Of a stretch of DNA of 64,000 nucleotides, positions 1 through 64,000 are shown one piece after another. Source of the stretch: Arenicella xantha (lineage in GTDB: Bacteria; Pseudomonadota; Gammaproteobacteria; Arenicellales; Arenicellaceae); contig NZ_QNRT01000005.1 in the NCBI RefSeq assembly GCF_003315245.1, positions 124,001 to 188,000 on the forward strand, given 5' to 3'. Each line of letters begins with the position of its first letter. Position 1 is the first letter of the stretch. Below the pieces are notes generated by a model. The model had not been told where the DNA came from. It searched no databases and saw nothing but the letters and a program-made list of their open reading frames with translations. Both the position numbers and the translations under genes were made by a program.

Positions 1-330
1 GACCCAGTCGAGCAGCATATTGCGGCCTAAGTCGGAGGGCGCGGAAATTCTAAGCTCGCCAGCTACCTTACCTTTCAATGAGTGAATTGACGCTTGCCCA
101 GCATTGAGGCTAGCAAGTGCCTCCCGGCAGTACACCAAAAAGCGTTCACCTTCGCCAGTGATGCGAAGCTGTCGCGTGGAGCGAATGAATAAGGCCACAC
201 CAAGTTGCTTCTCAAGTCGTTTAATCGCCGCACTGGCGGCTGCAGCACTGATATCGAGTTGCTGAGCGGCACGGGTGATGTTGCCACTATCGGCGATACG
301 GACAAATAGCGTTAAATCATTGACGTTCAT
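1..330 (-). CDS. LysR-family transcriptional regulator (N-terminal part, runs off the window)
   Basis: The 110 visible codons from the ATG at 328-330 give a LysR winged helix-turn-helix (residues about 2-60, with the helix-turn-helix around ITRAAQQLDISAAAASAAIK) and the start of the effector-binding domain (GELRISAPSDLGR at about 91-103). The C-terminus lies beyond position 1. It is divergent from the dehydrogenase gene at 463, the usual arrangement in which a LysR protein controls the neighbouring oxidoreductase. A short palindrome sits immediately upstream of its start. The family is certain from the sequence; the target and inducer are inferred or unknown. Confidence 0.9.
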   Translation of the reverse strand, partial: MNVNDLTLFVRIADSGNITRAAQQLDISAAAASAAIKRLEKQLGVALFIRSTRQLRITGEGERFLVYCREALASLNAGQASIHSLKGKVAGELRISAPSDLGRNMLLDWV

Positions 331-332
331 TA

Positions 333-347
333 TCAAAAATATTTTGA
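333..347. promoter_or_regulatory. Palindrome in the LysR/dehydrogenase divergent promoter region
   Basis: TCAAAAATATTTTGA is a perfect inverted repeat (6-base arms, 3-base centre) just 3 bp upstream of the LysR start codon. Its position suits autoregulation and control of the divergent dehydrogenase gene. LysR sites are usually T-N11-A palindromes; this one is T-N13-A, so the assignment is an inference. Confidence 0.4.
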
Positions 348-462
348 ATATGTTTCGCCTATTATGCCGTTTATGTGCTTGCTGTGCTTGTTAATAATAA
401 GACCAAGCAAATAAACCAAGTCTAGCCAATAACCGGCCTAGGCAAATTATTGAGGAGAAGTT

Positions 463-1512
463 ATGAAAGCAATTGCCTATCAAACCCAACAGCCCATTGA
501 ACATAACGATGCTTTAATGGATATCGAATTGGATAAGCCCGTGGCCACTGGCCGCGATATTTTAGTGAACGTGCGAGCCGTATCGGTCAACCCCGTCGAC
601 ACCAAAATCCGTGCCTCGGCGTCTGCCGCTGAAGGTGAATACAAGGTCCTCGGTTGGGATGCTGTTGGCGAGGTCGTCGCGATTGGTGAAGCGGTTGAGC
701 TTTTCAGTGTTGGAGACCAGGTGTGGTATGCCGGTGATCTAACACGGTCTGGGTCTAATGCTGAGTTTCAATTGGTCGATGAGCGCATTGTTGGTCTAAA
801 ACCAACGACACTCTCCAATGTTGAAGCGGCCGCAATGCCACTTACGGCGATCACCGCGTGGGAATTACTGTTCGACCGTATCGGTTTCGTACCGATGCTC
901 GCAGATGATGCCACTGCCGACATAGCGGTGTCGGGCGCGCCTAAACCGAGTTTGTTGATTATTGGCGCGGCCGGCGGTGTTGGCTCAATTCTCACTCAAC
1001 TGGCCACGCAGCTAACCGATGCTACTGTAATTGGCACGGCATCGCGCCCCGAGAGCCAAGCGTGGGTTCGCGAACTGGGAGCGCATTTTGTGATTAATCA
1101 TCATCTGCCATTGGCTGAGCAGCTTAAGGAGCACGGCATTGAACAGGTGTCTCACGTAATTAGCCTTAATCAAACCGATCAGCATTTTGCCCAATTGGTT
1201 GAGGTGCTCGCTCCGCAAGGCAAACTCGCACTGATTGATGACCCTAAAGCGCCTATTGATATTATGCAGCTAAAAGCAAAGTCATTGTCATTGCACTGGG
1301 AATTGATGTTTACTCGTTCGATGTTCAATACTTGGGACATGGTCAAACAACACCAGCTGCTCAGTCACGTTGCGCAATTGGTTGACCAAGGGCGTTTGAA
1401 AACCACGCTTGGCGAGAATTATGGAACCATCAATGCGGCGAATTTGAAGCGTGCACATGCTCATATTGAGAGTAATTCGGCAGTCGGTAAAGTTGTTCTC
1501 GAGGGATTTTAG
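463..1512 (+). CDS. Zinc-free medium-chain dehydrogenase/reductase (quinone oxidoreductase-like)
   Basis: This 349-residue protein has the MDR fold: a GroES-like N-terminal part (GWDAVGEV at 64-71) and a Rossmann domain with the nucleotide-binding loop GAAGGVGS at 168-175. The protein appears to contain no cysteine, so it cannot carry the structural or catalytic zinc site of classical alcohol dehydrogenases. It therefore belongs with the NAD(P)H:quinone reductase/zeta-crystallin type. The start is supported by TTGAGGAG eight bases upstream. It lies divergent from a LysR gene and 76 bp before an ABM monooxygenase gene, a set that suggests an inducible response to quinones or electrophiles. The substrate is not visible. 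Confidence 0.88.
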   Translation: MKAIAYQTQQPIEHNDALMDIELDKPVATGRDILVNVRAVSVNPVDTKIRASASAAEGEYKVLGWDAVGEVVAIGEAVELFSVGDQVWYAGDLTRSGSNAEFQLVDERIVGLKPTTLSNVEAAAMPLTAITAWELLFDRIGFVPMLADDATADIAVSGAPKPSLLIIGAAGGVGSILTQLATQLTDATVIGTASRPESQAWVRELGAHFVINHHLPLAEQLKEHGIEQVSHVISLNQTDQHFAQLVEVLAPQGKLALIDDPKAPIDIMQLKAKSLSLHWELMFTRSMFNTWDMVKQHQLLSHVAQLVDQGRLKTTLGENYGTINAANLKRAHAHIESNSAVGKVVLEGF

Positions 1513-1588
1513 TAGCCTCGTGACGCGTTTCCATCAGTCATATTGAGAAGAACATTAAGTCCTAACTGAGAATTTTTTTGAGTAAACT

Positions 1589-1882
1589 ATGAATAATGAA
1601 CTAACTATCGTCGCGCGTATTGTCGCAAAACCAGCACAAACTGATTTGGTGAAGTCGGCTCTAGTGCATCTTATTGAGCCAACGCGCAAAGAACAAGGTT
1701 GTATTCGATACGATTTGCATCAAGATAACGAAGAGCCCTCGGTGTTTGTATTTTACGAGAGCTGGGAATCGCGAGAGCTATGGCAAGAACATATGAATAA
1801 TGATCATCTCAAAGCGTATATCGAAGCCACCGATGGTGCGGTAGACAGCTTTACCCTAAATGAGATGTCGAAAATTGCTTGA
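1589..1882 (+). CDS. Antibiotic biosynthesis monooxygenase (ABM) family protein, YgiN-like
   Basis: This 97-residue protein matches the whole length of the ABM ferredoxin-like fold. It has the typical pattern of an N-terminal strand (LTIVARIVAKP), EPTRKEQGCIRYDLHQ, FVFYESWES and a final HLKAYIEA helix. Members such as YgiN act on quinols or other aromatic substrates, usually as dimers. Position downstream of a quinone-reductase-type gene fits quinone redox chemistry. No cofactor is used by the family, so no cofactor motif is expected. The substrate is unknown. Confidence 0.85.
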   Translation: MNNELTIVARIVAKPAQTDLVKSALVHLIEPTRKEQGCIRYDLHQDNEEPSVFVFYESWESRELWQEHMNNDHLKAYIEATDGAVDSFTLNEMSKIA

Positions 1883-1928
1883 AGAAAGGCAAAAGCTGTT
1901 TTAGCAGAGTTGCCTGACTTCGGTAGTG

Positions 1929-2618
1929 TTAGGCAACAACGCCGAATAGATTGCCAACCACGGCGGTTAGCGCCATAGCCAATGCTCCCCAAAAAGTGAC
2001 TCGGGCAGCCCCCTTTAGTACTGAGGCACCACCAACTTTGGCGGCCAGTGCGCCCAGCATTGCCAAAAATAGTAGTGATGAGCTAGCGACTAATGAAATC
2101 AAAGTTGAGCCGGGCGTGAGCCATGCAACGATCAATGGTAAGGCGGCACCAAGGGTAAACATACTGGCTGATGACAGTGCCGCTTGCAGAGGCCGCGCGC
2201 TTTGGCTATCCGCCAAGCCGATATCATCACGAATGTGAGCGCCCAAGGCATCATGCTCCATAAGCTGCTCGGCAACCTGTCTAGCTAAGTCGGCGTCGAG
2301 CCCTCTGTCCTGATAAATGTCAGCCAGTTCAATTTTTTCTGATTCATAGTTGTCCTTTAGCGACCGCTTTTCGATGGCTATATCGGCTTTCTCGGTGTCC
2401 GCCTGCGAGCTGACCGAAACATATTCGCCGGCGGCCATCGACATGGCGCCCGCGACCAAACCGGCAATTCCCGCCAGCAAAATGCTCTGTTGAGATGCAC
2501 TTGCGGCGGCTACACCGATAATCAGGCTTGCAGTGGAAACGATACCGTCGTTGGCGCCTAATACGGCTGCTCGCAGCCAGCCAATGCGATGTGAGCGGTG
2601 AATTTCTTGGTGGCTCAT
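1929..2618 (-). CDS. VIT1/CCC1-family membrane protein (putative Fe/Mn transporter)
   Basis: The 229-residue protein starts with SHQEIHRSHRIGWLRAAVLGANDG, the characteristic N-terminus of the VIT/CCC1 family. About five membrane segments follow, with the G-AMSMAAGEYVSVSSQ motif of the second helix and a central cytosolic loop rich in charged residues (about 75-145). In plants and yeast the family moves iron or manganese into vacuoles; bacterial members are presumed to export or handle Fe2+/Mn2+. The start at 2618 places the conserved motif at the N-terminus. No Fur-like site was recognised upstream. Confidence 0.9.
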   Translation of the reverse strand: MSHQEIHRSHRIGWLRAAVLGANDGIVSTASLIIGVAAASASQQSILLAGIAGLVAGAMSMAAGEYVSVSSQADTEKADIAIEKRSLKDNYESEKIELADIYQDRGLDADLARQVAEQLMEHDALGAHIRDDIGLADSQSARPLQAALSSASMFTLGAALPLIVAWLTPGSTLISLVASSSLLFLAMLGALAAKVGGASVLKGAARVTFWGALAMALTAVVGNLFGVVA

Positions 2619-2933
2619 AAATTACCTGGTCTGGTGATATGATTAAGGTGCTGAATCAAGCGTTTGTTTGCCATGGTCACGTCTATCAAAAGTTGCAACA
2701 GCATTTAGGATAAATCAAAATCAGCATCAAATTTACAGTTTGTGCCCTGCTCTAAATTTCAGTATCAAAATACGGTCAAAGAGTACCGCAAATAGATTAA
2801 TGCGGTTTGAGATGTCGAGGAGTAACGCGGTCTCGGTTAAATCGCGTAATTGCGGGTTGCTGATGGATATTAAGCTGCGAACCTGTAATAGTGATTTATT
2901 TCAACAGTGGTTTTTCAAAAGGAGCTGAAAGTG
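2619..2933. other. Intergenic region without a recognisable gene
   Basis: About 315 bp lie between the divergent VIT-family gene and the ChaN-like gene. A short open frame crosses it, but it has no homology that I recognise and no ribosome binding site. The only clear signal is the Shine-Dalgarno sequence AAAGGAG near 2918-2924 that serves the gene at 2934. Confidence 0.5.
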
Positions 2934-3788
2934 ATGCTATTAAGCATGAGACGCTGGCTACATGTGCCAACTGCGGCGCTATTATTTGGCTGTGTATGTG
3001 TGTCTATAAGTTTAAGCTCGACTGCATTTTCACAAAGTTCCATACCACCGGTTGATAAGCAGTTTGCACAATTGGCAGCATCACATCGGATTCTTTTGTT
3101 TGGCGAATTACATGGCACGCAAGAGATGCCGGCGTATTTCGCAGCGCTAGTTAGTCAGTTAGCGCGGCGCGATCAAGTTATTAAGGTCGGTATTGAGCAT
3201 CCGCTTGATCAGGCCGGAGACTTAAATGGATATTTACAATCGGCAGGGAGCTCCAAAGACCAACAATTGCTACTGGGTAATGGGTATTGGAATGCGACAC
3301 ATCAAGACGGTAGAACCAGTTACGCGATGTTCACGCTGGTCGAACAATTAAGAGTATTAAAATCTGAAGGTTATGACGTTGAACTATTTGCATTTGATGA
3401 CCAGCAAGCTGAGAATCGCGATAAAGCGCTCGCCGCAAATATTTCGCGGGTTTATCAGAACAATCCAGAAGCCTTGCATTTAGTTATTACTGGCAACATC
3501 CACAGTCGGTTTAAAAGAGGTGCGCCGTGGAATCCTGACTTTCTACCGATGGGCTTCTTTTTACGCGAATCAGTGGGGGCATCTCTAGTGACGTCGGTGG
3601 AGTTTAGTCACGATGGTGGCAATGCATGGTTATGTACCCCTGAGTGTAAGGTAACTGAATTGGCTAAACCTAAAACCCCGACTGAGCGTTTTACATTGCG
3701 CAAAAAAGCACCGTCCTATCACCATGATTTTGCGCTGAATGTAGGAACCATTGAGGTGAGTTTACCCACGCTGGAGCGCCGCGATTGA
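2934..3788 (+). CDS. ChaN-like/EreA-like exported protein
   Basis: The protein (284 residues from this start) has an N-terminal signal peptide ending near residue 33. The core begins HRILLFGELHGTQEMP (about 51-66), with GELHGT being the hallmark of the ChaN haem-binding and erythromycin-esterase-like (Tiki) superfamily. A second conserved segment TGNIHSR follows after the middle of the protein. I chose ATG 2934 over the longer frame because AAAGGAG lies 9-10 bases upstream. Family members bind haem or hydrolyse esters; which applies here cannot be seen. It is probably periplasmic. The cysteine near residue 20 does not form a convincing lipobox. Confidence 0.8.
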   Translation: MLLSMRRWLHVPTAALLFGCVCVSISLSSTAFSQSSIPPVDKQFAQLAASHRILLFGELHGTQEMPAYFAALVSQLARRDQVIKVGIEHPLDQAGDLNGYLQSAGSSKDQQLLLGNGYWNATHQDGRTSYAMFTLVEQLRVLKSEGYDVELFAFDDQQAENRDKALAANISRVYQNNPEALHLVITGNIHSRFKRGAPWNPDFLPMGFFLRESVGASLVTSVEFSHDGGNAWLCTPECKVTELAKPKTPTERFTLRKKAPSYHHDFALNVGTIEVSLPTLERRD

Positions 3789-3859
3789 TAGAGATTTAAA
3801 TGACGCTTCTAAATGACCCTTCAAGAGCTAGTTAATCGGTCGCTATGATCTACGAGCCG

Positions 3860-4171
3860 CTAGCTGATTGGCGTGATGCCGCCGAGAGAACGTTCAGTGT
3901 GGCATTCGTGTGAACCCAATTCAAATTCTCGACAAATCCACGGACGATTCTCATAGATCGAACACATTAAGCTTTCGCGGTTTAATGCTGAGCACCAGCC
4001 GTCATCTAAGCGCAACATGGTCTCACCGCCCCATTCATCAATCGCAATGTGTTCCTCAGGAACGCCGGTGTCGGTAATAATCATTACTTCTAAGCGGCAG
4101 CAGCAAGCCCGACAACTGCTACAGGTGACTGCAGTTTTGGCCATCTCACCAGTATCAATTGTCATGTTCAT
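3860..4171 (-). CDS. YkgJ-family cysteine-cluster protein
   Basis: A 103-residue protein with the YkgJ/UPF0153 cysteine pattern: CSSCRACCC near residues 17-25, later WCSALN, MCSIYENRPWICREFELG and a final ECH. The family is thought to bind zinc or iron through these cysteines and has no settled function. It is a single gene, followed on the same strand after 145 bp by the MFS gene, which begins further upstream at 5602. The full cysteine set is present, so it looks intact. Confidence 0.85.
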   Translation of the reverse strand: MNMTIDTGEMAKTAVTCSSCRACCCRLEVMIITDTGVPEEHIAIDEWGGETMLRLDDGWCSALNRESLMCSIYENRPWICREFELGSHECHTERSLGGITPIS

Positions 4172-4315
4172 CGCAAATTAGAATAATTGCGCACTGTAGC
4201 GTAAATTGAGATTTATCGATATTCATTTAGCCGTGAGTGTTGTAGCGCTTACTCGTGCTGGCACTCACACAACGGTCAGTCACAATTATGTATTTAATAT
4301 GTATGTTAGCAAGCA

Positions 4316-5602
4316 CTACTGAGCGCGCGCGAATCGACCGACTGCGCGTTCGCGGATTGGCAGGTGTATGATCGCCGCGAGTACCCCGAGTAAGATATTG
4401 ATCAACCAAACAAGATCGTAGCGAGCCGCATCTCCGTAAGTTGAGAATCCTAGGTATTGACCACAAAATGAGCTAACGACCTGGAATGCGTCGGACTGTT
4501 CGTAGAGAAACCCACCTAAATAAACCCCTGTAAAGCTACCTAGTTGGTGCGATAGAAACACCACGCCATATAGAAGCGCCATATAGCGTGTGCCAAACAT
4601 GACGGCGACTAAGCCAGAGGTTGGAGGAATGGTGGCGAGCCACAGTAGACCAATGCCGATGCTGAAAAATACAATCGAATAAATCGACGCTGGCAATATA
4701 ATGAATATTGCTATGACCAAGGCGCGCAACAAGTAGATCCACGCCAGCATAGATTGTTTGGGGACACGGCCAGACCAGACTCCCGACATGTAGGAACCAA
4801 TCATATTAGCCACGCCAATCAGCGCTAAACTCCATGCCCCAACTTTGGCACTAAAACCTAGGTCGCTGAGATAGGCTGGCATGTGTACGGTGATGAATGC
4901 CAAATGAAAACCACAAACATAAAAGCCAATGACCAGTAAGACGTAGTGCTTGTGTTGAAACGCTTCCTTGAGGGCTTCTAAGGTCGACTGGTCAAGTGCC
5001 TTGTCGTGCACCTCGTTGGCACCAGAGTAAGGCGCCAATGGAATTGCCATAATGACCATTAAGAGCGTCATGGCTGACAGAATTTGCAATGACGAAAACC
5101 AGCCAAAGGCATCAATTAAGGTTTGCGAAAACGGCACGATCAAAAACTGACCCATTGATCCAGCGGCTGTTGCAATGCCGGCTACCCATGGCTTTCGATC
5201 ATCGGGCACGGCGCGCATCAATGCCGGAATGACGATGCCGAATGAGGTACCGGCAATGCCTGCGCCAACTAGAATGCCGGCCGAGGAATTTAGCAATAAC
5301 GGTGTGTCGGCATAGGCCATCGAGAACAAACCAACCGCATACACCAAGACAGCACCAAGGATAATTCGTAGATTACCGTAGCGATCAGCTAAACCTCCGG
5401 CGAATACCGCGACCACGCCCCAACTTAAATTCTGAATGGCCAGGGCGATCGCGATAGTGTCTCGACCCCAGTTGTGAAATTCCGAAATTGGTTTTACGAA
5501 TAAGCCAAACGAAGAGCGAAAACCAAACGACATCATCAGTAGCATGCAGCCGCTGAGAATCAGTATTTTGGTGGCGGGGGCAAGTTTGCTGGGCTGTGGC
5601 AT
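4316..5602 (-). CDS. MFS transporter
   Basis: This 428-residue protein has about 12 hydrophobic segments in two halves, with the first-half loop GGLADRYGNLR (about 64-74), the MFS loop 2-3 signature. The FGFRSSFGLFVKPI opening resembles the oxalate/formate antiporter and monocarboxylate-type MFS group. The substrate cannot be read from sequence. It is divergent from the SRPBCC gene at 5826, with 223 bp between them containing the 10-bp palindrome AGATTAATCT at 5724-5733. Confidence 0.9.
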   Translation of the reverse strand: MPQPSKLAPATKILILSGCMLLMMSFGFRSSFGLFVKPISEFHNWGRDTIAIALAIQNLSWGVVAVFAGGLADRYGNLRIILGAVLVYAVGLFSMAYADTPLLLNSSAGILVGAGIAGTSFGIVIPALMRAVPDDRKPWVAGIATAAGSMGQFLIVPFSQTLIDAFGWFSSLQILSAMTLLMVIMAIPLAPYSGANEVHDKALDQSTLEALKEAFQHKHYVLLVIGFYVCGFHLAFITVHMPAYLSDLGFSAKVGAWSLALIGVANMIGSYMSGVWSGRVPKQSMLAWIYLLRALVIAIFIILPASIYSIVFFSIGIGLLWLATIPPTSGLVAVMFGTRYMALLYGVVFLSHQLGSFTGVYLGGFLYEQSDAFQVVSSFCGQYLGFSTYGDAARYDLVWLINILLGVLAAIIHLPIRERAVGRFARAQ

Positions 5603-5723
5603 ACGCTGAGGGAAAATTACAGACTAAGTAGACTGACGATAATCGAAATCAATTCTCGCCACCAGACGCTATGGCTAATATTTTTTGTGAATAGTGAACT
5701 GAGTGGAACTCGCTAATTTTTGC

Positions 5724-5733
5724 AGATTAATCT
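5724..5733. promoter_or_regulatory. 10-bp perfect palindrome between divergent MFS and SRPBCC genes
   Basis: AGATTAATCT is a perfect inverted repeat located 122 bp from the MFS start and 93 bp from the SRPBCC start. It lies in an AT-rich stretch with the direct-repeat-like words TTTTTGCAG and AATTTTGCAA on either side. It could be a regulator site for the divergent pair; there is no recognised regulator family match. Confidence 0.25.
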
Positions 5734-5825
5734 AAAATTTTGCAAAGGCATTTTGAGTCAGCAACTTGTGTGTACGAGGTGCTCGATTGACGTTGCGTCA
5801 ACAGTAGAGACTGGGAGCTAAGCAA

Positions 5826-6332
5826 ATGAAACAAGTTTTGTTAATTATGGTGTGCGTGTTTTCGGTGTCATTGCATGCAAAAGTCGTGTCCTCAACACCA
5901 AGCCACTATGTGTTGCAACATCAGGCTCAGTCTACGCTAAGCCCGGACCAGCTGTGGCTGCGTTTGAGCCAACCGAGTCAATGGTGGCATCCGGATCACA
6001 CCTACTCCGGCGATGCGTCTAATTTGTCGTTAGACCTTGAGGCTGGCGGATTATGGCGTGAAGACTGGAATGGGCACTCAGTGTTGCATGGCATGGTCGT
6101 CAATTTTCAGGCTCCTGAACTGCTACGTCTTGAAGCGCCATTTGGACCATTGCAGGGTATGGCGGTCAAAACAATTTGGACGATCACTATTAAGCCCCAC
6201 CATAATGGTTCATTGGTAATCTTCGATGAGATTAGCAACGGTAGCGATGCGAGTGGTTTAGACGAACTGGCTAAAGCGGTGGACTATGTCAAAGGCGAAG
6301 CTATCTCTCGTTTAGTAGCACCATCTGATTGA
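5826..6332 (+). CDS. Exported SRPBCC-fold protein
   Basis: A 168-residue protein with a signal peptide (MKQVLLIMVCVFSVSLHA) and a helix-grip START/Bet v1-like domain. The segments STPSHYVLQHQA, WLRLSQPSQWWHPDHTYS and GGLWREDWNGH match the SRPBCC polyketide cyclase/AHSA1 pattern. A GGGAG sequence eight bases upstream supports the start. The family binds hydrophobic ligands; a periplasmic version is less common. It stands alone, with the AraC-type gene downstream separated by 122 bp. Confidence 0.78.
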   Translation: MKQVLLIMVCVFSVSLHAKVVSSTPSHYVLQHQAQSTLSPDQLWLRLSQPSQWWHPDHTYSGDASNLSLDLEAGGLWREDWNGHSVLHGMVVNFQAPELLRLEAPFGPLQGMAVKTIWTITIKPHHNGSLVIFDEISNGSDASGLDELAKAVDYVKGEAISRLVAPSD

Positions 6333-6358
6333 CAGTTTTATGTGTGGTGTGTCGTTTT

Positions 6359-6387
6359 ACGTGGTGCAGATGATTAACTTACCACGT
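6359..6387. promoter_or_regulatory. Inverted repeat upstream of the membrane AraC gene
   Basis: ACGTGGT at 6359-6365 and ACCACGT at 6381-6387 form a 7-bp inverted repeat with a 15-bp spacer. It lies 68 bp before the start of the AraC-type gene and just after the SRPBCC gene. It could be an operator or a weak terminator stem; it lacks the T-run of an intrinsic terminator. Confidence 0.3.
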
Positions 6388-6454
6388 TAACAATGCGATG
6401 ATAGTTGGCCATCGTGACCTACACTATGTAGTCTAACCAACGGCAATTTATTAC

Positions 6455-7513
6455 ATGCTACTGCTGGAAGCGTTTTTTAAGTTTAGTGCTATGGGCCTGT
6501 TATTGGCTTTGGCGGCACTAATTTGTCGTGATGGTTTGCACGTTCGTGTGTTCCGATTTGCGATACCGTTGTTGTTGGCAATTTGCTTTATGTTGCTGGC
6601 CACAGGCTCGCCGGAGCTGCAAGTCGGTATGCCATGGAAGATACCGCTTCGCCTGTTCGATATGTTCACCACGCTGTTCATTTGGTGGCTAGGTCGCGCG
6701 TTATTTGATGATGATTTTCAGCTGTCGGTGCTGGACGCCGTGGTGGCAAGTATCTATTTGGTTCTTGGCACCTCTAATCGACTTCATGCGCTAGGGTTTG
6801 ATGTGTTCTGGCTGCCGGAAATTGATTTCGCGCTAGCGATTTTGACAGTCAGTTTGATGAGCCATTTGGTGTATCGGGCGTTGGTTGGCAGGCAGGAGGA
6901 TTTGCTTGAAGGGCGACGGCAAATACGCGTTTGGTTCGCCTTGACGGTGGCGTTGGTATTGGTGCTGTCGGTGGTAACTGAGCGTGTGGCTAACTTGTTA
7001 CAACTGGACTCTCGGCAAGCTATTTGGATTACCTACGTGTTTACTTTGCCGATACTGTTATGGGCGGTGCTTTGGTTGACGCGTTTGCATCCGAGTGCGT
7101 TGGCGTTTCAGACCCCATCAACGGCACAGCTCGACACGATTCACATTGACCCACGCGATGTCGACGCGCATGCCAAGCTAGTACGTATTATGGAGTCTGA
7201 ACGAGGCTTTGCAGAGCAGGGTTTGACGATTGGCGGCCTTGCCAAACGAGTTGGCTTGGCGGAGCACCAATTGCGTTCATTGATCAATCGGTCAATGGGG
7301 TATCAGAACTTTTCATCATTTGTGAATCACTATCGAATACTGGATGTTCAGCAGGCAATGGCAAACCCAATTTATCATCGTACACCAATTTTAACGCTTG
7401 CGATGGATGCCGGATATTCTTCTTTGGCGCCCTTTAATCGTGCTTTCAAGAAGCAGCTTGGTATCACTCCAACCGAGTTCAGAGCCAAATTAATGGACGA
7501 TTTGTCTAAGTAG
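6455..7513 (+). CDS. AraC-family regulator with N-terminal membrane domain
   Basis: The 352-residue protein has an N-terminal half with about six or seven hydrophobic helices (residues 5-220) and a C-terminal AraC DNA-binding domain (about 250-350). The latter contains both helix-turn-helix units: LTIGGLAKRVGLAEHQLRSL and LTLAMDAGYSSLAPFNRAFK, followed by GITPTEFR. The membrane half suggests a one-component sensor that binds DNA from the inner membrane. The same layout and a very similar DNA-binding domain occur at 19015. It precedes a sterol-desaturase-type gene by 139 bp and may control it. Confidence 0.88.
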   Translation: MLLLEAFFKFSAMGLLLALAALICRDGLHVRVFRFAIPLLLAICFMLLATGSPELQVGMPWKIPLRLFDMFTTLFIWWLGRALFDDDFQLSVLDAVVASIYLVLGTSNRLHALGFDVFWLPEIDFALAILTVSLMSHLVYRALVGRQEDLLEGRRQIRVWFALTVALVLVLSVVTERVANLLQLDSRQAIWITYVFTLPILLWAVLWLTRLHPSALAFQTPSTAQLDTIHIDPRDVDAHAKLVRIMESERGFAEQGLTIGGLAKRVGLAEHQLRSLINRSMGYQNFSSFVNHYRILDVQQAMANPIYHRTPILTLAMDAGYSSLAPFNRAFKKQLGITPTEFRAKLMDDLSK

Positions 7514-7652
7514 TCTGTTCATTTTTGAAAGAACACGCTCATTTTCAGAATCGATCATGCTTTTTCAGAAGCGCGCAGTCAGATACGCCAAATCCATTTA
7601 TGCTGGTTTCGTTCTAGTCACAGTCATTGATGGTTTTTCAGCAGGAGTAAAC

Positions 7653-8483
7653 ATGGAATTTATTGTTGGAGTGTTCGACCACTTTATAGGCAACTTTGGA
7701 GATAGTTTTCGTACTGAAGCTACGCGCTATTGGCTCGGTGCGGGAGGCATCTTTTTACTGACGTGGGTTGTGTTCGCCGGTCTATTAAAGAATCGACGCA
7801 TTCGTAAACCATTGCCGAGCAAGCTGCGCAATAAACAAATGTGGCGTGAAATTCGAACCTCGACGCTGACGGTCATCGTGTTCACATTCTGTTTTAGTAT
7901 TACTAATCAACTGATGATTTACTTCTTTGGTGGATCGATTTTCCAGATATACAGTGATGTGTCGGACTATGGCTGGGCTTATTTGGTGTTTTCAGTGGTG
8001 TTGTGGAGCATTGGTTTGGACACCTATTTCTATTGGACGCATCGGTTTATGCATCATCCGAAGTTCTATAAGTTCTTTCACTTAACGCACCACCGCTCAC
8101 ACAACCCAACGCCGTTTACTGCCTACTCATTCGCGCCGTCTGAAGCGGTGTTGGTATACATCTTTGCGCCGGTGTTCTTCATTTTAGTGCCAATGCATAA
8201 AACTGCTTTTATCTGTGCCATGTTGATTCAGATATTTCGCAATGCAATTGCTCATTGTGGCTATGAAATTTTCCCTCGCGGTTGGGCGCGACATCCAATC
8301 TTAGGGATTTTTACTACGGTCACGCACCACGACTTACACCATGAGAAGGGGAACGGTAACTATGCGTTTTATTTCACGTTTTGGGATCGTATTATGGGTA
8401 CTGAGCATCCTGAGTATCTAGCGCGTTTTGATCGCGCGACTGAAGCAAAGGAACCGATGTTGAATCAGGTGCCGGCCAAATAA
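7653..8483 (+). CDS. Sterol desaturase/fatty-acid hydroxylase family membrane protein
   Basis: The 276-residue protein carries the eight-histidine di-iron signature of the family: HRFMHH at 130-135, HLTHHRSH at 143-150 and HHDLHH at 225-230. Several membrane helices surround these clusters. Members hydroxylate or desaturate sterols, fatty acids or carotenoids using O2 and a di-iron centre. The start at 7653 is chosen over an in-frame ATG at 7557 because AGGAG lies 5 bases upstream and the N-terminus then matches family length. The substrate is not visible. Position after the membrane AraC regulator suggests a lipid-responsive pair. Confidence 0.9.
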   Translation: MEFIVGVFDHFIGNFGDSFRTEATRYWLGAGGIFLLTWVVFAGLLKNRRIRKPLPSKLRNKQMWREIRTSTLTVIVFTFCFSITNQLMIYFFGGSIFQIYSDVSDYGWAYLVFSVVLWSIGLDTYFYWTHRFMHHPKFYKFFHLTHHRSHNPTPFTAYSFAPSEAVLVYIFAPVFFILVPMHKTAFICAMLIQIFRNAIAHCGYEIFPRGWARHPILGIFTTVTHHDLHHEKGNGNYAFYFTFWDRIMGTEHPEYLARFDRATEAKEPMLNQVPAK

Positions 8484-8497
8484 TTTAGTAAATTAGT

Positions 8498-9556
8498 CTA
8501 CCTGGCTTGGCATTGACGGCGAGCTTGAACCGCCTTAGCTAAGGTGGCTAGTAAGTCTTCGGTGTCGTCAAATCCTATGCATGCATCGGTAATACTCTGC
8601 CCATATACCAACGATGAACGGTCCGCAATTGCTTGTTTGCCTTCCACCAAATGGCTCTCGATCATGCAGCTGACAATATCGTGATTGCCAGCACTAAGCT
8701 GCTCAGCAATGCTTTGCCCAACCTTCAATTGATTGCGATGCTGCTTTTCGCTATTGGCATGACTCATATCAATCATGATGCCGGTATCGATTGAGCGCTT
8801 GTCTAATATTTTTATTGCATCGGCGACACTTTTTGCATCGTAATTAGGTTGAATACCACCACGTAAAATAATGTGACCGTCTTCATTGCCGGCGGTGGTA
8901 AAAAGGGCAGTGGTGCCCTCCTCTGTTGGACTCAAGAATATATGCGGCGCGCGCGCGGCAATAACGGCATCGGCGGCAATATCCACATCGCCTTTTGTGC
9001 CGTTTTTAAAACCGATTGGGCAGGATAAGCCGGATGCTAGTTCACGATGTATTTGGCTTTCCGTGGTCCGCGCTCCAATTGCGCCCCAGCTGACTAAGTC
9101 TGCATAGTATTGGCCGGTGACTGCATCTAGAAATTCACAACCAGCGGGCACACCGAGTTGATTGATGTCGAGCAACAGTTTACGCGCGACGTCTAAGCCT
9201 TTATCAACGTTAAAACTTTGGTTCAGATCGGGGTCGTTTATTAGTCCCTTCCATCCGATAGTAGTGCGCGGTTTTTCGAAATACACACGCATGACGACCT
9301 CTAGGTCGGCTGCATGTAATTGGCGGAGTTCGGCCAAACGCTTGGCATATTCAAGTGCTGACTTGGGGTCATGTACTGAACATGGGCCAGCAATCACCAA
9401 CAGTCGGTCGTCGCGTTTATGCAGAATATTGCTAATTGCATTGCGAGTCGAATTGACCAACGACTCGGCGGTCCCAGACAATGGGTATTTAAGCAGCAGC
9501 GCGCTGGGCGGTTGAATTGGATCAATTGCGCGAATGCGCTGGTTGGCGGTGGTCAT
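8498..9556 (-). CDS. 3-deoxy-7-phosphoheptulonate (DAHP) synthase, class I
   Basis: The 352-residue protein spans the whole class I DAHP synthase (AroF/AroG/AroH) family. It contains LLVIAGPCSVHDP, MRVYFEKPRTTIGWKG, GCEFLDAVTGQY, IGARTTESQIHRELASG, IGFKNGTKG, LRGG and IMIDMSHANSEKQ. It condenses phosphoenolpyruvate and erythrose 4-phosphate in the first step of the shikimate pathway. The metal and substrate residues (C in PCSVHD, H in SHANS) are in place. Which aromatic amino acid inhibits it cannot be decided. It is a single gene and no leader peptide attenuator was recognised. Confidence 0.96.
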   Translation of the reverse strand: MTTANQRIRAIDPIQPPSALLLKYPLSGTAESLVNSTRNAISNILHKRDDRLLVIAGPCSVHDPKSALEYAKRLAELRQLHAADLEVVMRVYFEKPRTTIGWKGLINDPDLNQSFNVDKGLDVARKLLLDINQLGVPAGCEFLDAVTGQYYADLVSWGAIGARTTESQIHRELASGLSCPIGFKNGTKGDVDIAADAVIAARAPHIFLSPTEEGTTALFTTAGNEDGHIILRGGIQPNYDAKSVADAIKILDKRSIDTGIMIDMSHANSEKQHRNQLKVGQSIAEQLSAGNHDIVSCMIESHLVEGKQAIADRSSLVYGQSITDACIGFDDTEDLLATLAKAVQARRQCQAR

Positions 9557-9663
9557 AATGAAGGCTGCGTGGAGTAAATTGCGTCAAGTTTGAGAGTGAG
9601 TGTAGCAAGCTTCAAATAGGAATGCAGTTGATGACTCGCTCGGCTCTCTGCGCAACCGTCTTG

Positions 9664-11319
9664 CTACTGAATAATTTCCTCAAATAGGGCGTAGTAAAGG
9701 TGTTCGCTGTAGCCTTCGCGAATGTGTAATGTGGCGTGCTTGAACTTATCGCAAATTGCTCGGGCACCGGCTTCGGTAATGCGTTTGTCTTCGGTGCCGT
9801 ACCATATCTCAATGGGTTTTTTAAACTGCTCAGTGTCTAGATGCAATGGGGTCATGCAAAATATCATTTCATTTAAAATGCCGTCGAGGCTTTGTCGAGC
9901 GCCTTCTTTAAATACATCGGTCAGCAATTTCACGATACCGTGCCGTTCGAACATTTCGCGTTCGGCAGTTCCAACGCTGGTCTCGAGCATGGCTGGGTAA
10001 TGCGCATCTAAATTCAGCGTCACGCTTTTTAGCCAGAGCTGATAAATTTCCTTAGCAAACTCAGGCGAGAGCCGTACATAACGTGCGGCCGGAGCGAGGA
10101 TTTCGGTTAGGTTCTTGGTGTCTTCGTAGTCATTCAAAAATACCGGTGATGCCAGAATTATTTTATTCAGACGTTGATCGGCTTGTGCGGCAAAGCTCAT
10201 GGTTAACTGGCAAGCGATAACGCTTCCGAGCAGGTCATATTGCTGTAAGCCAAGTAGATCAATAAATTCATTTAGTTGGGCATTCCATTGTGCTGGATGA
10301 CCTTCAATGAAGCGTGTTTTACCTATTCCAGGTCGATCCGGAATGATCATTCGACGGCCTAATCGCTGACAAATCTCATGTGCATTGGGCGGCGCAGCGA
10401 GCCGCGAACCAAAGCCACTATGAAACACTAACAAAGGTCGGCCATCAGCGGGGCCGTATTCGCAATAAGTAATGGCATGACCATCACTAAGGCGTATTTC
10501 ACGATCGTTTTGATCGTTTAGCTCGGCACTGGCGGTGGTAATGTCGGATTCAAAGTATGAATCCAGAACCTGTGACTCATGCGTCAGAATTAAGCTTATT
10601 AGCGTGCCTTGTGAATTTGTATTGGTTTTTCTGAATAGTGATTTCAGGTGTGATTTTATCGTGTTGTCGCTGACAAACACTGCGTCTGCGATCTGTCGAA
10701 TACTGTTGCCATGTACAAGTCTCAACAACACATCTTGTTCTTTTTCGGTCAAGCCGTAGCTGGCAACTAGGTCTGGATTGAGTCGCTGACTGGCGTGAGA
10801 TTTATCCAGCACCATCAGAATATGAAATAAGGTGGGGCTGCTATGGTCTTTTACTTGGCTGCGAATCGAGCGCAGATAAATATGGTCACCGTTCGGATCA
10901 TAATACGGCAGTGCAAGCAGAGCGTTTTGTTTATTGGCCGAATCAGAAATTGGTGTTTGTTGAATTAGCCGTTTGAGGTCGGCCTTGATTGACTCGGGCG
11001 CGTTAGGCTCACATAAGTAGTCGAGCAGTGCGCTGGCGTTACGGTTGTGATAGACCAGATTAAACTCGTCATCCAAGATAATCATCTGAAAACGGCTCTT
11101 GTCCAGCAGGGTATTAAACGCGTTTAGTGCAACGTTGCCTTGATTGATTTTCGACAATATTTGATCGCCGGCGGCGAGTTCCATTAGGTTGTCGGGATCA
11201 TCCAACGTATCGGCTTCGTCCAAGTACTGCTGCATGATGTCGACAATGTAGTCGTCATGCCAGCGCTCGGGCTTGCCAATAATTCGGTAGATCAGACTAC
11301 TGAAGCTGGAGTTGCTCAT
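9664..11319 (-). CDS. LuxR-type regulator fused to an alpha/beta-hydrolase domain that lacks the nucleophile
   Basis: The 551-residue protein has three parts. An N-terminal sensor-like region (about 60-175, ILDDEFNLVYHNRNASALLD resembles a PAS fold) is followed by a LuxR helix-turn-helix (about 188-245, LTEKEQDVLLRLVHGNSI and VSDNTIKSHLKSLFRKT). Residues about 275-551 are an alpha/beta-hydrolase. In the latter the acid (D511, YGTEDKRIT) and base (H540, GYSEHLYY) are present. The nucleophile elbow reads DLLGSVIAC (362-370) where the family has D-L-L-G-H-S-x-G-G, so valine 367 takes the serine position by my alignment. The hydrolase part is thus probably a ligand sensor. It is a lone gene. Confidence 0.85.
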   Translation of the reverse strand: MSNSSFSSLIYRIIGKPERWHDDYIVDIMQQYLDEADTLDDPDNLMELAAGDQILSKINQGNVALNAFNTLLDKSRFQMIILDDEFNLVYHNRNASALLDYLCEPNAPESIKADLKRLIQQTPISDSANKQNALLALPYYDPNGDHIYLRSIRSQVKDHSSPTLFHILMVLDKSHASQRLNPDLVASYGLTEKEQDVLLRLVHGNSIRQIADAVFVSDNTIKSHLKSLFRKTNTNSQGTLISLILTHESQVLDSYFESDITTASAELNDQNDREIRLSDGHAITYCEYGPADGRPLLVFHSGFGSRLAAPPNAHEICQRLGRRMIIPDRPGIGKTRFIEGHPAQWNAQLNEFIDLLGLQQYDLLGSVIACQLTMSFAAQADQRLNKIILASPVFLNDYEDTKNLTEILAPAARYVRLSPEFAKEIYQLWLKSVTLNLDAHYPAMLETSVGTAEREMFERHGIVKLLTDVFKEGARQSLDGILNEMIFCMTPLHLDTEQFKKPIEIWYGTEDKRITEAGARAICDKFKHATLHIREGYSEHLYYALFEEIIQ

Positions 11320-11590
11320 AGGGTTAAACCGGTTAGATTACGAGTCGAGTTCGTATCAAACAACGCAGGTCCTGTACGTTACATTGCGTGCGTTCTATTT
11401 GAGAGCGTGCCGAGTCACCAGCGAACCTGCTTAGTGATCATATTCCTTCGATCCGAGCAACGCAAATGGTGGCATCGTCTAGACTAGCGTTTGATGCTGT
11501 CGAGTTTGCCGAGATAACTTACTGTGCTAGTTCACGCGTTGTGGCTATTCAATTGCTAGGCGGCCAAACCAAGGGTTATGCAGTCTTGGC
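11320..11590. other. Intergenic region, nothing recognised
   Basis: About 270 bp lie between the LuxR-hydrolase gene and the acyl-CoA-binding protein gene, both on the minus strand. The open frame on the plus strand here has no start signal and no family resemblance. I see no terminator hairpin. Confidence 0.4.
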
Positions 11591-11863
11591 TTAAGTAATA
11601 TCAGATTTAATTTCGGCAACCTTGTTTATGTACAGTTGCATAGCCTGAGTTGAATCAGTGCCTTTGAGCTTGGCCCATGCTTGGTACTTGGCTTTGCCCA
11701 CCACATCTAGCATGCCTGGTTTCTTGCCGTGGACATCGCCTTCGGTAGCCTGCTTATAGAGACCATACATTTCGAGCTTAAGTTGATTTGATGGAGTGAA
11801 ATTTCCGCGCGCAGTCTTGACCAACTCCACGGTGTCTTCAAAGGCTTGTGTTAAATCTTGCAT
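11591..11863 (-). CDS. Acyl-CoA-binding protein (ACBP)
   Basis: From the ATG at 11863 the protein has 90 residues, the usual ACBP length. It shows the family's four-helix pattern: LTQAFEDTVELVKTA, LKLEMYGLYKQATEGDV, GMLDVVGKAKYQAWAKLKG and STQAMQLYINKVAEI. The conserved YGLYKQAT and K-x-K-Y-x-A-W ligand-contact residues are present. ACBP binds long-chain acyl-CoA esters in the cytosol. A longer frame to 11917 exists but would add 18 residues outside the fold, and no clear ribosome binding site decides between the two. Bacterial ACBPs are scattered in distribution. Confidence 0.88.
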   Translation of the reverse strand: MQDLTQAFEDTVELVKTARGNFTPSNQLKLEMYGLYKQATEGDVHGKKPGMLDVVGKAKYQAWAKLKGTDSTQAMQLYINKVAEIKSDIT

Positions 11864-12065
11864 ATTATTATCAACATTGGGGTAATTAATTAGCGACCAA
11901 AATGCCACGCTTAGCATCTTAGATAAAGTCAGGCATGCAATCAGTATAGCGTAGCAAGTCTCGAGGCTGCGTATTTGGCGGTCGTCGATCTATCTTAATC
12001 GATGCTATTTGCTAGTATGGTGCTGATTGCCGCTACCCTCATAAAACATTACTAATAGAAACGCT

Positions 12066-14312
12066 ATGAATAACGTTACTCATCAGACCCGCGCAACGTC
12101 TCAGAACTCAGCCGCTGCCGAGACCCCAGCACGGGCTCAGAATCTATCTATTAACATTATCGGTACGTTTCTCGCTGGCGTCTCGTTATGGCTTATTAGC
12201 GATAACGCGTTTAGTGGAGTAGTTAACAGCACTGATATCGAAAATTTAACAAACGAAAGCGTAGTCAGCGAGGTCAACCAAGATCCGTACCAATGGCTGG
12301 AACAGATAGAAGGTGATAAGTCACTAGCGTGGGTAACAGCGGCTAACGCCAAAACCGAAGCTAGGCTGGGCAATGATCCTTTGTACGCCGATTTGTATAG
12401 TGAGGCACTTGATGCTCTTACGCGCAAAGATAAGCTGCCAGAACTTACGCAACGCGGCGACTGGCTTTATTCATTAAAGAAAGATCAGGAGCATCCTCGT
12501 GGACGTTATCTGCGCACCAAGGTGAGCACGTTTAATGCGGGTAAGCCAGATTGGCAGACGGTGCTGGATATTGATGCACTGTCTGCAGATGATGGAGTTA
12601 AGTGGGTATTCCAAAGTATGAATTGCTTAGCGCCGGCATACACTCGCTGTTTAGTTAGTCTATCCCCTGGCGGCACCGATGCCAGTGAACTACGTGAGTT
12701 TGATTTAACCAACATGGCATTTGTGGCCGATGGTTTCAAACTACCGAGCGCTAAGATGCAGGTAGCATGGCGTGACTTAAACCATGTGTTTGTTGCCACC
12801 GATTTTGGGAGCGACAGCATGACCGAGTCGGGCTACCCGCGGTCGATAAAAGTGTGGGAGCGTGGTACACCGTTAGTCGAGGCAAAACGATTGTTTGAAA
12901 CCGACGTGAGTTCGGTGTCGGCGTCGGTCAGTCATTTTGGGCAAGGCGCCGATGCGACGACGTTGCTTGATGAAAACCTGAGCTACTGGACGAGTCGTTA
13001 CTACATAGTCGAAGGCGATAAAACACATGAATTGGCCTTACCGGACTCATCGGTAGTCGAGGGAATGATCCAAGGTCAACTCGTTGTGTCGTTAAAAGAT
13101 GACTGGGCTTGGCAAGGTAAAACCTATGCTCAAGGAGCGGTATTGTTGGTGGCGCCGAAAGCCGTTCTGATGGCCAATGACAGCAAAGTGATGCCCACGG
13201 TGCTGATTGAACCGCGTTCCGACACCATTGTTGAGGCCATCAACGTATTAGATGAAGTGTTGTTGGTTACCGTACTCGAAGACGTAAATTCGAAGATCAT
13301 ACGGTTTGAAAAAAACCAACAAGGTTGGCAGTCAAGCTGGGTCGATTTGCCAAATTCAGGCACGATTTCGGTGCAGACTACTAATGACAAAACCGGCGCG
13401 TTCTATGTTCGCTATGAAGGTTTTATTACCGCGCCGACCCTATTTTATGTTGATTCTGAGCTGAAAGCGAACCAAGTACTGCAGCAGAAGCCTTCATTTG
13501 ACGGGGCGCTATTTAAGGTCGAGCAGCACTTCACCAAGTCCGCCGACGGCACACGAGTACCTTACTTCGTGGTGATGCATAAAGACACTAAGTTAGATGG
13601 CAGCAACCCAACGTTAATGTTTTCATATGGTGGATTTCGTGTGTCGTTAACGCCATCTTATTCCGGCTCGTATGAAGCTTTGAACGGGGTTTATGGAAAC
13701 GCATGGCTGGCGCGCGGTGGCGTGTTTGTGTTGGCCAATATTCGCGGTGGTGGTGAATACGGTCCAGCATGGCATGCGGCGGCATTGCGCGAAAACAAAG
13801 TGAAGTCTTTCGAAGACTTTGAGGCGGTGGCAGAAGATCTAATTGCACGCAAAATCACCTCCCCAAAGCACCTGGGTATTGAAGGTCGGTCGAACGGTGG
13901 CCTGTTGGTGGGCGCGACCATGATTCGACGGCCAGATCTATACGGTGCAGTAATTTGTGGTGTGCCTTTGTTGGATATGCAGCGATACCATACCTTATTG
14001 GCTGGTGCTAGCTGGATGGCCGAATACGGTGATCCGGATACCGATGATTGGACGTTTATGCAGACCTATAGCCCCTATCAAAACCTAGATAAAGATACGA
14101 CTTATCCTCCTATCTTCTTTTTCACCTCGACCTTAGATGATCGAGTGCATCCCGGTCATGCGCGCAAGATGGCCGCTCGTATGGCCGCGTTCAAGCAGCA
14201 AGTGGATTACTATGAAAACACTGAGGGCGGGCATAAAGGCAGCGTGACCAGTGAGCAACTTGCTAAGCGAGTTGCTCTAGGCTTTACGCATCTATGGCGT
14301 CATTTGAAATAG
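12066..14312 (+). CDS. Prolyl oligopeptidase family serine peptidase (S9A-type)
   Basis: The 748-residue protein opens with an unusual hydrophilic stretch and a hydrophobic segment (about 27-46) that could anchor or export it. The S9 core follows: DPYQWLEQIEGDKSLAWV (about 77-94), a beta-propeller region and a C-terminal alpha/beta-hydrolase. The catalytic triad can be read as S609 (EGRSNGGLL), an aspartate in LDDRVHPGH (691/692) and H723 (EGGHKG). The family cleaves proline-containing oligopeptides. No strong Shine-Dalgarno sequence precedes the chosen ATG, so the start is only moderately certain. It is a single gene. Confidence 0.92.
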   Translation: MNNVTHQTRATSQNSAAAETPARAQNLSINIIGTFLAGVSLWLISDNAFSGVVNSTDIENLTNESVVSEVNQDPYQWLEQIEGDKSLAWVTAANAKTEARLGNDPLYADLYSEALDALTRKDKLPELTQRGDWLYSLKKDQEHPRGRYLRTKVSTFNAGKPDWQTVLDIDALSADDGVKWVFQSMNCLAPAYTRCLVSLSPGGTDASELREFDLTNMAFVADGFKLPSAKMQVAWRDLNHVFVATDFGSDSMTESGYPRSIKVWERGTPLVEAKRLFETDVSSVSASVSHFGQGADATTLLDENLSYWTSRYYIVEGDKTHELALPDSSVVEGMIQGQLVVSLKDDWAWQGKTYAQGAVLLVAPKAVLMANDSKVMPTVLIEPRSDTIVEAINVLDEVLLVTVLEDVNSKIIRFEKNQQGWQSSWVDLPNSGTISVQTTNDKTGAFYVRYEGFITAPTLFYVDSELKANQVLQQKPSFDGALFKVEQHFTKSADGTRVPYFVVMHKDTKLDGSNPTLMFSYGGFRVSLTPSYSGSYEALNGVYGNAWLARGGVFVLANIRGGGEYGPAWHAAALRENKVKSFEDFEAVAEDLIARKITSPKHLGIEGRSNGGLLVGATMIRRPDLYGAVICGVPLLDMQRYHTLLAGASWMAEYGDPDTDDWTFMQTYSPYQNLDKDTTYPPIFFFTSTLDDRVHPGHARKMAARMAAFKQQVDYYENTEGGHKGSVTSEQLAKRVALGFTHLWRHLK

Positions 14313-14338
14313 CCACACTAGACAAACTAGAGCTGGAT

Positions 14339-15751
14339 TTAGTCGAAGCGCGCCGCGTATTGCGCCAGCGCCTCGGCTAGGGCGATACGCTGAGCGTCGG
14401 TTTCTCGAGTCTTGTTGAGTAAATGGGTACTGTGTGGCAGACGATCTAACCAAAGCCGTCCAGATGTTTTGCCCGCTTCAGTAGCCTGCGCTAGCCACAC
14501 AATGGTATCGGCGCCTTCGTCGGGCGTTCTCAGAATACGTCGAGTGGCTTTGGTGAATCCCGGTAGACTGCTTTCAACCCCAGGAGTTTGCGCCCAGCCC
14601 GGATGCATATGATGTACCGTGATGCCGTCGCCAGCCCACTGCTCAGCCCATTGTTCGCCTTTGATTACGAGTCCTCGTTTGGCGCGGGCATAGGCATCGG
14701 TACCACGATATTCACCTTTGGTGCTTTCGAGATTGGACACCGATATTCGAGTCGCGTACATACCTCCTGACACCACGTTGATGATTCGTGCGTCGTCGCT
14801 TTTGGCTAACAAGGGCTGTAATTTTTCAGTCAATATGGTCGGCGCCAGCAACAATAATGCAAAGCTTTGTTCTAACCCTTCAGACGTTACTTGACGATCA
14901 TTAAACAATGCCCCTGCGTTGTTCACCAAAATGTCGATCGCACTCGCCTTGTTTAGCAAGCGCGCTGCTAGTTGTTTGACGTCCGCGATTAAAGCAAGGT
15001 CTGCAATCTCGATTTTTATGTTGGCGTTGCCAGTCTGTTCAGTGATGCTTCGAGCAACTGCATTGGCTTTGTCGGCGTCACGTGCAACCAACGTTAAATG
15101 GGCACCTAAGTGCGCAAGCGACTTGGCGGTTGCGAGTCCGAGTCCCGATGTGGCGCCAGTTACAATGGCATGTTTGCCTTTAATGCTGGCCGTGACGGGC
15201 TTCCAGTTGCCTTTGTGTGCAGCGTAGCCAGCTTTTGAAAATGACAGCACTCCGGGCAGAATCAACTTGTCTGCTAGTTTGCTGAAGGTACCTAAGCTCG
15301 GTACTGGAAAATCATCAGCGAGCGCGACTTCTAGGTCACGAATAGTTTGGGCGCCGCCAGATACGATCTTGCTTTCCATGAACGGCACGACTTTGGCGGC
15401 GAGCCCCCGAAAGTCAATTTTTGCGTCCCAGTCTAGATGACAACCTGATTCGTTGGCGGTCAATGTAACGGTATCAATTGCGGTAAAGTTATCGCTGACG
15501 CCAGTTAGTACAGCGCGGTTTGGGTAGTCCCACTCAGTAATTTCGTAGGCAATGGGAATGCGCCTTGGCCCCATGGCAAATATCACATCAAATTTAGTGC
15601 CCAGTTGAATTGGGCCATCAGTAACTTTGCTCGAGTGTTTAATGGTGTGATCCCACTCTTGAATGCGCGAGAAATCAACGACATAGTCGAATACGTCAGA
15701 GATATTTCGTTCGCAGTGAAACTGCTCGTGCATGTGGATAGTGTGCGGCAT
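14339..15751 (-). CDS. SRPBCC-SDR fusion protein
   Basis: The 470-residue protein joins two folds. Residues 1-145 form an SRPBCC/polyketide-cyclase domain (HEQFHCERNISDVFDYVVDF, SRIQEWDHTIKHS, SGCHLDWDAKIDFRGL). Residues about 190-470 form a short-chain dehydrogenase with TGATSGLG at 198-205, NNAG at 277-280, S328 and the catalytic Y354-x3-K358. The SDR half resembles retinol-dehydrogenase-like enzymes (HPGWAQTPGV). SRPBCC domains bind hydrophobic ligands, so the first half may hold or deliver the substrate. It is a single gene convergent with the peptidase gene. Confidence 0.85.
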   Translation of the reverse strand: MPHTIHMHEQFHCERNISDVFDYVVDFSRIQEWDHTIKHSSKVTDGPIQLGTKFDVIFAMGPRRIPIAYEITEWDYPNRAVLTGVSDNFTAIDTVTLTANESGCHLDWDAKIDFRGLAAKVVPFMESKIVSGGAQTIRDLEVALADDFPVPSLGTFSKLADKLILPGVLSFSKAGYAAHKGNWKPVTASIKGKHAIVTGATSGLGLATAKSLAHLGAHLTLVARDADKANAVARSITEQTGNANIKIEIADLALIADVKQLAARLLNKASAIDILVNNAGALFNDRQVTSEGLEQSFALLLLAPTILTEKLQPLLAKSDDARIINVVSGGMYATRISVSNLESTKGEYRGTDAYARAKRGLVIKGEQWAEQWAGDGITVHHMHPGWAQTPGVESSLPGFTKATRRILRTPDEGADTIVWLAQATEAGKTSGRLWLDRLPHSTHLLNKTRETDAQRIALAEALAQYAARFD

Positions 15752-15837
15752 AGTGATTGAGCATTAGAGTCTTTAATGAATGCAGCATATCGCAAGCGAT
15801 GTGCTGCTAACGTGTGTGCCGCTTGGCCTGTTCACTG

Positions 15838-15890
15838 CTCGCTAACGCTTTCTGTGTCTCGCTAACGCTTCCTGTGTCTCGCTAACGCTT
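15838..15890. repeat. 20-bp tandem repeat, 2.6 copies
   Basis: The unit CTCGCTAACGCTTTCTGTGT starts at 15838, recurs at 15858 with one change (CTTCC for CTTTC), and a third partial copy runs 15878-15890 into the stop codon of the TIGR01244-type gene. The repeat lies between the convergently placed 3' end of that gene and the SRPBCC-SDR promoter region. It is a plausible site of length variation. Confidence 0.75.
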
Positions 15891-16257
15891 AGGCTGACTG
15901 AGCTTGGTTGTACTCTTCTTCGCCGCCGACTACCGCGTTGGCTCGTTGCCACAACCGTTTGCAGCGCGCACCTGATCGACAATAGGTGTGAATACGCTTG
16001 CGAGTTTCGATTAGTTTGATGAATTCGTCGCGGTTGGCTTCGGTAATTTGGTACGACGAAAAAGGTAACAGTATTGGCGTCATACCGAGTCGCTCGGCTT
16101 CCGCGGCGATTTCCGAAAATGGCGTCTGGCCTTCATCTTCGCCGTCGGGTCGATTACACACTAGTAGCTCGACGCCCATATCAGCGATCTGTTGAATGTG
16201 ACTAACGTCGAGCTGGTCTGATGCAGAGACTTGGGTAGTCAAGTGTTCGATATGCAT
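15889..16257 (-). CDS. TIGR01244/DUF442-type putative phosphatase or sulfurtransferase-like protein
   Basis: The protein is 122 residues from the ATG at 16257, chosen because GGAGG lies 8 bases upstream. It shows the pattern of the TIGR01244/Blh N-terminal family: LTTQVSASDQLDVSHI, VELLVCNRPDGEDEGQ, a P-x-L-P-F turn and TYCRSGAR at 91-98 with C93 in the loop position of dual-specificity-phosphatase folds. Relatives are linked to sulfide metabolism or phosphatase chemistry, but the reaction is not established. It ends in a short tandem repeat. Confidence 0.82.
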   Translation of the reverse strand: MHIEHLTTQVSASDQLDVSHIQQIADMGVELLVCNRPDGEDEGQTPFSEIAAEAERLGMTPILLPFSSYQITEANRDEFIKLIETRKRIHTYCRSGARCKRLWQRANAVVGGEEEYNQAQSA

Positions 16258-16296
16258 AGTAAATCCTCCATTGGTCAAGGTGTCATCATACCAAGA

Positions 16297-16980
16297 TTAT
16301 TTAACTTGCGTGGCGAGCGTGTCTTGGTGGCCGACTAAAAACTCTCTTAAATAAAACCCAATGTCGCCACGTGATTTAAAGCCGGCGTCAGTAGCGGCTT
16401 TCTCAAAAACCGATTCTGGTAGTTTAGGGTCTGTGGCAAATGCAGTTAGATCGGAATGGAAGCCGAGGGTAAATATATCGACGTCGCTGCCGAACTGGGT
16501 TTCAAAGATCAGGTTTGCGTTGCGTTGGGTTGCGGTCAAATAGTCATTTTCCATAATGCGTTGTTTGAGCAGGCCCGCATATTGCCCACGTGCCGCTTGA
16601 AACATTTCAATGTGAAATAAGCCGGTGTCTACTGCCAACTCCTGTATTTGATCCCAGCTGGCTTGGCTACGGCTTAGAAAATCATGTTGGAAATCGACTA
16701 GTGCTTGATATTCAAGTGTGGTGCTCGGCGCTTTTGGAGCGGGGGCTAATAGCATTAAGTCCCAGTGGTCGCCTTGGCTATGACGCATGATGATCATATT
16801 GCCGTCAGACGCGGTTTTGCGAGCTTTTGCGATGTCGATTAACTCGGGCAACTTGCCTGGTGCAGCGCGCAGTAGCGTAACTACATACTGTGATTGCTCA
16901 GCTTCAGCGCTTGGCTGCGCTATTGCGAAATTAGCAGTGAGGAGCAGTGTTAATAGGCTAAATATGAGGCTGTGTTTCAT
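16297..16980 (-). CDS. Exported protein of unknown function
   Basis: A 227-residue protein with a clear signal peptide (MKHSLIFSLLTLLLTANFAIAQ). The start at 16980 is chosen so that the signal peptide is N-terminal; a frame extends upstream to 17034. The mature part shows two stretches reminiscent of dimeric alpha/beta-barrel (ABM-like) strands, YVVTLLRAAPGKLPELIDIA and FGSDVDIFTLGFHSDLTAF, but I do not recognise the family. It probably acts in the periplasm. No operon partner is evident. Confidence 0.65.
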   Translation of the reverse strand: MKHSLIFSLLTLLLTANFAIAQPSAEAEQSQYVVTLLRAAPGKLPELIDIAKARKTASDGNMIIMRHSQGDHWDLMLLAPAPKAPSTTLEYQALVDFQHDFLSRSQASWDQIQELAVDTGLFHIEMFQAARGQYAGLLKQRIMENDYLTATQRNANLIFETQFGSDVDIFTLGFHSDLTAFATDPKLPESVFEKAATDAGFKSRGDIGFYLREFLVGHQDTLATQVK

Positions 16981-17077
16981 AGGGTATCCATCAAATTGTT
17001 GTAGCTGTTTCAGGGTGATCAAGAATGCCAGCATCTTGGTCAGATAATGTGTGGCGGGTAGCTAACTATTTAGCCAA

Positions 17078-17683
17078 TTACCTGCCAGTAGGTAATGACC
17101 AATGGTAAATAATCGCCAGCGCGCGAACGGTAAACGCGCAAACTCCGCCGATAAATAATGACCACAACTCAGGCAATGCTAGAGCACTCGCAATGCAGTA
17201 AACGGTTGAACCGGTAATCGCCGCAATAGCGTAGATTTCGCGCTTTAGAATCAGCGGTATTTCATTGCAAACCACATCACGAAGGATGCCGCCAACCACC
17301 GCCGTTACAACACCTAAGGTGACGGCGATGACCGGGTCGGAGGTCATTGCATAGGCTTTGGATGCGCCCATGACGCAAAACAATGAGAGTCCGAGCGCAT
17401 CGGCCCACTTAAGAACATTGTAGCGCTGGCCAACACGTACCGAGAAAAAGAATACCAATACGCCGGCAATGGCTGCGACAACGACATAAATAGATTGGTC
17501 TATCCAAAACACTGAGGTGTTTAGAATTAGGTCGCGCACCGTTCCGCCACCGATCGCGGGTAATAATGCCAGCACCACGTAGCCGAAAATATCCATGTCT
17601 TTGCGGGCGGCGGCGAGTGCGCCGCTTAATGCAAATACGAATACCCCTAAAAGGTCAAAAATCAGAATGGTCGGGATTGTCAT
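17078..17683 (-). CDS. TRIC-type trimeric cation channel (YicG/UPF0126 family)
   Basis: The 201-residue protein has seven hydrophobic segments arranged as two three-helix repeats plus one. The family's glycine-rich motifs are visible: GVFVFALSGALAAARKDMD, AIGGGTVRDLI and a second repeat VVGGILRDVVCNEIP. Prokaryotic TRIC proteins form homotrimeric K+-permeable channels in the inner membrane. It is probably cotranscribed with the membrane protein gene ending at 17701, only 17 bp upstream on the same strand. Confidence 0.92.
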   Translation of the reverse strand: MTIPTILIFDLLGVFVFALSGALAAARKDMDIFGYVVLALLPAIGGGTVRDLILNTSVFWIDQSIYVVVAAIAGVLVFFFSVRVGQRYNVLKWADALGLSLFCVMGASKAYAMTSDPVIAVTLGVVTAVVGGILRDVVCNEIPLILKREIYAIAAITGSTVYCIASALALPELWSLFIGGVCAFTVRALAIIYHWSLPTGR

Positions 17684-17700
17684 AATCGTAAGTGATTTGG

Positions 17701-18573
17701 TTACCAGCTACCTAAGTGCTCGCGCTGTGCTTTGAGTTTTTGTCGGCTATGAAACGGAGAGTGCAGTAATGCAACCAATAGAAATAGTGCAATAATGGCC
17801 ATGATTGCACTCAGTATTCTGAGTAGTGTTTTGCCATCAATCACCTCGGTGGATATCAAATAGGTGTATTTGGCGGTATTTATTCCATCTTCTTCAAACG
17901 AATGCCTCACTAAAACAGGCAGTGCCTTAGGTAGTACATAGCCGGTTTTGGTCACAGGGTTTCGATTGACGCGATTAACCGAATCAGAGCGAAACGATTC
18001 TACAAACTGAATCGGCGTAGATGGATTGGCGTGCGTCCTAATTGGGATATAGCGACGAAATACCGTGGTGCCTTCAACCAGCTCATCTTGACGCAAGACC
18101 ACACTGTCGCTAATGCCGTCGCCAGTAATACTAACCTTGGTAAACCACATCGTGCCAAATTGCCAAAGTGAGTCAGTGCCGCCCCAAGTAGCATCTACCG
18201 CAACAGCCGGGGCGTCGTCATCGGGAATTTGCGACGACAAATGGTAGCTGGCGCCGGCCAGTGCCGAGAGTAATAAGAACCACACAAATAACGAAGCGCT
18301 CCGAATTCTCAGTCGTGTTGCCAATTCTGCGGGACGTAACTCAAACTCGTGTCTGCGCTTGCCAGTGTACAGGCTCGATAGCGGAATAACGGCTAGAACA
18401 ACCCACATGACAATGCCGGTGGCAATTGGGTAATGCAGTTCAAATAAATTGAACTGTAATCGCACTAGGAGTCCGTAAAGCCCGATCTGAAAAAACCAGC
18501 TCCAAGCAGAATACAAAGTCATCAAAATGAAGACTAATATGGTGACAGCCCTAGATGTTGCTGACTTTTGCAT
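17701..18573 (-). CDS. Membrane protein of unknown function
   Basis: The 290-residue protein has three N-terminal membrane segments (about 8-35, 48-70, 90-112), a polar domain of about 140 residues and one C-terminal segment (about 250-272). The middle domain contains WGGTDSLWQFGTMWFTKVSI and many beta-strand-like stretches, and probably faces the periplasm. I do not recognise the family. It sits directly upstream of the TRIC-type channel gene with 17 bp between them, so the two are likely one transcript. Confidence 0.7.
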   Translation of the reverse strand: MQKSATSRAVTILVFILMTLYSAWSWFFQIGLYGLLVRLQFNLFELHYPIATGIVMWVVLAVIPLSSLYTGKRRHEFELRPAELATRLRIRSASLFVWFLLLSALAGASYHLSSQIPDDDAPAVAVDATWGGTDSLWQFGTMWFTKVSITGDGISDSVVLRQDELVEGTTVFRRYIPIRTHANPSTPIQFVESFRSDSVNRVNRNPVTKTGYVLPKALPVLVRHSFEEDGINTAKYTYLISTEVIDGKTLLRILSAIMAIIALFLLVALLHSPFHSRQKLKAQREHLGSW

Positions 18574-19014
18574 AGATGGTTCTCCGTATATCTACGGCTC
18601 TTTAGGGTTGGTCATAGCAGACCGTAAGGGAGCATATAAACCCGAGAACTGTAGCAGCCTTTGTTGGCTTTTCCCAGCAGCATGAGAATTGTGATATTTA
18701 ATTTACCACTAGCAATATCACTAAAAATCTGTAAAGATGTTGCTTATACGGGACACTTTTTCGGGTTTCGTATGATTTTTGTGACCACAAGTAGTCGGGC
18801 GAGGACCCTACAATATACTTTGCACGCCAATTTGAGAAACTGCCCCTACCCCTGCCCAAGGTTTCTCAAGCTGATATTTCAGATAAGTGCGCATTGCCAA
18901 GCTCGACTACTTTTTTTATCCAGCTCTCTGTAACTTAGCTCCCCGTATTGCCTCGTTTGTCGCTCTGTCGACGCTCAATCTGCGGTTGCTGAGGAAAAGT
19001 ACAAGGAGCTTGAG
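18574..19014. other. 441-bp intergenic region between divergent genes
   Basis: It separates the unknown membrane protein gene (minus) from the second membrane AraC gene (plus). The open frames crossing it lack start signals. It contains a 9-bp perfect inverted repeat at 18832-18869 (listed separately) and, at 19003-19008, the AAGGAG that serves the TTG start at 19015. No promoter with good spacing was identified with confidence. Confidence 0.5.
18832..18869. promoter_or_regulatory. 9-bp perfect inverted repeat with pyrimidine-rich loop
   Basis: TTGAGAAAC (18832-18840) and GTTTCTCAA (18861-18869) pair perfectly around a C-rich 20-base loop. It lies about 145 bp before the TTG start of the AraC-type gene. 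It may be an operator of that regulator or an RNA hairpin in its leader. It is not followed by a T-run, so it is unlikely to be a terminator. Confidence 0.4.
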
Positions 19015-20181
19015 TTGAGTCGGTGGGTATACTACCTTTGTCATGAATTTCTTCTGGGTGGTGAATTTTGCAAACACACGCTGTTTTGGTTAATGCTTGG
19101 GCATTCTCAGCCTACTTACGATGCTGCACAAAGCATGGATAATCTTCTCGTTGCTGCCTTAAGCTTGGCTATCTCACAAGTTGTATTAAGTGCAACCTTA
19201 TTGCTTCGCGAACATAAGCAATGGCGACTACCGCAGAGTGTTTTAGGCCTCTTTTTAGTGGCCACTTGCGCTTATTTATTACGACCCTTTTTCACACAGC
19301 ACTGGCTAGAGGATTGGCTGATTCCCATTGAGACGGCGGTTCCTGGGTTCTTTTGGTTGCTGTGTTACAGTTTATTTGATGACCGGTTCAAACTGCGATT
19401 TTGGAATCTTGGTTTAGTCGCCGTTACCGTGATGTTGCCCCAGCTTGGCATTCTGTCGGTATACCTCGGTGGGCCCTCTTGGCATTGGCTTTTTGATATC
19501 TTTCCACAGGCTATCGAATTTGTATTGCTAGCATGGGCGCTGTACGTGGTGGTGCGTTTTTGGCGCGACGACTTGATCGAAGCGCGGCGCGATTTACGGC
19601 TTATCTTTAGCGCAATCGCCGGACTGTATATTTTTATAATGGTAGTGTTGCGTGAGCTAGTGATCACCGATGAGCAGTGGTTGGAGCAATCGCAGTATTT
19701 CCCAGTCGGGATTATTTGCCTGATTATGAATTTGCTTTTTTTGCAGTACAAACCAACCATATTTGGCCGGGTCGATCCGGTAAATCCACCGACGCCGATT
19801 TCTTTGGATGACTGCGGGATTTCTTCTTTAGATATCCCTCCCGAAGTACTTTCCCAGCTTGAGCACATGATGCTTGAACAACGTGTATATCGTGAAATGG
19901 GTCTAACCATTGGGCAGCTTGCGAAGCGCTTGGAGCTGCCTGAGTACCGCCTCAGAAAAATCATTAACACCGGCTTGGGTTATCGCAATTTCAACGATTA
20001 TCTGAATGGATTCCGTATTAAAGAAGCCGGTGAGCGATTGGCTGATTCGAGAATGGCTGATCAAGCGGTATTGAATATTGCGCTAGACGTCGGGTTTCGA
20101 TCTTTGAGCTCATTCAATAAGGCATTTCGAGCCGTATATGGCGTTACGCCGACGGTTTTTCGTCAAACCCACCTGCCATAA
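19015..20181 (+). CDS. AraC-family regulator with N-terminal membrane domain (second copy of the type)
   Basis: The 388-residue protein has about seven hydrophobic helices in residues 40-260 and a C-terminal AraC domain (about 285-385) with LTIGQLAKRLELPEYRLRKI and LNIALDVGFRSLSSFNKAFR, ending GVTPTVFR. The DNA-binding part is close to that of the regulator at 6455, and both share an F-W-L-L/FDD-F pattern in the membrane half. I chose the TTG start because a perfect AAGGAG lies 6 bases upstream; later ATGs have no such site. It precedes the cytochrome/beta-helix operon by 87 bp on the same strand and is a candidate regulator of it. Confidence 0.85.
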   Translation: MSRWVYYLCHEFLLGGEFCKHTLFWLMLGHSQPTYDAAQSMDNLLVAALSLAISQVVLSATLLLREHKQWRLPQSVLGLFLVATCAYLLRPFFTQHWLEDWLIPIETAVPGFFWLLCYSLFDDRFKLRFWNLGLVAVTVMLPQLGILSVYLGGPSWHWLFDIFPQAIEFVLLAWALYVVVRFWRDDLIEARRDLRLIFSAIAGLYIFIMVVLRELVITDEQWLEQSQYFPVGIICLIMNLLFLQYKPTIFGRVDPVNPPTPISLDDCGISSLDIPPEVLSQLEHMMLEQRVYREMGLTIGQLAKRLELPEYRLRKIINTGLGYRNFNDYLNGFRIKEAGERLADSRMADQAVLNIALDVGFRSLSSFNKAFRAVYGVTPTVFRQTHLP

Positions 20182-20268
20182 CCAAGTAAATCGCTGACGT
20201 ATTTTAAAATCCATAGGCGGTGTTTGAACGTCTGGCTCATGATATGACTCGAATTTACTTTAATCTGG

Positions 20269-20946
20269 TTGGCCAGTCCTGTGAGACATCTATTTCTGTG
20301 CTACTGCAATTCAATAAGAACAGCACGCGTTGGCGGGCTGCTTGTTTTAGCTTTTTCCACGTTATTGCAAACGTCGCTGGCTGCTAGCAGCGAAACCGGT
20401 GCGACGCTGTATCAAACATCGTGTCAGTCCTGTCATGGGCCCGACGCGCGCGGCAAAGAAGTGCTCAACAGCCCAGCGTTGGCAGGACAGTCTGCGGCCT
20501 ATTTAGTTCGACAACTAGAGCATTTCTCAAAAGGTATTCGTGGCGGTGACGGTAGCGATGCGCTGGCGAAACAGATGCGCGCAATTAGTCTGTCGATGAC
20601 GCAAGACCAAGACCGGCAAGATCTGGCTGAGTATCTTGAGTCGCTACCGGCTGGCGCCGTTACACCGATCGCCGGTGATACTGATTTGGGTTACAAGCTG
20701 TATCAAGCTTCCTGTGGTGGATGCCACGGTGGCGATGCACAAGGAAATGAGCTGCTTAACTCGCCCCGGTTAGCGGGTTTGAGTGCGAGTTATCTAACGC
20801 GCCAGTATCAACATTTTTTAGATGGCACACGCGGTAGTGATCGATCTGATAAATTTGGTCGCCAAATGAAAATGATAGCCGCCACGTTAAAAGATAGAGC
20901 TCAAGTAGAGGCTGTGATCGCCTATATTTCATCTATTCAGCCATGA
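20269..20946 (+). CDS. Dihaem cytochrome c (c4-like)
   Basis: A 225-residue exported protein with two class I cytochrome c domains. The haem-binding motifs are CQSCH at 52-56 and CGGCH at 149-153, with likely axial methionines M103 (KQMRA) and M200 (RQMKM). Each half shows the c4-type pattern G-x-x-L-Y-Q-x-S-C-x-x-C-H-G. The signal peptide spans about 18-39. The start (TTG 20269) has no good ribosome binding site and may be another nearby codon. The stop overlaps the next start by 4 bp, so the three redox genes are translationally coupled. It is a periplasmic electron carrier, probably serving the peroxidase-like protein downstream. Confidence 0.88.
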   Translation: MASPVRHLFLCYCNSIRTARVGGLLVLAFSTLLQTSLAASSETGATLYQTSCQSCHGPDARGKEVLNSPALAGQSAAYLVRQLEHFSKGIRGGDGSDALAKQMRAISLSMTQDQDRQDLAEYLESLPAGAVTPIAGDTDLGYKLYQASCGGCHGGDAQGNELLNSPRLAGLSASYLTRQYQHFLDGTRGSDRSDKFGRQMKMIAATLKDRAQVEAVIAYISSIQP

Positions 20947-22163
20947 TTCGTCGTCTTCTTACGGCGGGCGTGGTGCTCGTTGCTCTGCTCGTTGATTTGA
21001 TTGGTATCAAACACCAGGCCGCAGCTGACTCTACAATTTTCGTGCTACAGCAGACCTGCCCTCGCGGTTTTGAGTTAACGTCAGATAATCGCTGCGAGCT
21101 GCGAACCTTGTACCAATTTTATGACTCGACCCAGAGTCGTGGGGTTGGCGGTACACACACTGGTTTGCCTGCGGTACGCGATGGCTTTAGTCCACAGCAG
21201 ATTGATTTAGGTCGCCTGTTGTTTTTTGACCCAGTTCTGTCGGTCGACGGTACGGTTTCTTGTGCCTCTTGTCACCGACCCGACAAAGGTTTTACCGATG
21301 GACAAGCGGTTTCGTTAGGTGTGGCGGGTAAGCAAGGCACACGTTCGGCACCATCGCTTTGGAATACCGCGTTTCTAACCAGCTACTTTTGGGATGCGCG
21401 TTCAAGCTCGCTCGAACAGCAAGCCGCTGAAGCGTTGTATTCACAAGCCGAAATGGCCAACACACCGACTAATCTGCTGCAGACTTTAAATGCTAATCCG
21501 ATCTATCAGGGCTTATTCCAACAAGCGTTCAACAGCGGCACATCGATAACGCTGGATAATTTGTACACCGCGTTAGCGGCGTTTCAAACGTCTTTAATCT
21601 CTCTCAATAGTCGCTACGATCGCTACGCACATGGTGACCACGCTGCGCTAAATAGTGATGAAGTAGCCGGCCTAAATGTGTTTCGCTCGTTTGTTGCGCG
21701 CTGCGCTGAATGTCATACGCCACCGTTATTTACCAATAATCAGATCGCGGTAATCGGAGTTCCTGACGATGACGAGACAATTCGAGACGTTGGTGCAGAA
21801 AAAACCTATGGTGAGTCGAAGCTGAAAGGTGGCTTCAAAGTGCCGACGTTAAGAAATATTGAACACACGGCACCGTACATGCACTCGGGAAATTTCACTG
21901 AGCTGCGTGATGCGATCGAATTCTATAATCTTGGGCGAGGTCATGCGGTGCCCAAAGATACTAAATTATTACTCCACTGGCATATCACAAGCCCAGACTT
22001 GAGCGATCATGAAATTGACTTATTAGTCGGGTTTATGGCGTGCCTGAGCGACCAGAAATTCATGCCGACCATACCTAACACGGTACCGTCTGGTTTAACT
22101 CCGATTAATCATCTACCCACCGCTGTGACCAGCGCGACCAACCCACGAGGATCCCTACAATGA
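20943..22163 (+). CDS. MauG/cytochrome c peroxidase-family dihaem protein
   Basis: The 406-residue protein has a signal peptide and two haem-binding motifs, CASCH at 107-111 and CAECH at 254-258. It has the family segments LGRLLFFDPVLSVDGTVSC, KGFTDGQAVSLGVAGKQG, RSAPSLWNTAF and FKVPTLRNIEHTAPYMHSG. Bacterial CCP enzymes reduce H2O2; MauG-like members oxidise protein residues of a partner. An extra cysteine pair (C39, C51) lies before the first domain. It overlaps the genes on both sides by 4 bp (ATGA), which implies a fixed stoichiometry with the cytochrome and the beta-helix protein. Confidence 0.9.
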   Translation: MIRRLLTAGVVLVALLVDLIGIKHQAAADSTIFVLQQTCPRGFELTSDNRCELRTLYQFYDSTQSRGVGGTHTGLPAVRDGFSPQQIDLGRLLFFDPVLSVDGTVSCASCHRPDKGFTDGQAVSLGVAGKQGTRSAPSLWNTAFLTSYFWDARSSSLEQQAAEALYSQAEMANTPTNLLQTLNANPIYQGLFQQAFNSGTSITLDNLYTALAAFQTSLISLNSRYDRYAHGDHAALNSDEVAGLNVFRSFVARCAECHTPPLFTNNQIAVIGVPDDDETIRDVGAEKTYGESKLKGGFKVPTLRNIEHTAPYMHSGNFTELRDAIEFYNLGRGHAVPKDTKLLLHWHITSPDLSDHEIDLLVGFMACLSDQKFMPTIPNTVPSGLTPINHLPTAVTSATNPRGSLQ

Positions 22164-23677
22164 AACGACTTCTAGTTTTGCTTATCGGTATGGGCGCTAT
22201 TGCCGCAGGCATAGGCTATTACTTAGGCGCTAAATCGACGCCTGCTTCGGTGTTAACCAACGTATCGCAAGGGGCAGCCTATCAAGGCGGTTATGATCAG
22301 GCTAAGGACGCCGGTGTCGAAGCCGGGCAACGTCAGGGGCCGGCGGGGCAGGCATCGCAAGCATTGATCGTGGTTAACGATGGAGAATCGATTCAAGCGG
22401 CGGTTAAACAAGCCTTGCCCGGCACCACCATTCAAATAATGCCCGGTGTTTATCATGAAACGGTGTATATCGATAAAGACAGCATCCAACTCATTGGTGT
22501 TATTGAAGCGGGTAAGCGCGCGGTGCTCGATGGTCAAGGTAAATTGAATGACGCGATTCTCTACTCTGGTAACAATGTGGTGGTCGAAAACCTAGAAATC
22601 ACCGGTTACAAGGGCAATGGAATTATGGGCCAAGCAGGTAATAATTTCGAGATTCGTAACAATCTCATTGTTGACACTGGCATTTATGGAATCTTCCCGC
22701 AATTGGGCAAAAACGGAGTGGTTGAATACAATGTTGTGTCGGGCATTGCTGACGCGGCAATCTATATTGGCATGAGCGATAATGTGCACGTAGCGCATAA
22801 CCAAGTGTTCGATAGTGTTGCCGGCATTGAGATCGAAAACAGTCGACACGCCATTGTTGAGAACAATCATGTTTACAATAACACTGGCGGTATTTTGGCA
22901 TTCATCACGCCGGGCTTACCAATTAAGACCACCTATGACGTGATCATTCGTAACAATTTCATACTCTCAAATAATCATGAAAATTTTGGAGCGCCGGGTT
23001 CTACCGTAGCTGGCATTCCGGCTGGCACGGGTATTCTGGTGATGGCCGCTGATGAAGTCGTTATCGAAAACAACTTAATCGTAGATCATAAGACCGTGGG
23101 CGTGTTAATTGTTGATCATGCCAATGCCTCAAATGTGACGGCCGACCCTGATGCTGATCCGAATCCGGATAAGGTGGCGATTCTGAACAACACCATGATG
23201 AACAACGGCTACGATACCATTCCCGAAATTAAAGCGTTTATGGCGCTGAGTCTCAAGCAAGTAGAGCCGGATATTGCGCATGTGAGCGCCGGTCAAGACA
23301 ATTGCATCATTAACCGTCACCGCTACAACACGGTTGGATTGTCTGATTTCACTGAATGTGAGTTTACTCACACCGATGCAATTAAAACCTATTTGCTTGA
23401 TACACCAGTTCCGCCGCGTGACATAGCGGCTTCTGAACGCGGAAAAATTGCGTATTTGGGCGTGTGTACTGGATGCCACTCTTATAATGGCCGTTTAATC
23501 GGTCCGTCTATTCAAACTATTCAAGCACTGTATTTTGAGGACCCCGAAGGCTTGGCGACGTACCTTGCGAATCCAATAAAAAAACGCCCTGACTACCCTG
23601 AAATGCCGTCGCAAGCGTACTTAGGTGAAGAAACATTGTTGGCGGTGGCGAAATACGTGTTGAGTCGCGAGAACTAG
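22160..23677 (+). CDS. Parallel beta-helix protein with C-terminal cytochrome c domain
   Basis: The 505-residue protein begins with a membrane segment or signal peptide (about 4-24). A right-handed parallel beta-helix follows from about 70 to 380, with the PbH1-like pattern VVVENLEITGYKGNGIMG, FEIRNNLIVDTGIYGI, VEYNVVSGIADAAIYIG, VAHNQVFDSVAGIEIENS and so on. A short monohaem cytochrome c domain closes it: VCTGCH (C436, C439, H440) with likely axial M482 (YPEMPS). Beta-helix proteins are often polysaccharide lyases or epimerases, but no catalytic set is recognised. Coupling to a peroxidase and a c4-type cytochrome suggests redox modification of, or electron exchange with, the helix protein. 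Confidence 0.85.
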   Translation: MKRLLVLLIGMGAIAAGIGYYLGAKSTPASVLTNVSQGAAYQGGYDQAKDAGVEAGQRQGPAGQASQALIVVNDGESIQAAVKQALPGTTIQIMPGVYHETVYIDKDSIQLIGVIEAGKRAVLDGQGKLNDAILYSGNNVVVENLEITGYKGNGIMGQAGNNFEIRNNLIVDTGIYGIFPQLGKNGVVEYNVVSGIADAAIYIGMSDNVHVAHNQVFDSVAGIEIENSRHAIVENNHVYNNTGGILAFITPGLPIKTTYDVIIRNNFILSNNHENFGAPGSTVAGIPAGTGILVMAADEVVIENNLIVDHKTVGVLIVDHANASNVTADPDADPNPDKVAILNNTMMNNGYDTIPEIKAFMALSLKQVEPDIAHVSAGQDNCIINRHRYNTVGLSDFTECEFTHTDAIKTYLLDTPVPPRDIAASERGKIAYLGVCTGCHSYNGRLIGPSIQTIQALYFEDPEGLATYLANPIKKRPDYPEMPSQAYLGEETLLAVAKYVLSREN

Positions 23678-23709
23678 TGTTCGCGAATTTGCGCTAAACT
23701 AGTAGGCCT

Positions 23710-24273
23710 ATGACAATCGATTTTCACAAATATGAGTCTCATCAAGCCGTATTAGATTTCTGGTTTGATGAGATTGAGCCGCAGCAGCGCTGGCGCAAAG
23801 ATGCTGGTTTTGACGAGTTGATTCGCACACGGTTTGCCGACGTTCATTTCGCAGCATCTCAAAGCGAGCTCTTTACTTGGCGCGAGACTGTTGAAGGGCG
23901 AGTGGCTGAAATTATTGTACTGGATCAGTTTTCACGTAATCTGTATCGAGATTCAGCGCGTGCGTTCGCCTGTGATGCTATGGCCTTAGTCTTAGCGCAG
24001 GAAGCTGTAGCAATGCGGCTCGACCAAGCTCTGTCGCGCGACTTCGCACAATTCCTATACATGCCATATATGCATTCCGAATCGATTTTAATTCACGATC
24101 AAGCACTGGGTTTGTTTGAACAGCTCAGTAATGCCGAGGTGATGGAATTCGAAATTCGGCATCGCGATATCATTCGCCGTTTTGGTCGTTACCCGCATCG
24201 TAATGCGATTTTAGGGCGGCCTTCGTCAGTGGCAGAATTGGCATTTCTGGAGCAGCCGGGTTCGTCTTTTTGA
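23710..24273 (+). CDS. DUF924 family protein
   Basis: The 187-residue protein shows the whole-length DUF924 pattern: VLDFWFDEIEPQQRWRKDA, FDELIRTRFADVH, IIVLDQFSRNLYRDSARAFACD and FLYMPYMHSES. Its structure is helical, of tetratricopeptide type, and its function is unknown. It lies 33 bp after the beta-helix gene and 14 bp before the acetyltransferase gene on the same strand. It could therefore be the distal part of the redox operon, though nothing links it functionally. Confidence 0.88.
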   Translation: MTIDFHKYESHQAVLDFWFDEIEPQQRWRKDAGFDELIRTRFADVHFAASQSELFTWRETVEGRVAEIIVLDQFSRNLYRDSARAFACDAMALVLAQEAVAMRLDQALSRDFAQFLYMPYMHSESILIHDQALGLFEQLSNAEVMEFEIRHRDIIRRFGRYPHRNAILGRPSSVAELAFLEQPGSSF

Positions 24274-24287
24274 GCCCCGTTTACTGA

Positions 24288-24809
24288 ATGGCTAAGCATA
24301 GTAGTAATTCTAAATTAACGTTCAGCGTTCCAACGCCTGCTGTAGCTGCCGAGCTTACGGATTTAGCTATGCGGTCCAAGGCGCATTGGGGCTACGATGA
24401 AGCGTTTATGCAGGCATGTCGGCCAGAGCTTACTGTCACCGATGAAGATTTAGCCAACGCTGATAGCTACTATTGTATTGCGCAGCTGTACGAGTCGCTG
24501 GAACGTAAACTCATCGGTTTTTACAAGCTGCAAGTGCAGACCCAACAGCGAGTAGAACTAGATGCTCTTTTTGTCGACCCTAAGTACATAGGCCAAGGAA
24601 TTGGCCGAGTTTTGTTTAATCACGCAGAGGGTTTCGCGACGGCTCTAGGCGCGAGCGAAATGCTGGTGCAGAGTGATCCAAACGCGGTTGAGTTCTATCA
24701 AACGATGGGCGGAGTCGTTTTTGGGGAGACCGCCTCAGGCAGTATTTCAGGGCGTCAATTGCCGGTATTGAAATTTGCGTTAGGCTCTGAGGGAACGCTT
24801 AACCGCTGA
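24288..24809 (+). CDS. GNAT-family N-acetyltransferase
   Basis: The 173-residue protein has the GNAT fold with the acetyl-CoA-binding motif A, LDALFVDPKYIGQGIGRVLF (about 85-104; Q/R-x-x-G-x-G/A form QGIGRV), and a downstream AEGFATALGASEMLVQSDPNA segment. The substrate is not evident. It lies 14 bp downstream of the DUF924 gene and may share its transcript. Confidence 0.88.
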   Translation: MAKHSSNSKLTFSVPTPAVAAELTDLAMRSKAHWGYDEAFMQACRPELTVTDEDLANADSYYCIAQLYESLERKLIGFYKLQVQTQQRVELDALFVDPKYIGQGIGRVLFNHAEGFATALGASEMLVQSDPNAVEFYQTMGGVVFGETASGSISGRQLPVLKFALGSEGTLNR

Positions 24810-25060
24810 ACAAAATGGAGGTTATTTGTTATAAATGATGACCTTCAGAAAAGCGTATTAATCGGGCGATTCCTGTTGCTAGTGTTGGCGCTGAAACATT
24901 TAAAAAAGAGTTGCGATTTATCCTTCAGGTGAGCAGTATTCCGATTAGAATAAATCGCCACATTTGCTCCCCTTGCACTGCAGTGCGGATATCGAGCGGT
25001 GGTATTATTCAGATAGTTGTTGGGTCATTTCTTTTAGGCTTTTATATTTAGGAGAGTAGC
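24810..25060. other. Intergenic region, nothing recognised
   Basis: About 250 bp lie between the GNAT gene and the RidA-family gene. No gene, repeat or terminator with a T-run was recognised. GGAG at 25051-25054 serves the GTG start at 25061. Confidence 0.4.
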
Positions 25061-25444
25061 GTGAGTCGAAAGCATATTTCCAGTGGTTCAGAGTTTGAGT
25101 CGAAAATAGGTTACTCGCGGGCAGTTGTTGATGGTGACTATGTCTTTGTGTCAGGCACCACTGGCTATAATTATCAGACTATGTCGATTGCCGATGACCC
25201 CGTGGAGCAAGCTGACCAGTGCTTTAAAAATATTGAAAAAGCGCTTATCGAAGCCGGCAGCAGTTTAGATAATATTGTTCGAGTTCATTATATTTTTCCT
25301 GATAAACGAGACTTTGAACCGTGCTGGCCAGTTTTCAAAAAGTACTTAAGCGTAGCCAGGCCGGCTGCCACTATGTTTGTAGCTGGCTTGTTGGACGACG
25401 CCATGAAACTCGAAATAGAAGTAACGGCTCGGTTAAGCACCTAA
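25061..25444 (+). CDS. RidA/YjgF-family protein
   Basis: The 127-residue protein matches the RidA fold: GYSRAVVDGDYVFVSGTTGY, VEQADQCFKNIEKALIEAGSSLDNIVRVHYIF and ARPAATMFVAGLLDDAMKLEIEVTA. Classical RidA uses an arginine (R105 in E. coli) to hydrolyse reactive enamine/imine intermediates. Here the corresponding segment reads SVARPAATM, so the arginine is present, although the subgroup (RidA or Rid1-7) is unclear. Translation starts at a GTG preceded by GGAG. It is a single gene. Confidence 0.88.
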   Translation: MSRKHISSGSEFESKIGYSRAVVDGDYVFVSGTTGYNYQTMSIADDPVEQADQCFKNIEKALIEAGSSLDNIVRVHYIFPDKRDFEPCWPVFKKYLSVARPAATMFVAGLLDDAMKLEIEVTARLST

Positions 25445-25568
25445 AATATTGACTCAATAGGCGTAGTCAATCAGCAATGTGGTGGCGCGGTGCTCGGTTT
25501 TTTACCGATAGATCAACATGCATTAGCCAATTTAAAGTGGCACAGAGCCATATAGGAAGTTATTTACC

Positions 25569-26846
25569 ATGGAAACTTATGTATCAATTAGCGTGTCAGC
25601 CAAATCGATTAAGTACGCTGAGGCAATAGCAATATGTTTTAGATCTATTGCCGCGCACCGAGGTGACGCGATTGAGATCGCTGAAACCCAGCTTGGCAAT
25701 ACGCTTCTCGAGCCTTTGATAACAGAGCATGACTTGGCCGCGAGTATTGATGGCGTTGAGCAACAAAAGAGTAAAGTGCTTTTGTCGTTTACTTTCGGTT
25801 CGCAGGGAACCGCCTATGCTCAGCGGTTTCTTGAGGTTTTTCAAAACACCGCTAAAGCTGTGAGCATAAAAATAACGTTTGATGATGATGTCGAAGAGCT
25901 TGAGTACGAAAAAGTATTTAGCCCAACTAAAGTTAAGAAAGGTTCCTTAAAAAGCTCGGAATTTGCACAGGAATTCCTATTCGTCTGTGCGGTCTATGAA
26001 CCTAAGGATGCAGTGAACGCCGTTAGTGCTTTGCTCGATCTTTCAGAGCACACGGTAAGGGCAAAAATTCCAAGCCAATTTCTGCGTGAATGCTTAACAG
26101 CCGACGAGTTGATAGGCGGTATTGTTTGTCGGAGAGCTGAGATCAGTAAGTGTCGATTTAGAGTGTTTCTGCATATTGCACTATTGGAGACAGATACCAT
26201 TCGGTTAAACCGGTTGGTGATGTTTTTGAACCTGTTGGGTTTATACGATATCTACGCCGTACCGATTGAAGAACAAGGGCAGCAGACAGTTTATTTGATG
26301 TCTAACCCTCAAGAGTTTGTGTCTGCACCATTTTCTCGGTTTAGAAAATCAGACATCACTACCAGCAATTTCTTGAGCGCTTCGAATGCACTGTTTAATA
26401 AAATTGAGGCAGATTACGGCGCGTGGGATTATGCTGAGCTGCCAGTAGATAATGGCATTCCTGAGTTAGGGGCGGAAATAGCTAGCTGCTATGGACCTAC
26501 AATGAATCGTCATACACTACCAGAAGCGGAGCTGGAACCTGTTCGCACGTTGATAGAACGTGCTCAGTCTGTGTCTAACATCGATAAACTTTTGTCTATG
26601 CAGACTTTATACCAAAGGCTGTTTGAGCTTTATGCGACAAAGTTTCCACACTGGATGGACAATAAGACCTTGGCTAGATACGACAAAAAAGTGGCGAGTG
26701 AAGTAGCAAGGCAGCAACTTGATCCATCGAAGGGAAGCCCAAGGCTCGACAATGAGTTTTGGTCTCTCGCTCACGTGATCGCCGATACTCGAGAATCTGA
26801 TCGGCTCATTCGCTTATGCAATGTGTTTTTTGATTCTATTATTTAG
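25569..26846 (+). CDS. Protein of unknown function
   Basis: A 425-residue soluble protein without signal peptide or membrane segments. It has a mixed alpha/beta first part (METYVSISVSAKSIKYAEAI; VLLSFTFGSQGTAYAQRFLEVF) and a helical C-terminal third. I do not recognise a domain or catalytic motif. It is a single gene, 124 bp after the RidA-family gene. The codon use looks like that of the surrounding chromosome. Confidence 0.6.
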   Translation: METYVSISVSAKSIKYAEAIAICFRSIAAHRGDAIEIAETQLGNTLLEPLITEHDLAASIDGVEQQKSKVLLSFTFGSQGTAYAQRFLEVFQNTAKAVSIKITFDDDVEELEYEKVFSPTKVKKGSLKSSEFAQEFLFVCAVYEPKDAVNAVSALLDLSEHTVRAKIPSQFLRECLTADELIGGIVCRRAEISKCRFRVFLHIALLETDTIRLNRLVMFLNLLGLYDIYAVPIEEQGQQTVYLMSNPQEFVSAPFSRFRKSDITTSNFLSASNALFNKIEADYGAWDYAELPVDNGIPELGAEIASCYGPTMNRHTLPEAELEPVRTLIERAQSVSNIDKLLSMQTLYQRLFELYATKFPHWMDNKTLARYDKKVASEVARQQLDPSKGSPRLDNEFWSLAHVIADTRESDRLIRLCNVFFDSII

Positions 26847-26899
26847 CGACGCTTCGACTACTTTCTATTCTAGGTAATCTATTGTGCTGATGATGCTGG

Positions 26900-27634
26900 C
26901 TAAATTGTTTGATGAAACGGCGTGTAAATATCAGTGAATACATGTTTCGGCCGAAGTTGGAAGTTGCCATCAACAAGGCGAGCGCGCTTAATTCGGTCTA
27001 TTCGGAACACGCGCGATGACATCCGAAGATGATCCCAAGCCATGACATACCAAATCGGCCAATTCAGCAGTGTGTACTGTGCTTCGATAACTCGTAGGGT
27101 TTGCTCTCCTGACTCAGATTGATATTCAATTTCTAAGTAATTTCGTTGTAAGAATGATTCCGCTAGGTTTTCAGAAATTTGTTGTGCGGGCTTCGTATAA
27201 AGCGAGACTACATTTGCGTTGGCGTTGTCGCCAATCATGATCCGTTTGCGAATATTGCTGACGGCGCTGCGTTGCTGTTGCGGAAAGGCTTGGAACAGCT
27301 TCTGCTTAATGGCTTTCAAATTACTAGTTAGTAAAGGTGATTGCAGCGACTCCATAATCGCTAACGATAGCACCAATTCGACTACTTCTTGATGGCTTAA
27401 ATTCAGGCGGTCAACGCCCCATCGGCCGTTTAGGCGAATCCCTCCCCCACGACCACGGTCCGAATCAATTGGGTATCCGGCGCGTCTGAGTTCTGCCAAT
27501 TCGCGCATTAAGGTGCGTTGGCTAACGCCCAACTGTTCGCGTAACTCAGCGGTCTTCCAGTGGTCCTCCGAGCGGAGTAATCCGATCAGACGGTTGCGCC
27601 GCTCGGTGCGTTGCTCAAAGCTAGTATTTATCAT
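26900..27634 (-). CDS. WYL-domain transcriptional regulator (YafY-type)
   Basis: The N-terminus has a DeoR/HTH_11-type winged helix (ERRNRLIGLLRSEDHWKTAE and LGVSQRTLMRELAELRRAGYPI, about 10-60). A C-terminal WYL domain follows (LRVIEAQYTLLNWPIWYVMAWDH; R-x-F-R-I-D-R-I). I use the ATG at 27634, giving 244 residues, because the family starts just before RRNRLI; an open frame reaches back to 27727. A 21-bp inverted repeat lies 7 bp upstream of this ATG. It is divergent from the GST gene at 27771, which it probably controls. Confidence 0.87.
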   Translation of the reverse strand: MINTSFEQRTERRNRLIGLLRSEDHWKTAELREQLGVSQRTLMRELAELRRAGYPIDSDRGRGGGIRLNGRWGVDRLNLSHQEVVELVLSLAIMESLQSPLLTSNLKAIKQKLFQAFPQQQRSAVSNIRKRIMIGDNANANVVSLYTKPAQQISENLAESFLQRNYLEIEYQSESGEQTLRVIEAQYTLLNWPIWYVMAWDHLRMSSRVFRIDRIKRARLVDGNFQLRPKHVFTDIYTPFHQTI

Positions 27635-27641
27635 TGTTTTA

Positions 27642-27662
27642 ATATGCCATAAAACGGCATAT
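27642..27662. promoter_or_regulatory. Operator-like inverted repeat between WYL regulator and GST gene
   Basis: ATATGCC (27642-27648) and GGCATAT (27656-27662) form a perfect 7-bp inverted repeat with a 7-bp AT-rich spacer. It abuts the start of the WYL regulator gene and lies 108 bp upstream of the divergent GST gene. This is the classic place for an autoregulatory operator; binding is inferred. Confidence 0.55.
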
Positions 27663-27770
27663 ATGACTTTACACTTCAATACATCGAGAGCCTTTCTCGT
27701 TAAATGAGAATGGCCGATAAACATCAATTCACTTTTTTAACTTGGCATAGCGCCGCGAGGACCTACAAAT

Positions 27771-28379
27771 ATGAAGCACTACTTCAACCCGATGAGCCGA
27801 GGAGTCACTACCGATTGGATGCTCAAAGAGCTCGATGCCCCGCACGAACAAGTCATTGTCGACTTAGCCAATGAGGATGATAATTTGTTGGATCTGCGAA
27901 AGATAAATCCCATGGGTAAGCTGCCGGTGCTTGAAGATAATGGCACTGTGATAACCGAAGTAGCGGCTATTTGTGCATATCTGGCTGACAAATTTCCGGA
28001 TAAGCGACTAGCACCGGAACTAGGGTCTGTTGAGCGGGGAACGTATTATCGATATCTATTTTTGGCAGGTAACACTATCGAGCCGGCATTTTCACTCGCC
28101 GCTGCTGACATGGAGCATCCTGAACCGAGGTCAGTTGGATGGGGCGACATGCCTCGTGTATTGGCTACGGTAGAGGCCATGGTTCCAGAAACTGGTTGGG
28201 CAATTGGTGAGCAATTCACTGCTGCTGACGTGGTCTTTGGTGGCCTGTTGGATTTCTCAATGGTATTTAACTGGCTCAATGCTTCGCCCAAAGTTGCTGT
28301 TTATGTTGAGCGTATTCGGCAACGGCCTGCATATCAGCAAACGCATGGAGCTTTCATCGATATGCTTAAACCGGAATAG
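27771..28379 (+). CDS. Glutathione S-transferase family protein
   Basis: The 202-residue protein has an N-terminal thioredoxin-fold GST domain (KHYFNPMSRGVTTDWMLKEL, with the glutathione-side INPMGKLPVLEDNGTVITE-type segment at about 44-62). The C-terminal all-helical domain contains FTAADVVFGGLLDF. The catalytic residue is probably S9 (MSRG). It is divergent from the WYL regulator with a palindrome between them, suggesting an inducible detoxification gene. The electrophile is unknown. Confidence 0.9.
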   Translation: MKHYFNPMSRGVTTDWMLKELDAPHEQVIVDLANEDDNLLDLRKINPMGKLPVLEDNGTVITEVAAICAYLADKFPDKRLAPELGSVERGTYYRYLFLAGNTIEPAFSLAAADMEHPEPRSVGWGDMPRVLATVEAMVPETGWAIGEQFTAADVVFGGLLDFSMVFNWLNASPKVAVYVERIRQRPAYQQTHGAFIDMLKPE

Positions 28380-28480
28380 AGCTGAATTAATTCAACAACA
28401 ACTTTTTAGTAATAGCCATTCAACAACAGCTATTCATCAACGGCTTAGGGTTGAGTGATGATGTTGGGCGCAGCACTATT

Positions 28481-28496
28481 TTACTAAATATAGTAG
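28481..28496. promoter_or_regulatory. NrdR box-like sequence, distal
   Basis: TTACTAAATATAGTAG matches 11 of 16 positions of the NrdR box consensus ACACTATATATAGTGT, including the central C-T-A-x-A-T-A-T-A-G-T core apart from one base. It pairs with a second box at 28512-28527, 31 bp away centre to centre. NrdR boxes usually occur as such a pair on one face of the helix. Confidence 0.65.
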
Positions 28497-28525
28497 TTTC
28501 AATTGCGCGTATATCCATATATAGT
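28497..28525 (+). promoter_or_regulatory. Possible nrdAB promoter overlapping an NrdR box
   Basis: TTTCAA (28497-28502) and TATAGT (28520-28525) are 17 bp apart and could be the -35 and -10 elements. The -10 lies inside the proximal NrdR box, so NrdR binding would block it. The start point would then fall just before the riboswitch aptamer. The -35 match is weak, so this is an inference. Confidence 0.4.
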
Positions 28526-28527
28526 GT
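28512..28527. promoter_or_regulatory. NrdR box-like sequence, proximal
   Basis: TATCCATATATAGTGT matches 12 of 16 positions of the NrdR consensus, including all of ATATATAGTGT. Its spacing of 31 bp from the distal box equals three helical turns, as is common for NrdR pairs upstream of ribonucleotide reductase operons. Confidence 0.7.
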
Positions 28528-28529
28528 TT

Positions 28530-28640
28530 TCGAATGCAGGGGAAGCTGGTGTGAATCCAGCGCTGTCGCGCAACGGTGATAGATGATTTCTTGATTAAAA
28601 GGCTCATTTTCAGTCCGATTACCTGCTCAAAAATGTAATG
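28530..28640 (+). ncRNA. Cobalamin (B12) riboswitch aptamer in the nrdAB leader
   Basis: The conserved aptamer blocks can be read in order: AGGGGAAGCTGGTGTGAATC, then CAGCGCTGTCGCGCAACGGTG and, after a variable arm, AGTCCGATTACCTGC at about 28611-28625 (consensus AGYCxGxxxACCWGC). These are the B12-box and core elements of the adenosylcobalamin riboswitch. The leader continues for about 160 nt with hairpins at 28683-28705 and 28713-28734 that may form the expression platform. Known B12 riboswitches repress in the presence of cobalamin. Here the target is a B12-independent reductase, as described for Streptomyces coelicolor nrdABS. Confidence 0.88.
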
Positions 28641-28682
28641 CCTCGCGTTAAGGTGATGTTACTTTCTGAGTCTATAGCTATT

Positions 28683-28734
28683 TTATCGATCGCCTCGTTC
28701 GATAAGTTGTTGTTGAATAAATATCTTTATTCAA
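28683..28734 (+). promoter_or_regulatory. Two leader hairpins between the B12 aptamer and nrdA
   Basis: TTATCGA/TCGATAA (28683-28689 with 28699-28705) and TTGAATAAA/TTTATTCAA (28713-28721 with 28726-28734) are perfect inverted repeats. Neither has a T-run typical of an intrinsic terminator, so the platform may act on translation or through Rho. The Shine-Dalgarno-like AGGA at about 28793 lies directly before ATGCC and ATG 28803. Confidence 0.45.
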
Positions 28735-28802
28735 ACTATTTGCAAGGAATGCCCGTCCTTTTCGTGAGCGTTTAACCGCTAACACTGTTTATAGGACATG
28801 CC

Positions 28803-31664
28803 ATGCAGACTTCTGCTCAATTGCAACGCTCATCAACCGCGCAGACGGTTATCAATCAATCATCGGCCTCGACTGATAATTACAACTACCAGCCTCAAGA
28901 ATCCCGCTATCAGGTAATCCGCCGGAATGGTGACGTGACACCGTTTGATCAAGCAAAGATTGTGATCGCCATGACTAAGGCTTTCTTAGCGGTTGAAGGC
29001 GAGGATGCCGCTGGTTCGTCGCGCATTCATGACATCGTCAATGCGTTAGCGACCAACGTGTTTAACGCGCTGGTAAGGCATATGCCTGAGTCAGGCGTTA
29101 CTCATATTGAAAATATTCAAGACCAGGTTGAACTTGCGTTAATGCGAGCAGGCGAACACAAAGTGTCGCAGGCATACGTGATCTATCGTGCCGAGCAGCA
29201 GAAAAAACGCGCTGAAGAAGAGTCCAATAGCGCGAATGTGGTTACGCAAGAAACGCGGCATATTGTCATGCTTGATGGGTCAAGGTGCGTCTTTGATCCA
29301 GGCATTGTGGAATCAGAAATTCATGCGGCGGTTGACGGTATTGATGATGTTGATGCCGACAAATTGATCCAGCAAAGCTTTGCCAATGTTTACGACGGCA
29401 TGAGTTTTGATGAGCTAAATCAAGCAATGGTGCTCAGTGCCCGAGGTCTGATTGACCGTGAGCCTAACTACAGCCAAGTGGCGGCACGCTTATTGTTGAA
29501 CAATCTTAGATCCGAAGCCTTGAGCTGTGTGTATCAGAGAGCAATGACACTCGATTCACAGTCGATGGCTGAGTCATATGGTGACTATTTTCAAAAGTAT
29601 TTACACGTTGCGGCTAAGCTGGAATTGGTCGATGAGGAATTATTAAATTTTGACTTGGCGGTGTTAGCGCAAGCGATTCGGCCGGAATGCGATTTAGCTT
29701 TTGGTTATTTAGGTTTACAAACACTCTATGACCGTTACTTTATTCACACTGATGGAACTCGCATCGAATTACCTCAAGCGTTCTTTATGCGCGTGGCGAT
29801 GGGGCTGGCGATTAACGAAGTCGACCGAGAAAGCCGCGCGATAGAGTTTTATAAGCTCTTGTCGAGTTTCGATTTTATGAGTTCGACACCAACTCTATTT
29901 AACTCGGGAACACTGCGGCCACAATTATCATCGTGTTATCTCACCACCGTGCCGGATGACCTAAAAGGTATTTATGCCGCCCTTGGCGACAATGCAATGT
30001 TGTCTAAATTTGCTGGTGGCTTAGGCAATGATTGGACGCCGGTGCGTGGCATGGGCGCCTACATACGAGGCACTAACGGAAAGTCGCAAGGTGTGGTGCC
30101 GTTTTTGAAAGTAGCCAACGACACGGCCGTTGCGGTTAACCAAGGTGGCAAGCGCAAAGGCGCAGTTTGTGCGTATCTAGAAACATGGCATATCGATATT
30201 GAAGATTTTCTGGATCTGCGTAAGAACACCGGCGACGAGCGCCGTCGTACGCATGACATGAATACCGCTAACTGGATACCTGACTTGTTTATGCAACGAG
30301 TGGTCGAAGAAGCAGAGTGGACGCTATTCTCACCAGAAGACGCACCGGATCTGCATGAGTTAAGTGGCAAGAAATTTAAACAAGCGTATGAACGCTATGA
30401 GTCACTGGCTGACAGCGGCGAGATCAAGTTGTTCAAGCGTCTCAAGGCGGTTGACTTGTGGCGCAAGATGATTGGTATGCTGTTTGAAACAGGTCATCCG
30501 TGGATGACGTTTAAAGACCCGTGCAACATCCGTTATACCAACCAACATCTAGGTGTGGTGCACAGTTCCAACTTGTGTACTGAAATCACGTTGCATACGA
30601 ATAGCGACGAAATCGCCGTGTGTAATTTGGGTTCAGTCAACTTAGCGCAGCACATGCGTGGTGACCAGTTAGATCACGACAAACTAGAGCGAACTATCAC
30701 CACGGCAATGCGCATGCTCGACAATGTTATTGACTACAATTATTACAGTGTGCCGCAAGCGAGACGTTCAAATCTGCAACATCGTCCTGTGGGTTTAGGG
30801 TTGATGGGTTTTCAGGACGCGCTCTATCAAAAAGGGTTATCGTATGCCAGCGAAGCCGCCGTGCAGTTTGCCGATGATTCTATGGAGTTGATTAGCTACT
30901 ATGCGATTCAAGCTTCCTGTCAGTTGGCTAGAGAGCGAGGGAGCTACCCGAGCTACCAAGGGTCTTTGTGGAGCAAGGGAATTCTACCGATCGATTCAGC
31001 CAAACTGTTGGCCGAACAACGCGGTAACTATATTGATCAAAACCTCGACAGCTTGCTTGATTGGAGTAGTTTGCGTGCCGATATTCAGCAACACGGAATG
31101 CGTAACAGTAATTGCCTAGCGATTGCTCCTACCGCGACTATTTCAAATATTTGCGGGGTAAGCCAATCAATCGAGCCGACGTATCAAAACCTCTATGTTA
31201 AGTCGAACCTGTCAGGAGAGTTTGCGGTGTCTAATTGGTACTTAGTGCGAGAGCTTAAAGAGCTTGGTTTGTGGGATGAAGTAATGGTCAACGACCTAAA
31301 ATATTACGACGGTTCAATTCAAAAAATAGACCGCATTCCCGACGACGTTAAAGCAATCTATAGCAACGCTTTTGAAATGGATTCTCGATGGTTAGTAGAG
31401 GCTGGGTCACGTCGTCAAAAATGGCTCGACCAAGCGCAGAGTTTAAATTTATACATGAGTGAAGCTTCGGGTAAAAAACTCGATCAGTTATACAAGCTTG
31501 CCTGGGTTCGAGGTTTGAAGACTACCTATTACTTACGGTCACTCGGAGCAACGCAAGTTGAAAAAAGTAACGGTGGTGCGACCGGTATCGCCAACACGGT
31601 CACTCAAGCAACTGAGCCACAAGTGTGTTCTATTTTAGACCCTGATTGTGAAGCTTGTCAGTAG
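28803..31664 (+). CDS. nrdA: Class Ia ribonucleoside-diphosphate reductase, alpha subunit
   Basis: The 953-residue protein carries two N-terminal ATP-cone domains (about 36-130, YQVIRRNGDVTPFDQAK; about 152-245, HIVMLDGSRCVFDPG), then the catalytic barrel. By alignment with the E. coli enzyme the redox pair is C378 (SSCYLT) and C607 (CNLGSVN), and the thiyl cysteine is C592 in NLCTE with N590 and E594. The C-terminal tail CSILDPDCEACQ supplies the cysteines that pass on reducing power. It converts ribonucleoside diphosphates to deoxy forms with NrdB. Two ATP-cones and this length resemble the Pseudomonas type. Upstream lie NrdR boxes and a B12 riboswitch; nrdB follows after 48 bp. Confidence 0.97.
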   Translation: MQTSAQLQRSSTAQTVINQSSASTDNYNYQPQESRYQVIRRNGDVTPFDQAKIVIAMTKAFLAVEGEDAAGSSRIHDIVNALATNVFNALVRHMPESGVTHIENIQDQVELALMRAGEHKVSQAYVIYRAEQQKKRAEEESNSANVVTQETRHIVMLDGSRCVFDPGIVESEIHAAVDGIDDVDADKLIQQSFANVYDGMSFDELNQAMVLSARGLIDREPNYSQVAARLLLNNLRSEALSCVYQRAMTLDSQSMAESYGDYFQKYLHVAAKLELVDEELLNFDLAVLAQAIRPECDLAFGYLGLQTLYDRYFIHTDGTRIELPQAFFMRVAMGLAINEVDRESRAIEFYKLLSSFDFMSSTPTLFNSGTLRPQLSSCYLTTVPDDLKGIYAALGDNAMLSKFAGGLGNDWTPVRGMGAYIRGTNGKSQGVVPFLKVANDTAVAVNQGGKRKGAVCAYLETWHIDIEDFLDLRKNTGDERRRTHDMNTANWIPDLFMQRVVEEAEWTLFSPEDAPDLHELSGKKFKQAYERYESLADSGEIKLFKRLKAVDLWRKMIGMLFETGHPWMTFKDPCNIRYTNQHLGVVHSSNLCTEITLHTNSDEIAVCNLGSVNLAQHMRGDQLDHDKLERTITTAMRMLDNVIDYNYYSVPQARRSNLQHRPVGLGLMGFQDALYQKGLSYASEAAVQFADDSMELISYYAIQASCQLARERGSYPSYQGSLWSKGILPIDSAKLLAEQRGNYIDQNLDSLLDWSSLRADIQQHGMRNSNCLAIAPTATISNICGVSQSIEPTYQNLYVKSNLSGEFAVSNWYLVRELKELGLWDEVMVNDLKYYDGSIQKIDRIPDDVKAIYSNAFEMDSRWLVEAGSRRQKWLDQAQSLNLYMSEASGKKLDQLYKLAWVRGLKTTYYLRSLGATQVEKSNGGATGIANTVTQATEPQVCSILDPDCEACQ

Positions 31665-31712
31665 TTAGTTTAAAGCGCACCACTTACCACAAACAAGTTT
31701 GGAGAATCGATC

Positions 31713-32885
31713 ATGTTAGATTGGAACGACCCTATTGCTGCATTTACCGAAACCGATAATGCAACTAAAAGTAAGCAAACAAGCGCACTTCAACATGCGC
31801 TCAACTCAAGTAACAGTAGCCAAAAAGCAGCAGCGCCGTCAGCGGGTCAGCCGAAGCAATCAAAGCTGTTAGCTGAGTCATTAAAGCCTGTTAGGGCAGA
31901 AGATAAACGTATCATCAATGGTGAAGGCGATATTAATCAACTGGCGCCGTTTAAGTACCCTTGGGCATGGAATTATTTTTTGAACGCCAATAAGAATCAT
32001 TGGACGCCGCTGGACATTAATATGACCAAAGATATCCAAGATTATAATCAACGTCTTACCGCAGAAGAGAAACACGTTTATGAAAACGTGCTGGCGTATT
32101 TAACGACCTCTGACATTTTAGCCATGCGGAATATCGGCTTGGCAGTGATGGAGAAAATGACCGCGCCAGAGCTGCAAATTTACCAAGCTCGCCAGGTGTT
32201 CGAAGAAGCCATGCATACTTGGACTTACCAGCACTGTATTGAAACAATTGGTCTTGATCAAAGTGAAATTTATAATCGCTATCGAGTTGTGCCAGAAATC
32301 TATCAAAAGATAAAGATGGCTAATGACAAACTAAGCACTGTGCTCCGGCCCGATATAGATTTGAAGCAACCAGACGAGCTCGATAACTTCGTGCATTCCT
32401 ATTTGTTCTTTGCCGGCGTGTTTGAAGGATGTTGGTTTTACAACGGCTTTAGCCCCATCTTTTCGTTACAACGTAGAGGTTTGATGACCGGCACAGCCGA
32501 GCAATTACAATACATTATGCGCGACGAAGTCATGCACAGCGGGTTCGGCATGCGCGTGGTTAAAGAGATAGTCAAAGAAGAAAACCTCACCTTAGATGAT
32601 CAACGCCTGCGCGACATGTGGGACGAAAGCGAGGCCGCCGAAATCACCTATGCAAATTATCTATTGAAAGAACCAATCTTAGGCTACAACGCAGAAGACC
32701 ATATTGAGCACTTTCGTTTCATCGCGAACCGACGTGCCAGACAGATGAATATTTTCGAACCGTTTCCGGGAGCCGAAAACCGCCTTGCGTGGCTCGACGA
32801 ACAAGCCAATATGCGCAAGGAAAAAAACTTCTTCGAAACCAGAGTAACTGAATACCAAACCGGTGCAGCATTGAGCTGGGATTAG
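31713..32885 (+). CDS. nrdB: Class Ia ribonucleoside-diphosphate reductase, beta (radical) subunit
   Basis: The 390-residue protein is a ferritin-like R2 subunit. The di-metal ligands lie in the helices LTAEEKHVYENVLAYLTTSD, QVFEEAMHTWTYQHCIETIG and YFLYIMRDEVMHS-like LQYIMRDEVMHSGFG. It generates the tyrosyl radical used by NrdA in aerobic deoxyribonucleotide synthesis. The first 60 residues are polar and low-complexity (rich in S, A, Q, K). GGAG sits nine bases before the start. It is cotranscribed with nrdA. It is the last conserved chromosomal gene before the cassette array. Confidence 0.97.
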   Translation: MLDWNDPIAAFTETDNATKSKQTSALQHALNSSNSSQKAAAPSAGQPKQSKLLAESLKPVRAEDKRIINGEGDINQLAPFKYPWAWNYFLNANKNHWTPLDINMTKDIQDYNQRLTAEEKHVYENVLAYLTTSDILAMRNIGLAVMEKMTAPELQIYQARQVFEEAMHTWTYQHCIETIGLDQSEIYNRYRVVPEIYQKIKMANDKLSTVLRPDIDLKQPDELDNFVHSYLFFAGVFEGCWFYNGFSPIFSLQRRGLMTGTAEQLQYIMRDEVMHSGFGMRVVKEIVKEENLTLDDQRLRDMWDESEAAEITYANYLLKEPILGYNAEDHIEHFRFIANRRARQMNIFEPFPGAENRLAWLDEQANMRKEKNFFETRVTEYQTGAALSWD

Positions 32886-32948
32886 CAGGCCAATTGGCCA
32901 ATCACCTATATATCAAATCCGTATTATAAGAGGCTCATTAATCAAACA

Positions 32949-32982
32949 GCGAATAGCAGCAAAAGACAAGACTGCTATTCGC
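32949..32982 (+). terminator. Hairpin after nrdB, probable terminator
   Basis: GCGAATAGCAG (32949-32959) and CTGCTATTCGC (32972-32982) form a perfect 11-bp stem with a 12-base loop, 64 bp after the nrdB stop. The downstream sequence AATTTAGG is only weakly T-rich. It is therefore a likely but not perfect intrinsic terminator for nrdAB. Confidence 0.6.
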
Positions 32983-33029
32983 AATTTAGGTCGACATTAT
33001 TCATTCCTTGAATTGTTGCGCGGTTAGAG

Positions 33030-33171
33030 ATAGCTTAGCTTATGAAAAATAACCATGCAGACGGGATATTTTTTATTTAAATCTATATTTTTCAACTGCT
33101 TATAAAAACATTCGCCAAAAAAATATCACGTCATAATGATTGGTTATTTTTATCGAAATAACCTAAGCTAT
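33030..33171. repeat. 142-bp imperfect inverted repeat at the edge of the cassette array
   Basis: The left arm (33030-33075) and right arm (33117-33171) pair in three blocks: ATAGCTTAG with CTAAGCTAT; AAAAATAACCA (33045-33055) with TGGTTATTTTT (33141-33151); and GACGGGATATTTTTT with AAAAAATATCACGTC, with one mismatch. The right arm itself holds a small palindrome, GGTTATTT/AAATAACC at 33142-33163. The region is very AT-rich and carries no gene. It could be a MITE-like element or a remnant of the integron's recombination platform. Confidence 0.65.
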
Positions 33172-33224
33172 TGATTATTAAAGGTTAGTTTATGGCAGCA
33201 GAAAAATATCCAAGCAAAAAATAT

Positions 33225-33239
33225 CCAGTCATTATGACG
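33225..33239. repeat. Third copy of the inverted-repeat motif next to the first cassette junction
   Basis: CCAGTCATTATGACG is the reverse complement, with one mismatch, of CGTCATAATGATTGG at 33129-33143 in the right arm of the adjacent inverted repeat. Similarity extends to about 30 bp (AAAAAATATCC before it). It ends 12 bp before the first core site GTTATGC at 33252. Confidence 0.6.
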
Positions 33240-33251
33240 GATAATAAAACT

Positions 33252-33258
33252 GTTATGC
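33252..33258 (+). other. Recombination core site at the left end of the cassette array
   Basis: GTTATGC fits the R'/attI core (GTTRYRC). Cassette 1 would begin with its TTATGC. No paired R'' site was found upstream, so this may be the attI-side junction. If so, intI and most of attI are missing or lie elsewhere; the nearest upstream gene is nrdB, not an integrase. Confidence 0.5.
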
Positions 33259-33276
33259 ATCAAATGAGATCGAGTA

Positions 33277-33630
33277 ATGGAAACATGTGCTTGCTGTGGG
33301 TTTAATACCATCGGCGAAAAGGGATGTTATGAAATATGTGATATATGTTATTGGGAGGACGATAACGTACAAGAAGCTGATCCTTGGTTTCCTGGCGGCG
33401 CAAACTCACCATCACTTTATCAAGCACAGTTAAATTTTCAGAAGTTTGGTGCTATGGAAGAAAGGTTTACTTCAAATGTAAGAGAGCCCAATGCAGAGGA
33501 CAAAAGAAATCCCAAATGGCGGTCACTTTCAGTCGAAGACAAGTCTTATTGCACCACTCCTTCAGAAATCGAGAAAGTATGGGGCACTAGTCACTCAACT
33601 TCGTACAATTACTGGGAGCGAAATGCATAA
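33277..33630 (+). CDS. Cassette gene: CPCC-family cysteine-rich protein
   Basis: The 117-residue protein has the N-terminal cysteine pattern of the CPCC family (METCACCGFNTIGEKGCYEI, then CDICYWEDD; C4, C6, C7, C17, C21, C24). It also has the following W-F-P-G-G-A-N-S-P-S-L-x-x-A-Q-x-N-F segment. The cysteines probably bind zinc; the function is unknown. It starts 18 bp after the first core site and ends inside the R'' of an attC site, which is typical of an integron cassette. Confidence 0.82.
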   Translation: METCACCGFNTIGEKGCYEICDICYWEDDNVQEADPWFPGGANSPSLYQAQLNFQKFGAMEERFTSNVREPNAEDKRNPKWRSLSVEDKSYCTTPSEIEKVWGTSHSTSYNYWERNA

Positions 33631-33738
33631 CAATACGCGCCAGCTGACATTTTGGTCGGCGCTTCGTTTTGTGTATGGCTGCGCCATTTTACACAAAACT
33701 ACACACCAACCAAAATGCAGCTGCGCTCTGCGTTATAC
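33625..33738 (+). repeat. attC site 1
   Basis: R'' GCATAAC (33625-33631) and R' GTTATAC (33732-33738) bound a palindrome of about 114 bp. The inner arms AGCTGACATTTTGGT and ACCAAAATGCAGCT pair with one bulged base. The R'' overlaps the stop codon of the preceding gene. Confidence 0.85.
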
Positions 33739-34140
33739 ATGTTTATGACTCAATACGAACCGCCTCTAAAAATACCAGCTATACTTAAGTTCGCTATAGT
33801 TCTTGCTGGCGTTATTCTTGCGGTATCACCACTATTTTTAAGCAATGAGCAGGGTGTTCTAGTTATTCACGGATTGAATTTCAATCAAGAACATTTGGGC
33901 TGGTTACGGTATCTTGCAATAAGCTCGTTTTTTCTAATCGGTATTAGCCTTCTATTAATTTATGAGAACATTCGATTTAGCATATCCTTGTTCGCAATAT
34001 CGATATTCATTCCAACGCTTGTCTCTACGTTACATTCTGATTTTCACTTTGCCACTAACTGGCCGAGCGTTTTAATAGGTTTATCGATTTCATTAGTGAT
34101 CATCATCTACGAATTTCGTAGGCTCAAAAAAAATGTATAA
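33739..34140 (+). CDS. Cassette gene: small integral membrane protein
   Basis: From the ATG directly after the R' site the protein has 133 residues and four hydrophobic segments (about 12-33, 52-76, 78-92, 108-126), with a basic C-terminus (RRLKKNV). A frame extends upstream to 33652 but would cross the attC palindrome, so I use 33739. I do not recognise the family. The stop overlaps the next R'' site. Confidence 0.65.
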   Translation: MFMTQYEPPLKIPAILKFAIVLAGVILAVSPLFLSNEQGVLVIHGLNFNQEHLGWLRYLAISSFFLIGISLLLIYENIRFSISLFAISIFIPTLVSTLHSDFHFATNWPSVLIGLSISLVIIIYEFRRLKKNV

Positions 34141-34224
34141 CAAGTTTCCAAAGTTCACTCCGCCAGCAAGCTGGCTCCGCGGGACACCGCATACGACGCG
34201 GTGCCCCTTGGCAAGGCGTTATGT
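34135..34224 (+). repeat. attC site 2
   Basis: R'' GTATAAC (34135-34141) and R' GTTATGT (34218-34224), 90 bp. Inside are the hairpins GCCAGCAAGCTGGC and CACCGC/GCGGTG. The site follows the cassette 2 stop codon directly. Confidence 0.8.
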
Positions 34225-34270
34225 TGCGATTTGGTATAGCGGGTCGTTTATATTTTAGAGGTAGGAAAAA

Positions 34271-34948
34271 ATGGATATTACGCAAATTTTTACTATTGTT
34301 TTTATTATCGCTTTAATTCTATTTGCGATATTTATAAGGGCTCCATTTGGGAAAAAGGAAAAAAAGCGCACGGAGGAATTTGTTCAAATAGCCAGTGACT
34401 TACAGATGTCGTTCTCCAACAAAGTTGACAGGTCATTTCGAAATCGACTTAAGCCCTTTAAGCGATTTAGAATAAGTCAGCATCGAGGATATAAAAACAT
34501 ATTGCATGAAAACACAAATGATGTGCAAATGGTATTTTTCGAATGCTACAACCAAAATAGAACAGGAGGTTCTCATGTTTCAGGTCGAAACGTAATGGAG
34601 GGTATTTTTTATTTTAGCTCCTCTTCTCTAAAGATACCTAGCTTCACCCTTCATGAGGCGGAAGAATTGCAACAAGTATTTTTGGGTGCTTTTGGGGTCA
34701 AGGATATAAATTTTGAAAACCATCCTGTTTTCTCAAAAAAATATTTACTGACCAGTGACAATGAAACAGCCGTAAGAAGACTATTTAGTGATGAATTAGT
34801 CAGTTTCTTGGAGAAGCTGAATGGTATTAATATTGAAGGTTGCGACAATCAGCTGATTGTTTACCGCCCGACTATTCGAATAGAAACAAGTAAATTCAAG
34901 CAGCTCAAGCAAGAAGCCGTTCAGATATTCGAGCAATTTTGCGAGTAA
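34271..34948 (+). CDS. Cassette gene: membrane-anchored protein of unknown function
   Basis: The 225-residue protein has one N-terminal membrane segment (about 6-24) followed by a basic stretch (KKEKKR) and a soluble domain predicted to lie in the cytoplasm. The soluble part contains ECYNQNRTGGSHVSGRNVMEG and LTSDNETAVRRLFSDELVSFL, a pattern I have no family name for. AGAGGTAGGA upstream supports the start. It is the only gene of cassette 3. The codon use is AT-rich compared with nrdAB. Confidence 0.7.
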   Translation: MDITQIFTIVFIIALILFAIFIRAPFGKKEKKRTEEFVQIASDLQMSFSNKVDRSFRNRLKPFKRFRISQHRGYKNILHENTNDVQMVFFECYNQNRTGGSHVSGRNVMEGIFYFSSSSLKIPSFTLHEAEELQQVFLGAFGVKDINFENHPVFSKKYLLTSDNETAVRRLFSDELVSFLEKLNGINIEGCDNQLIVYRPTIRIETSKFKQLKQEAVQIFEQFCE

Positions 34949-35001
34949 ATATTGCGAAGGCATATCTACAGTTTAGAAAGCCCCACTCGACGGCCGTTAA
35001 T

Positions 35002-35071
35002 GCATAACAAAACCATCAATTTGACCACCTACGCTACGCTTCAGGCGGAAAATTATTGAGAGGCGTTAGGC
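35002..35071 (+). repeat. attC site 3
   Basis: R'' GCATAAC (35002-35008) and R' GTTAGGC (35065-35071), 70 bp, with pairing inner arms (CAATTT... and ...AAATTATTG; CCT/AGG). It lies 54 bp after the cassette 3 gene. Confidence 0.8.
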
Positions 35072-35075
35072 ACAT

Positions 35076-35600
35076 ATGAAGTATTTCAAAATTTTTCTGA
35101 ATATCATTATCGGAATGATTGTTATGGCATCTGGTATCGTTGCGTTGTTTTCGACGCTAGCGATATTTGAGAACGTGACAACAAGCATTAGAGAATCTTT
35201 AGTGAGTTCCGCAGTGTTAGCCGTCTCACTAAGTTTGGCTTATTGTTTAAACAAGCCAAAGCAAGGCCAAGTCCTAAAAGCGTTTTACAACACTAAATGG
35301 TGGGTAGGCCTATCTTGCTTTCTTGTAGTTTTGGTGGGGCTTGCATCTTTGATGTATGTATCAAATCAGGAAATTTTAAGCTTGCCCGTTCTTCCCTCGA
35401 AAGGTAGTGGTCATATTACTCTTGGCGAGCTTATTGTCATTGTCCTGTTACTCATCAGCTTGGGGTTTGTTGGCAGAACGTTATGGCGGTGCCCTAAATG
35501 CGGTAAGAAACTGCCTTTTTTAACAGATGGCAAAACTTCAAAAGTTGGCTTTGGCATCAAAGAGTGTCCTAGCTGTAAAGTCAGAGTCACGTGTGCTTAA
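35076..35600 (+). CDS. Cassette gene: membrane protein with C-terminal zinc ribbon
   Basis: The 174-residue protein has four membrane segments (about 8-30, 43-58, 78-95, 117-135). A cytoplasmic zinc-ribbon-like tail has two CxxC pairs, C139/C142 (CPKCGKK) and C164/C167 (CPSCKVR). The start lies 5 bp after the R' site. The function is unknown. A degraded second copy of the same gene is at 45350-45597 in another cassette, so the cassette has been duplicated within the array or acquired twice. Confidence 0.75.
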   Translation: MKYFKIFLNIIIGMIVMASGIVALFSTLAIFENVTTSIRESLVSSAVLAVSLSLAYCLNKPKQGQVLKAFYNTKWWVGLSCFLVVLVGLASLMYVSNQEILSLPVLPSKGSGHITLGELIVIVLLLISLGFVGRTLWRCPKCGKKLPFLTDGKTSKVGFGIKECPSCKVRVTCA

Positions 35601-35675
35601 CAAGCTTAAAGACTTACATTCACTTCGTTCATTCGGACGCGCAAAAAACGCGCGCTCGTTTTAAGGGCGTAACAT
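35595..35675 (+). repeat. attC site 4 (degenerate R')
   Basis: R'' GCTTAAC (35595-35601) overlaps the stop codon. The palindrome is of the ACTTACATTCACTTCGTTCATTCGG type. R' reads GTAACAT (35669-35675) where GTTAxxx is expected. It is closely related to the sites at 41505 and 42174. Confidence 0.7.
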
Positions 35676-35697
35676 TCCAAACCATGAAAGGGAAACT

Positions 35698-36939
35698 ATG
35701 AAGATTTCTTTAATACCTGCTTTATTATTGCTGGTTGTTTTATCCAGTTATTCAAATGATGATGCTTTTGATTCTAAGCTGGCCTGGAATGAGATGGTAT
35801 CAACTCTTCAATCTGATTATGCCTACTTAGATAAAGTTGAGCATGATTTTAAAAATTTGACTGATCTTTTTTATGTTAAAGCGTTAGCCACAAAGTCACC
35901 AAAAGAGTTTGTCGATGTAAGCCAGTCGTTTTTACGAAACTTTCAAGATCCTCACTTGAATATTAGTCCGCTAGATCCTGACGATTATATTGTTTATCCA
36001 ACAGGCTCAGATATCTATGCTGAGATTAAAGGCGAAGAAATATACATTATTGATGTTAAAGCTAACTCTTCAGCATATGAACAAGGTATTCGTTCAGGGA
36101 TGATTGTTAAAAGCATCGATGGTTTAGCATTTCAAACGACTATTGAAGCAGTAACAGGATTGTCAGCAGATAATTTGTCAAAAGAGCAACAAGCTTATGC
36201 TATTAACATTGCTCTTGGCGGTAAACGATACCAAAGTCGTACTTTGACTGTTTCAACGGATAATGGGGTGAAAACTTATAATTTAGATCCAAGTTACGAT
36301 AGGATTAATAAATTTAAGAATGGGCCAAAAGTTACGCATAGGGAGATCAACGGCATTGGTTATATTCGTTTTAATAACGCACTTGGTGACGATGATAGTG
36401 TAACGGAATTTAGAAGTGCTATCAAAACACTGGAACAAACCAAAGGACTAATTATTGATTTGCGAAATACGCCTAGTGGAGGGAATACGGGCGTAGCAGA
36501 ACCGATCCTTGGCCACTTTACTAAAACAGAAAGGCCATACCAACTTTATAAAACTCAACAGTCAGGTCAGCATTATTCTGATGCTTCATTTCAAAAAGCG
36601 ATAGCATTTCCTCAGGCGCCATTTATAGATAAACCTTTTGTTGTATTAGCAGGTCGCTGGACAGGCAGTATGGGCGAAGGCATGACAATTGGACTTGATG
36701 CTCTTGGGGCTAAAGCTATTTTAGGTGCGCCTATGGCTGATTTATTAGGTGGTATAAAACAAATTCAACTTATAGAAAGTAACGCTACTTTATCGCTAGG
36801 CTTTGAGCGTTTGTATCATATAGATGGTCGCTTTAGAGAAGACTTTGAGCCAACTATTTTTATCAAAAGTGCCGATACTGACGAAAAAGGTGGTGATATA
36901 ACGTTGTTGAAGGCTTTGGAAGTTTTGATTGATAATTGA
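35698..36939 (+). CDS. Cassette gene: S41-family peptidase (C-terminal processing type)
   Basis: The 413-residue protein has a signal peptide (MKISLIPALLLLVVLSSYS), a PDZ-like region (about 105-145, ANSSAYEQGIRSGMIVKSID) and an S41 core (IGYIRFNN, LIIDLRNTPSGGNTG at 252-266). The likely nucleophile is S324 in GRWTGSMGEGM. S41 enzymes are tail-specific proteases; this one is probably periplasmic or outer-membrane-facing. It is unusually large for an integron cassette gene and AT-rich. The start is preceded by GAAAGGGAAAC. Confidence 0.85.
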   Translation: MKISLIPALLLLVVLSSYSNDDAFDSKLAWNEMVSTLQSDYAYLDKVEHDFKNLTDLFYVKALATKSPKEFVDVSQSFLRNFQDPHLNISPLDPDDYIVYPTGSDIYAEIKGEEIYIIDVKANSSAYEQGIRSGMIVKSIDGLAFQTTIEAVTGLSADNLSKEQQAYAINIALGGKRYQSRTLTVSTDNGVKTYNLDPSYDRINKFKNGPKVTHREINGIGYIRFNNALGDDDSVTEFRSAIKTLEQTKGLIIDLRNTPSGGNTGVAEPILGHFTKTERPYQLYKTQQSGQHYSDASFQKAIAFPQAPFIDKPFVVLAGRWTGSMGEGMTIGLDALGAKAILGAPMADLLGGIKQIQLIESNATLSLGFERLYHIDGRFREDFEPTIFIKSADTDEKGGDITLLKALEVLIDN

Positions 36940-37040
36940 ATGTAACAAGCCATTCAAGTAGGACTTTTAACAGTTGGTTAGGTTCCGCTGCGCTTCACAT
37001 TTTAACCAACAATTAGAAGCCTCTTAATGGGGCGTTATAC
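36940..37040 (+). repeat. attC site 5
   Basis: R'' ATGTAAC (36940-36946) and R' GTTATAC (37034-37040), 101 bp. The strong inner stem is TTGGTTA/TAACCAA around a GC-rich loop. Confidence 0.82.
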
Positions 37041-37056
37041 GGCAAATGGAGTCTCG

Positions 37057-37788
37057 ATGAATCCGATAGTATTAGTGACAGGTGGCAGTCGAGGGATAGG
37101 TGCTGCAACCTCTAAATATTTAGCGAAGCAAAATTATGCTGTTTGCGTTAATTATATTTCTAATAAAATTGAGGCCACTAAGGTTGTTTCGGACATTGAA
37201 AAAAATGGTGGCAGAGCAATCGCTGTACAAGCGGATGTTTCAAAAGAAGACGATGTAATTCGTTTATTTAATACTATTGATAATTCTTTAGGTCAGATTA
37301 CCCACTTAGTCAATAACGCAGGCATATTGTTGCCGCAAATACGAGTGTCAGAAATGACAGCAGAAAGAATTAATAAAGTGCTAACGACCAATGTCACAAG
37401 TTATTTTTTGTGTTCTCGCGAAGCAATAAATAGAATGAAAAGTGGTGGTTCAATTGTTAATGTATCTTCGGCTGCATCAAGGTTGGGCTCTGCAGGCGAA
37501 TATGTTGATTATGCCTCATCAAAAGGTGCTATCGATACATTAACAATCGGGTTGTCACTTGAGGTTGCTAGTCAAAATATACGTGTAAACTGTGTACGCC
37601 CAGGCTTTATTTATACTGAAATGCATGGCGATGGAGGAGAACCCGATAGAGTTGAGCGGGTTAAACCGTTGATCCCTTTACAGCGAGGTGGTACACCTGA
37701 TGAAGTTGCTTCTTCTATTGCATTTCTTCTATCAAATGAAGCCTCATTTATTACAGGTACATTTGTTGATATAGCTGGTGGTAAATAG
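37057..37788 (+). CDS. Cassette gene: short-chain dehydrogenase/reductase
   Basis: The 243-residue SDR has TGGSRGIG (8-15), NNAG, a serine in NVSSAAS, the catalytic YASSK motif and the RPGFIYTEMHG segment, ending SFITGTFVDIAGGK as in FabG-like enzymes. The ATG at 37057 is preferred over 37027 because the latter lies inside attC site 5, while GGAG lies 7 bases before 37057. The substrate is unknown. No attC follows it directly. Confidence 0.85.
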   Translation: MNPIVLVTGGSRGIGAATSKYLAKQNYAVCVNYISNKIEATKVVSDIEKNGGRAIAVQADVSKEDDVIRLFNTIDNSLGQITHLVNNAGILLPQIRVSEMTAERINKVLTTNVTSYFLCSREAINRMKSGGSIVNVSSAASRLGSAGEYVDYASSKGAIDTLTIGLSLEVASQNIRVNCVRPGFIYTEMHGDGGEPDRVERVKPLIPLQRGGTPDEVASSIAFLLSNEASFITGTFVDIAGGK

Positions 37789-38007
37789 CCAATGTGGCGG
37801 GGAACAAATCAAGCTTTCTTCCTGATCCATATAATTGGAAAACATATGGCGACATGAAACTAAACTGAACCCATAATTCGTCGCCTTTCTCCAATTTTGA
37901 ACTTTATGTAAACAAATACGAATTTGATGTCATTCCGCTAAAGGCTCTCTGAGGACATGATTAGCACCACGTAAACAATACGTTAAAATCCCACTAGGAG
38001 AGCCATT
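37789..38007. other. Intergenic region with no recognisable attC site
   Basis: About 220 bp separate the SDR and NmrA-like genes. No R''/R' pair or palindrome of attC type was found, in contrast to the junctions before it. AGGAGAG at 37997-38003 is the Shine-Dalgarno sequence of the next gene. This is a possible left border of an inserted block. Confidence 0.45.
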
Positions 38008-38835
38008 ATGAATAATCAATCAAGCCCCATTGTCATCATCGGTAAAAATGCAAAAACTGGTGTTCGTGTCAACAAACGACTAATAGAGCTTGGCTTCGAA
38101 ACTCGCCCAGTCTCCCGCAGCACCTCGACCTGCTTTGATTGGGAAAATCGAACAACCTGGCCTGCTGCGTTACAAGGAGCAAAGTCAGCATACGTGACTT
38201 ATCAACCCGATCTTGCTGTACCCAATGCAGAGAGTGATATCCGCGCTTTTGTCGAAGTGGCGAAAGCCGAAGGAGTTGAGCATATTGTCTTGCTTTCAGG
38301 GCGTGGTGAAGACGGAGCACAAAGAGCAGAGCAAGTTCTTATCAACAGTGGCCTTGAATGGAATGTGGTTCGCGCCTCCTGGTTTGCACAAAACTTTAGC
38401 GAAAGCTTCATGGCAGAAGGTATTTTGAACGGCCACTTAATATTACCTGCTGGAAACACACCGGAGCCCTTCATCGACACTGATGAAATTGCAGAAGTAG
38501 CCGTGGCCACTCTGGTTGATCCAAGCAAGCGCAACCGCTTGTATGAAGTGACAGGCCCTGAGTTGCTGACCTTTCAAGATTGTGTTGATGAGATTTCCAA
38601 GCAGCTCAACAAAGAGATTAAGTTTACGTCGGTCAGTATTGATGACTACTTAAACATCCTCAAAGAGCAAAACGTACCAGAAGATTACCAGTGGCTCCTT
38701 AATGAACTTTTCACTGTTGTCTTTGACGGACGTAACTCAAGCCTTGCATATGGTGTCGAGGAGGCCACTGGCGCCAAACCCACAAGATTCTCAGACTATG
38801 TCACCAAAACCATCAAAGGTGGTTACTGGGGATAG
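38008..38835 (+). CDS. NmrA-like NAD(P)-binding protein
   Basis: The 275-residue protein has an atypical SDR fold of the NmrA/TMR type: IVIIGKNAKTGVRVNKRLIE (N-terminal Rossmann segment), HIVLLSGRGEDGAQRAEQVL, WNVVRASWFAQNFSESF and a C-terminal EVTGPELLTFQDCVDEIS. Members sense or use NAD(P)H, often as reductases. AGGAGAG supports the start. It converges with the AraC gene at 38922. The base composition is higher in GC than the flanking cassettes and it has no attC of its own. Confidence 0.85.
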   Translation: MNNQSSPIVIIGKNAKTGVRVNKRLIELGFETRPVSRSTSTCFDWENRTTWPAALQGAKSAYVTYQPDLAVPNAESDIRAFVEVAKAEGVEHIVLLSGRGEDGAQRAEQVLINSGLEWNVVRASWFAQNFSESFMAEGILNGHLILPAGNTPEPFIDTDEIAEVAVATLVDPSKRNRLYEVTGPELLTFQDCVDEISKQLNKEIKFTSVSIDDYLNILKEQNVPEDYQWLLNELFTVVFDGRNSSLAYGVEEATGAKPTRFSDYVTKTIKGGYWG

Positions 38836-38921
38836 GGCATTCATGCAGGTTGATTCAACCATCAAAACTGTGCAGCCCGACACTACATCGGGTTGCCACT
38901 CATCCCCTCAAGAAAACAATG

Positions 38922-39890
38922 TTACCCGGATTTCTTAGTATAAGATGGCGATACTCCGTACTTACTCTTGTATGCACGACTGAACGCAGCTTCAGACTGA
39001 TATCCAACATCGAGTGCAATATTGAGGACATGCTCATTGCCATGCAACAACCGCTCTCGCGCTAACGATAAGCGCCAATGTGTAATGTACTTCTTAGGCG
39101 TCTGGCCCACTATTTTCTTAAAATAGTCAATAAAGCTCGTTCGAGACATACCAGATAACTCAGCTAAAGACTCAATATCTATATGCGCAGATGGGTCTCC
39201 ATGTATTTTTTTCATCGCACGAGAGAGGCGCTTATCTGTATGTGCCAATAGCCAACTCTGCTGCTCATCAGATATCTCATTAATCCAAGTACGGATACAC
39301 TGAAGGATTAATACATCCGCTAACTTCGAGACGATAAGTCCTGCGCCATAATCCTCATTTTCGGTTTCTCTGTGTATAGATTGCACCACACTTTCGATGG
39401 TTTGGTGTGCAAGGGATTGTGACGGAACAAAGATATAATCCGGCATTGATTGAATGATGGACGTCGTGACCTCGTTATCAAACAATACCGTGCCACACAA
39501 AGTCGTCGTCAACTCACCTTCACCAGTCGTAGTTAAACGCTCATAGTGTTCGGTTATTTTTTCGATCTCATTGTCAAACAGGTCACTGGCTGGTGTGTTA
39601 TTCACGTCAACGATGTCATGACCAGTACCTCGTGGTAGCAAAATAAAGTCACCTGGCCCCAGCTTTACGCGTGCCTCATACACTGAGACGAACGCTTCTC
39701 CTTCGAGAACTAAGTGAAACATAGTGCTAGATGGGATAGAAGGGATCTTCACACCCCAAGGTTGCTTCATCGTCGAGTAAGTATAAAAAACGCTACTCAT
39801 TTTAAGCTGACTGAGCGGAGAGCTGACTTCCTCATGCTGACGCCTGTTTTGTTCAAACTTCGCCATTGCTTGTGTTCTTTTATCGTCCAT
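38922..39890 (-). CDS. AraC-family regulator with N-terminal cupin domain
   Basis: The 322-residue protein has a cupin sensor domain (TMFHLVLEGEAFVSVYEAR; LGPGDFILLPRGTGHDIVD) and a C-terminal AraC domain (HIDIESLAELSGMSRTSFID and LNIALDVGYQSEAAFSRAYK, ending YGVSPSYTKK). It is the main minus-strand regulator inside the array. It is divergent from the DUF4345-like/flavodoxin gene pair, with an inverted repeat in the shared promoter, and is their probable regulator. A minus-strand gene with its own promoter is unusual for a simple cassette. Confidence 0.88.
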   Translation of the reverse strand: MDDKRTQAMAKFEQNRRQHEEVSSPLSQLKMSSVFYTYSTMKQPWGVKIPSIPSSTMFHLVLEGEAFVSVYEARVKLGPGDFILLPRGTGHDIVDVNNTPASDLFDNEIEKITEHYERLTTTGEGELTTTLCGTVLFDNEVTTSIIQSMPDYIFVPSQSLAHQTIESVVQSIHRETENEDYGAGLIVSKLADVLILQCIRTWINEISDEQQSWLLAHTDKRLSRAMKKIHGDPSAHIDIESLAELSGMSRTSFIDYFKKIVGQTPKKYITHWRLSLARERLLHGNEHVLNIALDVGYQSEAAFSRAYKSKYGVSPSYTKKSG

Positions 39891-39929
39891 AAATATGTAC
39901 TTCCTGCAAACGTTCAGCGACTTTCTGTC

Positions 39930-39949
39930 AATTAAATCATCGTTTAATT
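39930..39949. promoter_or_regulatory. Inverted repeat between AraC regulator and DUF4345-like gene
   Basis: AATTAAA (39930-39936) and TTTAATT (39943-39949) form a perfect 7-bp inverted repeat with a 6-bp spacer. It lies 39 bp from the AraC start and 93 bp from the divergent gene. It is a candidate operator; AraC proteins more often use direct repeats, so this is tentative. Confidence 0.35.
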
Positions 39950-40042
39950 AGGTCTAATAAACAACGTTCGCTGCCTGCCGCAGTTTGTGGCTCTATGTCA
40001 GTTAATCCAATTATGTCATGAAATCTAGAAGGAAATAGCACA

Positions 40043-40438
40043 ATGATTGAATCTATGTTTGAGCGTATTATTTTAGGGGCGGCTGGGGTTACGGCCTTTA
40101 CTATCGGCGGGTTTATTGCGCTAGAGCCACATACTTTTTACTTAAGCTATGACATTCTGCTCGCTGATGACCCTAGCCTACTCAGTGAGCTACGAGGACC
40201 GGGGGCAAACCTCGCTGTATTAGGAGCATTAATGCTAGCAGGCCTCTTCTATAATCCCTTATCTAAGGCATCTATCATTGTCGCAAAAATCGTTTTTTTC
40301 GCCTTTCCTGCAGGTAGAGTGATAGGGATATTTGTGGATGGTGTGCCATCTGGGGCTATCTTGGCAGCGCTAGCTATAGAAATTGCTATCGCGGTTTTAC
40401 TCGTCGTGGCCTTTAGAAAGACGAAAGCGTTCACATAA
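40043..40438 (+). CDS. Small membrane protein, DUF4345-like
   Basis: The 131-residue protein has four hydrophobic segments (about 8-26, 54-70, 77-96, 104-124). The pattern EPHTFYLSYDI and LRGPGANLAVLGALMLAG resembles the DUF4345 family. Its function is unknown. AAGGAA precedes the start. It is probably cotranscribed with the flavodoxin-like gene 66 bp downstream and controlled by the divergent AraC protein. Confidence 0.7.
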   Translation: MIESMFERIILGAAGVTAFTIGGFIALEPHTFYLSYDILLADDPSLLSELRGPGANLAVLGALMLAGLFYNPLSKASIIVAKIVFFAFPAGRVIGIFVDGVPSGAILAALAIEIAIAVLLVVAFRKTKAFT

Positions 40439-40504
40439 CGTGTTTAGCTAATTCGATATCAGCCAATATCAAATAGTCAGTTACTCATCTACAGGGCTAA
40501 TGTA

Positions 40505-41041
40505 ATGAAATTTAAGAAAGTACTCATAGTGTACGACTCAGGATTTGGCTCAACAGAAGACATCACACGCGTACTGGCAACAGAGCTCTCTCGCTTAGGT
40601 GTGGAGGTAGAGTTCCAGAGTGCAGAAAGTGCGCGCGCGCCGCTAGATGGCGAAGCGGTGATTGTGGGGAGTCCCATCCGTTATGACAGATGGTTACCTA
40701 CCGCCAGACAATACGTGACTCGCCATCAAAAGATACTATCAAAGATACCTGTCGCTTATTTCTATACTTGTCTTTCTCTTGTGCAAGGAACATCAAATCC
40801 AATAGATGATAAACAAGTCTACGATGACGCTCTTCTTAGCATGAACACCCAAGTTAAACCGATTATGGTTGCAAGTTTTCCTGGCACATTAAAACTAGAG
40901 GTAATGCCTTGGTACTATCGCTTCCCCCTCAAGTGGATTGCGAAAAGTAAAGGCGTGAGTGAAGGAGATTATAGAGATTGGGCAATGATTAAAAGCTGGG
41001 CTCACCACTTTTTCGACTACCCCATCGGCTCAGTGAAATGA
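40505..41041 (+). CDS. Flavodoxin-domain protein (HemG-like)
   Basis: The 178-residue protein has a flavodoxin fold: VLIVYDSGFGSTEDITRVLA with the phosphate-binding T/S cluster, EAVIVGSPIRYDRWLPTARQ and VAYFYTCLSLVQGT. The arrangement resembles menaquinone-dependent protoporphyrinogen oxidase HemG and related FMN proteins, with an extended C-terminus (PWYYRFPLKWIAKSKG). It probably accepts or donates electrons via FMN. The substrate is unknown. It is the second gene of the AraC-linked pair. Confidence 0.83.
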   Translation: MKFKKVLIVYDSGFGSTEDITRVLATELSRLGVEVEFQSAESARAPLDGEAVIVGSPIRYDRWLPTARQYVTRHQKILSKIPVAYFYTCLSLVQGTSNPIDDKQVYDDALLSMNTQVKPIMVASFPGTLKLEVMPWYYRFPLKWIAKSKGVSEGDYRDWAMIKSWAHHFFDYPIGSVK

Positions 41042-41504
41042 CATGCTCTAGGCGTATTCCATCTCTTTGTAAGTATATGTTATTAACAAAAATGCGAATA
41101 AAGACGATGAGCGACTTAGGAGAATCGGTACAGCACCATTACTCCCTTTCGCTCATTATTGTCGACGCTAAAAAATTTACCGCTGGGAAGAACCCCGATG
41201 TCGAGTTGGGATTGAGAAGTATCGATACCGATATTGATTTCAGGTTGGTTCATGGCTTAAGCTACCTCATGCTAGTTATACGGGCTTGGGTGCTGCGCAC
41301 CGCAACCCACCAGGGTCACATCCCTTAAGACTATTCGAAGTTTTGCGAAAGAGAACTGCAGCGCTCTTACTTGTGTTACCGGTATCAGTAATGGAACCGA
41401 ATCAAAAACGAGCGACCACAGTTGGCCTTCGGTTGTTGCCGAAGGTGGGTCTCAATTTACCCGTTTGGAGAAACGTTTAACAGGATGAAAAACGATCAAA
41501 TTCA
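41042..41504. other. Stretch without a confident gene
   Basis: A 96-codon open frame (41038-41328) overlaps the flavodoxin stop, has no ribosome binding site and no recognised family, so I do not call it. A lone R'-like GTTATAC lies at 41275-41281, followed by the small hairpin GGTGCTGCGCACC. A CCTTCGG/CCGAAGG stem is at 41426-41445. GTTTAAC at 41475-41481 resembles an R''. This looks like the worn right edge of the inserted block. Confidence 0.45.
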
Positions 41505-41585
41505 ATCATACAAGTTTAAAAACTATCACTCACTGCGTTCATTCGGACGCGCGGAAGCCCCGCGCCCGTTTTAAGGGCGTTATAT
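41505..41585 (+). repeat. attC site 6 (degenerate R'')
   Basis: The palindrome ends in R' GTTATAT (41579-41585) and shares ACTCACTGCGTTCATTCGG and CGTTTTAAGGGCGTT with attC 4. The R'' position reads ATCATAC (41505-41511), that is CATAAC with one A lost. Confidence 0.72.
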
Positions 41586-41621
41586 TTCGGCCGACTAACG
41601 TGCAACAAAAAGTGAATTGGA

Positions 41622-42041
41622 ATGATTGAAGTAATTCTTGCAGCAAATGCAATATGGTTTGGGTTGGGCTTTCACCTGTTTGCCTTCCGCCGAACAATCT
41701 TTGCGAAAATTATGGTGCCAAAGGAGCATCGAGAAACTCCAGTTTTCGAAACCTTGGCCGCGACGGGACCGTTTTTAGGCGGATTTAATTTTGCTTTCTG
41801 CGTTCTAAGCCTAATTTTATTGTTCAATTTATCTTTGTTTCCGGAAGAAGAACAAAGAATTATGCTCTTTGCTGTTATCGCTATAGTGCATGGATCGCAA
41901 TTTGTGGCAAACGTTCCGATAGCATTAGAAAATAGAAAAGGCAAAGGAGTGTGGCAGATAAAAGGGCTAATGCGATTTATCTTCATTACGGATTTCACGC
42001 TGATGGTTGCAAATTCGGTAGTTGCGGTGATCTATGCATAG
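41622..42041 (+). CDS. Cassette gene: small integral membrane protein
   Basis: The 139-residue protein has about four membrane segments (2-22, 46-70, 78-98, 115-138). The loop sequences ETPVFETLAATGPFLGGFN and ANVPIALENRKGKGVWQ do not match a family I know. It starts 36 bp after attC 6 and ends 6 bp before an R'' site. GGAATG-type spacing before the ATG is weak. Confidence 0.65.
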   Translation: MIEVILAANAIWFGLGFHLFAFRRTIFAKIMVPKEHRETPVFETLAATGPFLGGFNFAFCVLSLILLFNLSLFPEEEQRIMLFAVIAIVHGSQFVANVPIALENRKGKGVWQIKGLMRFIFITDFTLMVANSVVAVIYA

Positions 42042-42047
42042 TGAAAA

Positions 42048-42173
42048 ATATAACAAGCAAAAAGGCAGGCGGATGCTACGCACCGTTGTTTTGGCATCAG
42101 TATCAAATTAGGCCAGATAAAAAAGGTAATATAATTGCGCACCACACTGCTGAATTAGTTTGCACATGAAAAA
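42048..42173 (+). repeat. Partial attC remnant
   Basis: ATATAAC (42048-42054) is a good R'' site followed by AAGCAAAAAGGCAGGCGGATG, but no R' GTT site follows within attC distance. The sequence up to 42173 carries no gene. It looks like the 5' half of an attC whose 3' half was lost when the next site arrived. Confidence 0.45.
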
Positions 42174-42253
42174 CATTAAAAGCTCAAAAACTTACATTCA
42201 CTACGTTCATTCGGGCGCGCAGAAAACGCGCGCCCGTTTTAACGGCGTTAGGC
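42174..42253 (+). repeat. attC site 7 (degenerate R'')
   Basis: R' GTTAGGC (42247-42253) closes a palindrome of the ACTTACATTCACTACGTTCATTCGG type, with GGGCGCGC/GCGCGCCC inner arms. The R'' position reads CATTAAA (42174-42180), AAC having become AAA. Confidence 0.75.
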
Positions 42254-42265
42254 CAAAAGGAAATC

Positions 42266-43162
42266 ATGCGTAAGTTAAGATTTAAAAAGATAGATGCTTT
42301 TGCCTCTCAATATTCAGCAGGGAATCCAGCCGCTGCTGTATACCTTAACTCAGCAGACGATCTTTCTAGTGCAGAAATGCTTCAGGTTGCAAAAGAACTG
42401 AAAGGGTTTGTCAGTGAGGTTGGTTATGTCAGTCCTGGGACGGATACCGACTACTCACTTAGGTTCTTCTCTTCCGAACGTGAAGTAGCCTTCTGTGGTC
42501 ATGCAACAATAGCTATCCTAAACGATATCGTCGCCAATAGTGCAGCAATGCAAGACAAGGCAATATTGTCTATTGCGACAAACTCTGATCGATTGGTGGT
42601 TGAGAATCGCTACAAAAGTGAGAAGTGCGTTTATATATCGGCACCGTCTGCCCGGTTTTCCGCAAAAAAAATTGGTGTAACTGATATTGTCACGGCCCTT
42701 AATTGTCATGCTAATGATATTGACCAATTGCAACCAATCGAAATTGTAAATGGAGGGCTTGAGACTCTTGTTGTTCCTATGGCAGGGCTTGAGTCTATAC
42801 TTTCCGTGGCGCCGGACCTTCGAACTCTTAATGAATTTTGTATTCAAATTGGGGTTGATATTATTATCTTGTATTCGCCAGAGTCAGCTACTCAAGACAG
42901 CAAATATCGAACTAGAGTCTTCGCCCCAACCTTTGGTTATTTAGAAGACCCGGCAACAGGTTCAGGAAATGCCGCTTTTGGCTATTATCTCTTAAAGCAC
43001 GGTAAGTGGGATGGTGAGATGATGAAAGTTGAGCAAAATAGTTTCCGCGACTTGCCTAATTACGTCCAGCTTTTCTCGAAAGGCGTTGATATAGGTAATT
43101 GTCAGGTATGGTTTGGAGGAGGCGCTATTCTAAAGGTAGACGGGGAATATCTTTTGCGTTGA
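42266..43162 (+). CDS. Cassette gene: PhzF-family isomerase/epimerase-like protein
   Basis: The 298-residue protein spans the PhzF/DAP-epimerase fold: IDAFASQYSAGNPAAAVYL, a likely catalytic E51 (GFVSEVGYV), FCGHAT at 76-81 and the C-terminal half's YLEDPATGSGNAAFGYY (225-241). PhzF isomerises trans-2,3-dihydro-3-hydroxyanthranilate in phenazine synthesis, but most family members have unknown substrates. AAAAGGAAATC supports the start. No phenazine genes are near, so the role is open. Confidence 0.88.
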   Translation: MRKLRFKKIDAFASQYSAGNPAAAVYLNSADDLSSAEMLQVAKELKGFVSEVGYVSPGTDTDYSLRFFSSEREVAFCGHATIAILNDIVANSAAMQDKAILSIATNSDRLVVENRYKSEKCVYISAPSARFSAKKIGVTDIVTALNCHANDIDQLQPIEIVNGGLETLVVPMAGLESILSVAPDLRTLNEFCIQIGVDIIILYSPESATQDSKYRTRVFAPTFGYLEDPATGSGNAAFGYYLLKHGKWDGEMMKVEQNSFRDLPNYVQLFSKGVDIGNCQVWFGGGAILKVDGEYLLR

Positions 43163-43170
43163 TAGAAACG

Positions 43171-43296
43171 ACACAAAATGGCCTACCAAGCGTTTCCAGT
43201 CTGACGCCAAAACACCGCGTTTTTGTGTTACTCGCTGCGCTCAAACATTTACACAAAAGCACTCCGGCTTGGGCGCAGCTGAAGCGGGCGTTAGGC
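43171..43296 (+). repeat. attC site 8 (degenerate R'')
   Basis: R' GTTAGGC (43290-43296) pairs with an R'' position ACACAAA (43171-43177), again AAC changed to AAA. The inner arms CCAAGC/GCTTGG and the TTTTGTGTTAC...TTTACACAAAA stem resemble attC 1. Length is 126 bp. Confidence 0.7.
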
Positions 43297-43399
43297 AGCC
43301 AAGCCATATCGTAGTTAAATTTCAAGACATATGGCAAAAAAAGGTGAGACAGGAATCTTGGGGACTAATTATCATGCAGGCTCAATTTGAGGCTAGAGC

Positions 43400-44287
43400 A
43401 TGAATTGGGTAGAGCGAATCAGCTTAGTTATTGAGTATGTAGAACAAAATCTTGATGGTGAAATTTCTATTGATAAGGCAGCAATAATAGCTTGCTGTTC
43501 GAAATTTCACCTTCATCGAATATTTTTTTCTTATTTTGATATTACTTTCTCTGAGTATGTAAGAAGGCGAAGGTTTACTTTGGCAGCGGCAGATGTGATA
43601 AGCACTCAAGCAACCATAGTGGATATCGCCATGAAGTATGGGTATACCTCACCAAATGCATTTACGCGATCATTTCGCAAAATGCATGGTGTAAATCCAA
43701 GTGAAGTCCGCTCTGCTAATGCTAAGATTGCGACATACAGCAAGGCCTCTTTTCCGTTAGAACCTATAGAGGCAGAGAGAATGGAATATAAAATAGTTGA
43801 GAAGCCGTCATTCAATATAGTCGGAAAAAGTAAACGATTTGAGTTTGATGATTTCACAAAAAACGGCAAAAAATTTTGGAAGGAGTATGTCGGATCTGAT
43901 GACTACAAATCTCTTTGCGAGTTGACTAACGGTAAGCCGGGGTTGGTAACCGGCTCTCCATTGCTAAGTGCATATTTCCCCGACGAGAAAAACGAGCAAG
44001 ATAGATTTTTAGACGTACTCGGTGTGGAATATGGATTTGGTGAAAAGGTAAAAGAATTTAAGGCTCATAATGTTCCAGCAGCAACTTACGCCGAGTTTGA
44101 CTGTTCGTATCGTGGTGCTATGAAAACAAACCGATACATTTATGGGAAATGGTTTTCTGCAACTGGTTATGAGCGAGACGGAGGTAAACCTGACATCGTG
44201 TCCTATTTTCCCATGCCTTGGAGACATTTTAGTGAAATGAGGTTGCGTTGGTGGGTGCCAGTTATCAAGACTAGCGAAAATGCCTAA
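43400..44287 (+). CDS. Cassette gene: AraC regulator with GyrI-like effector domain
   Basis: The 295-residue protein has an N-terminal AraC DNA-binding domain (ISIDKAAIIACCSKFHLHRI and VDIAMKYGYTSPNAFTRSFR, then HGVNPSEVR). A C-terminal GyrI-like/BmrR-type ligand-binding domain follows (about 125-290, YKIVEKPSFNIVGKSKR; NVPAATYAEFDC; FPMPWRH). This is the Rob/SoxS-with-GyrI layout seen in multidrug-responsive regulators. Its targets are unknown and there is no efflux gene beside it. It ends in an attC site. Confidence 0.88.
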   Translation: MNWVERISLVIEYVEQNLDGEISIDKAAIIACCSKFHLHRIFFSYFDITFSEYVRRRRFTLAAADVISTQATIVDIAMKYGYTSPNAFTRSFRKMHGVNPSEVRSANAKIATYSKASFPLEPIEAERMEYKIVEKPSFNIVGKSKRFEFDDFTKNGKKFWKEYVGSDDYKSLCELTNGKPGLVTGSPLLSAYFPDEKNEQDRFLDVLGVEYGFGEKVKEFKAHNVPAATYAEFDCSYRGAMKTNRYIYGKWFSATGYERDGGKPDIVSYFPMPWRHFSEMRLRWWVPVIKTSENA

Positions 44288-44335
44288 CAAAGGTAGCCAT
44301 CTGACACAAATTGCAATGTGCTACACGCGTTATGT
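44282..44335 (+). repeat. attC site 9 (short)
   Basis: R'' GCCTAAC (44282-44288) overlaps the stop region; R' GTTATGT (44329-44335). At only 54 bp, with the stem GTAGC/GCTAC, it is among the shortest sites in the array. Confidence 0.68.
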
Positions 44336-44358
44336 GTTCCATCTTGCTCAATTATGCA

Positions 44359-44748
44359 CTAGCAGTGCCCCATCGCTTTTCTGGTCGTCATTTGAAGAAT
44401 CCCGAAAAGACCAACCATGAGTGCAACAGCGCTCGCTACCAACATCCCACCGGCGGTCGTAATCCATACTCCTGAGATCATTAACCCTACTGATCCGATA
44501 ACCCAAATATAATCGCCTGTTGAAAAATACAATATCAGTTCTTTTTGTGCCAGAGGAACCCTTGACGCCCAAAGCAGATGAAGGCCATTCAGTATCAATA
44601 GAATGCCAAGAATCAGAATGTATGATTCTGGGGCTGGTGACGCGCCACCTAAGAAATTTGCCACCAGGCTCGGTTGTAGAGCAAATAACGCCCCGAAAGC
44701 TAAACAGCTAGTAGCGTTTGCACGCATCACATTTTTTAGACTTAACAT
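44359..44748 (-). CDS. Cassette gene on the minus strand: small membrane protein
   Basis: The 129-residue protein has four hydrophobic segments (about 12-32, 42-60, 74-94, 98-118). It has the pattern ESYILILGILLILNGLHLLW and YIWVIGSVGLMISGVWI, which I do not recognise with confidence. It is divergent from the MarR gene at 44804, with a 23-bp inverted repeat between them, and is probably its target. It is oriented against the array, so it must rely on its own promoter. Confidence 0.72.
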   Translation of the reverse strand: MLSLKNVMRANATSCLAFGALFALQPSLVANFLGGASPAPESYILILGILLILNGLHLLWASRVPLAQKELILYFSTGDYIWVIGSVGLMISGVWITTAGGMLVASAVALMVGLFGILQMTTRKAMGHC

Positions 44749-44759
44749 AATCGACCCTC

Positions 44760-44782
44760 CTATGTATACTTGGTTGACATAG
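44760..44782. promoter_or_regulatory. MarR-type operator candidate
   Basis: CTATGT (44760-44765) and ACATAG (44777-44782) form a perfect inverted repeat of total length 23 bp, a typical MarR operator size. It lies between the divergent membrane protein and MarR genes, directly before a TATAAT at 44785-44790 that could be the -10 of the MarR gene. Confidence 0.55.
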
Positions 44783-44803
44783 AATATAATTGCTGAGGGT
44801 TGA

Positions 44804-45277
44804 ATGTCAACTAGGTTTACAAAGAAAGGGATTCCAATGTTGGAATCTCAGTCGTTGCAGCTCATTCAAAGCGCTCAAAGGCTAAACGATTTGATTACAC
44901 AATATCTCTCTCAGCGCCTAGTAGAAAAGGGTTATGAGTCGTTAACGCCATCCCTTCTTGCCTTTCTGAGTATTCTCGAGTGTGGGGTGAACTATGGATC
45001 AGAAATAGCAAGAAATTTAGGCGTGACAAGACAGATGGTCTCGAAAACAGTGAAACAGCTCTGCCAGTTAGGATATCTTGAGCAAATAGATGGCGTTGGG
45101 AAGCAGAAGGAGATTCACTTTACAGAGACTGGTGAATACCTAATGTCAGATGCCAGACAGTTGCTAGCAGAATTGGATGAAATCTTATTTAAGAATACAA
45201 ATACTAGAACGCCACGCGCAATTATAGCCGAGCTTAATATAATGATTTGTGCAGTTAACGATCGCCAGCACGCATAA
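44804..45277 (+). CDS. Cassette gene: MarR-family regulator
   Basis: The 157-residue protein has the MarR winged helix: LLAFLSILECGVNYGSEIAR, NLGVTRQMVSKTVKQLCQLG, then the wing (YLEQIDGVGKQKEIHFTETG). The ATG at 44804 is preceded by TGAGGG. It shares a cassette with the divergent minus-strand membrane protein gene, and the intervening 23-bp inverted repeat suggests autoregulation and control of that gene. The stop overlaps the R'' of attC 10. Confidence 0.87.
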   Translation: MSTRFTKKGIPMLESQSLQLIQSAQRLNDLITQYLSQRLVEKGYESLTPSLLAFLSILECGVNYGSEIARNLGVTRQMVSKTVKQLCQLGYLEQIDGVGKQKEIHFTETGEYLMSDARQLLAELDEILFKNTNTRTPRAIIAELNIMICAVNDRQHA

Positions 45278-45345
45278 CAAGTTACTGCACTCGGAAAAAA
45301 GTCACTCGTTGCGCTCCCAGTTTTCCGGTGAGCAAGACGTTATTC
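45272..45345 (+). repeat. attC site 10
   Basis: R'' GCATAAC (45272-45278) and R' GTTATTC (45339-45345), 74 bp, with the inner pairing CTCGGAAAA/TTTTCCGGTG. Confidence 0.8.
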
Positions 45346-45349
45346 GCAT

Positions 45350-45597
45350 ATGTAGTATTTCAAATACTTTTCTGCATATTATTGGAATGATTGTTATGGT
45401 ATCGGGAGTCGTTGCGTTGTTTTCGACGCTAGCGATATTTGAGAAATTGGCAACAAGCATTAACGAATTTTTATTGAGTTCCTCAGTGTTAGCCGGCTCG
45501 CTAAGTTTGGCTTATTTTTTAAACAAGCCAAGACCGAGTTTTGAAGGCGCTCTCCAACAAGTGCCCGAGTTGTAATGTCAAAGTCGCAGATGCCTAA
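45350..45597 (+). pseudogene. Degraded copy of the zinc-ribbon membrane protein gene
   Basis: The DNA aligns closely with the cassette gene at 35076. It shares ATGATTGTTATGG, GTTGCGTTGTTTTCGACG and CTAGCGATATTTGAGAA. The second codon is now TAG, and a 1-base insertion with a 3-base deletion breaks the first frame. The region coding for residues about 62-162 of the intact protein is deleted. The zinc-ribbon tail survives as KCPSCNVKVADA followed by TAA at 45595-45597. It still lies between two attC-type sites, so it is a decayed cassette. Confidence 0.85.
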
Positions 45598-45690
45598 CAC
45601 GGCACACAACTTTATGCCTTCGGCTCGGACACGGTATCCGTACCTGTTTTTGTCGGGAACACCGGTAATCAGGGAAGCCGCCGCATATAT
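45592..45690 (+). repeat. attC site 11 (R' degenerate)
   Basis: R'' GCCTAAC (45592-45598) overlaps the ancestral stop codon. A GC-rich palindrome follows (CGGACACGGTATCCG; TCGGGAACACCGG). Where R' is expected the sequence reads GCATATATG (45683-45691), so the right border is uncertain. Confidence 0.55.
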
Positions 45691-45710
45691 GTTTCCCCTT
45701 GGAGTGATTT

Positions 45711-46277
45711 ATGAATAGTCGAAGTGATCAACTAATATTTATTGCCGGTTTGTGTATTTTTTCAATTGGTCAATTTTGGATATATTATTTCGGATCAACC
45801 ACAAAAGAGTTTTCAACTATTGATGTAAGTCATTGGGTTATGTTGTTGGGCGTGGTGTTATACCTTCCTTACGTGATGGGGCTTCCGAGAAAAGGAATCG
45901 CTTTAATCGCGAGCATTTTGATGACGATTGGGATTATTTGCATGATTGGAATGTGTGTAATCGATTTGATCTTTTGGGCAATTCCTGATGACGGAATGCG
46001 TAAAGCCGTCGCTAGAGAGCTATCAAGTACACCGATGATTTGGCAGCCGTTTATGCTGTGGGGCAACGAAGAGGTTCTGATGACTGGGTTTATACTTGCT
46101 AGTATGCGTTACATAAAGCAATCTAAGATTGGTCCCTTGCTTGTTACCGTTGGCTCCATTGTTGCCATTGCTGGTGCATCTTGGTACAACTTTATTGCAT
46201 ACATTTTAATCAGTATTGGCTTTATTCTTAGTTTCGATATTTTGTCTGAGAACATGCGGCAGAACAGCAAGGACTAA
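45711..46277 (+). CDS. Cassette gene: polytopic membrane protein of unknown function
   Basis: The 188-residue protein has about six hydrophobic segments (7-25, 39-56, 62-90, 105-122, 138-152, 156-175). It contains polar loops such as SKIGPLLVTVG and a charged C-terminus. I do not recognise a family. TTGGAGTG before the ATG is a good ribosome binding site. It is the only gene of its cassette. Confidence 0.7.
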   Translation: MNSRSDQLIFIAGLCIFSIGQFWIYYFGSTTKEFSTIDVSHWVMLLGVVLYLPYVMGLPRKGIALIASILMTIGIICMIGMCVIDLIFWAIPDDGMRKAVARELSSTPMIWQPFMLWGNEEVLMTGFILASMRYIKQSKIGPLLVTVGSIVAIAGASWYNFIAYILISIGFILSFDILSENMRQNSKD

Positions 46278-46283
46278 ACCGAG

Positions 46284-46327
46284 CTATAACATTCGCATGA
46301 AAGATATAGTGATAATAAGCGTTACAT
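46284..46327 (+). repeat. attC-like site 12 (very short)
   Basis: CTATAAC (46284-46290) and GTTACAT (46321-46327) are 44 bp apart with little internal pairing. It may be a remnant of an attC site rather than a working one. Confidence 0.45.
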
Positions 46328-46339
46328 TTAAGAGGAAAT

Positions 46340-46861
46340 ATGGAGAAAACTTTTAAATACGAAAAAGAAGATTGGCAGAAGTTTCAATCGTATCTGGAAA
46401 CGGATCTCTGCAGATCGAAGAAAATGTGGCATGAAAGTGTTTGGTTTAACTTAATTTCTTGGTTCGTGATCGCCATTGTCTTTTTCACTTTCTTTCAAAG
46501 CAAAAGTGAATTTAGCTGGGCAACTGCAGGGATTGTTTCATTTTTCTTTGTGTCTATATATGCACAGCTTGTTCTCACTGGTATCAAGTTCAAAAAGTTG
46601 TGTGCCCCTTCTGAAAAAGGGAGCTTTATAGGGGAGCATCGTTTTAGATTTAACGAAAGTTCGATCCAGAGTGAAGGTTTAGGATATACCGCTACACATG
46701 ATTGGAGTGTTGTGAAACGTGTCGCTAAAACCAACGATGCAATATATCTATTTTTAGATAACGCAGTTGCGTATATATTTCCGTTATCTCAAATTGAAGA
46801 TTCCGGGCAATTCTATGAGTATATTAATACAAAAATAAATGTAGCAGCTTCGTCCAATTGA
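46340..46861 (+). CDS. Cassette gene: YcxB-like membrane protein
   Basis: The 173-residue protein has two membrane segments (about 33-52 and 61-80). The following cytoplasmic beta-rich domain has the YcxB-like pattern GEHRFRFNESSIQSEGLGY, HDWSVVKRVAKTNDAIYLFL and NAVAYIFPLSQ. The function of the family is unknown. TTAAGAGGAAAT precedes the start. No attC was recognised between this gene and the ankyrin gene, so the two may share a cassette. Confidence 0.8.
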   Translation: MEKTFKYEKEDWQKFQSYLETDLCRSKKMWHESVWFNLISWFVIAIVFFTFFQSKSEFSWATAGIVSFFFVSIYAQLVLTGIKFKKLCAPSEKGSFIGEHRFRFNESSIQSEGLGYTATHDWSVVKRVAKTNDAIYLFLDNAVAYIFPLSQIEDSGQFYEYINTKINVAASSN

Positions 46862-46984
46862 GGTTTTGGTCTACGATTCGTTTTGGGGGCTGACAAAAAA
46901 CAAACAACTACGTACCGGCCGGTAATTGCGGCATTAACCTCTTGCTCCATTACTTATGAAGCGTTTTACAAAAAGGAGAATTAT

Positions 46985-47857
46985 GTGAATTCAAAATCTG
47001 ATATCGAGCTATTTGATGTCGCGATTGAACCTTGGATTCCCGGAGCAATTCAGAAAATCAAAAAATATTGTACTGAAGGTGCAAACCCGAACTTAGTTTG
47101 CATGAATGCTAGTACGACCCGTGGGCCCGTAACAAAAGGCCTAACACTTTTAACGCATTCTGTACATGAAGGAGCATTTCGGGTGGACCTGGTTGGCCAC
47201 CAAATACGGAATAAACAGTTGAGCATGCTCACGTATTTGTTCGAAAACGGCATGCCCTATGATGTAAGCAAGCTATCGAGTGCGGTTCGTCAACAATATA
47301 TACCTGCAGTTGAATTATTATTGGCTCAAGGTATTGATCCAGACCGCCCTGATGATGACGAAACCATGCTTATGTTGGCCGCAAGCCTAGGCAATATGGA
47401 TATAGTAAAGATGCTGGTTAAAGCTGGCGCGGATGTCCATCGCTATGCATTTGATAATATCGAATGGACAGCGTCTTTTGTGGCCAACAAAGCTAAGCAT
47501 AAGGACGTTGCTAAATGGCTAAAGTCACAGATGAGCAAGGAGTTTTTTGCTAAACAAAAAGAGGTTGTGGCATCTCGTAACCCAAAATTTCGCAACCTTT
47601 ATAAAAATGCAACATCAGCAGAAGATTTATCGACCGACGATATTGTTAATAAGCTAGAGCAATGGGATAAGCGATTTGGTATTAAAGTAAAGAAATCTGA
47701 TGGATGCAGTTTATCTATTTTGTTTGAAGCGCTGCCAGAAAACATAGAGGAGTTTTGGGATGAGGTCATTGATCTTTGTCCAGACATAGATGACAACAAT
47801 AAAGCTGTATTGCATCAGTTAGAAACGAAGAAAAGTATTGGTCTATGGTGGGATTAG
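46985..47857 (+). CDS. Cassette gene: ankyrin-repeat protein
   Basis: From the GTG at 46985 (AAGGAG lies 5 bases upstream) the protein has 290 residues. The middle shows ankyrin repeats: KQLSMLTYLFENGMPYDVSK, QYIPAVELLLAQGIDPDRPD and DETMLMLAASLGNMDIVKML with KAGADVHRYA. The C-terminal 100 residues are charged and helical. A longer open frame to 46883 has no start signal. Ankyrin proteins mediate protein contacts; the partner is unknown. A 12-bp palindrome TACCGGCCGGTA lies upstream at 46913-46924. Confidence 0.8.
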   Translation: MNSKSDIELFDVAIEPWIPGAIQKIKKYCTEGANPNLVCMNASTTRGPVTKGLTLLTHSVHEGAFRVDLVGHQIRNKQLSMLTYLFENGMPYDVSKLSSAVRQQYIPAVELLLAQGIDPDRPDDDETMLMLAASLGNMDIVKMLVKAGADVHRYAFDNIEWTASFVANKAKHKDVAKWLKSQMSKEFFAKQKEVVASRNPKFRNLYKNATSAEDLSTDDIVNKLEQWDKRFGIKVKKSDGCSLSILFEALPENIEEFWDEVIDLCPDIDDNNKAVLHQLETKKSIGLWWD

Positions 47858-47992
47858 GTCGATAATTATTTGGCTTTGAAGCATGCCGCGATCCAATTTT
47901 TAAAGGGCGTGTCGCTAGCGTGATTTACCGCTTGTCTCTCAGTAATGGCATACTCCGGTGTACGGTAAGTATTATTTCACATTTGGGTATAT

Positions 47993-48044
47993 GATCAACA
48001 AGTCAAGGCATGGAACATAAGTGCCCTAGCTTGAGGCGTTAGCC
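47993..48044 (+). repeat. attC site 13
   Basis: R'' GATCAAC (47993-47999) and R' GTTAGCC (48038-48044), 52 bp. Inner pairs CAAG/CTTG and GGC/GCC form a short hairpin. It lies 135 bp after the ankyrin gene. Confidence 0.65.
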
Positions 48045-48081
48045 CTGAGCTAAACCCTGATCTTTATCGAAGAGGAGTTAG

Positions 48082-48720
48082 GTGGATATAAATAACATCA
48101 CAACTTTTATAACGGTGGCGACTTTGTTGGTTATTTCACCTGGCCCCAATGGCTTCCTCATCGCTAAAACAGTTCCATTGTCTGGGCAAAAAGCGGGCGT
48201 CGCTAATATCTGTGGATTCGTTGTTGCCTTTTACGTGCATGGCACATTATCCATATTCGGTATTTCTATCCTTCTGGTTCAATCAGCTCAAGCATTCTTT
48301 GTCTTTAAAATGCTAGGTGCTGCTTATTTAATCTGGATTGGCATCAAAGCACTTGTAAGTGCTTTCAAAGTTAGCGGTGCTAAACTACCCGATTTAGATC
48401 AACGAAATGTTAAACCAGTTTCGGTTCGAAACGCATTTTTAGAGGGGTTTTTAACAAACGCTCTCAACCCCAAAGTATCAATGTTCTATTTGGCGGCTTT
48501 CCCACAATTCATATCGGTGAATGAGAGCGTAATAAATGCATATGCGTTAGTAACATTGCACTCTATAGTTAACTTTGTTTGGTTTTCTACTATGGTATTT
48601 ATGTTATCGCGTATCAAAAATGCTACAAACAATGTGCGGTTTAAAAGGTGGCTAAATTCAATAACGGGTGTTGTATTTATTGGCTTTGGTTCAAAGTTAG
48701 CGTTAATGAAAAATGGTTAA
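48082..48720 (+). CDS. Cassette gene: LysE/RhtB-family exporter
   Basis: The 212-residue protein has about six membrane helices with the LysE-family motif ISPGPNGFLIAK (19-30), AAYLIWIGIKAL and the central FLEGFLTNALNPKVSMFYLA. Family members export amino acids or their analogues. It starts at GTG preceded by GAGGAG. It is a credible export/resistance function carried on a cassette; the substrate is unknown. The stop overlaps an R'' site. Confidence 0.9.
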   Translation: MDINNITTFITVATLLVISPGPNGFLIAKTVPLSGQKAGVANICGFVVAFYVHGTLSIFGISILLVQSAQAFFVFKMLGAAYLIWIGIKALVSAFKVSGAKLPDLDQRNVKPVSVRNAFLEGFLTNALNPKVSMFYLAAFPQFISVNESVINAYALVTLHSIVNFVWFSTMVFMLSRIKNATNNVRFKRWLNSITGVVFIGFGSKLALMKNG

Positions 48721-48807
48721 CAGATTAATCAACCGGACTCCGCATTGCGTGGTTCGCTTCGCTCACTTTACCAAGAAACGCTCCGCTCGGTTATTGTGAC
48801 GTGAGGT
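48715..48807 (+). repeat. attC site 14 (R' with GTG)
   Basis: R'' GGTTAAC (48715-48721) and an R' position reading GTGAGGT (48801-48807), 93 bp. The third base of the core is G instead of T. Inner arms include AACCG.../...CGGTT and GCGTGG/CCA-AACGC. Confidence 0.65.
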
Positions 48808-48812
48808 GTGTA

Positions 48813-49229
48813 ATGCCGCTATCGATAATAAATAAGGTCATTTTTGGGATATATATATTTCCAGTATTTTTACTGCTGTTGTTATCATTGACTCTGTTGG
48901 GAGACTCAAGACCAATATTCTTTTTTCTTTTGGTAGTGTCCATTTTGAGTATGCTATCTCTCATTTATATTCTTATTAAAACCATTTTAAATCAGGCTGA
49001 CAGCGTGAAAACCAGGTTTGCTTACTTGTCTCATGTTGGCGTTTTAATTACGATTTTTGGTTGCACTGCATTTTTAGTTAATGGTAATGAATTTAAAAAT
49101 CATTCACCTGCCGCCCCCTTTTCAATTTTTTCTTTTGGTGTGATTGTGTGCATTCCATATTTTCATGTAATGGTCGTTAATGGCTTTTTTAAAAAAGAAA
49201 AAATTTTGATAAAAACACCTAACAAGTGA
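48813..49229 (+). CDS. Cassette gene: small integral membrane protein
   Basis: The 138-residue protein has four hydrophobic segments (about 6-28, 33-56, 71-90, 103-123) and a lysine-rich C-terminus (KKEKILIKTPNK). ATG 48813 is used because GAGGTG lies just upstream; a GTG at 48801 lies within the R' core. The family is not recognised. Confidence 0.65.
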   Translation: MPLSIINKVIFGIYIFPVFLLLLLSLTLLGDSRPIFFFLLVVSILSMLSLIYILIKTILNQADSVKTRFAYLSHVGVLITIFGCTAFLVNGNEFKNHSPAAPFSIFSFGVIVCIPYFHVMVVNGFFKKEKILIKTPNK

Positions 49230-49306
49230 CTATGGCCCGAATGCGACAGTTTGAACCTTGCGAAATTGCGGTGCACGTTTTAATCGAGCTGGTCACGCGG
49301 TGATTT
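49218..49306 (+). repeat. attC site 15 (R' with GTG)
   Basis: R'' ACCTAAC (49218-49224) overlaps the stop codon. The R' position reads GTGATTT (49300-49306). Weak internal pairing remains (GCGAAATTGCGG; GACTATGGC). Confidence 0.55.
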
Positions 49307-49312
49307 GAAATT

Positions 49313-49756
49313 ATGAGTATTGATTGGAATTCTATAGTCTCGATATTTACGGCTATTGGTGTGTTGCTTGCGGCTTTTCAATTAAGGGTGAGTTCGAAGA
49401 TTGCTCAATCTGAGTTCGAGGACTCAATTGATCAGCAGTACAGAGAATTAGCAAAAGATATTCCGGTGGATGCGCTGATTGGTAAAGCGGTGGCCGAAGA
49501 CAAAGTTGAATTCACTCGTGAGCTTATATATAACTACCTTGATCTGTGTAATGAACAAGTCTTTCTGAGAAGAAAAAAACGCGTGAGGAAGGATACGTGG
49601 ATTGATTGGTGCTCGGGTATTGAATCAAATCTTGGGAAGCGTGAGTTCAAGAAAGTTTGGACTGAAATAAAGCGTGAATCGCCAAAAACATTTACCTTTT
49701 TGGAAAGGCTTGAAGAATCAGAGTTTAAAGAAGATCCGTCGCAATGGGGTCAATAG
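49313..49756 (+). CDS. Cassette gene: membrane-anchored protein of unknown function
   Basis: The 147-residue protein has one N-terminal membrane segment (about 7-25) and a helical, charged cytoplasmic part with LIYNYLDLCNEQVFLRRKKR and TFTFLERLEESEF. It is similar in style to DUF4760-type proteins but I cannot assign it. It starts 7 bp after the degenerate R' and lies 23 bp before the next gene, so the two form one cassette or operon. Confidence 0.65.
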   Translation: MSIDWNSIVSIFTAIGVLLAAFQLRVSSKIAQSEFEDSIDQQYRELAKDIPVDALIGKAVAEDKVEFTRELIYNYLDLCNEQVFLRRKKRVRKDTWIDWCSGIESNLGKREFKKVWTEIKRESPKTFTFLERLEESEFKEDPSQWGQ

Positions 49757-49779
49757 CATTTAACAGGGAATTTAGATCA

Positions 49780-50445
49780 ATGAAAAAACTAATTATTGCA
49801 GCCATACTTTTGATGACACCTGCGGCTCATGCTGCTAATTTTTATGATTTGGCGATCCATAAAGGAGAGACGGTTGCTGACATTCCTTTGGAGGAATATT
49901 CAAATATCTGGTGGCAATGGACTCAAACGATGCCTAAAGAAGTTAGTCCAATAAGTGATGCGACAGGCGAGAACTGTCATCAAGGGCAGAACGGAGATGT
50001 TTGGTTTTTAGCTGGAGGTTATGGCTCTTCAAAAGTTACTAGAACGTGTACTATTCCTGAAGGTAAGCATATATTTTTCCCTGTGATTAATATGCTTTAC
50101 TACCCTAAAGAAAAGCACTCGCCATCGTGTGCGAGTGTTAAAAAAGGTGCAGCCCTTAACAATGAAGAGTTATTGAGCATTCGTGTTGAGCTCGACCAAA
50201 TTAAAGCCATCAATCCAGCACACTACCGATTGTCTTCACCTGGCTGCTTTGATTTATTTGGGTTGCTTCCTGAAGATGTTGGTGCGCCCGAGATTTTTCC
50301 ATCTGCTTCCGATGGTTACTGGGTAATGTTAAAGCCTCTGAGTAAGGGTAAGCACTCGCTTAAATTTAGTGCTCAATATGGTAGAGAAAAAGGAGCTTAT
50401 AGCAAGATGCTCCAAGACATCCACTATGAGATTATCGTCGAATAA
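49780..50445 (+). CDS. Exported protein of unknown function in the last cassette
   Basis: The 221-residue protein has a clean signal peptide (MKKLIIAAILLMTPAAHA). Four cysteines lie in the mature part (ENCHQ, RTCTI, PSCAS, PGCFD) and could form two disulfides. Other notable segments are YSNIWWQWTQTMP and GKHIFFPVINMLYYP. I do not recognise the family. ATG 49780 is used because it gives the signal peptide and follows AGGGAA; a frame extends to 49744. It is probably periplasmic. Confidence 0.72.
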   Translation: MKKLIIAAILLMTPAAHAANFYDLAIHKGETVADIPLEEYSNIWWQWTQTMPKEVSPISDATGENCHQGQNGDVWFLAGGYGSSKVTRTCTIPEGKHIFFPVINMLYYPKEKHSPSCASVKKGAALNNEELLSIRVELDQIKAINPAHYRLSSPGCFDLFGLLPEDVGAPEIFPSASDGYWVMLKPLSKGKHSLKFSAQYGREKGAYSKMLQDIHYEIIVE

Positions 50446-50628
50446 ATTTTAAAAAGGTACGCTAGTAGGAATTCGAACATCGAGCCGTAGTGATGGCCCC
50501 TGCGAGTTCCGCTGTTTTAATAGTGAGTGGATACCCTATCTTCGCTAAGCTGTTAAAATTACTAAAACTGCTGTGTTGCGACGTGATATTCGGTATGTGA
50601 TAACAACGATCAATTGAGAGTACGTAGA
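50446..50628. other. Right end of the cassette array
   Basis: About 180 bp without a gene. GTGATAT at 50583-50589 (context GTTGCGACGTGATATTCGG) resembles a third degenerate R' of the GTG type and probably marks the last cassette border. No R'' with AAC follows the preceding gene. Beyond it the composition returns to that of the chromosome. Confidence 0.5.
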
Positions 50629-50988
50629 GTGATAAAAATAATTATATGTCTTATGTTGCTGTGTCCTATGAGTGTGTTTGCGCAAGTTGATGTCGCGCAA
50701 AATGACTTGTTAGGAAAGTGGACGGCGAATAAGCTGGTGGCGTTTGGTAGCACCACAGAGATGGATGACAACTACTATGTAACCTATGAATTCTCCAACG
50801 ATGGCAATCTTACTCAGAGCGAGTATGACGATGGAAAAGTTACGACCAACGTTTACAAGTACTGGGTCAAAGATCAACGGCTTCAGATGAATAACGGGTT
50901 TTTAGACGTTGACTTGGAGGTGCTCGAAAAAAGTCCAGAGTCGTTGGTGATTAAGGGGCCGCATGCGACGCTCTATTTCGAAAAATAG
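50629..50988 (+). CDS. Small exported lipocalin-like protein
   Basis: A protein of 119 residues from GTG 50629 (or 124 from TTG 50614) with a signal peptide ending near VFAQ. A compact beta-rich domain follows: LLGKWTANKLVAFG, YYVTYEFSNDGNLTQSEYDD and YKYWVKDQRLQM, like the lipocalin-like DUF4488/DUF5640-type barrels. It is probably periplasmic. The start is uncertain because neither codon has a strong ribosome binding site. It is the first gene to the right of the array. Confidence 0.68.
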   Translation: MIKIIICLMLLCPMSVFAQVDVAQNDLLGKWTANKLVAFGSTTEMDDNYYVTYEFSNDGNLTQSEYDDGKVTTNVYKYWVKDQRLQMNNGFLDVDLEVLEKSPESLVIKGPHATLYFEK

Positions 50989-51125
50989 TTAGTGACGGAG
51001 AAATCGGAGCGGCCTTTGTAAAATATTCGAAAAGTTGAGAGTTGCGTTAGACCGTTAACTTTGTTGCTACCGTTTGTTGGAAATTGCTAATACTAAAAAT
51101 TTTGAATAAAGCGAGCGTTAAGCGA

Positions 51126-51758
51126 ATGAGTGAAAGTCCTAATAATGCAACGCCATCTGATAGTGATCGTAGTGCACGGTTGATGGGTGTTAACCCCCTA
51201 TTGCTGATTTTGTTATTAGCTGTTCTCGCATTTGCGGTCTATTTGCAAGTGAGCAACCCGCATAAAAAATACAGTCGCCAAGCGTACTGGCAAACGGCTA
51301 CGGTAGATGACGTTTATACCATTCCAGATGAAGCGCTGCAGCCTGGAAACAGGAACGGCCCAGTACTACTTTGGGCGGCTACCGGTGCCAATGACCCTGA
51401 GGTGATTGCGGCACTGGTCGAACGAGGAGCGGATGTTAACGAATCAGATGCCGGAGCTTTTTCAGGAACACCATTAAGTGCGGCAGCGGGTTATTCATCT
51501 AATCCGGCAATTATCGACGTGCTGGTGCGATTGGGGGCTGATATTCACAAGGTCGTGGGCAGCAACAATAAAACGCCGTTAATCATTGCGGCGGAAATAA
51601 ATCAAAACCCAGAAATCGCCGAGCGCTTAATCCGACACGGTGCAAACCTAAATTACCGAGATTTGACGGGCCGAACCGCGATTGAACAGGCTATTAGATT
51701 CGAAAATAATGCGGTTGCTGCTGTGCTGAGGAAGCACTCTGCGCCGGTGTTGCCGTAA
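51126..51758 (+). CDS. Membrane-anchored ankyrin-repeat protein
   Basis: From ATG 51126 the protein has 210 residues. There is a membrane segment (about 23-42, LLLILLLAVLAFAVYLQV) and then three or so ankyrin repeats: VLLWAATGANDPEVIAALVE, TPLSAAAGYSSNPAIIDVLV and TPLIIAAEINQNPEIAERLI, each followed by a RGADV/LGADI/HGANL turn. The repeats probably lie in the periplasm. A frame reaches 51084 without start signals. It is 22 bp upstream of the P-loop gene and likely cotranscribed. Confidence 0.82.
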   Translation: MSESPNNATPSDSDRSARLMGVNPLLLILLLAVLAFAVYLQVSNPHKKYSRQAYWQTATVDDVYTIPDEALQPGNRNGPVLLWAATGANDPEVIAALVERGADVNESDAGAFSGTPLSAAAGYSSNPAIIDVLVRLGADIHKVVGSNNKTPLIIAAEINQNPEIAERLIRHGANLNYRDLTGRTAIEQAIRFENNAVAAVLRKHSAPVLP

Positions 51759-51780
51759 TAGAGTCAGGGTAATATTGAGT

Positions 51781-52293
51781 ATGAAAAAAGTCGCGGTGTT
51801 CGGAAAACCAGGCGGTGGCAAGTCCACGTTAAGCAAAACGTTGTCGGTGGCAACCGGCATTGAGCTTTGTCCGTTAGATTTGATTGAGTATTCTCAAGGT
51901 GGCGAACGTGTGTCAGCGCAAGCCTACGCCGACAGCCATGCCAAGTTAATTGCGCAAGACAGGTGGATTATTGAAGGCTTAGGAACCTTACGATCATTTT
52001 GGTTGCGGGTAGATGCGGCGGATACACTTATCTATATTGATCTACCGTATCATGTTCATTATTGGTGGGTTACCAAGCGCTTGTTAAAGAGTTGCTTTAT
52101 CCAGCCCGAGGGTTGGCCTGAAGGTAGTTCTGTTTTAAAAGGCACCTTAGCGAGCTGGAAATATCTGCGCTTGTCGCCTAAATTTTGGACTACTGAGTTG
52201 TTCAGCGAAATTGAGCTGCGTGCCAAGGGCAAAGTCATTCATCGAGTCACAACCGTTAAACAACTGAATGATTTGGTAGCGAACATCTCTTAA
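51781..52293 (+). CDS. P-loop NTPase, adenylate-kinase/topology-modulation-like
   Basis: The 170-residue protein opens with a Walker A motif VFGKPGGGKSTLSKTL (about 6-21), followed by a likely substrate region LCPLDLIEY and the Walker B-like DTLIYIDLPYHV. The architecture resembles FlaR/topology-modulation kinases of the shikimate-kinase-like group. The phosphorylated substrate is unknown. ATG 51781 is preferred over the TTG two codons upstream. Confidence 0.83.
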   Translation: MKKVAVFGKPGGGKSTLSKTLSVATGIELCPLDLIEYSQGGERVSAQAYADSHAKLIAQDRWIIEGLGTLRSFWLRVDAADTLIYIDLPYHVHYWWVTKRLLKSCFIQPEGWPEGSSVLKGTLASWKYLRLSPKFWTTELFSEIELRAKGKVIHRVTTVKQLNDLVANIS

Positions 52294-52389
52294 TATTCGT
52301 TTGGTGCGAAAACACCTTGCTGACGTGACTAACAGCGTTGCTGTTGATTTAATAATTTAAAAAAACTGAATCATTACCTCTAAACCACT

Positions 52390-52896
52390 ATGAATAAAAC
52401 TATGCGACTAACTCAAAAAAACGGTGTCTTTCGATTACTTTTAAAGCCAGCCGTATTGTTAATATTTGGCCTCAATGTAGTAGCGGCATCAGCAGATCAG
52501 TCGACTGAAGAAGACGCGCCTCGACTAATTGATTCGGCTATCGTTTCGCAAGAGCAAGCGCACAAGACGCAGTATGACGGCAGCGTGTTTTATACCTATT
52601 TCATGGGTGATTCAGTGGGAACGGTAGACACAATAACTGGCGTAGCAGTATTGAATCCGGGTAAAGAGATTCATCCTCCGCATGCGCATGCGAATGAAGA
52701 GTACCTCATGATTCTTGAAGGCACCGGCGAGTGGAATCTGAACGGTAAAATTTCAAAGGCGAACACCGGTGACTTGCTCTATGCCGCGCCATGGGATCTG
52801 CACGGCATACTTAACACGGGCGAAACGCCATTAAAATTTGTAGTGTTTCGATGGAACAGCAAAGGTCTTCCTGTTCCGCCTTCACCGAGCGAATAA
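52390..52896 (+). CDS. Exported cupin-domain protein
   Basis: The 168-residue protein has a signal peptide (about 13-37) and one cupin barrel. The metal-binding pattern is visible: PPHAHANEEYLMILEGTGEW (two histidines and glutamate) and LLYAAPWDLHGILNTG (third histidine). Periplasmic cupins act as dioxygenases, isomerases or sensors; none can be chosen. It is a single gene, convergent with msrB. Confidence 0.85.
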   Translation: MNKTMRLTQKNGVFRLLLKPAVLLIFGLNVVAASADQSTEEDAPRLIDSAIVSQEQAHKTQYDGSVFYTYFMGDSVGTVDTITGVAVLNPGKEIHPPHAHANEEYLMILEGTGEWNLNGKISKANTGDLLYAAPWDLHGILNTGETPLKFVVFRWNSKGLPVPPSPSE

Positions 52897-52930
52897 TTGC
52901 TTTGCTACCCCTATGGTGCAGTACGAGATA

Positions 52931-53482
52931 CTAGGCCTTGGGAATAAAGCTCAGGGCCACACCGTTATTGCAGTAACGCAATCCGGTTGGCTGTGGGCCG
53001 TCGTTAAAGATGTGCCCTTGGTGTCCACCACAGCGCGCGCAATGGTATTCGGTTCTGGGTAGAATTAACTTGAAGTCGCGTTTGGTTTCGACTCGGTCTT
53101 CAATGGCGTCAAAGAAGCTGGGCCATCCGGTGCCGCTGTCGAATTTGTGGCTCGCATCAAACAGTGCTAGTCCACAGCCGGCGCAGGCATACTGACCGTC
53201 GCGCTTCTCGTCATTAAACGGGCTGGTGAATGGTCGTTCGGTTCCCTCTTTGCGCAGTACATAAAACGCTTCTTCGCTTAACCGCTCGCGCCACTCGTCT
53301 TTACTAAGAGTGATGGGAGTTATCGATGATGGGTTGGGATCTAGGTCGTTGGGATCTAAGTCGAGAGTTGTCATAGTGGATTGAGTTTGGGTTAAAGTGT
53401 CGTCTTGCTCGGTAGCACGTAGCCAAGACACGCCGCCAAGTAGGCTAACCGCAGTCAGGGACAATAGTGTTCGTCTGTTCAT
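52931..53482 (-). CDS. msrB: Peptide-methionine (R)-S-oxide reductase, exported
   Basis: The 183-residue protein has an RR-containing signal sequence (MNRRTLLSLTAVSLLGGVSW) and the full MsrB domain. The zinc cysteines are C100/C103 (ACAGCG) and C148/C151 (HCARCGGHQGH); the catalytic cysteine is C171 in LRYCNNGVAL. It reduces methionine-R-sulfoxide. The signal sequence implies periplasmic action, less common than the cytosolic form. A short repeat (DLDPNDLDPN) lies in the linker at 41-50. Confidence 0.93.
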   Translation of the reverse strand: MNRRTLLSLTAVSLLGGVSWLRATEQDDTLTQTQSTMTTLDLDPNDLDPNPSSITPITLSKDEWRERLSEEAFYVLRKEGTERPFTSPFNDEKRDGQYACAGCGLALFDASHKFDSGTGWPSFFDAIEDRVETKRDFKLILPRTEYHCARCGGHQGHIFNDGPQPTGLRYCNNGVALSFIPKA

Positions 53483-53591
53483 AATCGATATTCTAGCAAA
53501 GTAGTGTGAGTATTATGACCTTGCTACACAGCGAGAACTTACAAACCTTGTGGTATTCTCCTCTCACTCAAAATTGGGAGCTGTCACCAAC

Positions 53592-54515
53592 GTGCAAAAA
53601 CAACCCCTAACAGATTTTCTAGCGCCTAAGTACTGGCCAACGTGGTTGGGCTTAGCCATCCTGCGCATTATCAGTTTTTTACCGCTGCCAATCTTGGCGA
53701 TGCTCGGTAAAACGATTGGGCTATTGTTTTATTATCTGGGTGCTTCGCGACGACGAATTGCGTTTAAAAATATCTCGGTGTGTTTTCCAGACATGCCCGA
53801 AGCGGAGGTTCGACGCACTAACCGCACACACTTTATGTTGATTGGCCAATCGTTATTTACCACGCCAATGCATTGGTGGATTTCCAAGCGTCGGTTTAAT
53901 AAATTGATCACCATTAGCGGGCGCGAGCACTACGATAAGGCGTTGGAGTCTGGTCGAAATATTATTATTCTTGCGCCGCATTTTATTAGCCTTGATGTCG
54001 CTGGTCTACGATTGGCTCAGGAGCGACCGATGCTTACCATGTATCAGTATGCCAAAAATGGATTGGTCGATGAAATTGTTAAGCGCGGCCGCTTACGTTT
54101 TGGTGGCGAGTTAGTTGAACGCAAAGCGCCGATGCGCAATTTGATTCGCGCGATCCGTAAAGGCGCGCCGTTCTATTATTTACCCGACCAAGACGCGGGT
54201 CGTAAAGGTATATTTGTCCCATTCTTTCATGAGCAAGCCGCTACTTATTCGGTATTGGGCAAGTTTGCTGAAATGACCGACGCCTTGGTGATTCCTTGTG
54301 GCACACGAATCAAACCTTGGGGCACGGGCTATGAAGTCACGTTAGGTGCGCCGCTCGATTATTTTCCAAGCGGTGATGAGTATCAAGACACCGCGCGAAT
54401 GAATGAGGAGGTGGCGAATTTGATTCGGCCTCATCCTGAGCAGTACTTTTGGGTGCACAAACGATTCAAAACGCGCCCGCCTGAAGAGTTGGAAACAACT
54501 GTAAAATTTTATTAA
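53592..54515 (+). CDS. LpxL/HtrB-family lipid A acyltransferase
   Basis: The protein has about 307 residues from GTG 53592 (GGGAG 11 bases upstream); a frame reaches GTG 53550. It has an N-terminal membrane segment, the HX4D catalytic motif in LAPHFISLDVAGL, and the downstream YLPDQDAGRKGIFVPFF segment typical of LpxL/LpxM. It transfers a secondary acyl chain onto Kdo2-lipid IV-A at the inner membrane, completing lipid A. Whether it is the LpxL or LpxM type cannot be said. Confidence 0.92.
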   Translation: MQKQPLTDFLAPKYWPTWLGLAILRIISFLPLPILAMLGKTIGLLFYYLGASRRRIAFKNISVCFPDMPEAEVRRTNRTHFMLIGQSLFTTPMHWWISKRRFNKLITISGREHYDKALESGRNIIILAPHFISLDVAGLRLAQERPMLTMYQYAKNGLVDEIVKRGRLRFGGELVERKAPMRNLIRAIRKGAPFYYLPDQDAGRKGIFVPFFHEQAATYSVLGKFAEMTDALVIPCGTRIKPWGTGYEVTLGAPLDYFPSGDEYQDTARMNEEVANLIRPHPEQYFWVHKRFKTRPPEELETTVKFY

Positions 54516-54669
54516 TCGTCGTTTATTTTAGAGATGGCTTGCGCTACTGTGATTTGAGTTGTTCGGACTATTCGTTGCACAGAGCTTAATCTGGCGCCAA
54601 TGCGGTTGAGCAACGGTACTGACACTACGAAGTAGTAACACGTCAATTTAACCAATTTGGAGATATTCG

Positions 54670-55011
54670 ATGAGCAAACGAGAAGAACTGATTGCGAAGT
54701 ATGCGGCAGACCTAGAAAAAAAATGTGGCATGACGCCCGATATGAAGTTGTTGACTGCCGTGACGATTGGCTGTGGCCCGTCAATCTATAATGCTGATGC
54801 CTGCACAGTATCTGCTGGCGACCCGAAAGAACTTGAGCGGGTAAAGAAAAATTTCCTGATCAAGAAGCTCGGTTTGGCGGATTCGCCTAAGTTAGATGAA
54901 GGCATTGCCGCTGTGATTGAGATTTATGGTAAGTCGAACCGCAATAAGTATCGCGCCGTTGTTTACTATCTCTTGGTAAAGCATTTTCGTAAAGCATCTA
55001 GTTATAAGTAG
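54670..55011 (+). CDS. DUF2853 family protein
   Basis: The 113-residue protein matches DUF2853 over its length: REELIAKYAADLEKKCGMTP, TIGCGPSIYNADACTVSAGD, ELERVKKNFLIKKLGL and a C-terminal YRAVVYYLLVKHF. It is a small helical cytosolic protein of unknown function. TTGGAG lies 8 bases upstream of the start. It is followed by a strong terminator shared with the convergent trkH. Confidence 0.9.
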   Translation: MSKREELIAKYAADLEKKCGMTPDMKLLTAVTIGCGPSIYNADACTVSAGDPKELERVKKNFLIKKLGLADSPKLDEGIAAVIEIYGKSNRNKYRAVVYYLLVKHFRKASSYK

Positions 55012-55034
55012 ATCTTAGAAAAACGATTTCAAAA

Positions 55035-55061
55035 AAAGACCGCTTTTAGCGGTCTTTTTTA
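55035..55061. terminator. Bidirectional intrinsic terminator
   Basis: AAAGACCGCT (55035-55044), loop TTT, AGCGGTCTTT (55048-55057), followed by T bases, and preceded by a run of A bases from 55031. It reads as a perfect Rho-independent terminator on both strands, ending the DUF2853 gene from the left and the trk operon from the right. Confidence 0.95.
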
Positions 55062-55098
55062 TTGGTTTTCATTTTGATACTATTGCTGGCAATGGAGG

Positions 55099-56550
55099 TT
55101 AGTCGCGCCAGAATGTGCTGGTGAATAAGACCAGTAAGGTAAACAGCTCAAGGCGACCGAGTAACATGGCGAATGATAAAATCCATTTCGCTGCGTCGTT
55201 AATGTCGGCGTAGTGCAAACCGACTCCTCCCAACCCTGGCCCAAGATTATTTAAGCATGCGGCGGCGGCGCTGAAGGCGGTTATCCAATCTAGGCCGACC
55301 GCACTCAGAGCAAATCCGGTAAGTGCAAAACACAGGATGTACATTGAGAAAAACGCGGTGACGGTATTGAGAATTTGGTCACTGATGACGTGGTTGCCAG
55401 ATTTTATTGATAACACGGCGTTTGGGTGAATTAGGCGCACGATTTCTTTGCGGCCTTGTTTATACATCATTTGGATGCGCATCACTTTCATGCCACCGGC
55501 GGTGGAGCCAGCGCAACCGCCCATAAAACTTAACAGAATCAGCATGACCGGCAGCGCTCCCGGCCACCAAGAAAACCCACTTGAGGTAAATCCGGTGGTG
55601 GTTACGACGGACACCAAATGGAACAGGCCTTGGCGTAGAGCAGTCCATTGGTTGGCGTAGATGTCTTGCAGCATCAGCGCGCCGGAGATAACCACTGCGC
55701 TGAGCAATAGCACGATCAAGAAGAAGCGGTATTCGCTGTCGCGGCGATACGGCTTGAAGGTGCGGTCACGCCAAGCCAAAAAGTGTAATGAAAAGTTGGC
55801 CGATGCCACCAGCATAAAGAAAATGGCTATGGCTTCAATTGTTGCGCTATCAAAGTAGCCGATGCTGGCGTCGTGTGTCGAGAAGCCGCCGATCGCAACG
55901 GTGGAGAATGCGTGGCAGATAGCGTCGAACATTGACATACCGGCGACCCAATATGCCGCTGTGCACATCACGGTTAGGCCTAAATAGATGTACCACAAGG
56001 CTTTGGCGCTTTCGGTGATGCGTGGCGTTAGCTTGCTGTCTTTCATCGGACCAGGGGTTTCTGCGCGGTACAGCTGCATGCCCCCAATTCCCAGCATTGG
56101 CATAATGGCGACCGCCAATACAACAATACCCATACCGCCAAGCCATTGTAGCTGTTGACGATAATAAAGGGTCGATTGAGGTAGTGAGTCCAAATTGACC
56201 AGAATGGTGCCACCGGTCGTGGTTAAGCCTGACATGGACTCAAAAAAAGCATCCGTTAACGATAAAGAGTAATGCTCTGAGGTTAAAAACGGTAAGGCAC
56301 CGAAGGTGGCTAGCACGGTCCAGAACAATACAACTACTAAAAAACCGTCACGGTAGCGCAAGTCCTTTTTGGTGCGTCGCACCGGGGCCCACATAATCAA
56401 GCCAGTGATAAATGTGACGGAGAATGAAATAATAAACGGGTAACTGTTGCCGTCATTATAGATTAATGAAACCAGCAGTGGCGTTAGATGCGTTACGCTG
56501 AATATGATCAGTAACACGCCGAGGATTTTTAAGACTGTTTGAAAATGCAT
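55099..56550 (-). CDS. trkH: Trk potassium uptake protein, membrane subunit
   Basis: The 483-residue protein has about 12 hydrophobic segments in four membrane-pore-membrane repeats. Filter-region sequences are visible: FFESMSGLTTTGGTILV, AFSTVAIGGFSTHDASIG, HLVSVVTTTGFTSSGFSWW and AACLNNLGPGLGGVG. TrkH is the K+-conducting subunit and is gated by TrkA. It is the last gene of the right-hand operon, 33 bp after trkA, and ends at the bidirectional terminator. Confidence 0.95.
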   Translation of the reverse strand: MHFQTVLKILGVLLIIFSVTHLTPLLVSLIYNDGNSYPFIISFSVTFITGLIMWAPVRRTKKDLRYRDGFLVVVLFWTVLATFGALPFLTSEHYSLSLTDAFFESMSGLTTTGGTILVNLDSLPQSTLYYRQQLQWLGGMGIVVLAVAIMPMLGIGGMQLYRAETPGPMKDSKLTPRITESAKALWYIYLGLTVMCTAAYWVAGMSMFDAICHAFSTVAIGGFSTHDASIGYFDSATIEAIAIFFMLVASANFSLHFLAWRDRTFKPYRRDSEYRFFLIVLLLSAVVISGALMLQDIYANQWTALRQGLFHLVSVVTTTGFTSSGFSWWPGALPVMLILLSFMGGCAGSTAGGMKVMRIQMMYKQGRKEIVRLIHPNAVLSIKSGNHVISDQILNTVTAFFSMYILCFALTGFALSAVGLDWITAFSAAAACLNNLGPGLGGVGLHYADINDAAKWILSFAMLLGRLELFTLLVLFTSTFWRD

Positions 56551-56583
56551 GGTTAGCCTCAGTGTTGCTGCTGAGTTACGGCC

Positions 56584-57963
56584 TTAAAGGAAAGTCACGC
56601 TGACTTGGAACAAGGATTCGACATCGCTAATGCATGCCTTGTTGTCCATGAATATGATGACGTGATCTTGGGGTTCGATCTTAGTGTCTACATTGGGAAT
56701 GATAACTTCGCCATCGCGTACGATTGCGCCGACACCGGTGCCGGCCGGAAACGGTATTTCCCGAACCCCTTTACCAATAACTTTAGATGAATTGGCATCG
56801 CCATGTGCGATTGCTTCAATGGCTTCAGCTTTGCCACGTCGCAATGAGTGCACGGCTACCACATCTCCGCGCCGAATGTGCGCAAGGACACTGCCTATAG
56901 TTGCCACTCGAGGTGAAATAATGACGTTGATATCGCGATGCTCAAGGTTTTCCACGTAGGCCGGTCGATTGACTAAGGCCATAACGCGCTTAGCGCCGAG
57001 ACGCTTGGCTAAATTGGCCGATAAAATGTTCACTTCGTCTTTTTCGGTGACAGCGCAAAACACGTCGGCGTTCTCGATATTCTCTTGAAGTAGCAGGCCA
57101 GAATCGGCCGCGTCGCCATTTAATACAATGGTATCGCTGACTTGTTCAGCAATTTGCGCCGCGCGTTGAGGGTTATATTCAATCAATTTAACGCTGTAAC
57201 CTTTGCGCTCTAATTCATTCGCCAGGTTTAAGCCGATATTCCCGCCGCCGGCAATAAACACGCGCTTGGGTTTGTCGCTCTTGCCGCGCATCTGCTTCAT
57301 TATTTGCCGAATGTGTTGGCGCGCTGCCACGAAGAAGACCTCGTCTTTCTCCATGATAGTGGTGTCGGACTTCGGTGTGATAACTTCGTGGTCGCGATAA
57401 ATCGCTGCGACACGAGTTTCGATGCCGGGCATGTGTTTTTTCATGTCGCGCAAGGTGCAGTTCATTAGTGCGCCACCTTTTACGGCTTTGATACCAATTA
57501 ATTGCACGAGACCGTCTGCGAAATCCAGTACTTGCAGTGCGCCAGGAAACTCGATTAAACGCATGATGTGATCGCATACAATCACTTCTGGTGAAATCAC
57601 TACATCCACTTTAAAGCCTGACTCCATCTTAAATAGAGCTGGGTTATTGAGATACTCTTTTGACCGCAAGCGGGCGATTTTGGTGGGAATCGAGAAAAAT
57701 GCTTCGGCGACCTGACAAGCCACCAAATTAACTTCGTCGTTGTTGGTTACCGCTAGGAGCAAGGTTGTGTCTTCAGCGCCCGCGGCTTTTAACACCGACG
57801 GATGTGCTGCATTGCCGGTTACTGTGCGAATGTCGAGGCGGTTTTGCAGTTGGTGTAAGGCTTGACCGTCGATATCGACAATAGTGACGTCATTTTCTTC
57901 GCCGACCAAAACCTCGGCGATTGATCCGCCAACCTGGCTGGCTCCCAAAATCAAAATTTTCAT
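56584..57963 (-). CDS. trkA: Trk potassium transporter regulatory subunit
   Basis: The 459-residue protein has two RCK modules. Each NAD-binding segment is visible, MKILILGASQVGGSIAEVLV at the start and KRVFIAGGGNIGLNLANELE in the middle, and each is followed by an RCK-C domain. It binds NAD(H) and nucleotides and gates TrkH. It lies 33 bp before trkH and 7 bp after ntrX on the same strand, the usual gammaproteobacterial order. Confidence 0.96.
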   Translation of the reverse strand: MKILILGASQVGGSIAEVLVGEENDVTIVDIDGQALHQLQNRLDIRTVTGNAAHPSVLKAAGAEDTTLLLAVTNNDEVNLVACQVAEAFFSIPTKIARLRSKEYLNNPALFKMESGFKVDVVISPEVIVCDHIMRLIEFPGALQVLDFADGLVQLIGIKAVKGGALMNCTLRDMKKHMPGIETRVAAIYRDHEVITPKSDTTIMEKDEVFFVAARQHIRQIMKQMRGKSDKPKRVFIAGGGNIGLNLANELERKGYSVKLIEYNPQRAAQIAEQVSDTIVLNGDAADSGLLLQENIENADVFCAVTEKDEVNILSANLAKRLGAKRVMALVNRPAYVENLEHRDINVIISPRVATIGSVLAHIRRGDVVAVHSLRRGKAEAIEAIAHGDANSSKVIGKGVREIPFPAGTGVGAIVRDGEVIIPNVDTKIEPQDHVIIFMDNKACISDVESLFQVSVTFL

Positions 57964-57970
57964 GTCATCG

Positions 57971-59347
57971 TTACTTCGCGTCTCGCGCGCTGATATCTAG
58001 ACTCTTTAGTTTTCGGTACAAATGGGTGCGTTCCAGCCCAACTTTTTTAGCTAGGGCGCTTACGTTGCCGTCCACCGTACCCAGATGATAGTTCAAATAG
58101 GCTTTTTCGAATGCTTCTTTTGCTTGGCGCATGTCGCCGTCAAAGTAGTCGGGCAGTACGGTAGCTTTCTGCTGCATTCCACCATCACCGCCTAGAGCGT
58201 CGGTGACATCCGCAATCATGATGGTTTTTTCAGTGTTCAAGATCAGCAAGCGCTGTAATACGTTTTGCAGCTGCCGAACATTGCCAGGCCAGCTGTAATC
58301 GATAAGTGCTTGCATGGCATCGTCGTTAAACGCCGGTCGCGGCAATTGATTTTTTACCGTGGTGTCTTCAATAAACAGCTCAATTAGTTCTGGTAAGTCT
58401 TTGCGTCGATGTCGTAACGACGGCACTTGAATAGGGATGACATTCAAACGGTAATACAGATCTTCACTAAACGTGCCTTGGTTGACGGCTTTTTGCGGAT
58501 TGCCGCTAGTGGTTACGATTACACGCACGTCTAGTTCGATATATTCGCTGCCGCCGAGTCGTAGAAACTGCCTTTCTTGCAGTGCGCTGAGCAGTTTGTT
58601 CTGTGTATCTAGGGTTAAACCGAGCACTTCATTAATGAATAATGTGCCACCTTTTGCTTCCTCGAAGCGGCCAATAACTACTTTACCATCGGCTTCGCTG
58701 CCAAATAGCGCTTGGGCAACGCCTTCGCTTGGCATGGCAGCGAGATTCAATTCAACGAATTGCGCGTCAGCCCGCGGGCTGTTTTCGTGGACCTTGCGAG
58801 CAACTAAGCGTTTGCCAACACCGGACTCGCCAGTGATAAAGACCCAGCTGTCAGTTGGGCCGAGTAACTGCACGTGGCGCATGAGTTCGCGGCTGGCATC
58901 GCTGTTGGAAATAATTGGTGAGTCGTATTGAAGTCGAGACTTTAGCTGGCGATTTTCTTCGCGTAGCGACGCATTTTCTAAGCCGCGTTCGACACTTAGT
59001 AATAACTTACCGGTGGAAAGTGGCTTCTCCAGAAAATCATAGGCGCCTAATTTGACGGCCTCGACTGCATTTTCGACCGTGCCATGACCGGAAATCATCA
59101 CCACTGGGGTATTGCCCAGCTGCTTGTGTTCAACCCAATGCTTGAGCACTGAAATGCCGTCTTCTTTGGGCATCCAAATATCAAGCAATACCAAATTGGG
59201 CTGATTGTCGCGAAATTGTTTGCGCGCCTGTTCGGCGTTTTCGGCGAGACTCACCGTATATCCCTCGTCTTGCAGAATGTCTTGCAAGATATTGCGGATA
59301 TCGGGCTCGTCGTCGACGACTAAAATGTGTGGTTTAGAGTTAGACAT
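57971..59347 (-). CDS. ntrX: NtrX-type response regulator lacking the GAFTGA motif
   Basis: From ATG 59347 the protein has 458 residues: a receiver domain (acidic D12/D13, phosphoacceptor D56, K108), an AAA+ domain with Walker A GESGVGKR (173-180) and a Fis-type helix-turn-helix (NVSALAKKVGLERTHLYRKL). Where sigma-54 activators have LFGxExGAFTGA the sequence reads LFGSEADGKVVIGRFEEA, about five residues shorter and without GAFTGA. The Walker B aspartate is asparagine (GGTLFINEV, N239). It therefore probably does not activate sigma-54 in the standard way. It lies 13 bp after ntrY. Confidence 0.9.
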   Translation of the reverse strand: MSNSKPHILVVDDEPDIRNILQDILQDEGYTVSLAENAEQARKQFRDNQPNLVLLDIWMPKEDGISVLKHWVEHKQLGNTPVVMISGHGTVENAVEAVKLGAYDFLEKPLSTGKLLLSVERGLENASLREENRQLKSRLQYDSPIISNSDASRELMRHVQLLGPTDSWVFITGESGVGKRLVARKVHENSPRADAQFVELNLAAMPSEGVAQALFGSEADGKVVIGRFEEAKGGTLFINEVLGLTLDTQNKLLSALQERQFLRLGGSEYIELDVRVIVTTSGNPQKAVNQGTFSEDLYYRLNVIPIQVPSLRHRRKDLPELIELFIEDTTVKNQLPRPAFNDDAMQALIDYSWPGNVRQLQNVLQRLLILNTEKTIMIADVTDALGGDGGMQQKATVLPDYFDGDMRQAKEAFEKAYLNYHLGTVDGNVSALAKKVGLERTHLYRKLKSLDISARDAK

Positions 59348-59360
59348 ACCGTCTTTGGTA

Positions 59361-61661
59361 CTAGCCAATTAGTGAGGGTTTATCGTGGTCGATATCGGAA
59401 TTCGTGGACTCGTCTGACTGTAAAGTATTTTGGTTACGATTACCACGATAGGTTTGCATTGCATTGATCGGTAGTCGCATATGCATGGCGGCGCCACCTA
59501 AACTGCTTTGGCGGGTCCAGACTGATCCGCTGTGCTCTTCGACGATTCGTTTCACGATCGCCAGTCCGAGCCCTGAGCCTTTCGCCTTGGAGCTGACATA
59601 TGGGTCAAACAGTGATTCGCGAATTTCCTCTGGAATGCCAGAGCCATTATCTTCCACCACCAGATCAATATATTGACCGGTGATTTTGGCCGCAATGTGG
59701 GTACGAATTCGAAGTTTAGCCGCGGGCACATCTTCCAGTGCATGGCTGGCATTAATTACCAGGTTATTGAGAACTTGCCGCAACGCGGAGCCGTTGGCTT
59801 TGATTGCCGGTAGCGAGTCATCTAGGTCGAGCTCGATATCGATCGAGGTGAGTGATGAGGTATGTAATTCAACCACATCGCGCACCAGTTGGTTAATGTC
59901 TAGGGTGCGTAACTTGGCCCGCACTGGTTGAGCGTAGCTAGAAAATGCATTAACCATTTCTTTCATCGATTCAACTTGTTGGACAATGGTGCGTGTGGCG
60001 CGGTCGAGGGTTTCTTGTAGCTCATCACTCACGTGATCGGATAGTTTTGATTTAATGCGTTCGGCCGATAATTGAATCGGTGTCAGTGGATTTTTGATTT
60101 CGTGTGCTAAGCGCCTAGCGACCTCGCCCCATGCGGCATCGCGTTGGGCTTGAATCAGGTTGGTTACGTCATCGAACACAATGACATGGTTGTCGTACTC
60201 TACTTGATTGCTCTGATGCATTTGCATGGAGCCGTGTTCGCCATGCAAAAGTGAGCCTCGAATGATCAGAATTTGTCGACCGTGCTTGCCCAGCAGTGTA
60301 ATTTCATCTTGCCAAGTTGCTTGGCCTGACGCGATACCGCTTTCGATAACTTCGAAAAACTGTGTGGTATGACCGTAGTTTGCAACGAGCTCGGGTAAGG
60401 TTTTGCCTAGCGTGGTGGAGCGATCGAGGCCGAGAATATCGGTCGCTGCGCTGTTGCAAATCTGTAAGCGTTTATCCTGATCGAATGAAAAGACCCCTGA
60501 GGATAAATTAGTTAGCACTGCTTCTAGGTAGCCTTTTTGTTGCTCGGTCTCGGTTTGGCTCGCTTGCGCGGCTTGTTGAGCATCATTAATTTTGCTGCTC
60601 ATATTGTTAAATGATTTAGTCAAGATGCCGAGTTCGTCGGTCGTTGTCACCGGCAGATGCGAACCATAATCACCTTCGGCGATTTTTTGTGTGCCGGCTG
60701 CAAGGTTGGATATCGGCGCGACCAAACGGCGCGATAAATAAATCGCTGTGAGCATTGAAAATAAAAGGCTTGCCAGCGAAATTAGGCTCAAGGTCACAAT
60801 TAGACTGAATTTAAGCGGCCCTCTCGCGAACAGCATTTGTGCGTACTGGCTATTGGCTTTTTCCACGCTCTCGGTGAGTGTGGCGTAGCGTAGTGGCAGA
60901 ATCTTGATGGCTTGCAAGCCAAAAAACTCTCGCCCTAGTTCATTGACGCGGATCGGTGTGACGATGCGGAACTGTAAGGTGGATTCCGAAATGGGTTCGA
61001 GTAAGGTGTAGGTTTGGTTTAGTCGCAGCTCAGTGAACACTTCGTCGCCAGGTGTGTCAGGTAAAATCTTGCTGGCATCGGCGCTAGAGAACGCCACAAT
61101 TCGCCCATCGTCGGAATACAGTGATAATTCGCTGTAGCCTTCGAGTTCGCGAATGTCGTCGAGCGTTCTTAGCAGTTCGCCGGCGGTGATTTTTTGGCGA
61201 ATACTCTTGGCATACTCTTCGACATCGGCTGTGAGCTCTTCTTTGATGCCTTCTAGCGCGGTTTTGCTGAGGAGCAAAGAGTCTTTTACAGTTTGCTCGA
61301 TTCGCACATCGAACCAGCTATCAACCCCTTTATTAAGGAACTGAATAGAGAAGAAATAAATCAGCGAAAACGGAATCACTGTTAGAAACAGGAAAATAAC
61401 CACTAATTTCGCGGTTAACTTGGAGCCAATTTCATTACGTCTGAATTGGCGGAATAAGGTATAGCAATTGGTGAATAAGAAAAACACCAAGATCGCGATG
61501 CCAAGGCTGCCGAGCAGCGTGATCCAAAACTGCAGGTTGCCCGATGCGTCGTCACTCAGAGATTTAACAATGAGAAAGCACAGCGCAAAGAGCAAGATTG
61601 AGCAGACCGAAATAACCGGAATCGGTGCCGAGATTTTTTTAACTATGGAACGGATTGCCAT
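59361..61661 (-). CDS. ntrY: NtrY-type sensor histidine kinase
   Basis: The 766-residue protein has several N-terminal membrane segments with a large periplasmic region (about 100-290) and a HAMP domain (SRRLVAPISNLAAGTQKIAEG). A PAS domain follows (about 375-480), then HisKA with the phospho-acceptor histidine in EVARRLAHEIKNPLTPIQLS and HATPase_c (VEDNGSGIPEEI; KGSGLGLAIVKRIVEEH). It is the partner of the response regulator 13 bp downstream. NtrYX systems respond to nitrogen or redox state in other proteobacteria. It overlaps the DUF4390 gene by 19 bp. Confidence 0.95.
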   Translation of the reverse strand: MAIRSIVKKISAPIPVISVCSILLFALCFLIVKSLSDDASGNLQFWITLLGSLGIAILVFFLFTNCYTLFRQFRRNEIGSKLTAKLVVIFLFLTVIPFSLIYFFSIQFLNKGVDSWFDVRIEQTVKDSLLLSKTALEGIKEELTADVEEYAKSIRQKITAGELLRTLDDIRELEGYSELSLYSDDGRIVAFSSADASKILPDTPGDEVFTELRLNQTYTLLEPISESTLQFRIVTPIRVNELGREFFGLQAIKILPLRYATLTESVEKANSQYAQMLFARGPLKFSLIVTLSLISLASLLFSMLTAIYLSRRLVAPISNLAAGTQKIAEGDYGSHLPVTTTDELGILTKSFNNMSSKINDAQQAAQASQTETEQQKGYLEAVLTNLSSGVFSFDQDKRLQICNSAATDILGLDRSTTLGKTLPELVANYGHTTQFFEVIESGIASGQATWQDEITLLGKHGRQILIIRGSLLHGEHGSMQMHQSNQVEYDNHVIVFDDVTNLIQAQRDAAWGEVARRLAHEIKNPLTPIQLSAERIKSKLSDHVSDELQETLDRATRTIVQQVESMKEMVNAFSSYAQPVRAKLRTLDINQLVRDVVELHTSSLTSIDIELDLDDSLPAIKANGSALRQVLNNLVINASHALEDVPAAKLRIRTHIAAKITGQYIDLVVEDNGSGIPEEIRESLFDPYVSSKAKGSGLGLAIVKRIVEEHSGSVWTRQSSLGGAAMHMRLPINAMQTYRGNRNQNTLQSDESTNSDIDHDKPSLIG

Positions 61662-62182
61662 TTCTTCCAGCCGCTGTTGATATCCCAGTCTTCCGTAATA
61701 AATGCACTTAGGCGCATGGGCCCAGGTAAGTCGACCTTGCTCAAGCGGAGCCGCATTCGATAGGGTGTTTCAGGGGAGTGATAATGATTAAATAAACCCA
61801 TAGCACTACTTGCGACGTAGTCCATGGTGCTGGTTAATGAGCTAAATATATTGGGTGCTAAATCTGAACCATCGCTAACCAAGTAACGGTTTGATAAAGC
61901 ATGATGAGTCACCACGAATTGATGGCTTTGAATATGTCGGGGAATCTTGAAAAAGAGAATTTGGGTGACCACTGCGTATTCGCTAATGAAAGTCAGAGGG
62001 ACGCCGTTATCGACCGCCCGTGCGACTTCTGCCGACAGCGCGATTGTCAGCTCTCCGTTGTGGTACTCAATGGCTTGAGGATCCGCTGCTTGGACTTGCC
62101 CAGTTTGGGTCAATATCAGTATCGCCAGCAGAGCCCTAATGCCTGCGGGTAGGTGTCGCTGATAACTGCGTTTGGTGAGCAA
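61643..62182 (-). CDS. DUF4390 domain-containing exported protein
   Basis: The 179-residue protein has a signal peptide (about 12-33) and the DUF4390 pattern: LTIALSAEVARAVDNGVPLTF, FVVTHHALSNRYLVSDG and RLRLSKVDLPGPMRLSAFIT, ending with the conserved WDINSGW. The function is unknown, but the gene is commonly found between rsmB and ntrY in gammaproteobacteria. It overlaps ntrY by 19 bp and follows rsmB by 21 bp. Confidence 0.92.
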   Translation of the reverse strand: MLTKRSYQRHLPAGIRALLAILILTQTGQVQAADPQAIEYHNGELTIALSAEVARAVDNGVPLTFISEYAVVTQILFFKIPRHIQSHQFVVTHHALSNRYLVSDGSDLAPNIFSSLTSTMDYVASSAMGLFNHYHSPETPYRMRLRLSKVDLPGPMRLSAFITEDWDINSGWKKWQSVP

Positions 62183-62203
62183 TGGTTTCTCTGTATAAGC
62201 GGT

Positions 62204-63517
62204 TTAAGTGTCGGTGTTCGCTTTCTGTATGAGGCAATAATAAAACCCATCCATCGCATGCACACCAGGCAATGTCTGCACACCAGGCTCTACGGTTTGT
62301 GCGACCGGATGTGGCGTGGCGATTAGCATAGCATCGTTTTGTTGCGCAACAAACTGGCTGACTTGAGCGTTATTTTCGGCCGGCAGTATTGAACAAGTCA
62401 TGTATAACATTTTCCCGCCTGGTGCGAGATAAGCCCAAAGATTTTGTAATAACGCGGCCTGAATTGATTGCAGTTGTTCGATATCGCTGGGGCGGCGATG
62501 GTGTTTGATGTCTGGATGTCGTCGTATTACGCCTAAGCCGCTACACGGGGCGTCTATTAAAATACGTTGGTAGCCTGTTGCTGGGGTTGGCCAACTGGGT
62601 GTTTCGCTGGCATCGGCTACATAGACATTCGCATTCAGTTGTAGTCGGGCTAAGGTGCCATGTAATTGCTCGCAACGTGATTCTGAGATGTCTAGTGCAT
62701 CCATGCTTAGTTGGTTATCGCAACGTTCCAAAATGTGCGCGGTTTTGCCGCCGGGAGCGGCGCAGGCGTCGAGTACGTGCATGCCTGGTTGGCAGTCGAG
62801 CAGGTCGGCGGCAATTTGCGCTGCGGAGTCTTGTACTGAGCACGCGCCTTGATCGAATTGTGGTAGCAGTGTTACCGACACCGGTTGTTGCAAAATCAGG
62901 CCGTCGCGGGTATTTGGGTCAATATCAGACGCTATACCAGCCTCAGCTAGTTGTGATTGGTAGTCATCGCGTGAAGCGTGTCTACTATTGACGCGCAAAC
63001 ACATAGGTGGGCGTTGGTTGTTGCCAGCCATGATGGCCGCAGCCTGTTGCGGCCAAGCAGTGTCAATGGCGTCGCGGATCCAGCTTGGATGGCTCAGCGA
63101 ATTCATGTCTTGCTCAAGTATTAACGGATCGCGCTGCGCGGTGCGCAGACAGCCATTAATTAAGTTCTTGGCCCATTGTTTATTTAATTGTTTGCAGGCA
63201 CTAACGGTTTCGGCCACCGCGGCATGTTCGGCGGTGTCTAATTTGCGAAGTTGGTATAAGCCCACGAGTAGCACGAAGTGGATAACTCGGTCTTTATTGC
63301 GAATCGGTGTTTTAAGCAAGCTTGCCGCAACGGTGTCTAATTCGCCGTACCAGCGGCACACACCATATATAAGTTCTTGAATGAATCCGCGGTCTTGCGG
63401 TGAAAAATCTTGTGTCTCAAACAAATCGGCCAGCGCTGCATCAAGCGAGTGTCCTTTGTCGATGATTTGCCAACAGAGTTTAGCCGCTGCTGCGCGCGTG
63501 TTTAGCGTCTTTGCCAT
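62204..63517 (-). CDS. rsmB: 16S rRNA (cytosine-967-C5)-methyltransferase
   Basis: The 437-residue protein has an N-terminal NusB-like RNA-binding domain (about 1-140) and a C-terminal Rossmann methyltransferase. The S-adenosylmethionine loop is VLDACAAPGGKTAHILE. The two RsmB cysteines lie in DAPCSGLGVIRRHPDIK and LYMTCSILPAENNAQV. It methylates C967 of 16S rRNA. It lies 9 bp after fmt, as in many gammaproteobacteria. Confidence 0.96.
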   Translation of the reverse strand: MAKTLNTRAAAAKLCWQIIDKGHSLDAALADLFETQDFSPQDRGFIQELIYGVCRWYGELDTVAASLLKTPIRNKDRVIHFVLLVGLYQLRKLDTAEHAAVAETVSACKQLNKQWAKNLINGCLRTAQRDPLILEQDMNSLSHPSWIRDAIDTAWPQQAAAIMAGNNQRPPMCLRVNSRHASRDDYQSQLAEAGIASDIDPNTRDGLILQQPVSVTLLPQFDQGACSVQDSAAQIAADLLDCQPGMHVLDACAAPGGKTAHILERCDNQLSMDALDISESRCEQLHGTLARLQLNANVYVADASETPSWPTPATGYQRILIDAPCSGLGVIRRHPDIKHHRRPSDIEQLQSIQAALLQNLWAYLAPGGKMLYMTCSILPAENNAQVSQFVAQQNDAMLIATPHPVAQTVEPGVQTLPGVHAMDGFYYCLIQKANTDT

Positions 63518-63526
63518 GTCGTCAAC

Positions 63527-64000
63527 CTATCCGAGTTGGTCGCCGACACTGAGCGGGTAACCGTTGCGGAACTCTTTATATGGCATGGCGCGACTACCAT
63601 CACGTTGCAGCGTACCAATCTTAAGTGAGCCGGTGGCACACGCTACCGATATGCCGTCATCATCCAGCGCAATAATTGTGCCTGGTGTGGGGGCGCTCTG
63701 TTGGCTCACTGTTGCGTCTTGCACATTTGGATGGGTGTCGCTGATTCGTAAGCGGGTATCGCCATGCTGAGTTTGGCAGCCTGGCCATGGAAAGAAGGCT
63801 CTGGCCTTTCGGTCGATTGCCGCTGCACTGAGATTCCAGTCGACGATTGATTCGTGCTTCTCGATCTTTTTGGCGTAGCAGGATTGGTCATGATCCTGCG
63901 GTGTAGGCACTAGTTTTGGGTTTTCTGCCAAGTTGGTGAGTGTCTCGATGATGCCTTCGGCACCTAATGCGGCGAGTTTGTCATGTAATGACGCGCTGGT
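63527..64000 (-). CDS. fmt: Methionyl-tRNA formyltransferase (C-terminal part, runs off the window)
   Basis: The 158 visible codons cover the end of the catalytic domain and the C-terminal domain. The family segment YAKKIEKHESIVDWNLSAAA, then RKARAFFPWPGC, is typical of Fmt, followed by the OB-like C-terminal barrel (ALDDDGISVACATGSLKIGT). The N-terminus and the formyl-folate site lie beyond position 64000. Fmt formylates initiator Met-tRNA. It heads the fmt-rsmB-DUF4390-ntrYX-trkAH transcript seen here. Confidence 0.95.
   Translation of the reverse strand, partial: TSASLHDKLAALGAEGIIETLTNLAENPKLVPTPQDHDQSCYAKKIEKHESIVDWNLSAAAIDRKARAFFPWPGCQTQHGDTRLRISDTHPNVQDATVSQQSAPTPGTIIALDDDGISVACATGSLKIGTLQRDGSRAMPYKEFRNGYPLSVGDQLG

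Follow-up and report, generated by a model that had tools for sequence, protein, structure and literature searches.

What might three exported heme proteins, encoded by genes that run into one another, do together? The genes in question lie in a window of 64,000 nucleotides of Arenicella xantha (contig NZ_QNRT01000005.1, positions 124,001 to 188,000), all on the + strand, and encode a diheme cytochrome c4-type carrier of 225 residues (20269-20946; two PF00034 stretches in a profile search, 4.8e-25), a diheme MauG-like enzyme of 406 residues (20943-22163) and a right-handed beta-helix protein of 505 residues with a C-terminal monoheme cytochrome c (22160-23677). The initial annotation had proposed that these genes overlap by ATGA, and this is borne out at both junctions, each of which is a 4-base overlap of that kind: CCATGATT between the carrier and the enzyme, and CAATGAAA between the enzyme and the beta-helix protein. 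The start of the c4 gene, a TTG, is uncertain, and an in-frame GTG occurs at 20281. Directly upstream, again on the + strand, lies a gene for an AraC-type protein of 388 residues (19015-20181), whose five hydrophobic segments (Kyte-Doolittle) and C-terminal HTH_18 domain (PF12833, 1.8e-14) support the membrane-bound regulator suggested earlier. Promoter-like and terminator-like matches between 18900 and 23760 did not rise above those in shuffled sequence.

The relatives of the locus indicate that these genes belong together. Of 325 related loci the 80 closest were examined, and every one of the 80 has the MauG-like gene immediately 5' of the beta-helix gene and in the same orientation; a c4 homologue is adjacent in 64 and a homologue of the AraC regulator lies upstream in 40, so that the concern that these families might rarely be neighbors finds no support within this set. 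More than 1 kb of upstream sequence is present in 11 of the 16 loci from which c4 is missing. The gap between the enzyme and beta-helix reading frames falls between -30 and +110 bases in 74 of the 80 loci, and the exact 4-base overlap is possible in just 14. Beyond the 80 closest loci two samples were taken, and both retain the pair at 45-47% identity: in genome G179 the two genes remain adjacent, and in Ruegeria pomeroyi DSS-3, where the module corresponds to SPO_RS20595-20610, a TPR gene separates them. A second gene of the enzyme subfamily in G179 has no beta-helix gene in the 19 kb examined, and in G025, a genome of the same genus as ours, an enzyme homologue (63%) lies at a contig end and no beta-helix gene was found. 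The cytochrome motif of the beta-helix protein, the conservation of which had also been in question, is equally stable: a single CxxCH occurs in each of the 85 relatives collected (one of which, L134, repeats L010). Because this motif is kept throughout and the MauG-like neighbor is on the same strand in all 80 loci, the gene set goes beyond chance, and the MauG-type enzyme and the beta-helix cytochrome look like a real working unit in many marine and soil bacteria.

What kind of enzyme does this unit contain? The protein matches PF03150 (CCP_MauG) at 182.6 bits (E 8.9e-54; gathering score 25.6) and carries hemes at C107-H111 and C254-H258, two CxxCH motifs being found in 84 of 85 enzyme sequences, with a fragment (L005) as the exception. 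Its N-terminal extension carries C39 and C51, and the residues conserved in relatives further include W150, Q160, E170, Tyr328 and H345-W346-H347. When conservation was counted over 82 rows (L005, L120 and L132 excluded, the one repeat included), Tyr328 occupied the distal ligand position of the second heme in every row of the alignment. The same column holds Met in CCPs, and Tyr in five MbnH-family sequences as well as in five TIGR04039 and six TIGR03791 sequences that score below the cut-offs of these two models; across 200 genomes, no sequence above the TIGR03791 cut-off was available for the alignment. By its alignment, then, the enzyme departs from classical peroxidases at the second heme, and Y328 is a predicted ligand at the position where MauG/MbnH-type enzymes have Tyr. 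The enzyme falls outside both named families, scoring 209.6 bits against TIGR04039 (the MbnH family; cut-off 362.85) and 181.7 bits against TIGR03791 (the MauG equivalog; cut-off 443.85). Its model, computed like the other one as a single chain, has a pLDDT of 78.4 and a predicted CCP/MauG fold, to which MauG structures align with Z 23.3-23.7. The tyrosine at the second heme, as well as the second module and the receptor link described below, was not part of the initial annotation.

The putative partner, at 180.2 bits and thus above the curated cut-off of 141.5, belongs to TIGR03805, which to our knowledge is a named family without an assigned function. It begins with a hydrophobic segment and ends in a cytochrome domain (about residues 424-505; PF00034 match at 426-502) with the heme site C436-T-G-C439-H440 and M482; the model of this protein has a pLDDT of 86.3. 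The same beta-helix core recurs in a second module, in which it lies beside, or is fused to, an SO2930-type diheme cytochrome, and cytochrome fusions to the beta-helix are found in both designs. A patch comprising Y176, P180, D198, Y202, G204, E224, E226, N227, P251, L253, N275 and F276 is identical in 11 of 11 sequences drawn from both module types. None of eight SO2930-type loci contains a MauG match (L125 offers just ~0.6 kb upstream; L131 and L136, which are additional TIGR03805 copies in G097 and G179, are not among the eight), and the enzyme is therefore not required by the beta-helix core as such. TIGR03806 found no match in the window genome, and it found none in the control genomes either. 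SO2931 is presumably the TIGR03805 partner of SO2930. Both proteins are reported, in lists, tables and the description of a mutant, as outer-membrane or extracellular cytochromes.

A TonB receptor adjoins the SO2930-type pair in G071 and G223, and in each of these genomes it is this receptor that best matches the one of a Steroidobacter MauG-type operon, at 50% and 48%, the next-best matches reaching 32% and 29%. A TonB receptor homologue is present in 45 of the 80 loci, a raw count from genomes in which such receptors are numerous (G179 alone has 32 matches at E <= 1e-30). No receptor of the Steroidobacter class stands beside the window operon, and the best match in the window genome reaches 33% over part of the protein, none being close. 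Since two different heme-protein partners serve the conserved patch, and since a TonB receptor class is common to some of the genomes, we suggest that this patch does the work of the beta-helix and handles electrons.

MauG/MbnH-type enzymes form a bis-Fe(IV) state and modify a partner protein. The reading that we tentatively prefer is that the operon encodes a periplasmic redox module centered on the TIGR03805 beta-helix and often linked to TonB, in which c4 and the MauG-type enzyme would occupy the role that SO2930 has in the related module. The TonB receptor, where present, would import a ligand; the groove of the beta-helix would bind it and act as a catalytic or binding subunit; the heme fused to the beta-helix would serve as an electron port, and c4 would connect that heme to the respiratory chain. 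The MauG-type enzyme, having reached a high-valent state with peroxide, would oxidize the beta-helix-cytochrome protein, either a single time, such that a non-Trp residue is matured, or in every turnover. A more specific proposal, which we put forward as a doubtful one, is that the enzyme installs an oxidized non-Trp residue (an invariant Tyr, for example) in the groove, and so creates a new protein-derived-cofactor oxidoreductase with a heme of its own and a ligand arriving via a dedicated TonB receptor. The earlier idea that the enzyme modifies its partner thus survives in part: in its favor are Tyr328 at the MbnH/MauG-like position and the precedent, given in PMC3621798, of MauG-like enzymes retained beside a partner protein. 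Judged from sequence, a Trp-derived product such as TTQ or kynurenine is unlikely, because Trp is absent from the window protein and from 25 of its 85 relatives. We know of few MauG-like enzymes with an identified partner; the candidate partner here carries its own heme and adjoins the enzyme in all 80 loci, and the MauG-type version of the module hence offers a testable handle.

The enzyme could instead remove H2O2 with electrons from c4 and the beta-helix-bound cytochrome, in a three-component peroxide-reducing chain for which the beta-helix is a docking scaffold, a possibility that we regard as real albeit fairly unlikely. Q160 (82/82 rows) and E170 (81/82, the remaining row unread) stand at what we take to be the positions of the catalytic CCP residues; a CCP, 1iqc, is the top-Z fold match of the enzyme model (Z 26.0, 290 aligned, 3.0 A), and the frequency of c4 agrees with such a chain. 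However, Tyr in place of Met at the second heme argues against it, as does the position of the CCP resting-state His, which is mostly I, V or A in this family, and a mere scaffold would not need so strongly conserved a polar patch. It is unlikely that the locus handles copper or another metal in the way of MbnH/MbnP, SACCP/MopE and CorB/CorA, with the enzyme making or serving a metal site on a NosD-like beta-helix partner. The kynurenine within the copper site of MopE and the copper regulation of corA and corB, both described in PMC3621798, provide a precedent for it, and M156, M205, H230 and H320 of the beta-helix protein are kept in 82 of 82 rows; moreover, NosD structures match the model (Z 27.5-27.8) and the NosD family TIGR04247 matches the sequence at 55.8 bits. 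Yet this score is far under the cut-off of 300, which leaves the protein outside that family, NosD is one among many beta-helix folds matched, M205 is Gln in five aligned SO2930-type proteins, and there is no conserved Trp to give a kynurenine. The same source also describes close MbnP homologues as being, at the time, without data linking them to copper (PMC3621798).

That the beta-helix domain carries out oxidative chemistry on polysaccharides, as the initial annotation had also suggested, appears quite improbable. The best folds are indeed alginate epimerases and lyases (5lw3, Z 31.7, 284 aligned, 2.4 A), but the list mixes them with NosD, tailspikes and others and does not tell them apart. 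The catalytic motif of mannuronan C-5 epimerases is DPH[DE], and it occurs in 0 of 85 beta-helix sequences, which gives no ground for assigning the protein to the epimerases. Glycoside hydrolases do appear some kb upstream, on the opposite strand, in two Steroidobacter-group loci (GH81 in L046, GH39 in L047), and a heme-less Hymenobacter TIGR03805 protein, just above the cut-off at 144.1 bits, lies among GH43, GH30, GH127 and arabinofuranosidase genes. Against this, neither glycoside hydrolases nor polysaccharide lyases were found among 30 nearest non-core neighbors scanned, from 28 loci (107 such neighbors were listed, in 68 distinct clusters). The idea is therefore weak, its fold being widely shared, the epimerase motif absent and the scanned neighbors devoid of such enzymes.

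These 30 neighbors are a mix of mostly unrelated genes, and we thus rejected the attempt to read a substrate from them and claim none. Genes for aldehyde dehydrogenases come after the module in some loci of the Colwelliaceae and of the Steroidobacter group, as scanned in L011, L046 and L058 and as assigned by similarity cluster in L018, L035, L047 and L056. OYE genes lie near it in L078 and L132, and four further genes were each seen in one locus: Ahr, an aldehyde reductase, in L005, a CoA-transferase in L070, a thioesterase in L075 and AceK in L054.

How does the module compare with known systems? Among literature matches, most of them judged from listings, we recognized no description of this gene set. 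The TIGR03805/TIGR03806 pair shares with it the beta-helix family, above the cut-off, the conserved patch, a heme protein as neighbor or fusion and, in some loci, a related TonB receptor; in our module, by contrast, c4 and a MauG-like enzyme are the partners, and the beta-helix protein has its own monoheme domain. With MbnH/MbnP, SACCP/MopE and CorB/CorA the module has in common a Tyr-type diheme enzyme (MbnH being the one compared) beside an exported partner, and the MbnP/MbnH pair often neighbors the TonB receptor MbnT, according to PMC3621798. In contrast to those systems, the partner here is a beta-helix-cytochrome without a conserved Trp, a c4 gene is usual, and the enzyme stays below the MbnH cut-off. 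MauG, which matures methylamine dehydrogenase, resembles our enzyme in its diheme fold, and Tyr294 is a heme ligand in MauG (cf. the PDB title of its Y294H variant), whereas the window enzyme has an N-terminal Cys extension and an HWH motif of its own and scores well under the MauG equivalog cut-off. Classical bacterial CCPs, finally, have the same fold, the same catalytic Glu and Gln positions and a c-type donor nearby, but their Met ligand position is Tyr throughout the 82 rows, and their resting-state His is not conserved here.

The three genes lie on the forward strand at 20269-20946, 20943-22163 and 22160-23677 of the window, and the window sequence bears out these positions and the ATGA overlaps given in the initial annotation. 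By profile matches, the first encodes an exported diheme cytochrome of c4 type, the second a diheme CCP/MauG protein, and the third a TIGR03805 beta-helix protein that starts with a hydrophobic segment and ends in a monoheme cytochrome c domain. The genome (4.4 Mb, 99% complete) holds one TIGR03805 protein over the curated cut-off and one enzyme relative at E <= 1e-80. The closest named matches of the beta-helix protein include several Arenicella MAGs, and TIGR03805 exceeds its cut-off in four of nine genomes sampled from the genus, where the module is therefore patchy. A DUF924 gene (23710-24273) begins 33 bases past the beta-helix gene and could share its transcript; similarity clustering of neighbours did not place it beside the module in 80 related loci.

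These loci come from a single scan of named genomes, in which the best 80 of 325 beta-helix relatives (61-79% identity in the best segment) were retained, and are therefore a non-random sample. The gene neighbourhood on which the initial annotation had built its reading recurs there: by tblastn, a MauG-like gene immediately precedes the beta-helix gene on its own strand in 80/80, with a gap between -30 and +110 bases in 74. The c4 gene is found in 64 (62 under a stricter rule, c4 and enzyme matches overlapping in L008 and L057); five of the 16 loci without it end less than 0.9 kb upstream (L005, L020, L063, L069, L071), and in the other 11 up to 3.5 kb of preceding sequence showed no same-strand CxxCH ORF. 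Upstream AraC homologues are present at 40/80 loci, and by raw count 45/80 have a TonB receptor homologue (>150 bits) within the fetched stretch. Among 369 class genomes drawn, the beta-helix protein occurs in three at E <= 1e-90, adjoined by the enzyme in all three, and the enzyme in four at E <= 1e-80. The pairing extends to the megaplasmid of Ruegeria pomeroyi DSS-3 (45%), where the gene order is AraC, cytochrome, peroxidase, TPR and beta-helix, and to a second distant locus in genome G179 (47%). The two MauG-type loci most remote from the window each have a TPR-matching gene (L120 10850-11926; L132 1-879, a weak match) that separates the MauG-like and beta-helix genes or immediately precedes them. 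Against strict coupling count a second enzyme-subfamily gene of G179 (L161 8717-10027, minus strand), with no beta-helix gene within the 19 kb fetched, and genome G025, where the enzyme lies at a contig end and no beta-helix relative was found. The L161 gene, near which lies a distant TonB receptor homologue, may have a different partner.

The beta-helix protein also occurs with another partner. TIGR03805 exceeds its cut-off in 11 of 274 class genomes: four stand-alone genes (one, in G225, split over two frames), four fusions of about 1000 aa and three of the window type. The stand-alone genes adjoin an SO2930-family gene over cut-off in 4/4 (L123-L126), as does the TIGR03805 gene of a Novosphingobium plasmid (L121); in the fusions (L127, L128, L129, L130) TIGR03805 is over cut-off and the SO2930-like two-heme region (TIGR03806) below its own. 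No MauG-like match was found at the eight loci L123-L130, L125 covering only about 0.6 kb upstream. The TonB receptors adjoining SO2930-type pairs share 50% (G071) and 48% (G223) identity with that of the Steroidobacter MauG-type operon, while the next-best matches in those genomes reach 32% and 29%; a related receptor adjoins the L121 pair, and the window genome has no close one (best 33% over part). Twelve residues (Y176, P180, D198, Y202, G204, E224, E226, N227, P251, L253, N275, F276) are common to all 11 beta-helix proteins compared, six MauG-type and five SO2930-type. This constant patch, together with the partner swap, suggests from sequence comparison that the beta-helix protein may be the functional core, with a role in electron handling.

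As the reading of the initial annotation requires, the cytochrome motif of the beta-helix protein is conserved, with one CxxCH in 85/85 relatives, and M482 is present in 82/82 alignment rows. The window protein and 25/85 relatives contain no Trp, a finding that speaks against products of the TTQ or kynurenine kind; a Tyr-based product is possible. In the enzyme, both heme motifs, W140, W150, Q160, Y328 and H345-W346-H347 are invariant over 82 rows, and E170 is present in 81, the remaining row having an unread residue; the ligand roles of such positions we take from CCP and MauG precedent, with PDB titles naming Y294H MauG and Y463M BthA variants. Most rows have a hydrophobic residue where CCPs carry the resting-state His ligand (V127 in the window enzyme). 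Fold matches of the enzyme model (pLDDT 78.4) comprise CCPs (Z up to 26.0), the MauG-like copper-homeostasis protein 6e1c (Z 25.6), MauG (Z 23.3-23.7) and BthA (Z 22.2). The C39/C51 extension, W140 and HWH mark the subfamily (85/85 sequences). The Y328 column holds Met in the Nitrosomonas and Geobacter peroxidases and Tyr in five MbnH-family sequences over cut-off, as well as in five TIGR04039 and six TIGR03791 sequences, all below cut-offs. The window enzyme itself falls under both curated cut-offs, and judged by these alignments and profiles is MauG-type by Y328, yet outside both named families, MauG and MbnH.

Enzymes of MauG type need a partner that they can oxidise, for which the beta-helix-cytochrome protein is the obvious candidate. 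Our inferred readings are, in descending order of probability, partner oxidation, a peroxide chain, copper handling and glycan chemistry. That the enzyme oxidises the beta-helix-cytochrome protein, as maturation or in turnover, we hold tentatively, at somewhat under an even chance. A plain peroxide-reducing chain we think rather unlikely, and copper handling slightly less probable again.

Glycan chemistry, which the initial annotation had also considered, we regard as improbable. The solved folds nearest to the beta-helix model (pLDDT 86.3; beta-helix about 66-403, then a helical cytochrome domain) include alginate epimerases (Z 31.7), tailspikes, lyases and NosD (27.8), a list that indicates a beta-helix and nothing more; in a sequence profile search, solved structures at E <= 0.001 match the cytochrome part only. 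Among the 30 nearest non-core neighbours, from 28 loci, neither glycoside hydrolases nor polysaccharide lyases occur, and no shared theme emerges; GH81 (L046) and GH39 (L047) genes lie upstream on the opposite strand. On a Hymenobacter plasmid, a heme-less TIGR03805 protein (L122 7818-8816; 144.1 bits, cut-off 141.5) sits amid glycoside hydrolase genes, evidence that glycan metabolism may be the role of at least some proteins in the broader family. In some loci of Colwelliaceae and Steroidobacter, the module is followed by aldehyde dehydrogenase genes (L011 9651-11087, L046 11961-13457), whose best NCBIfam match, below cut-off, is the benzaldehyde dehydrogenase MdlD.

Our literature search, mainly of non-subscription papers, recognised no description of a MauG-like enzyme with a beta-helix-cytochrome partner. 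TIGR03805 and SO2930 are already named families, and MbnH/MbnP, SACCP/MopE and CorB/CorA are established cases of a MauG-like enzyme encoded next to its partner (PMC3621798). What appears to be new, as far as that search goes, is the combination of a MauG-like enzyme with a beta-helix-cytochrome partner, the component families being known.
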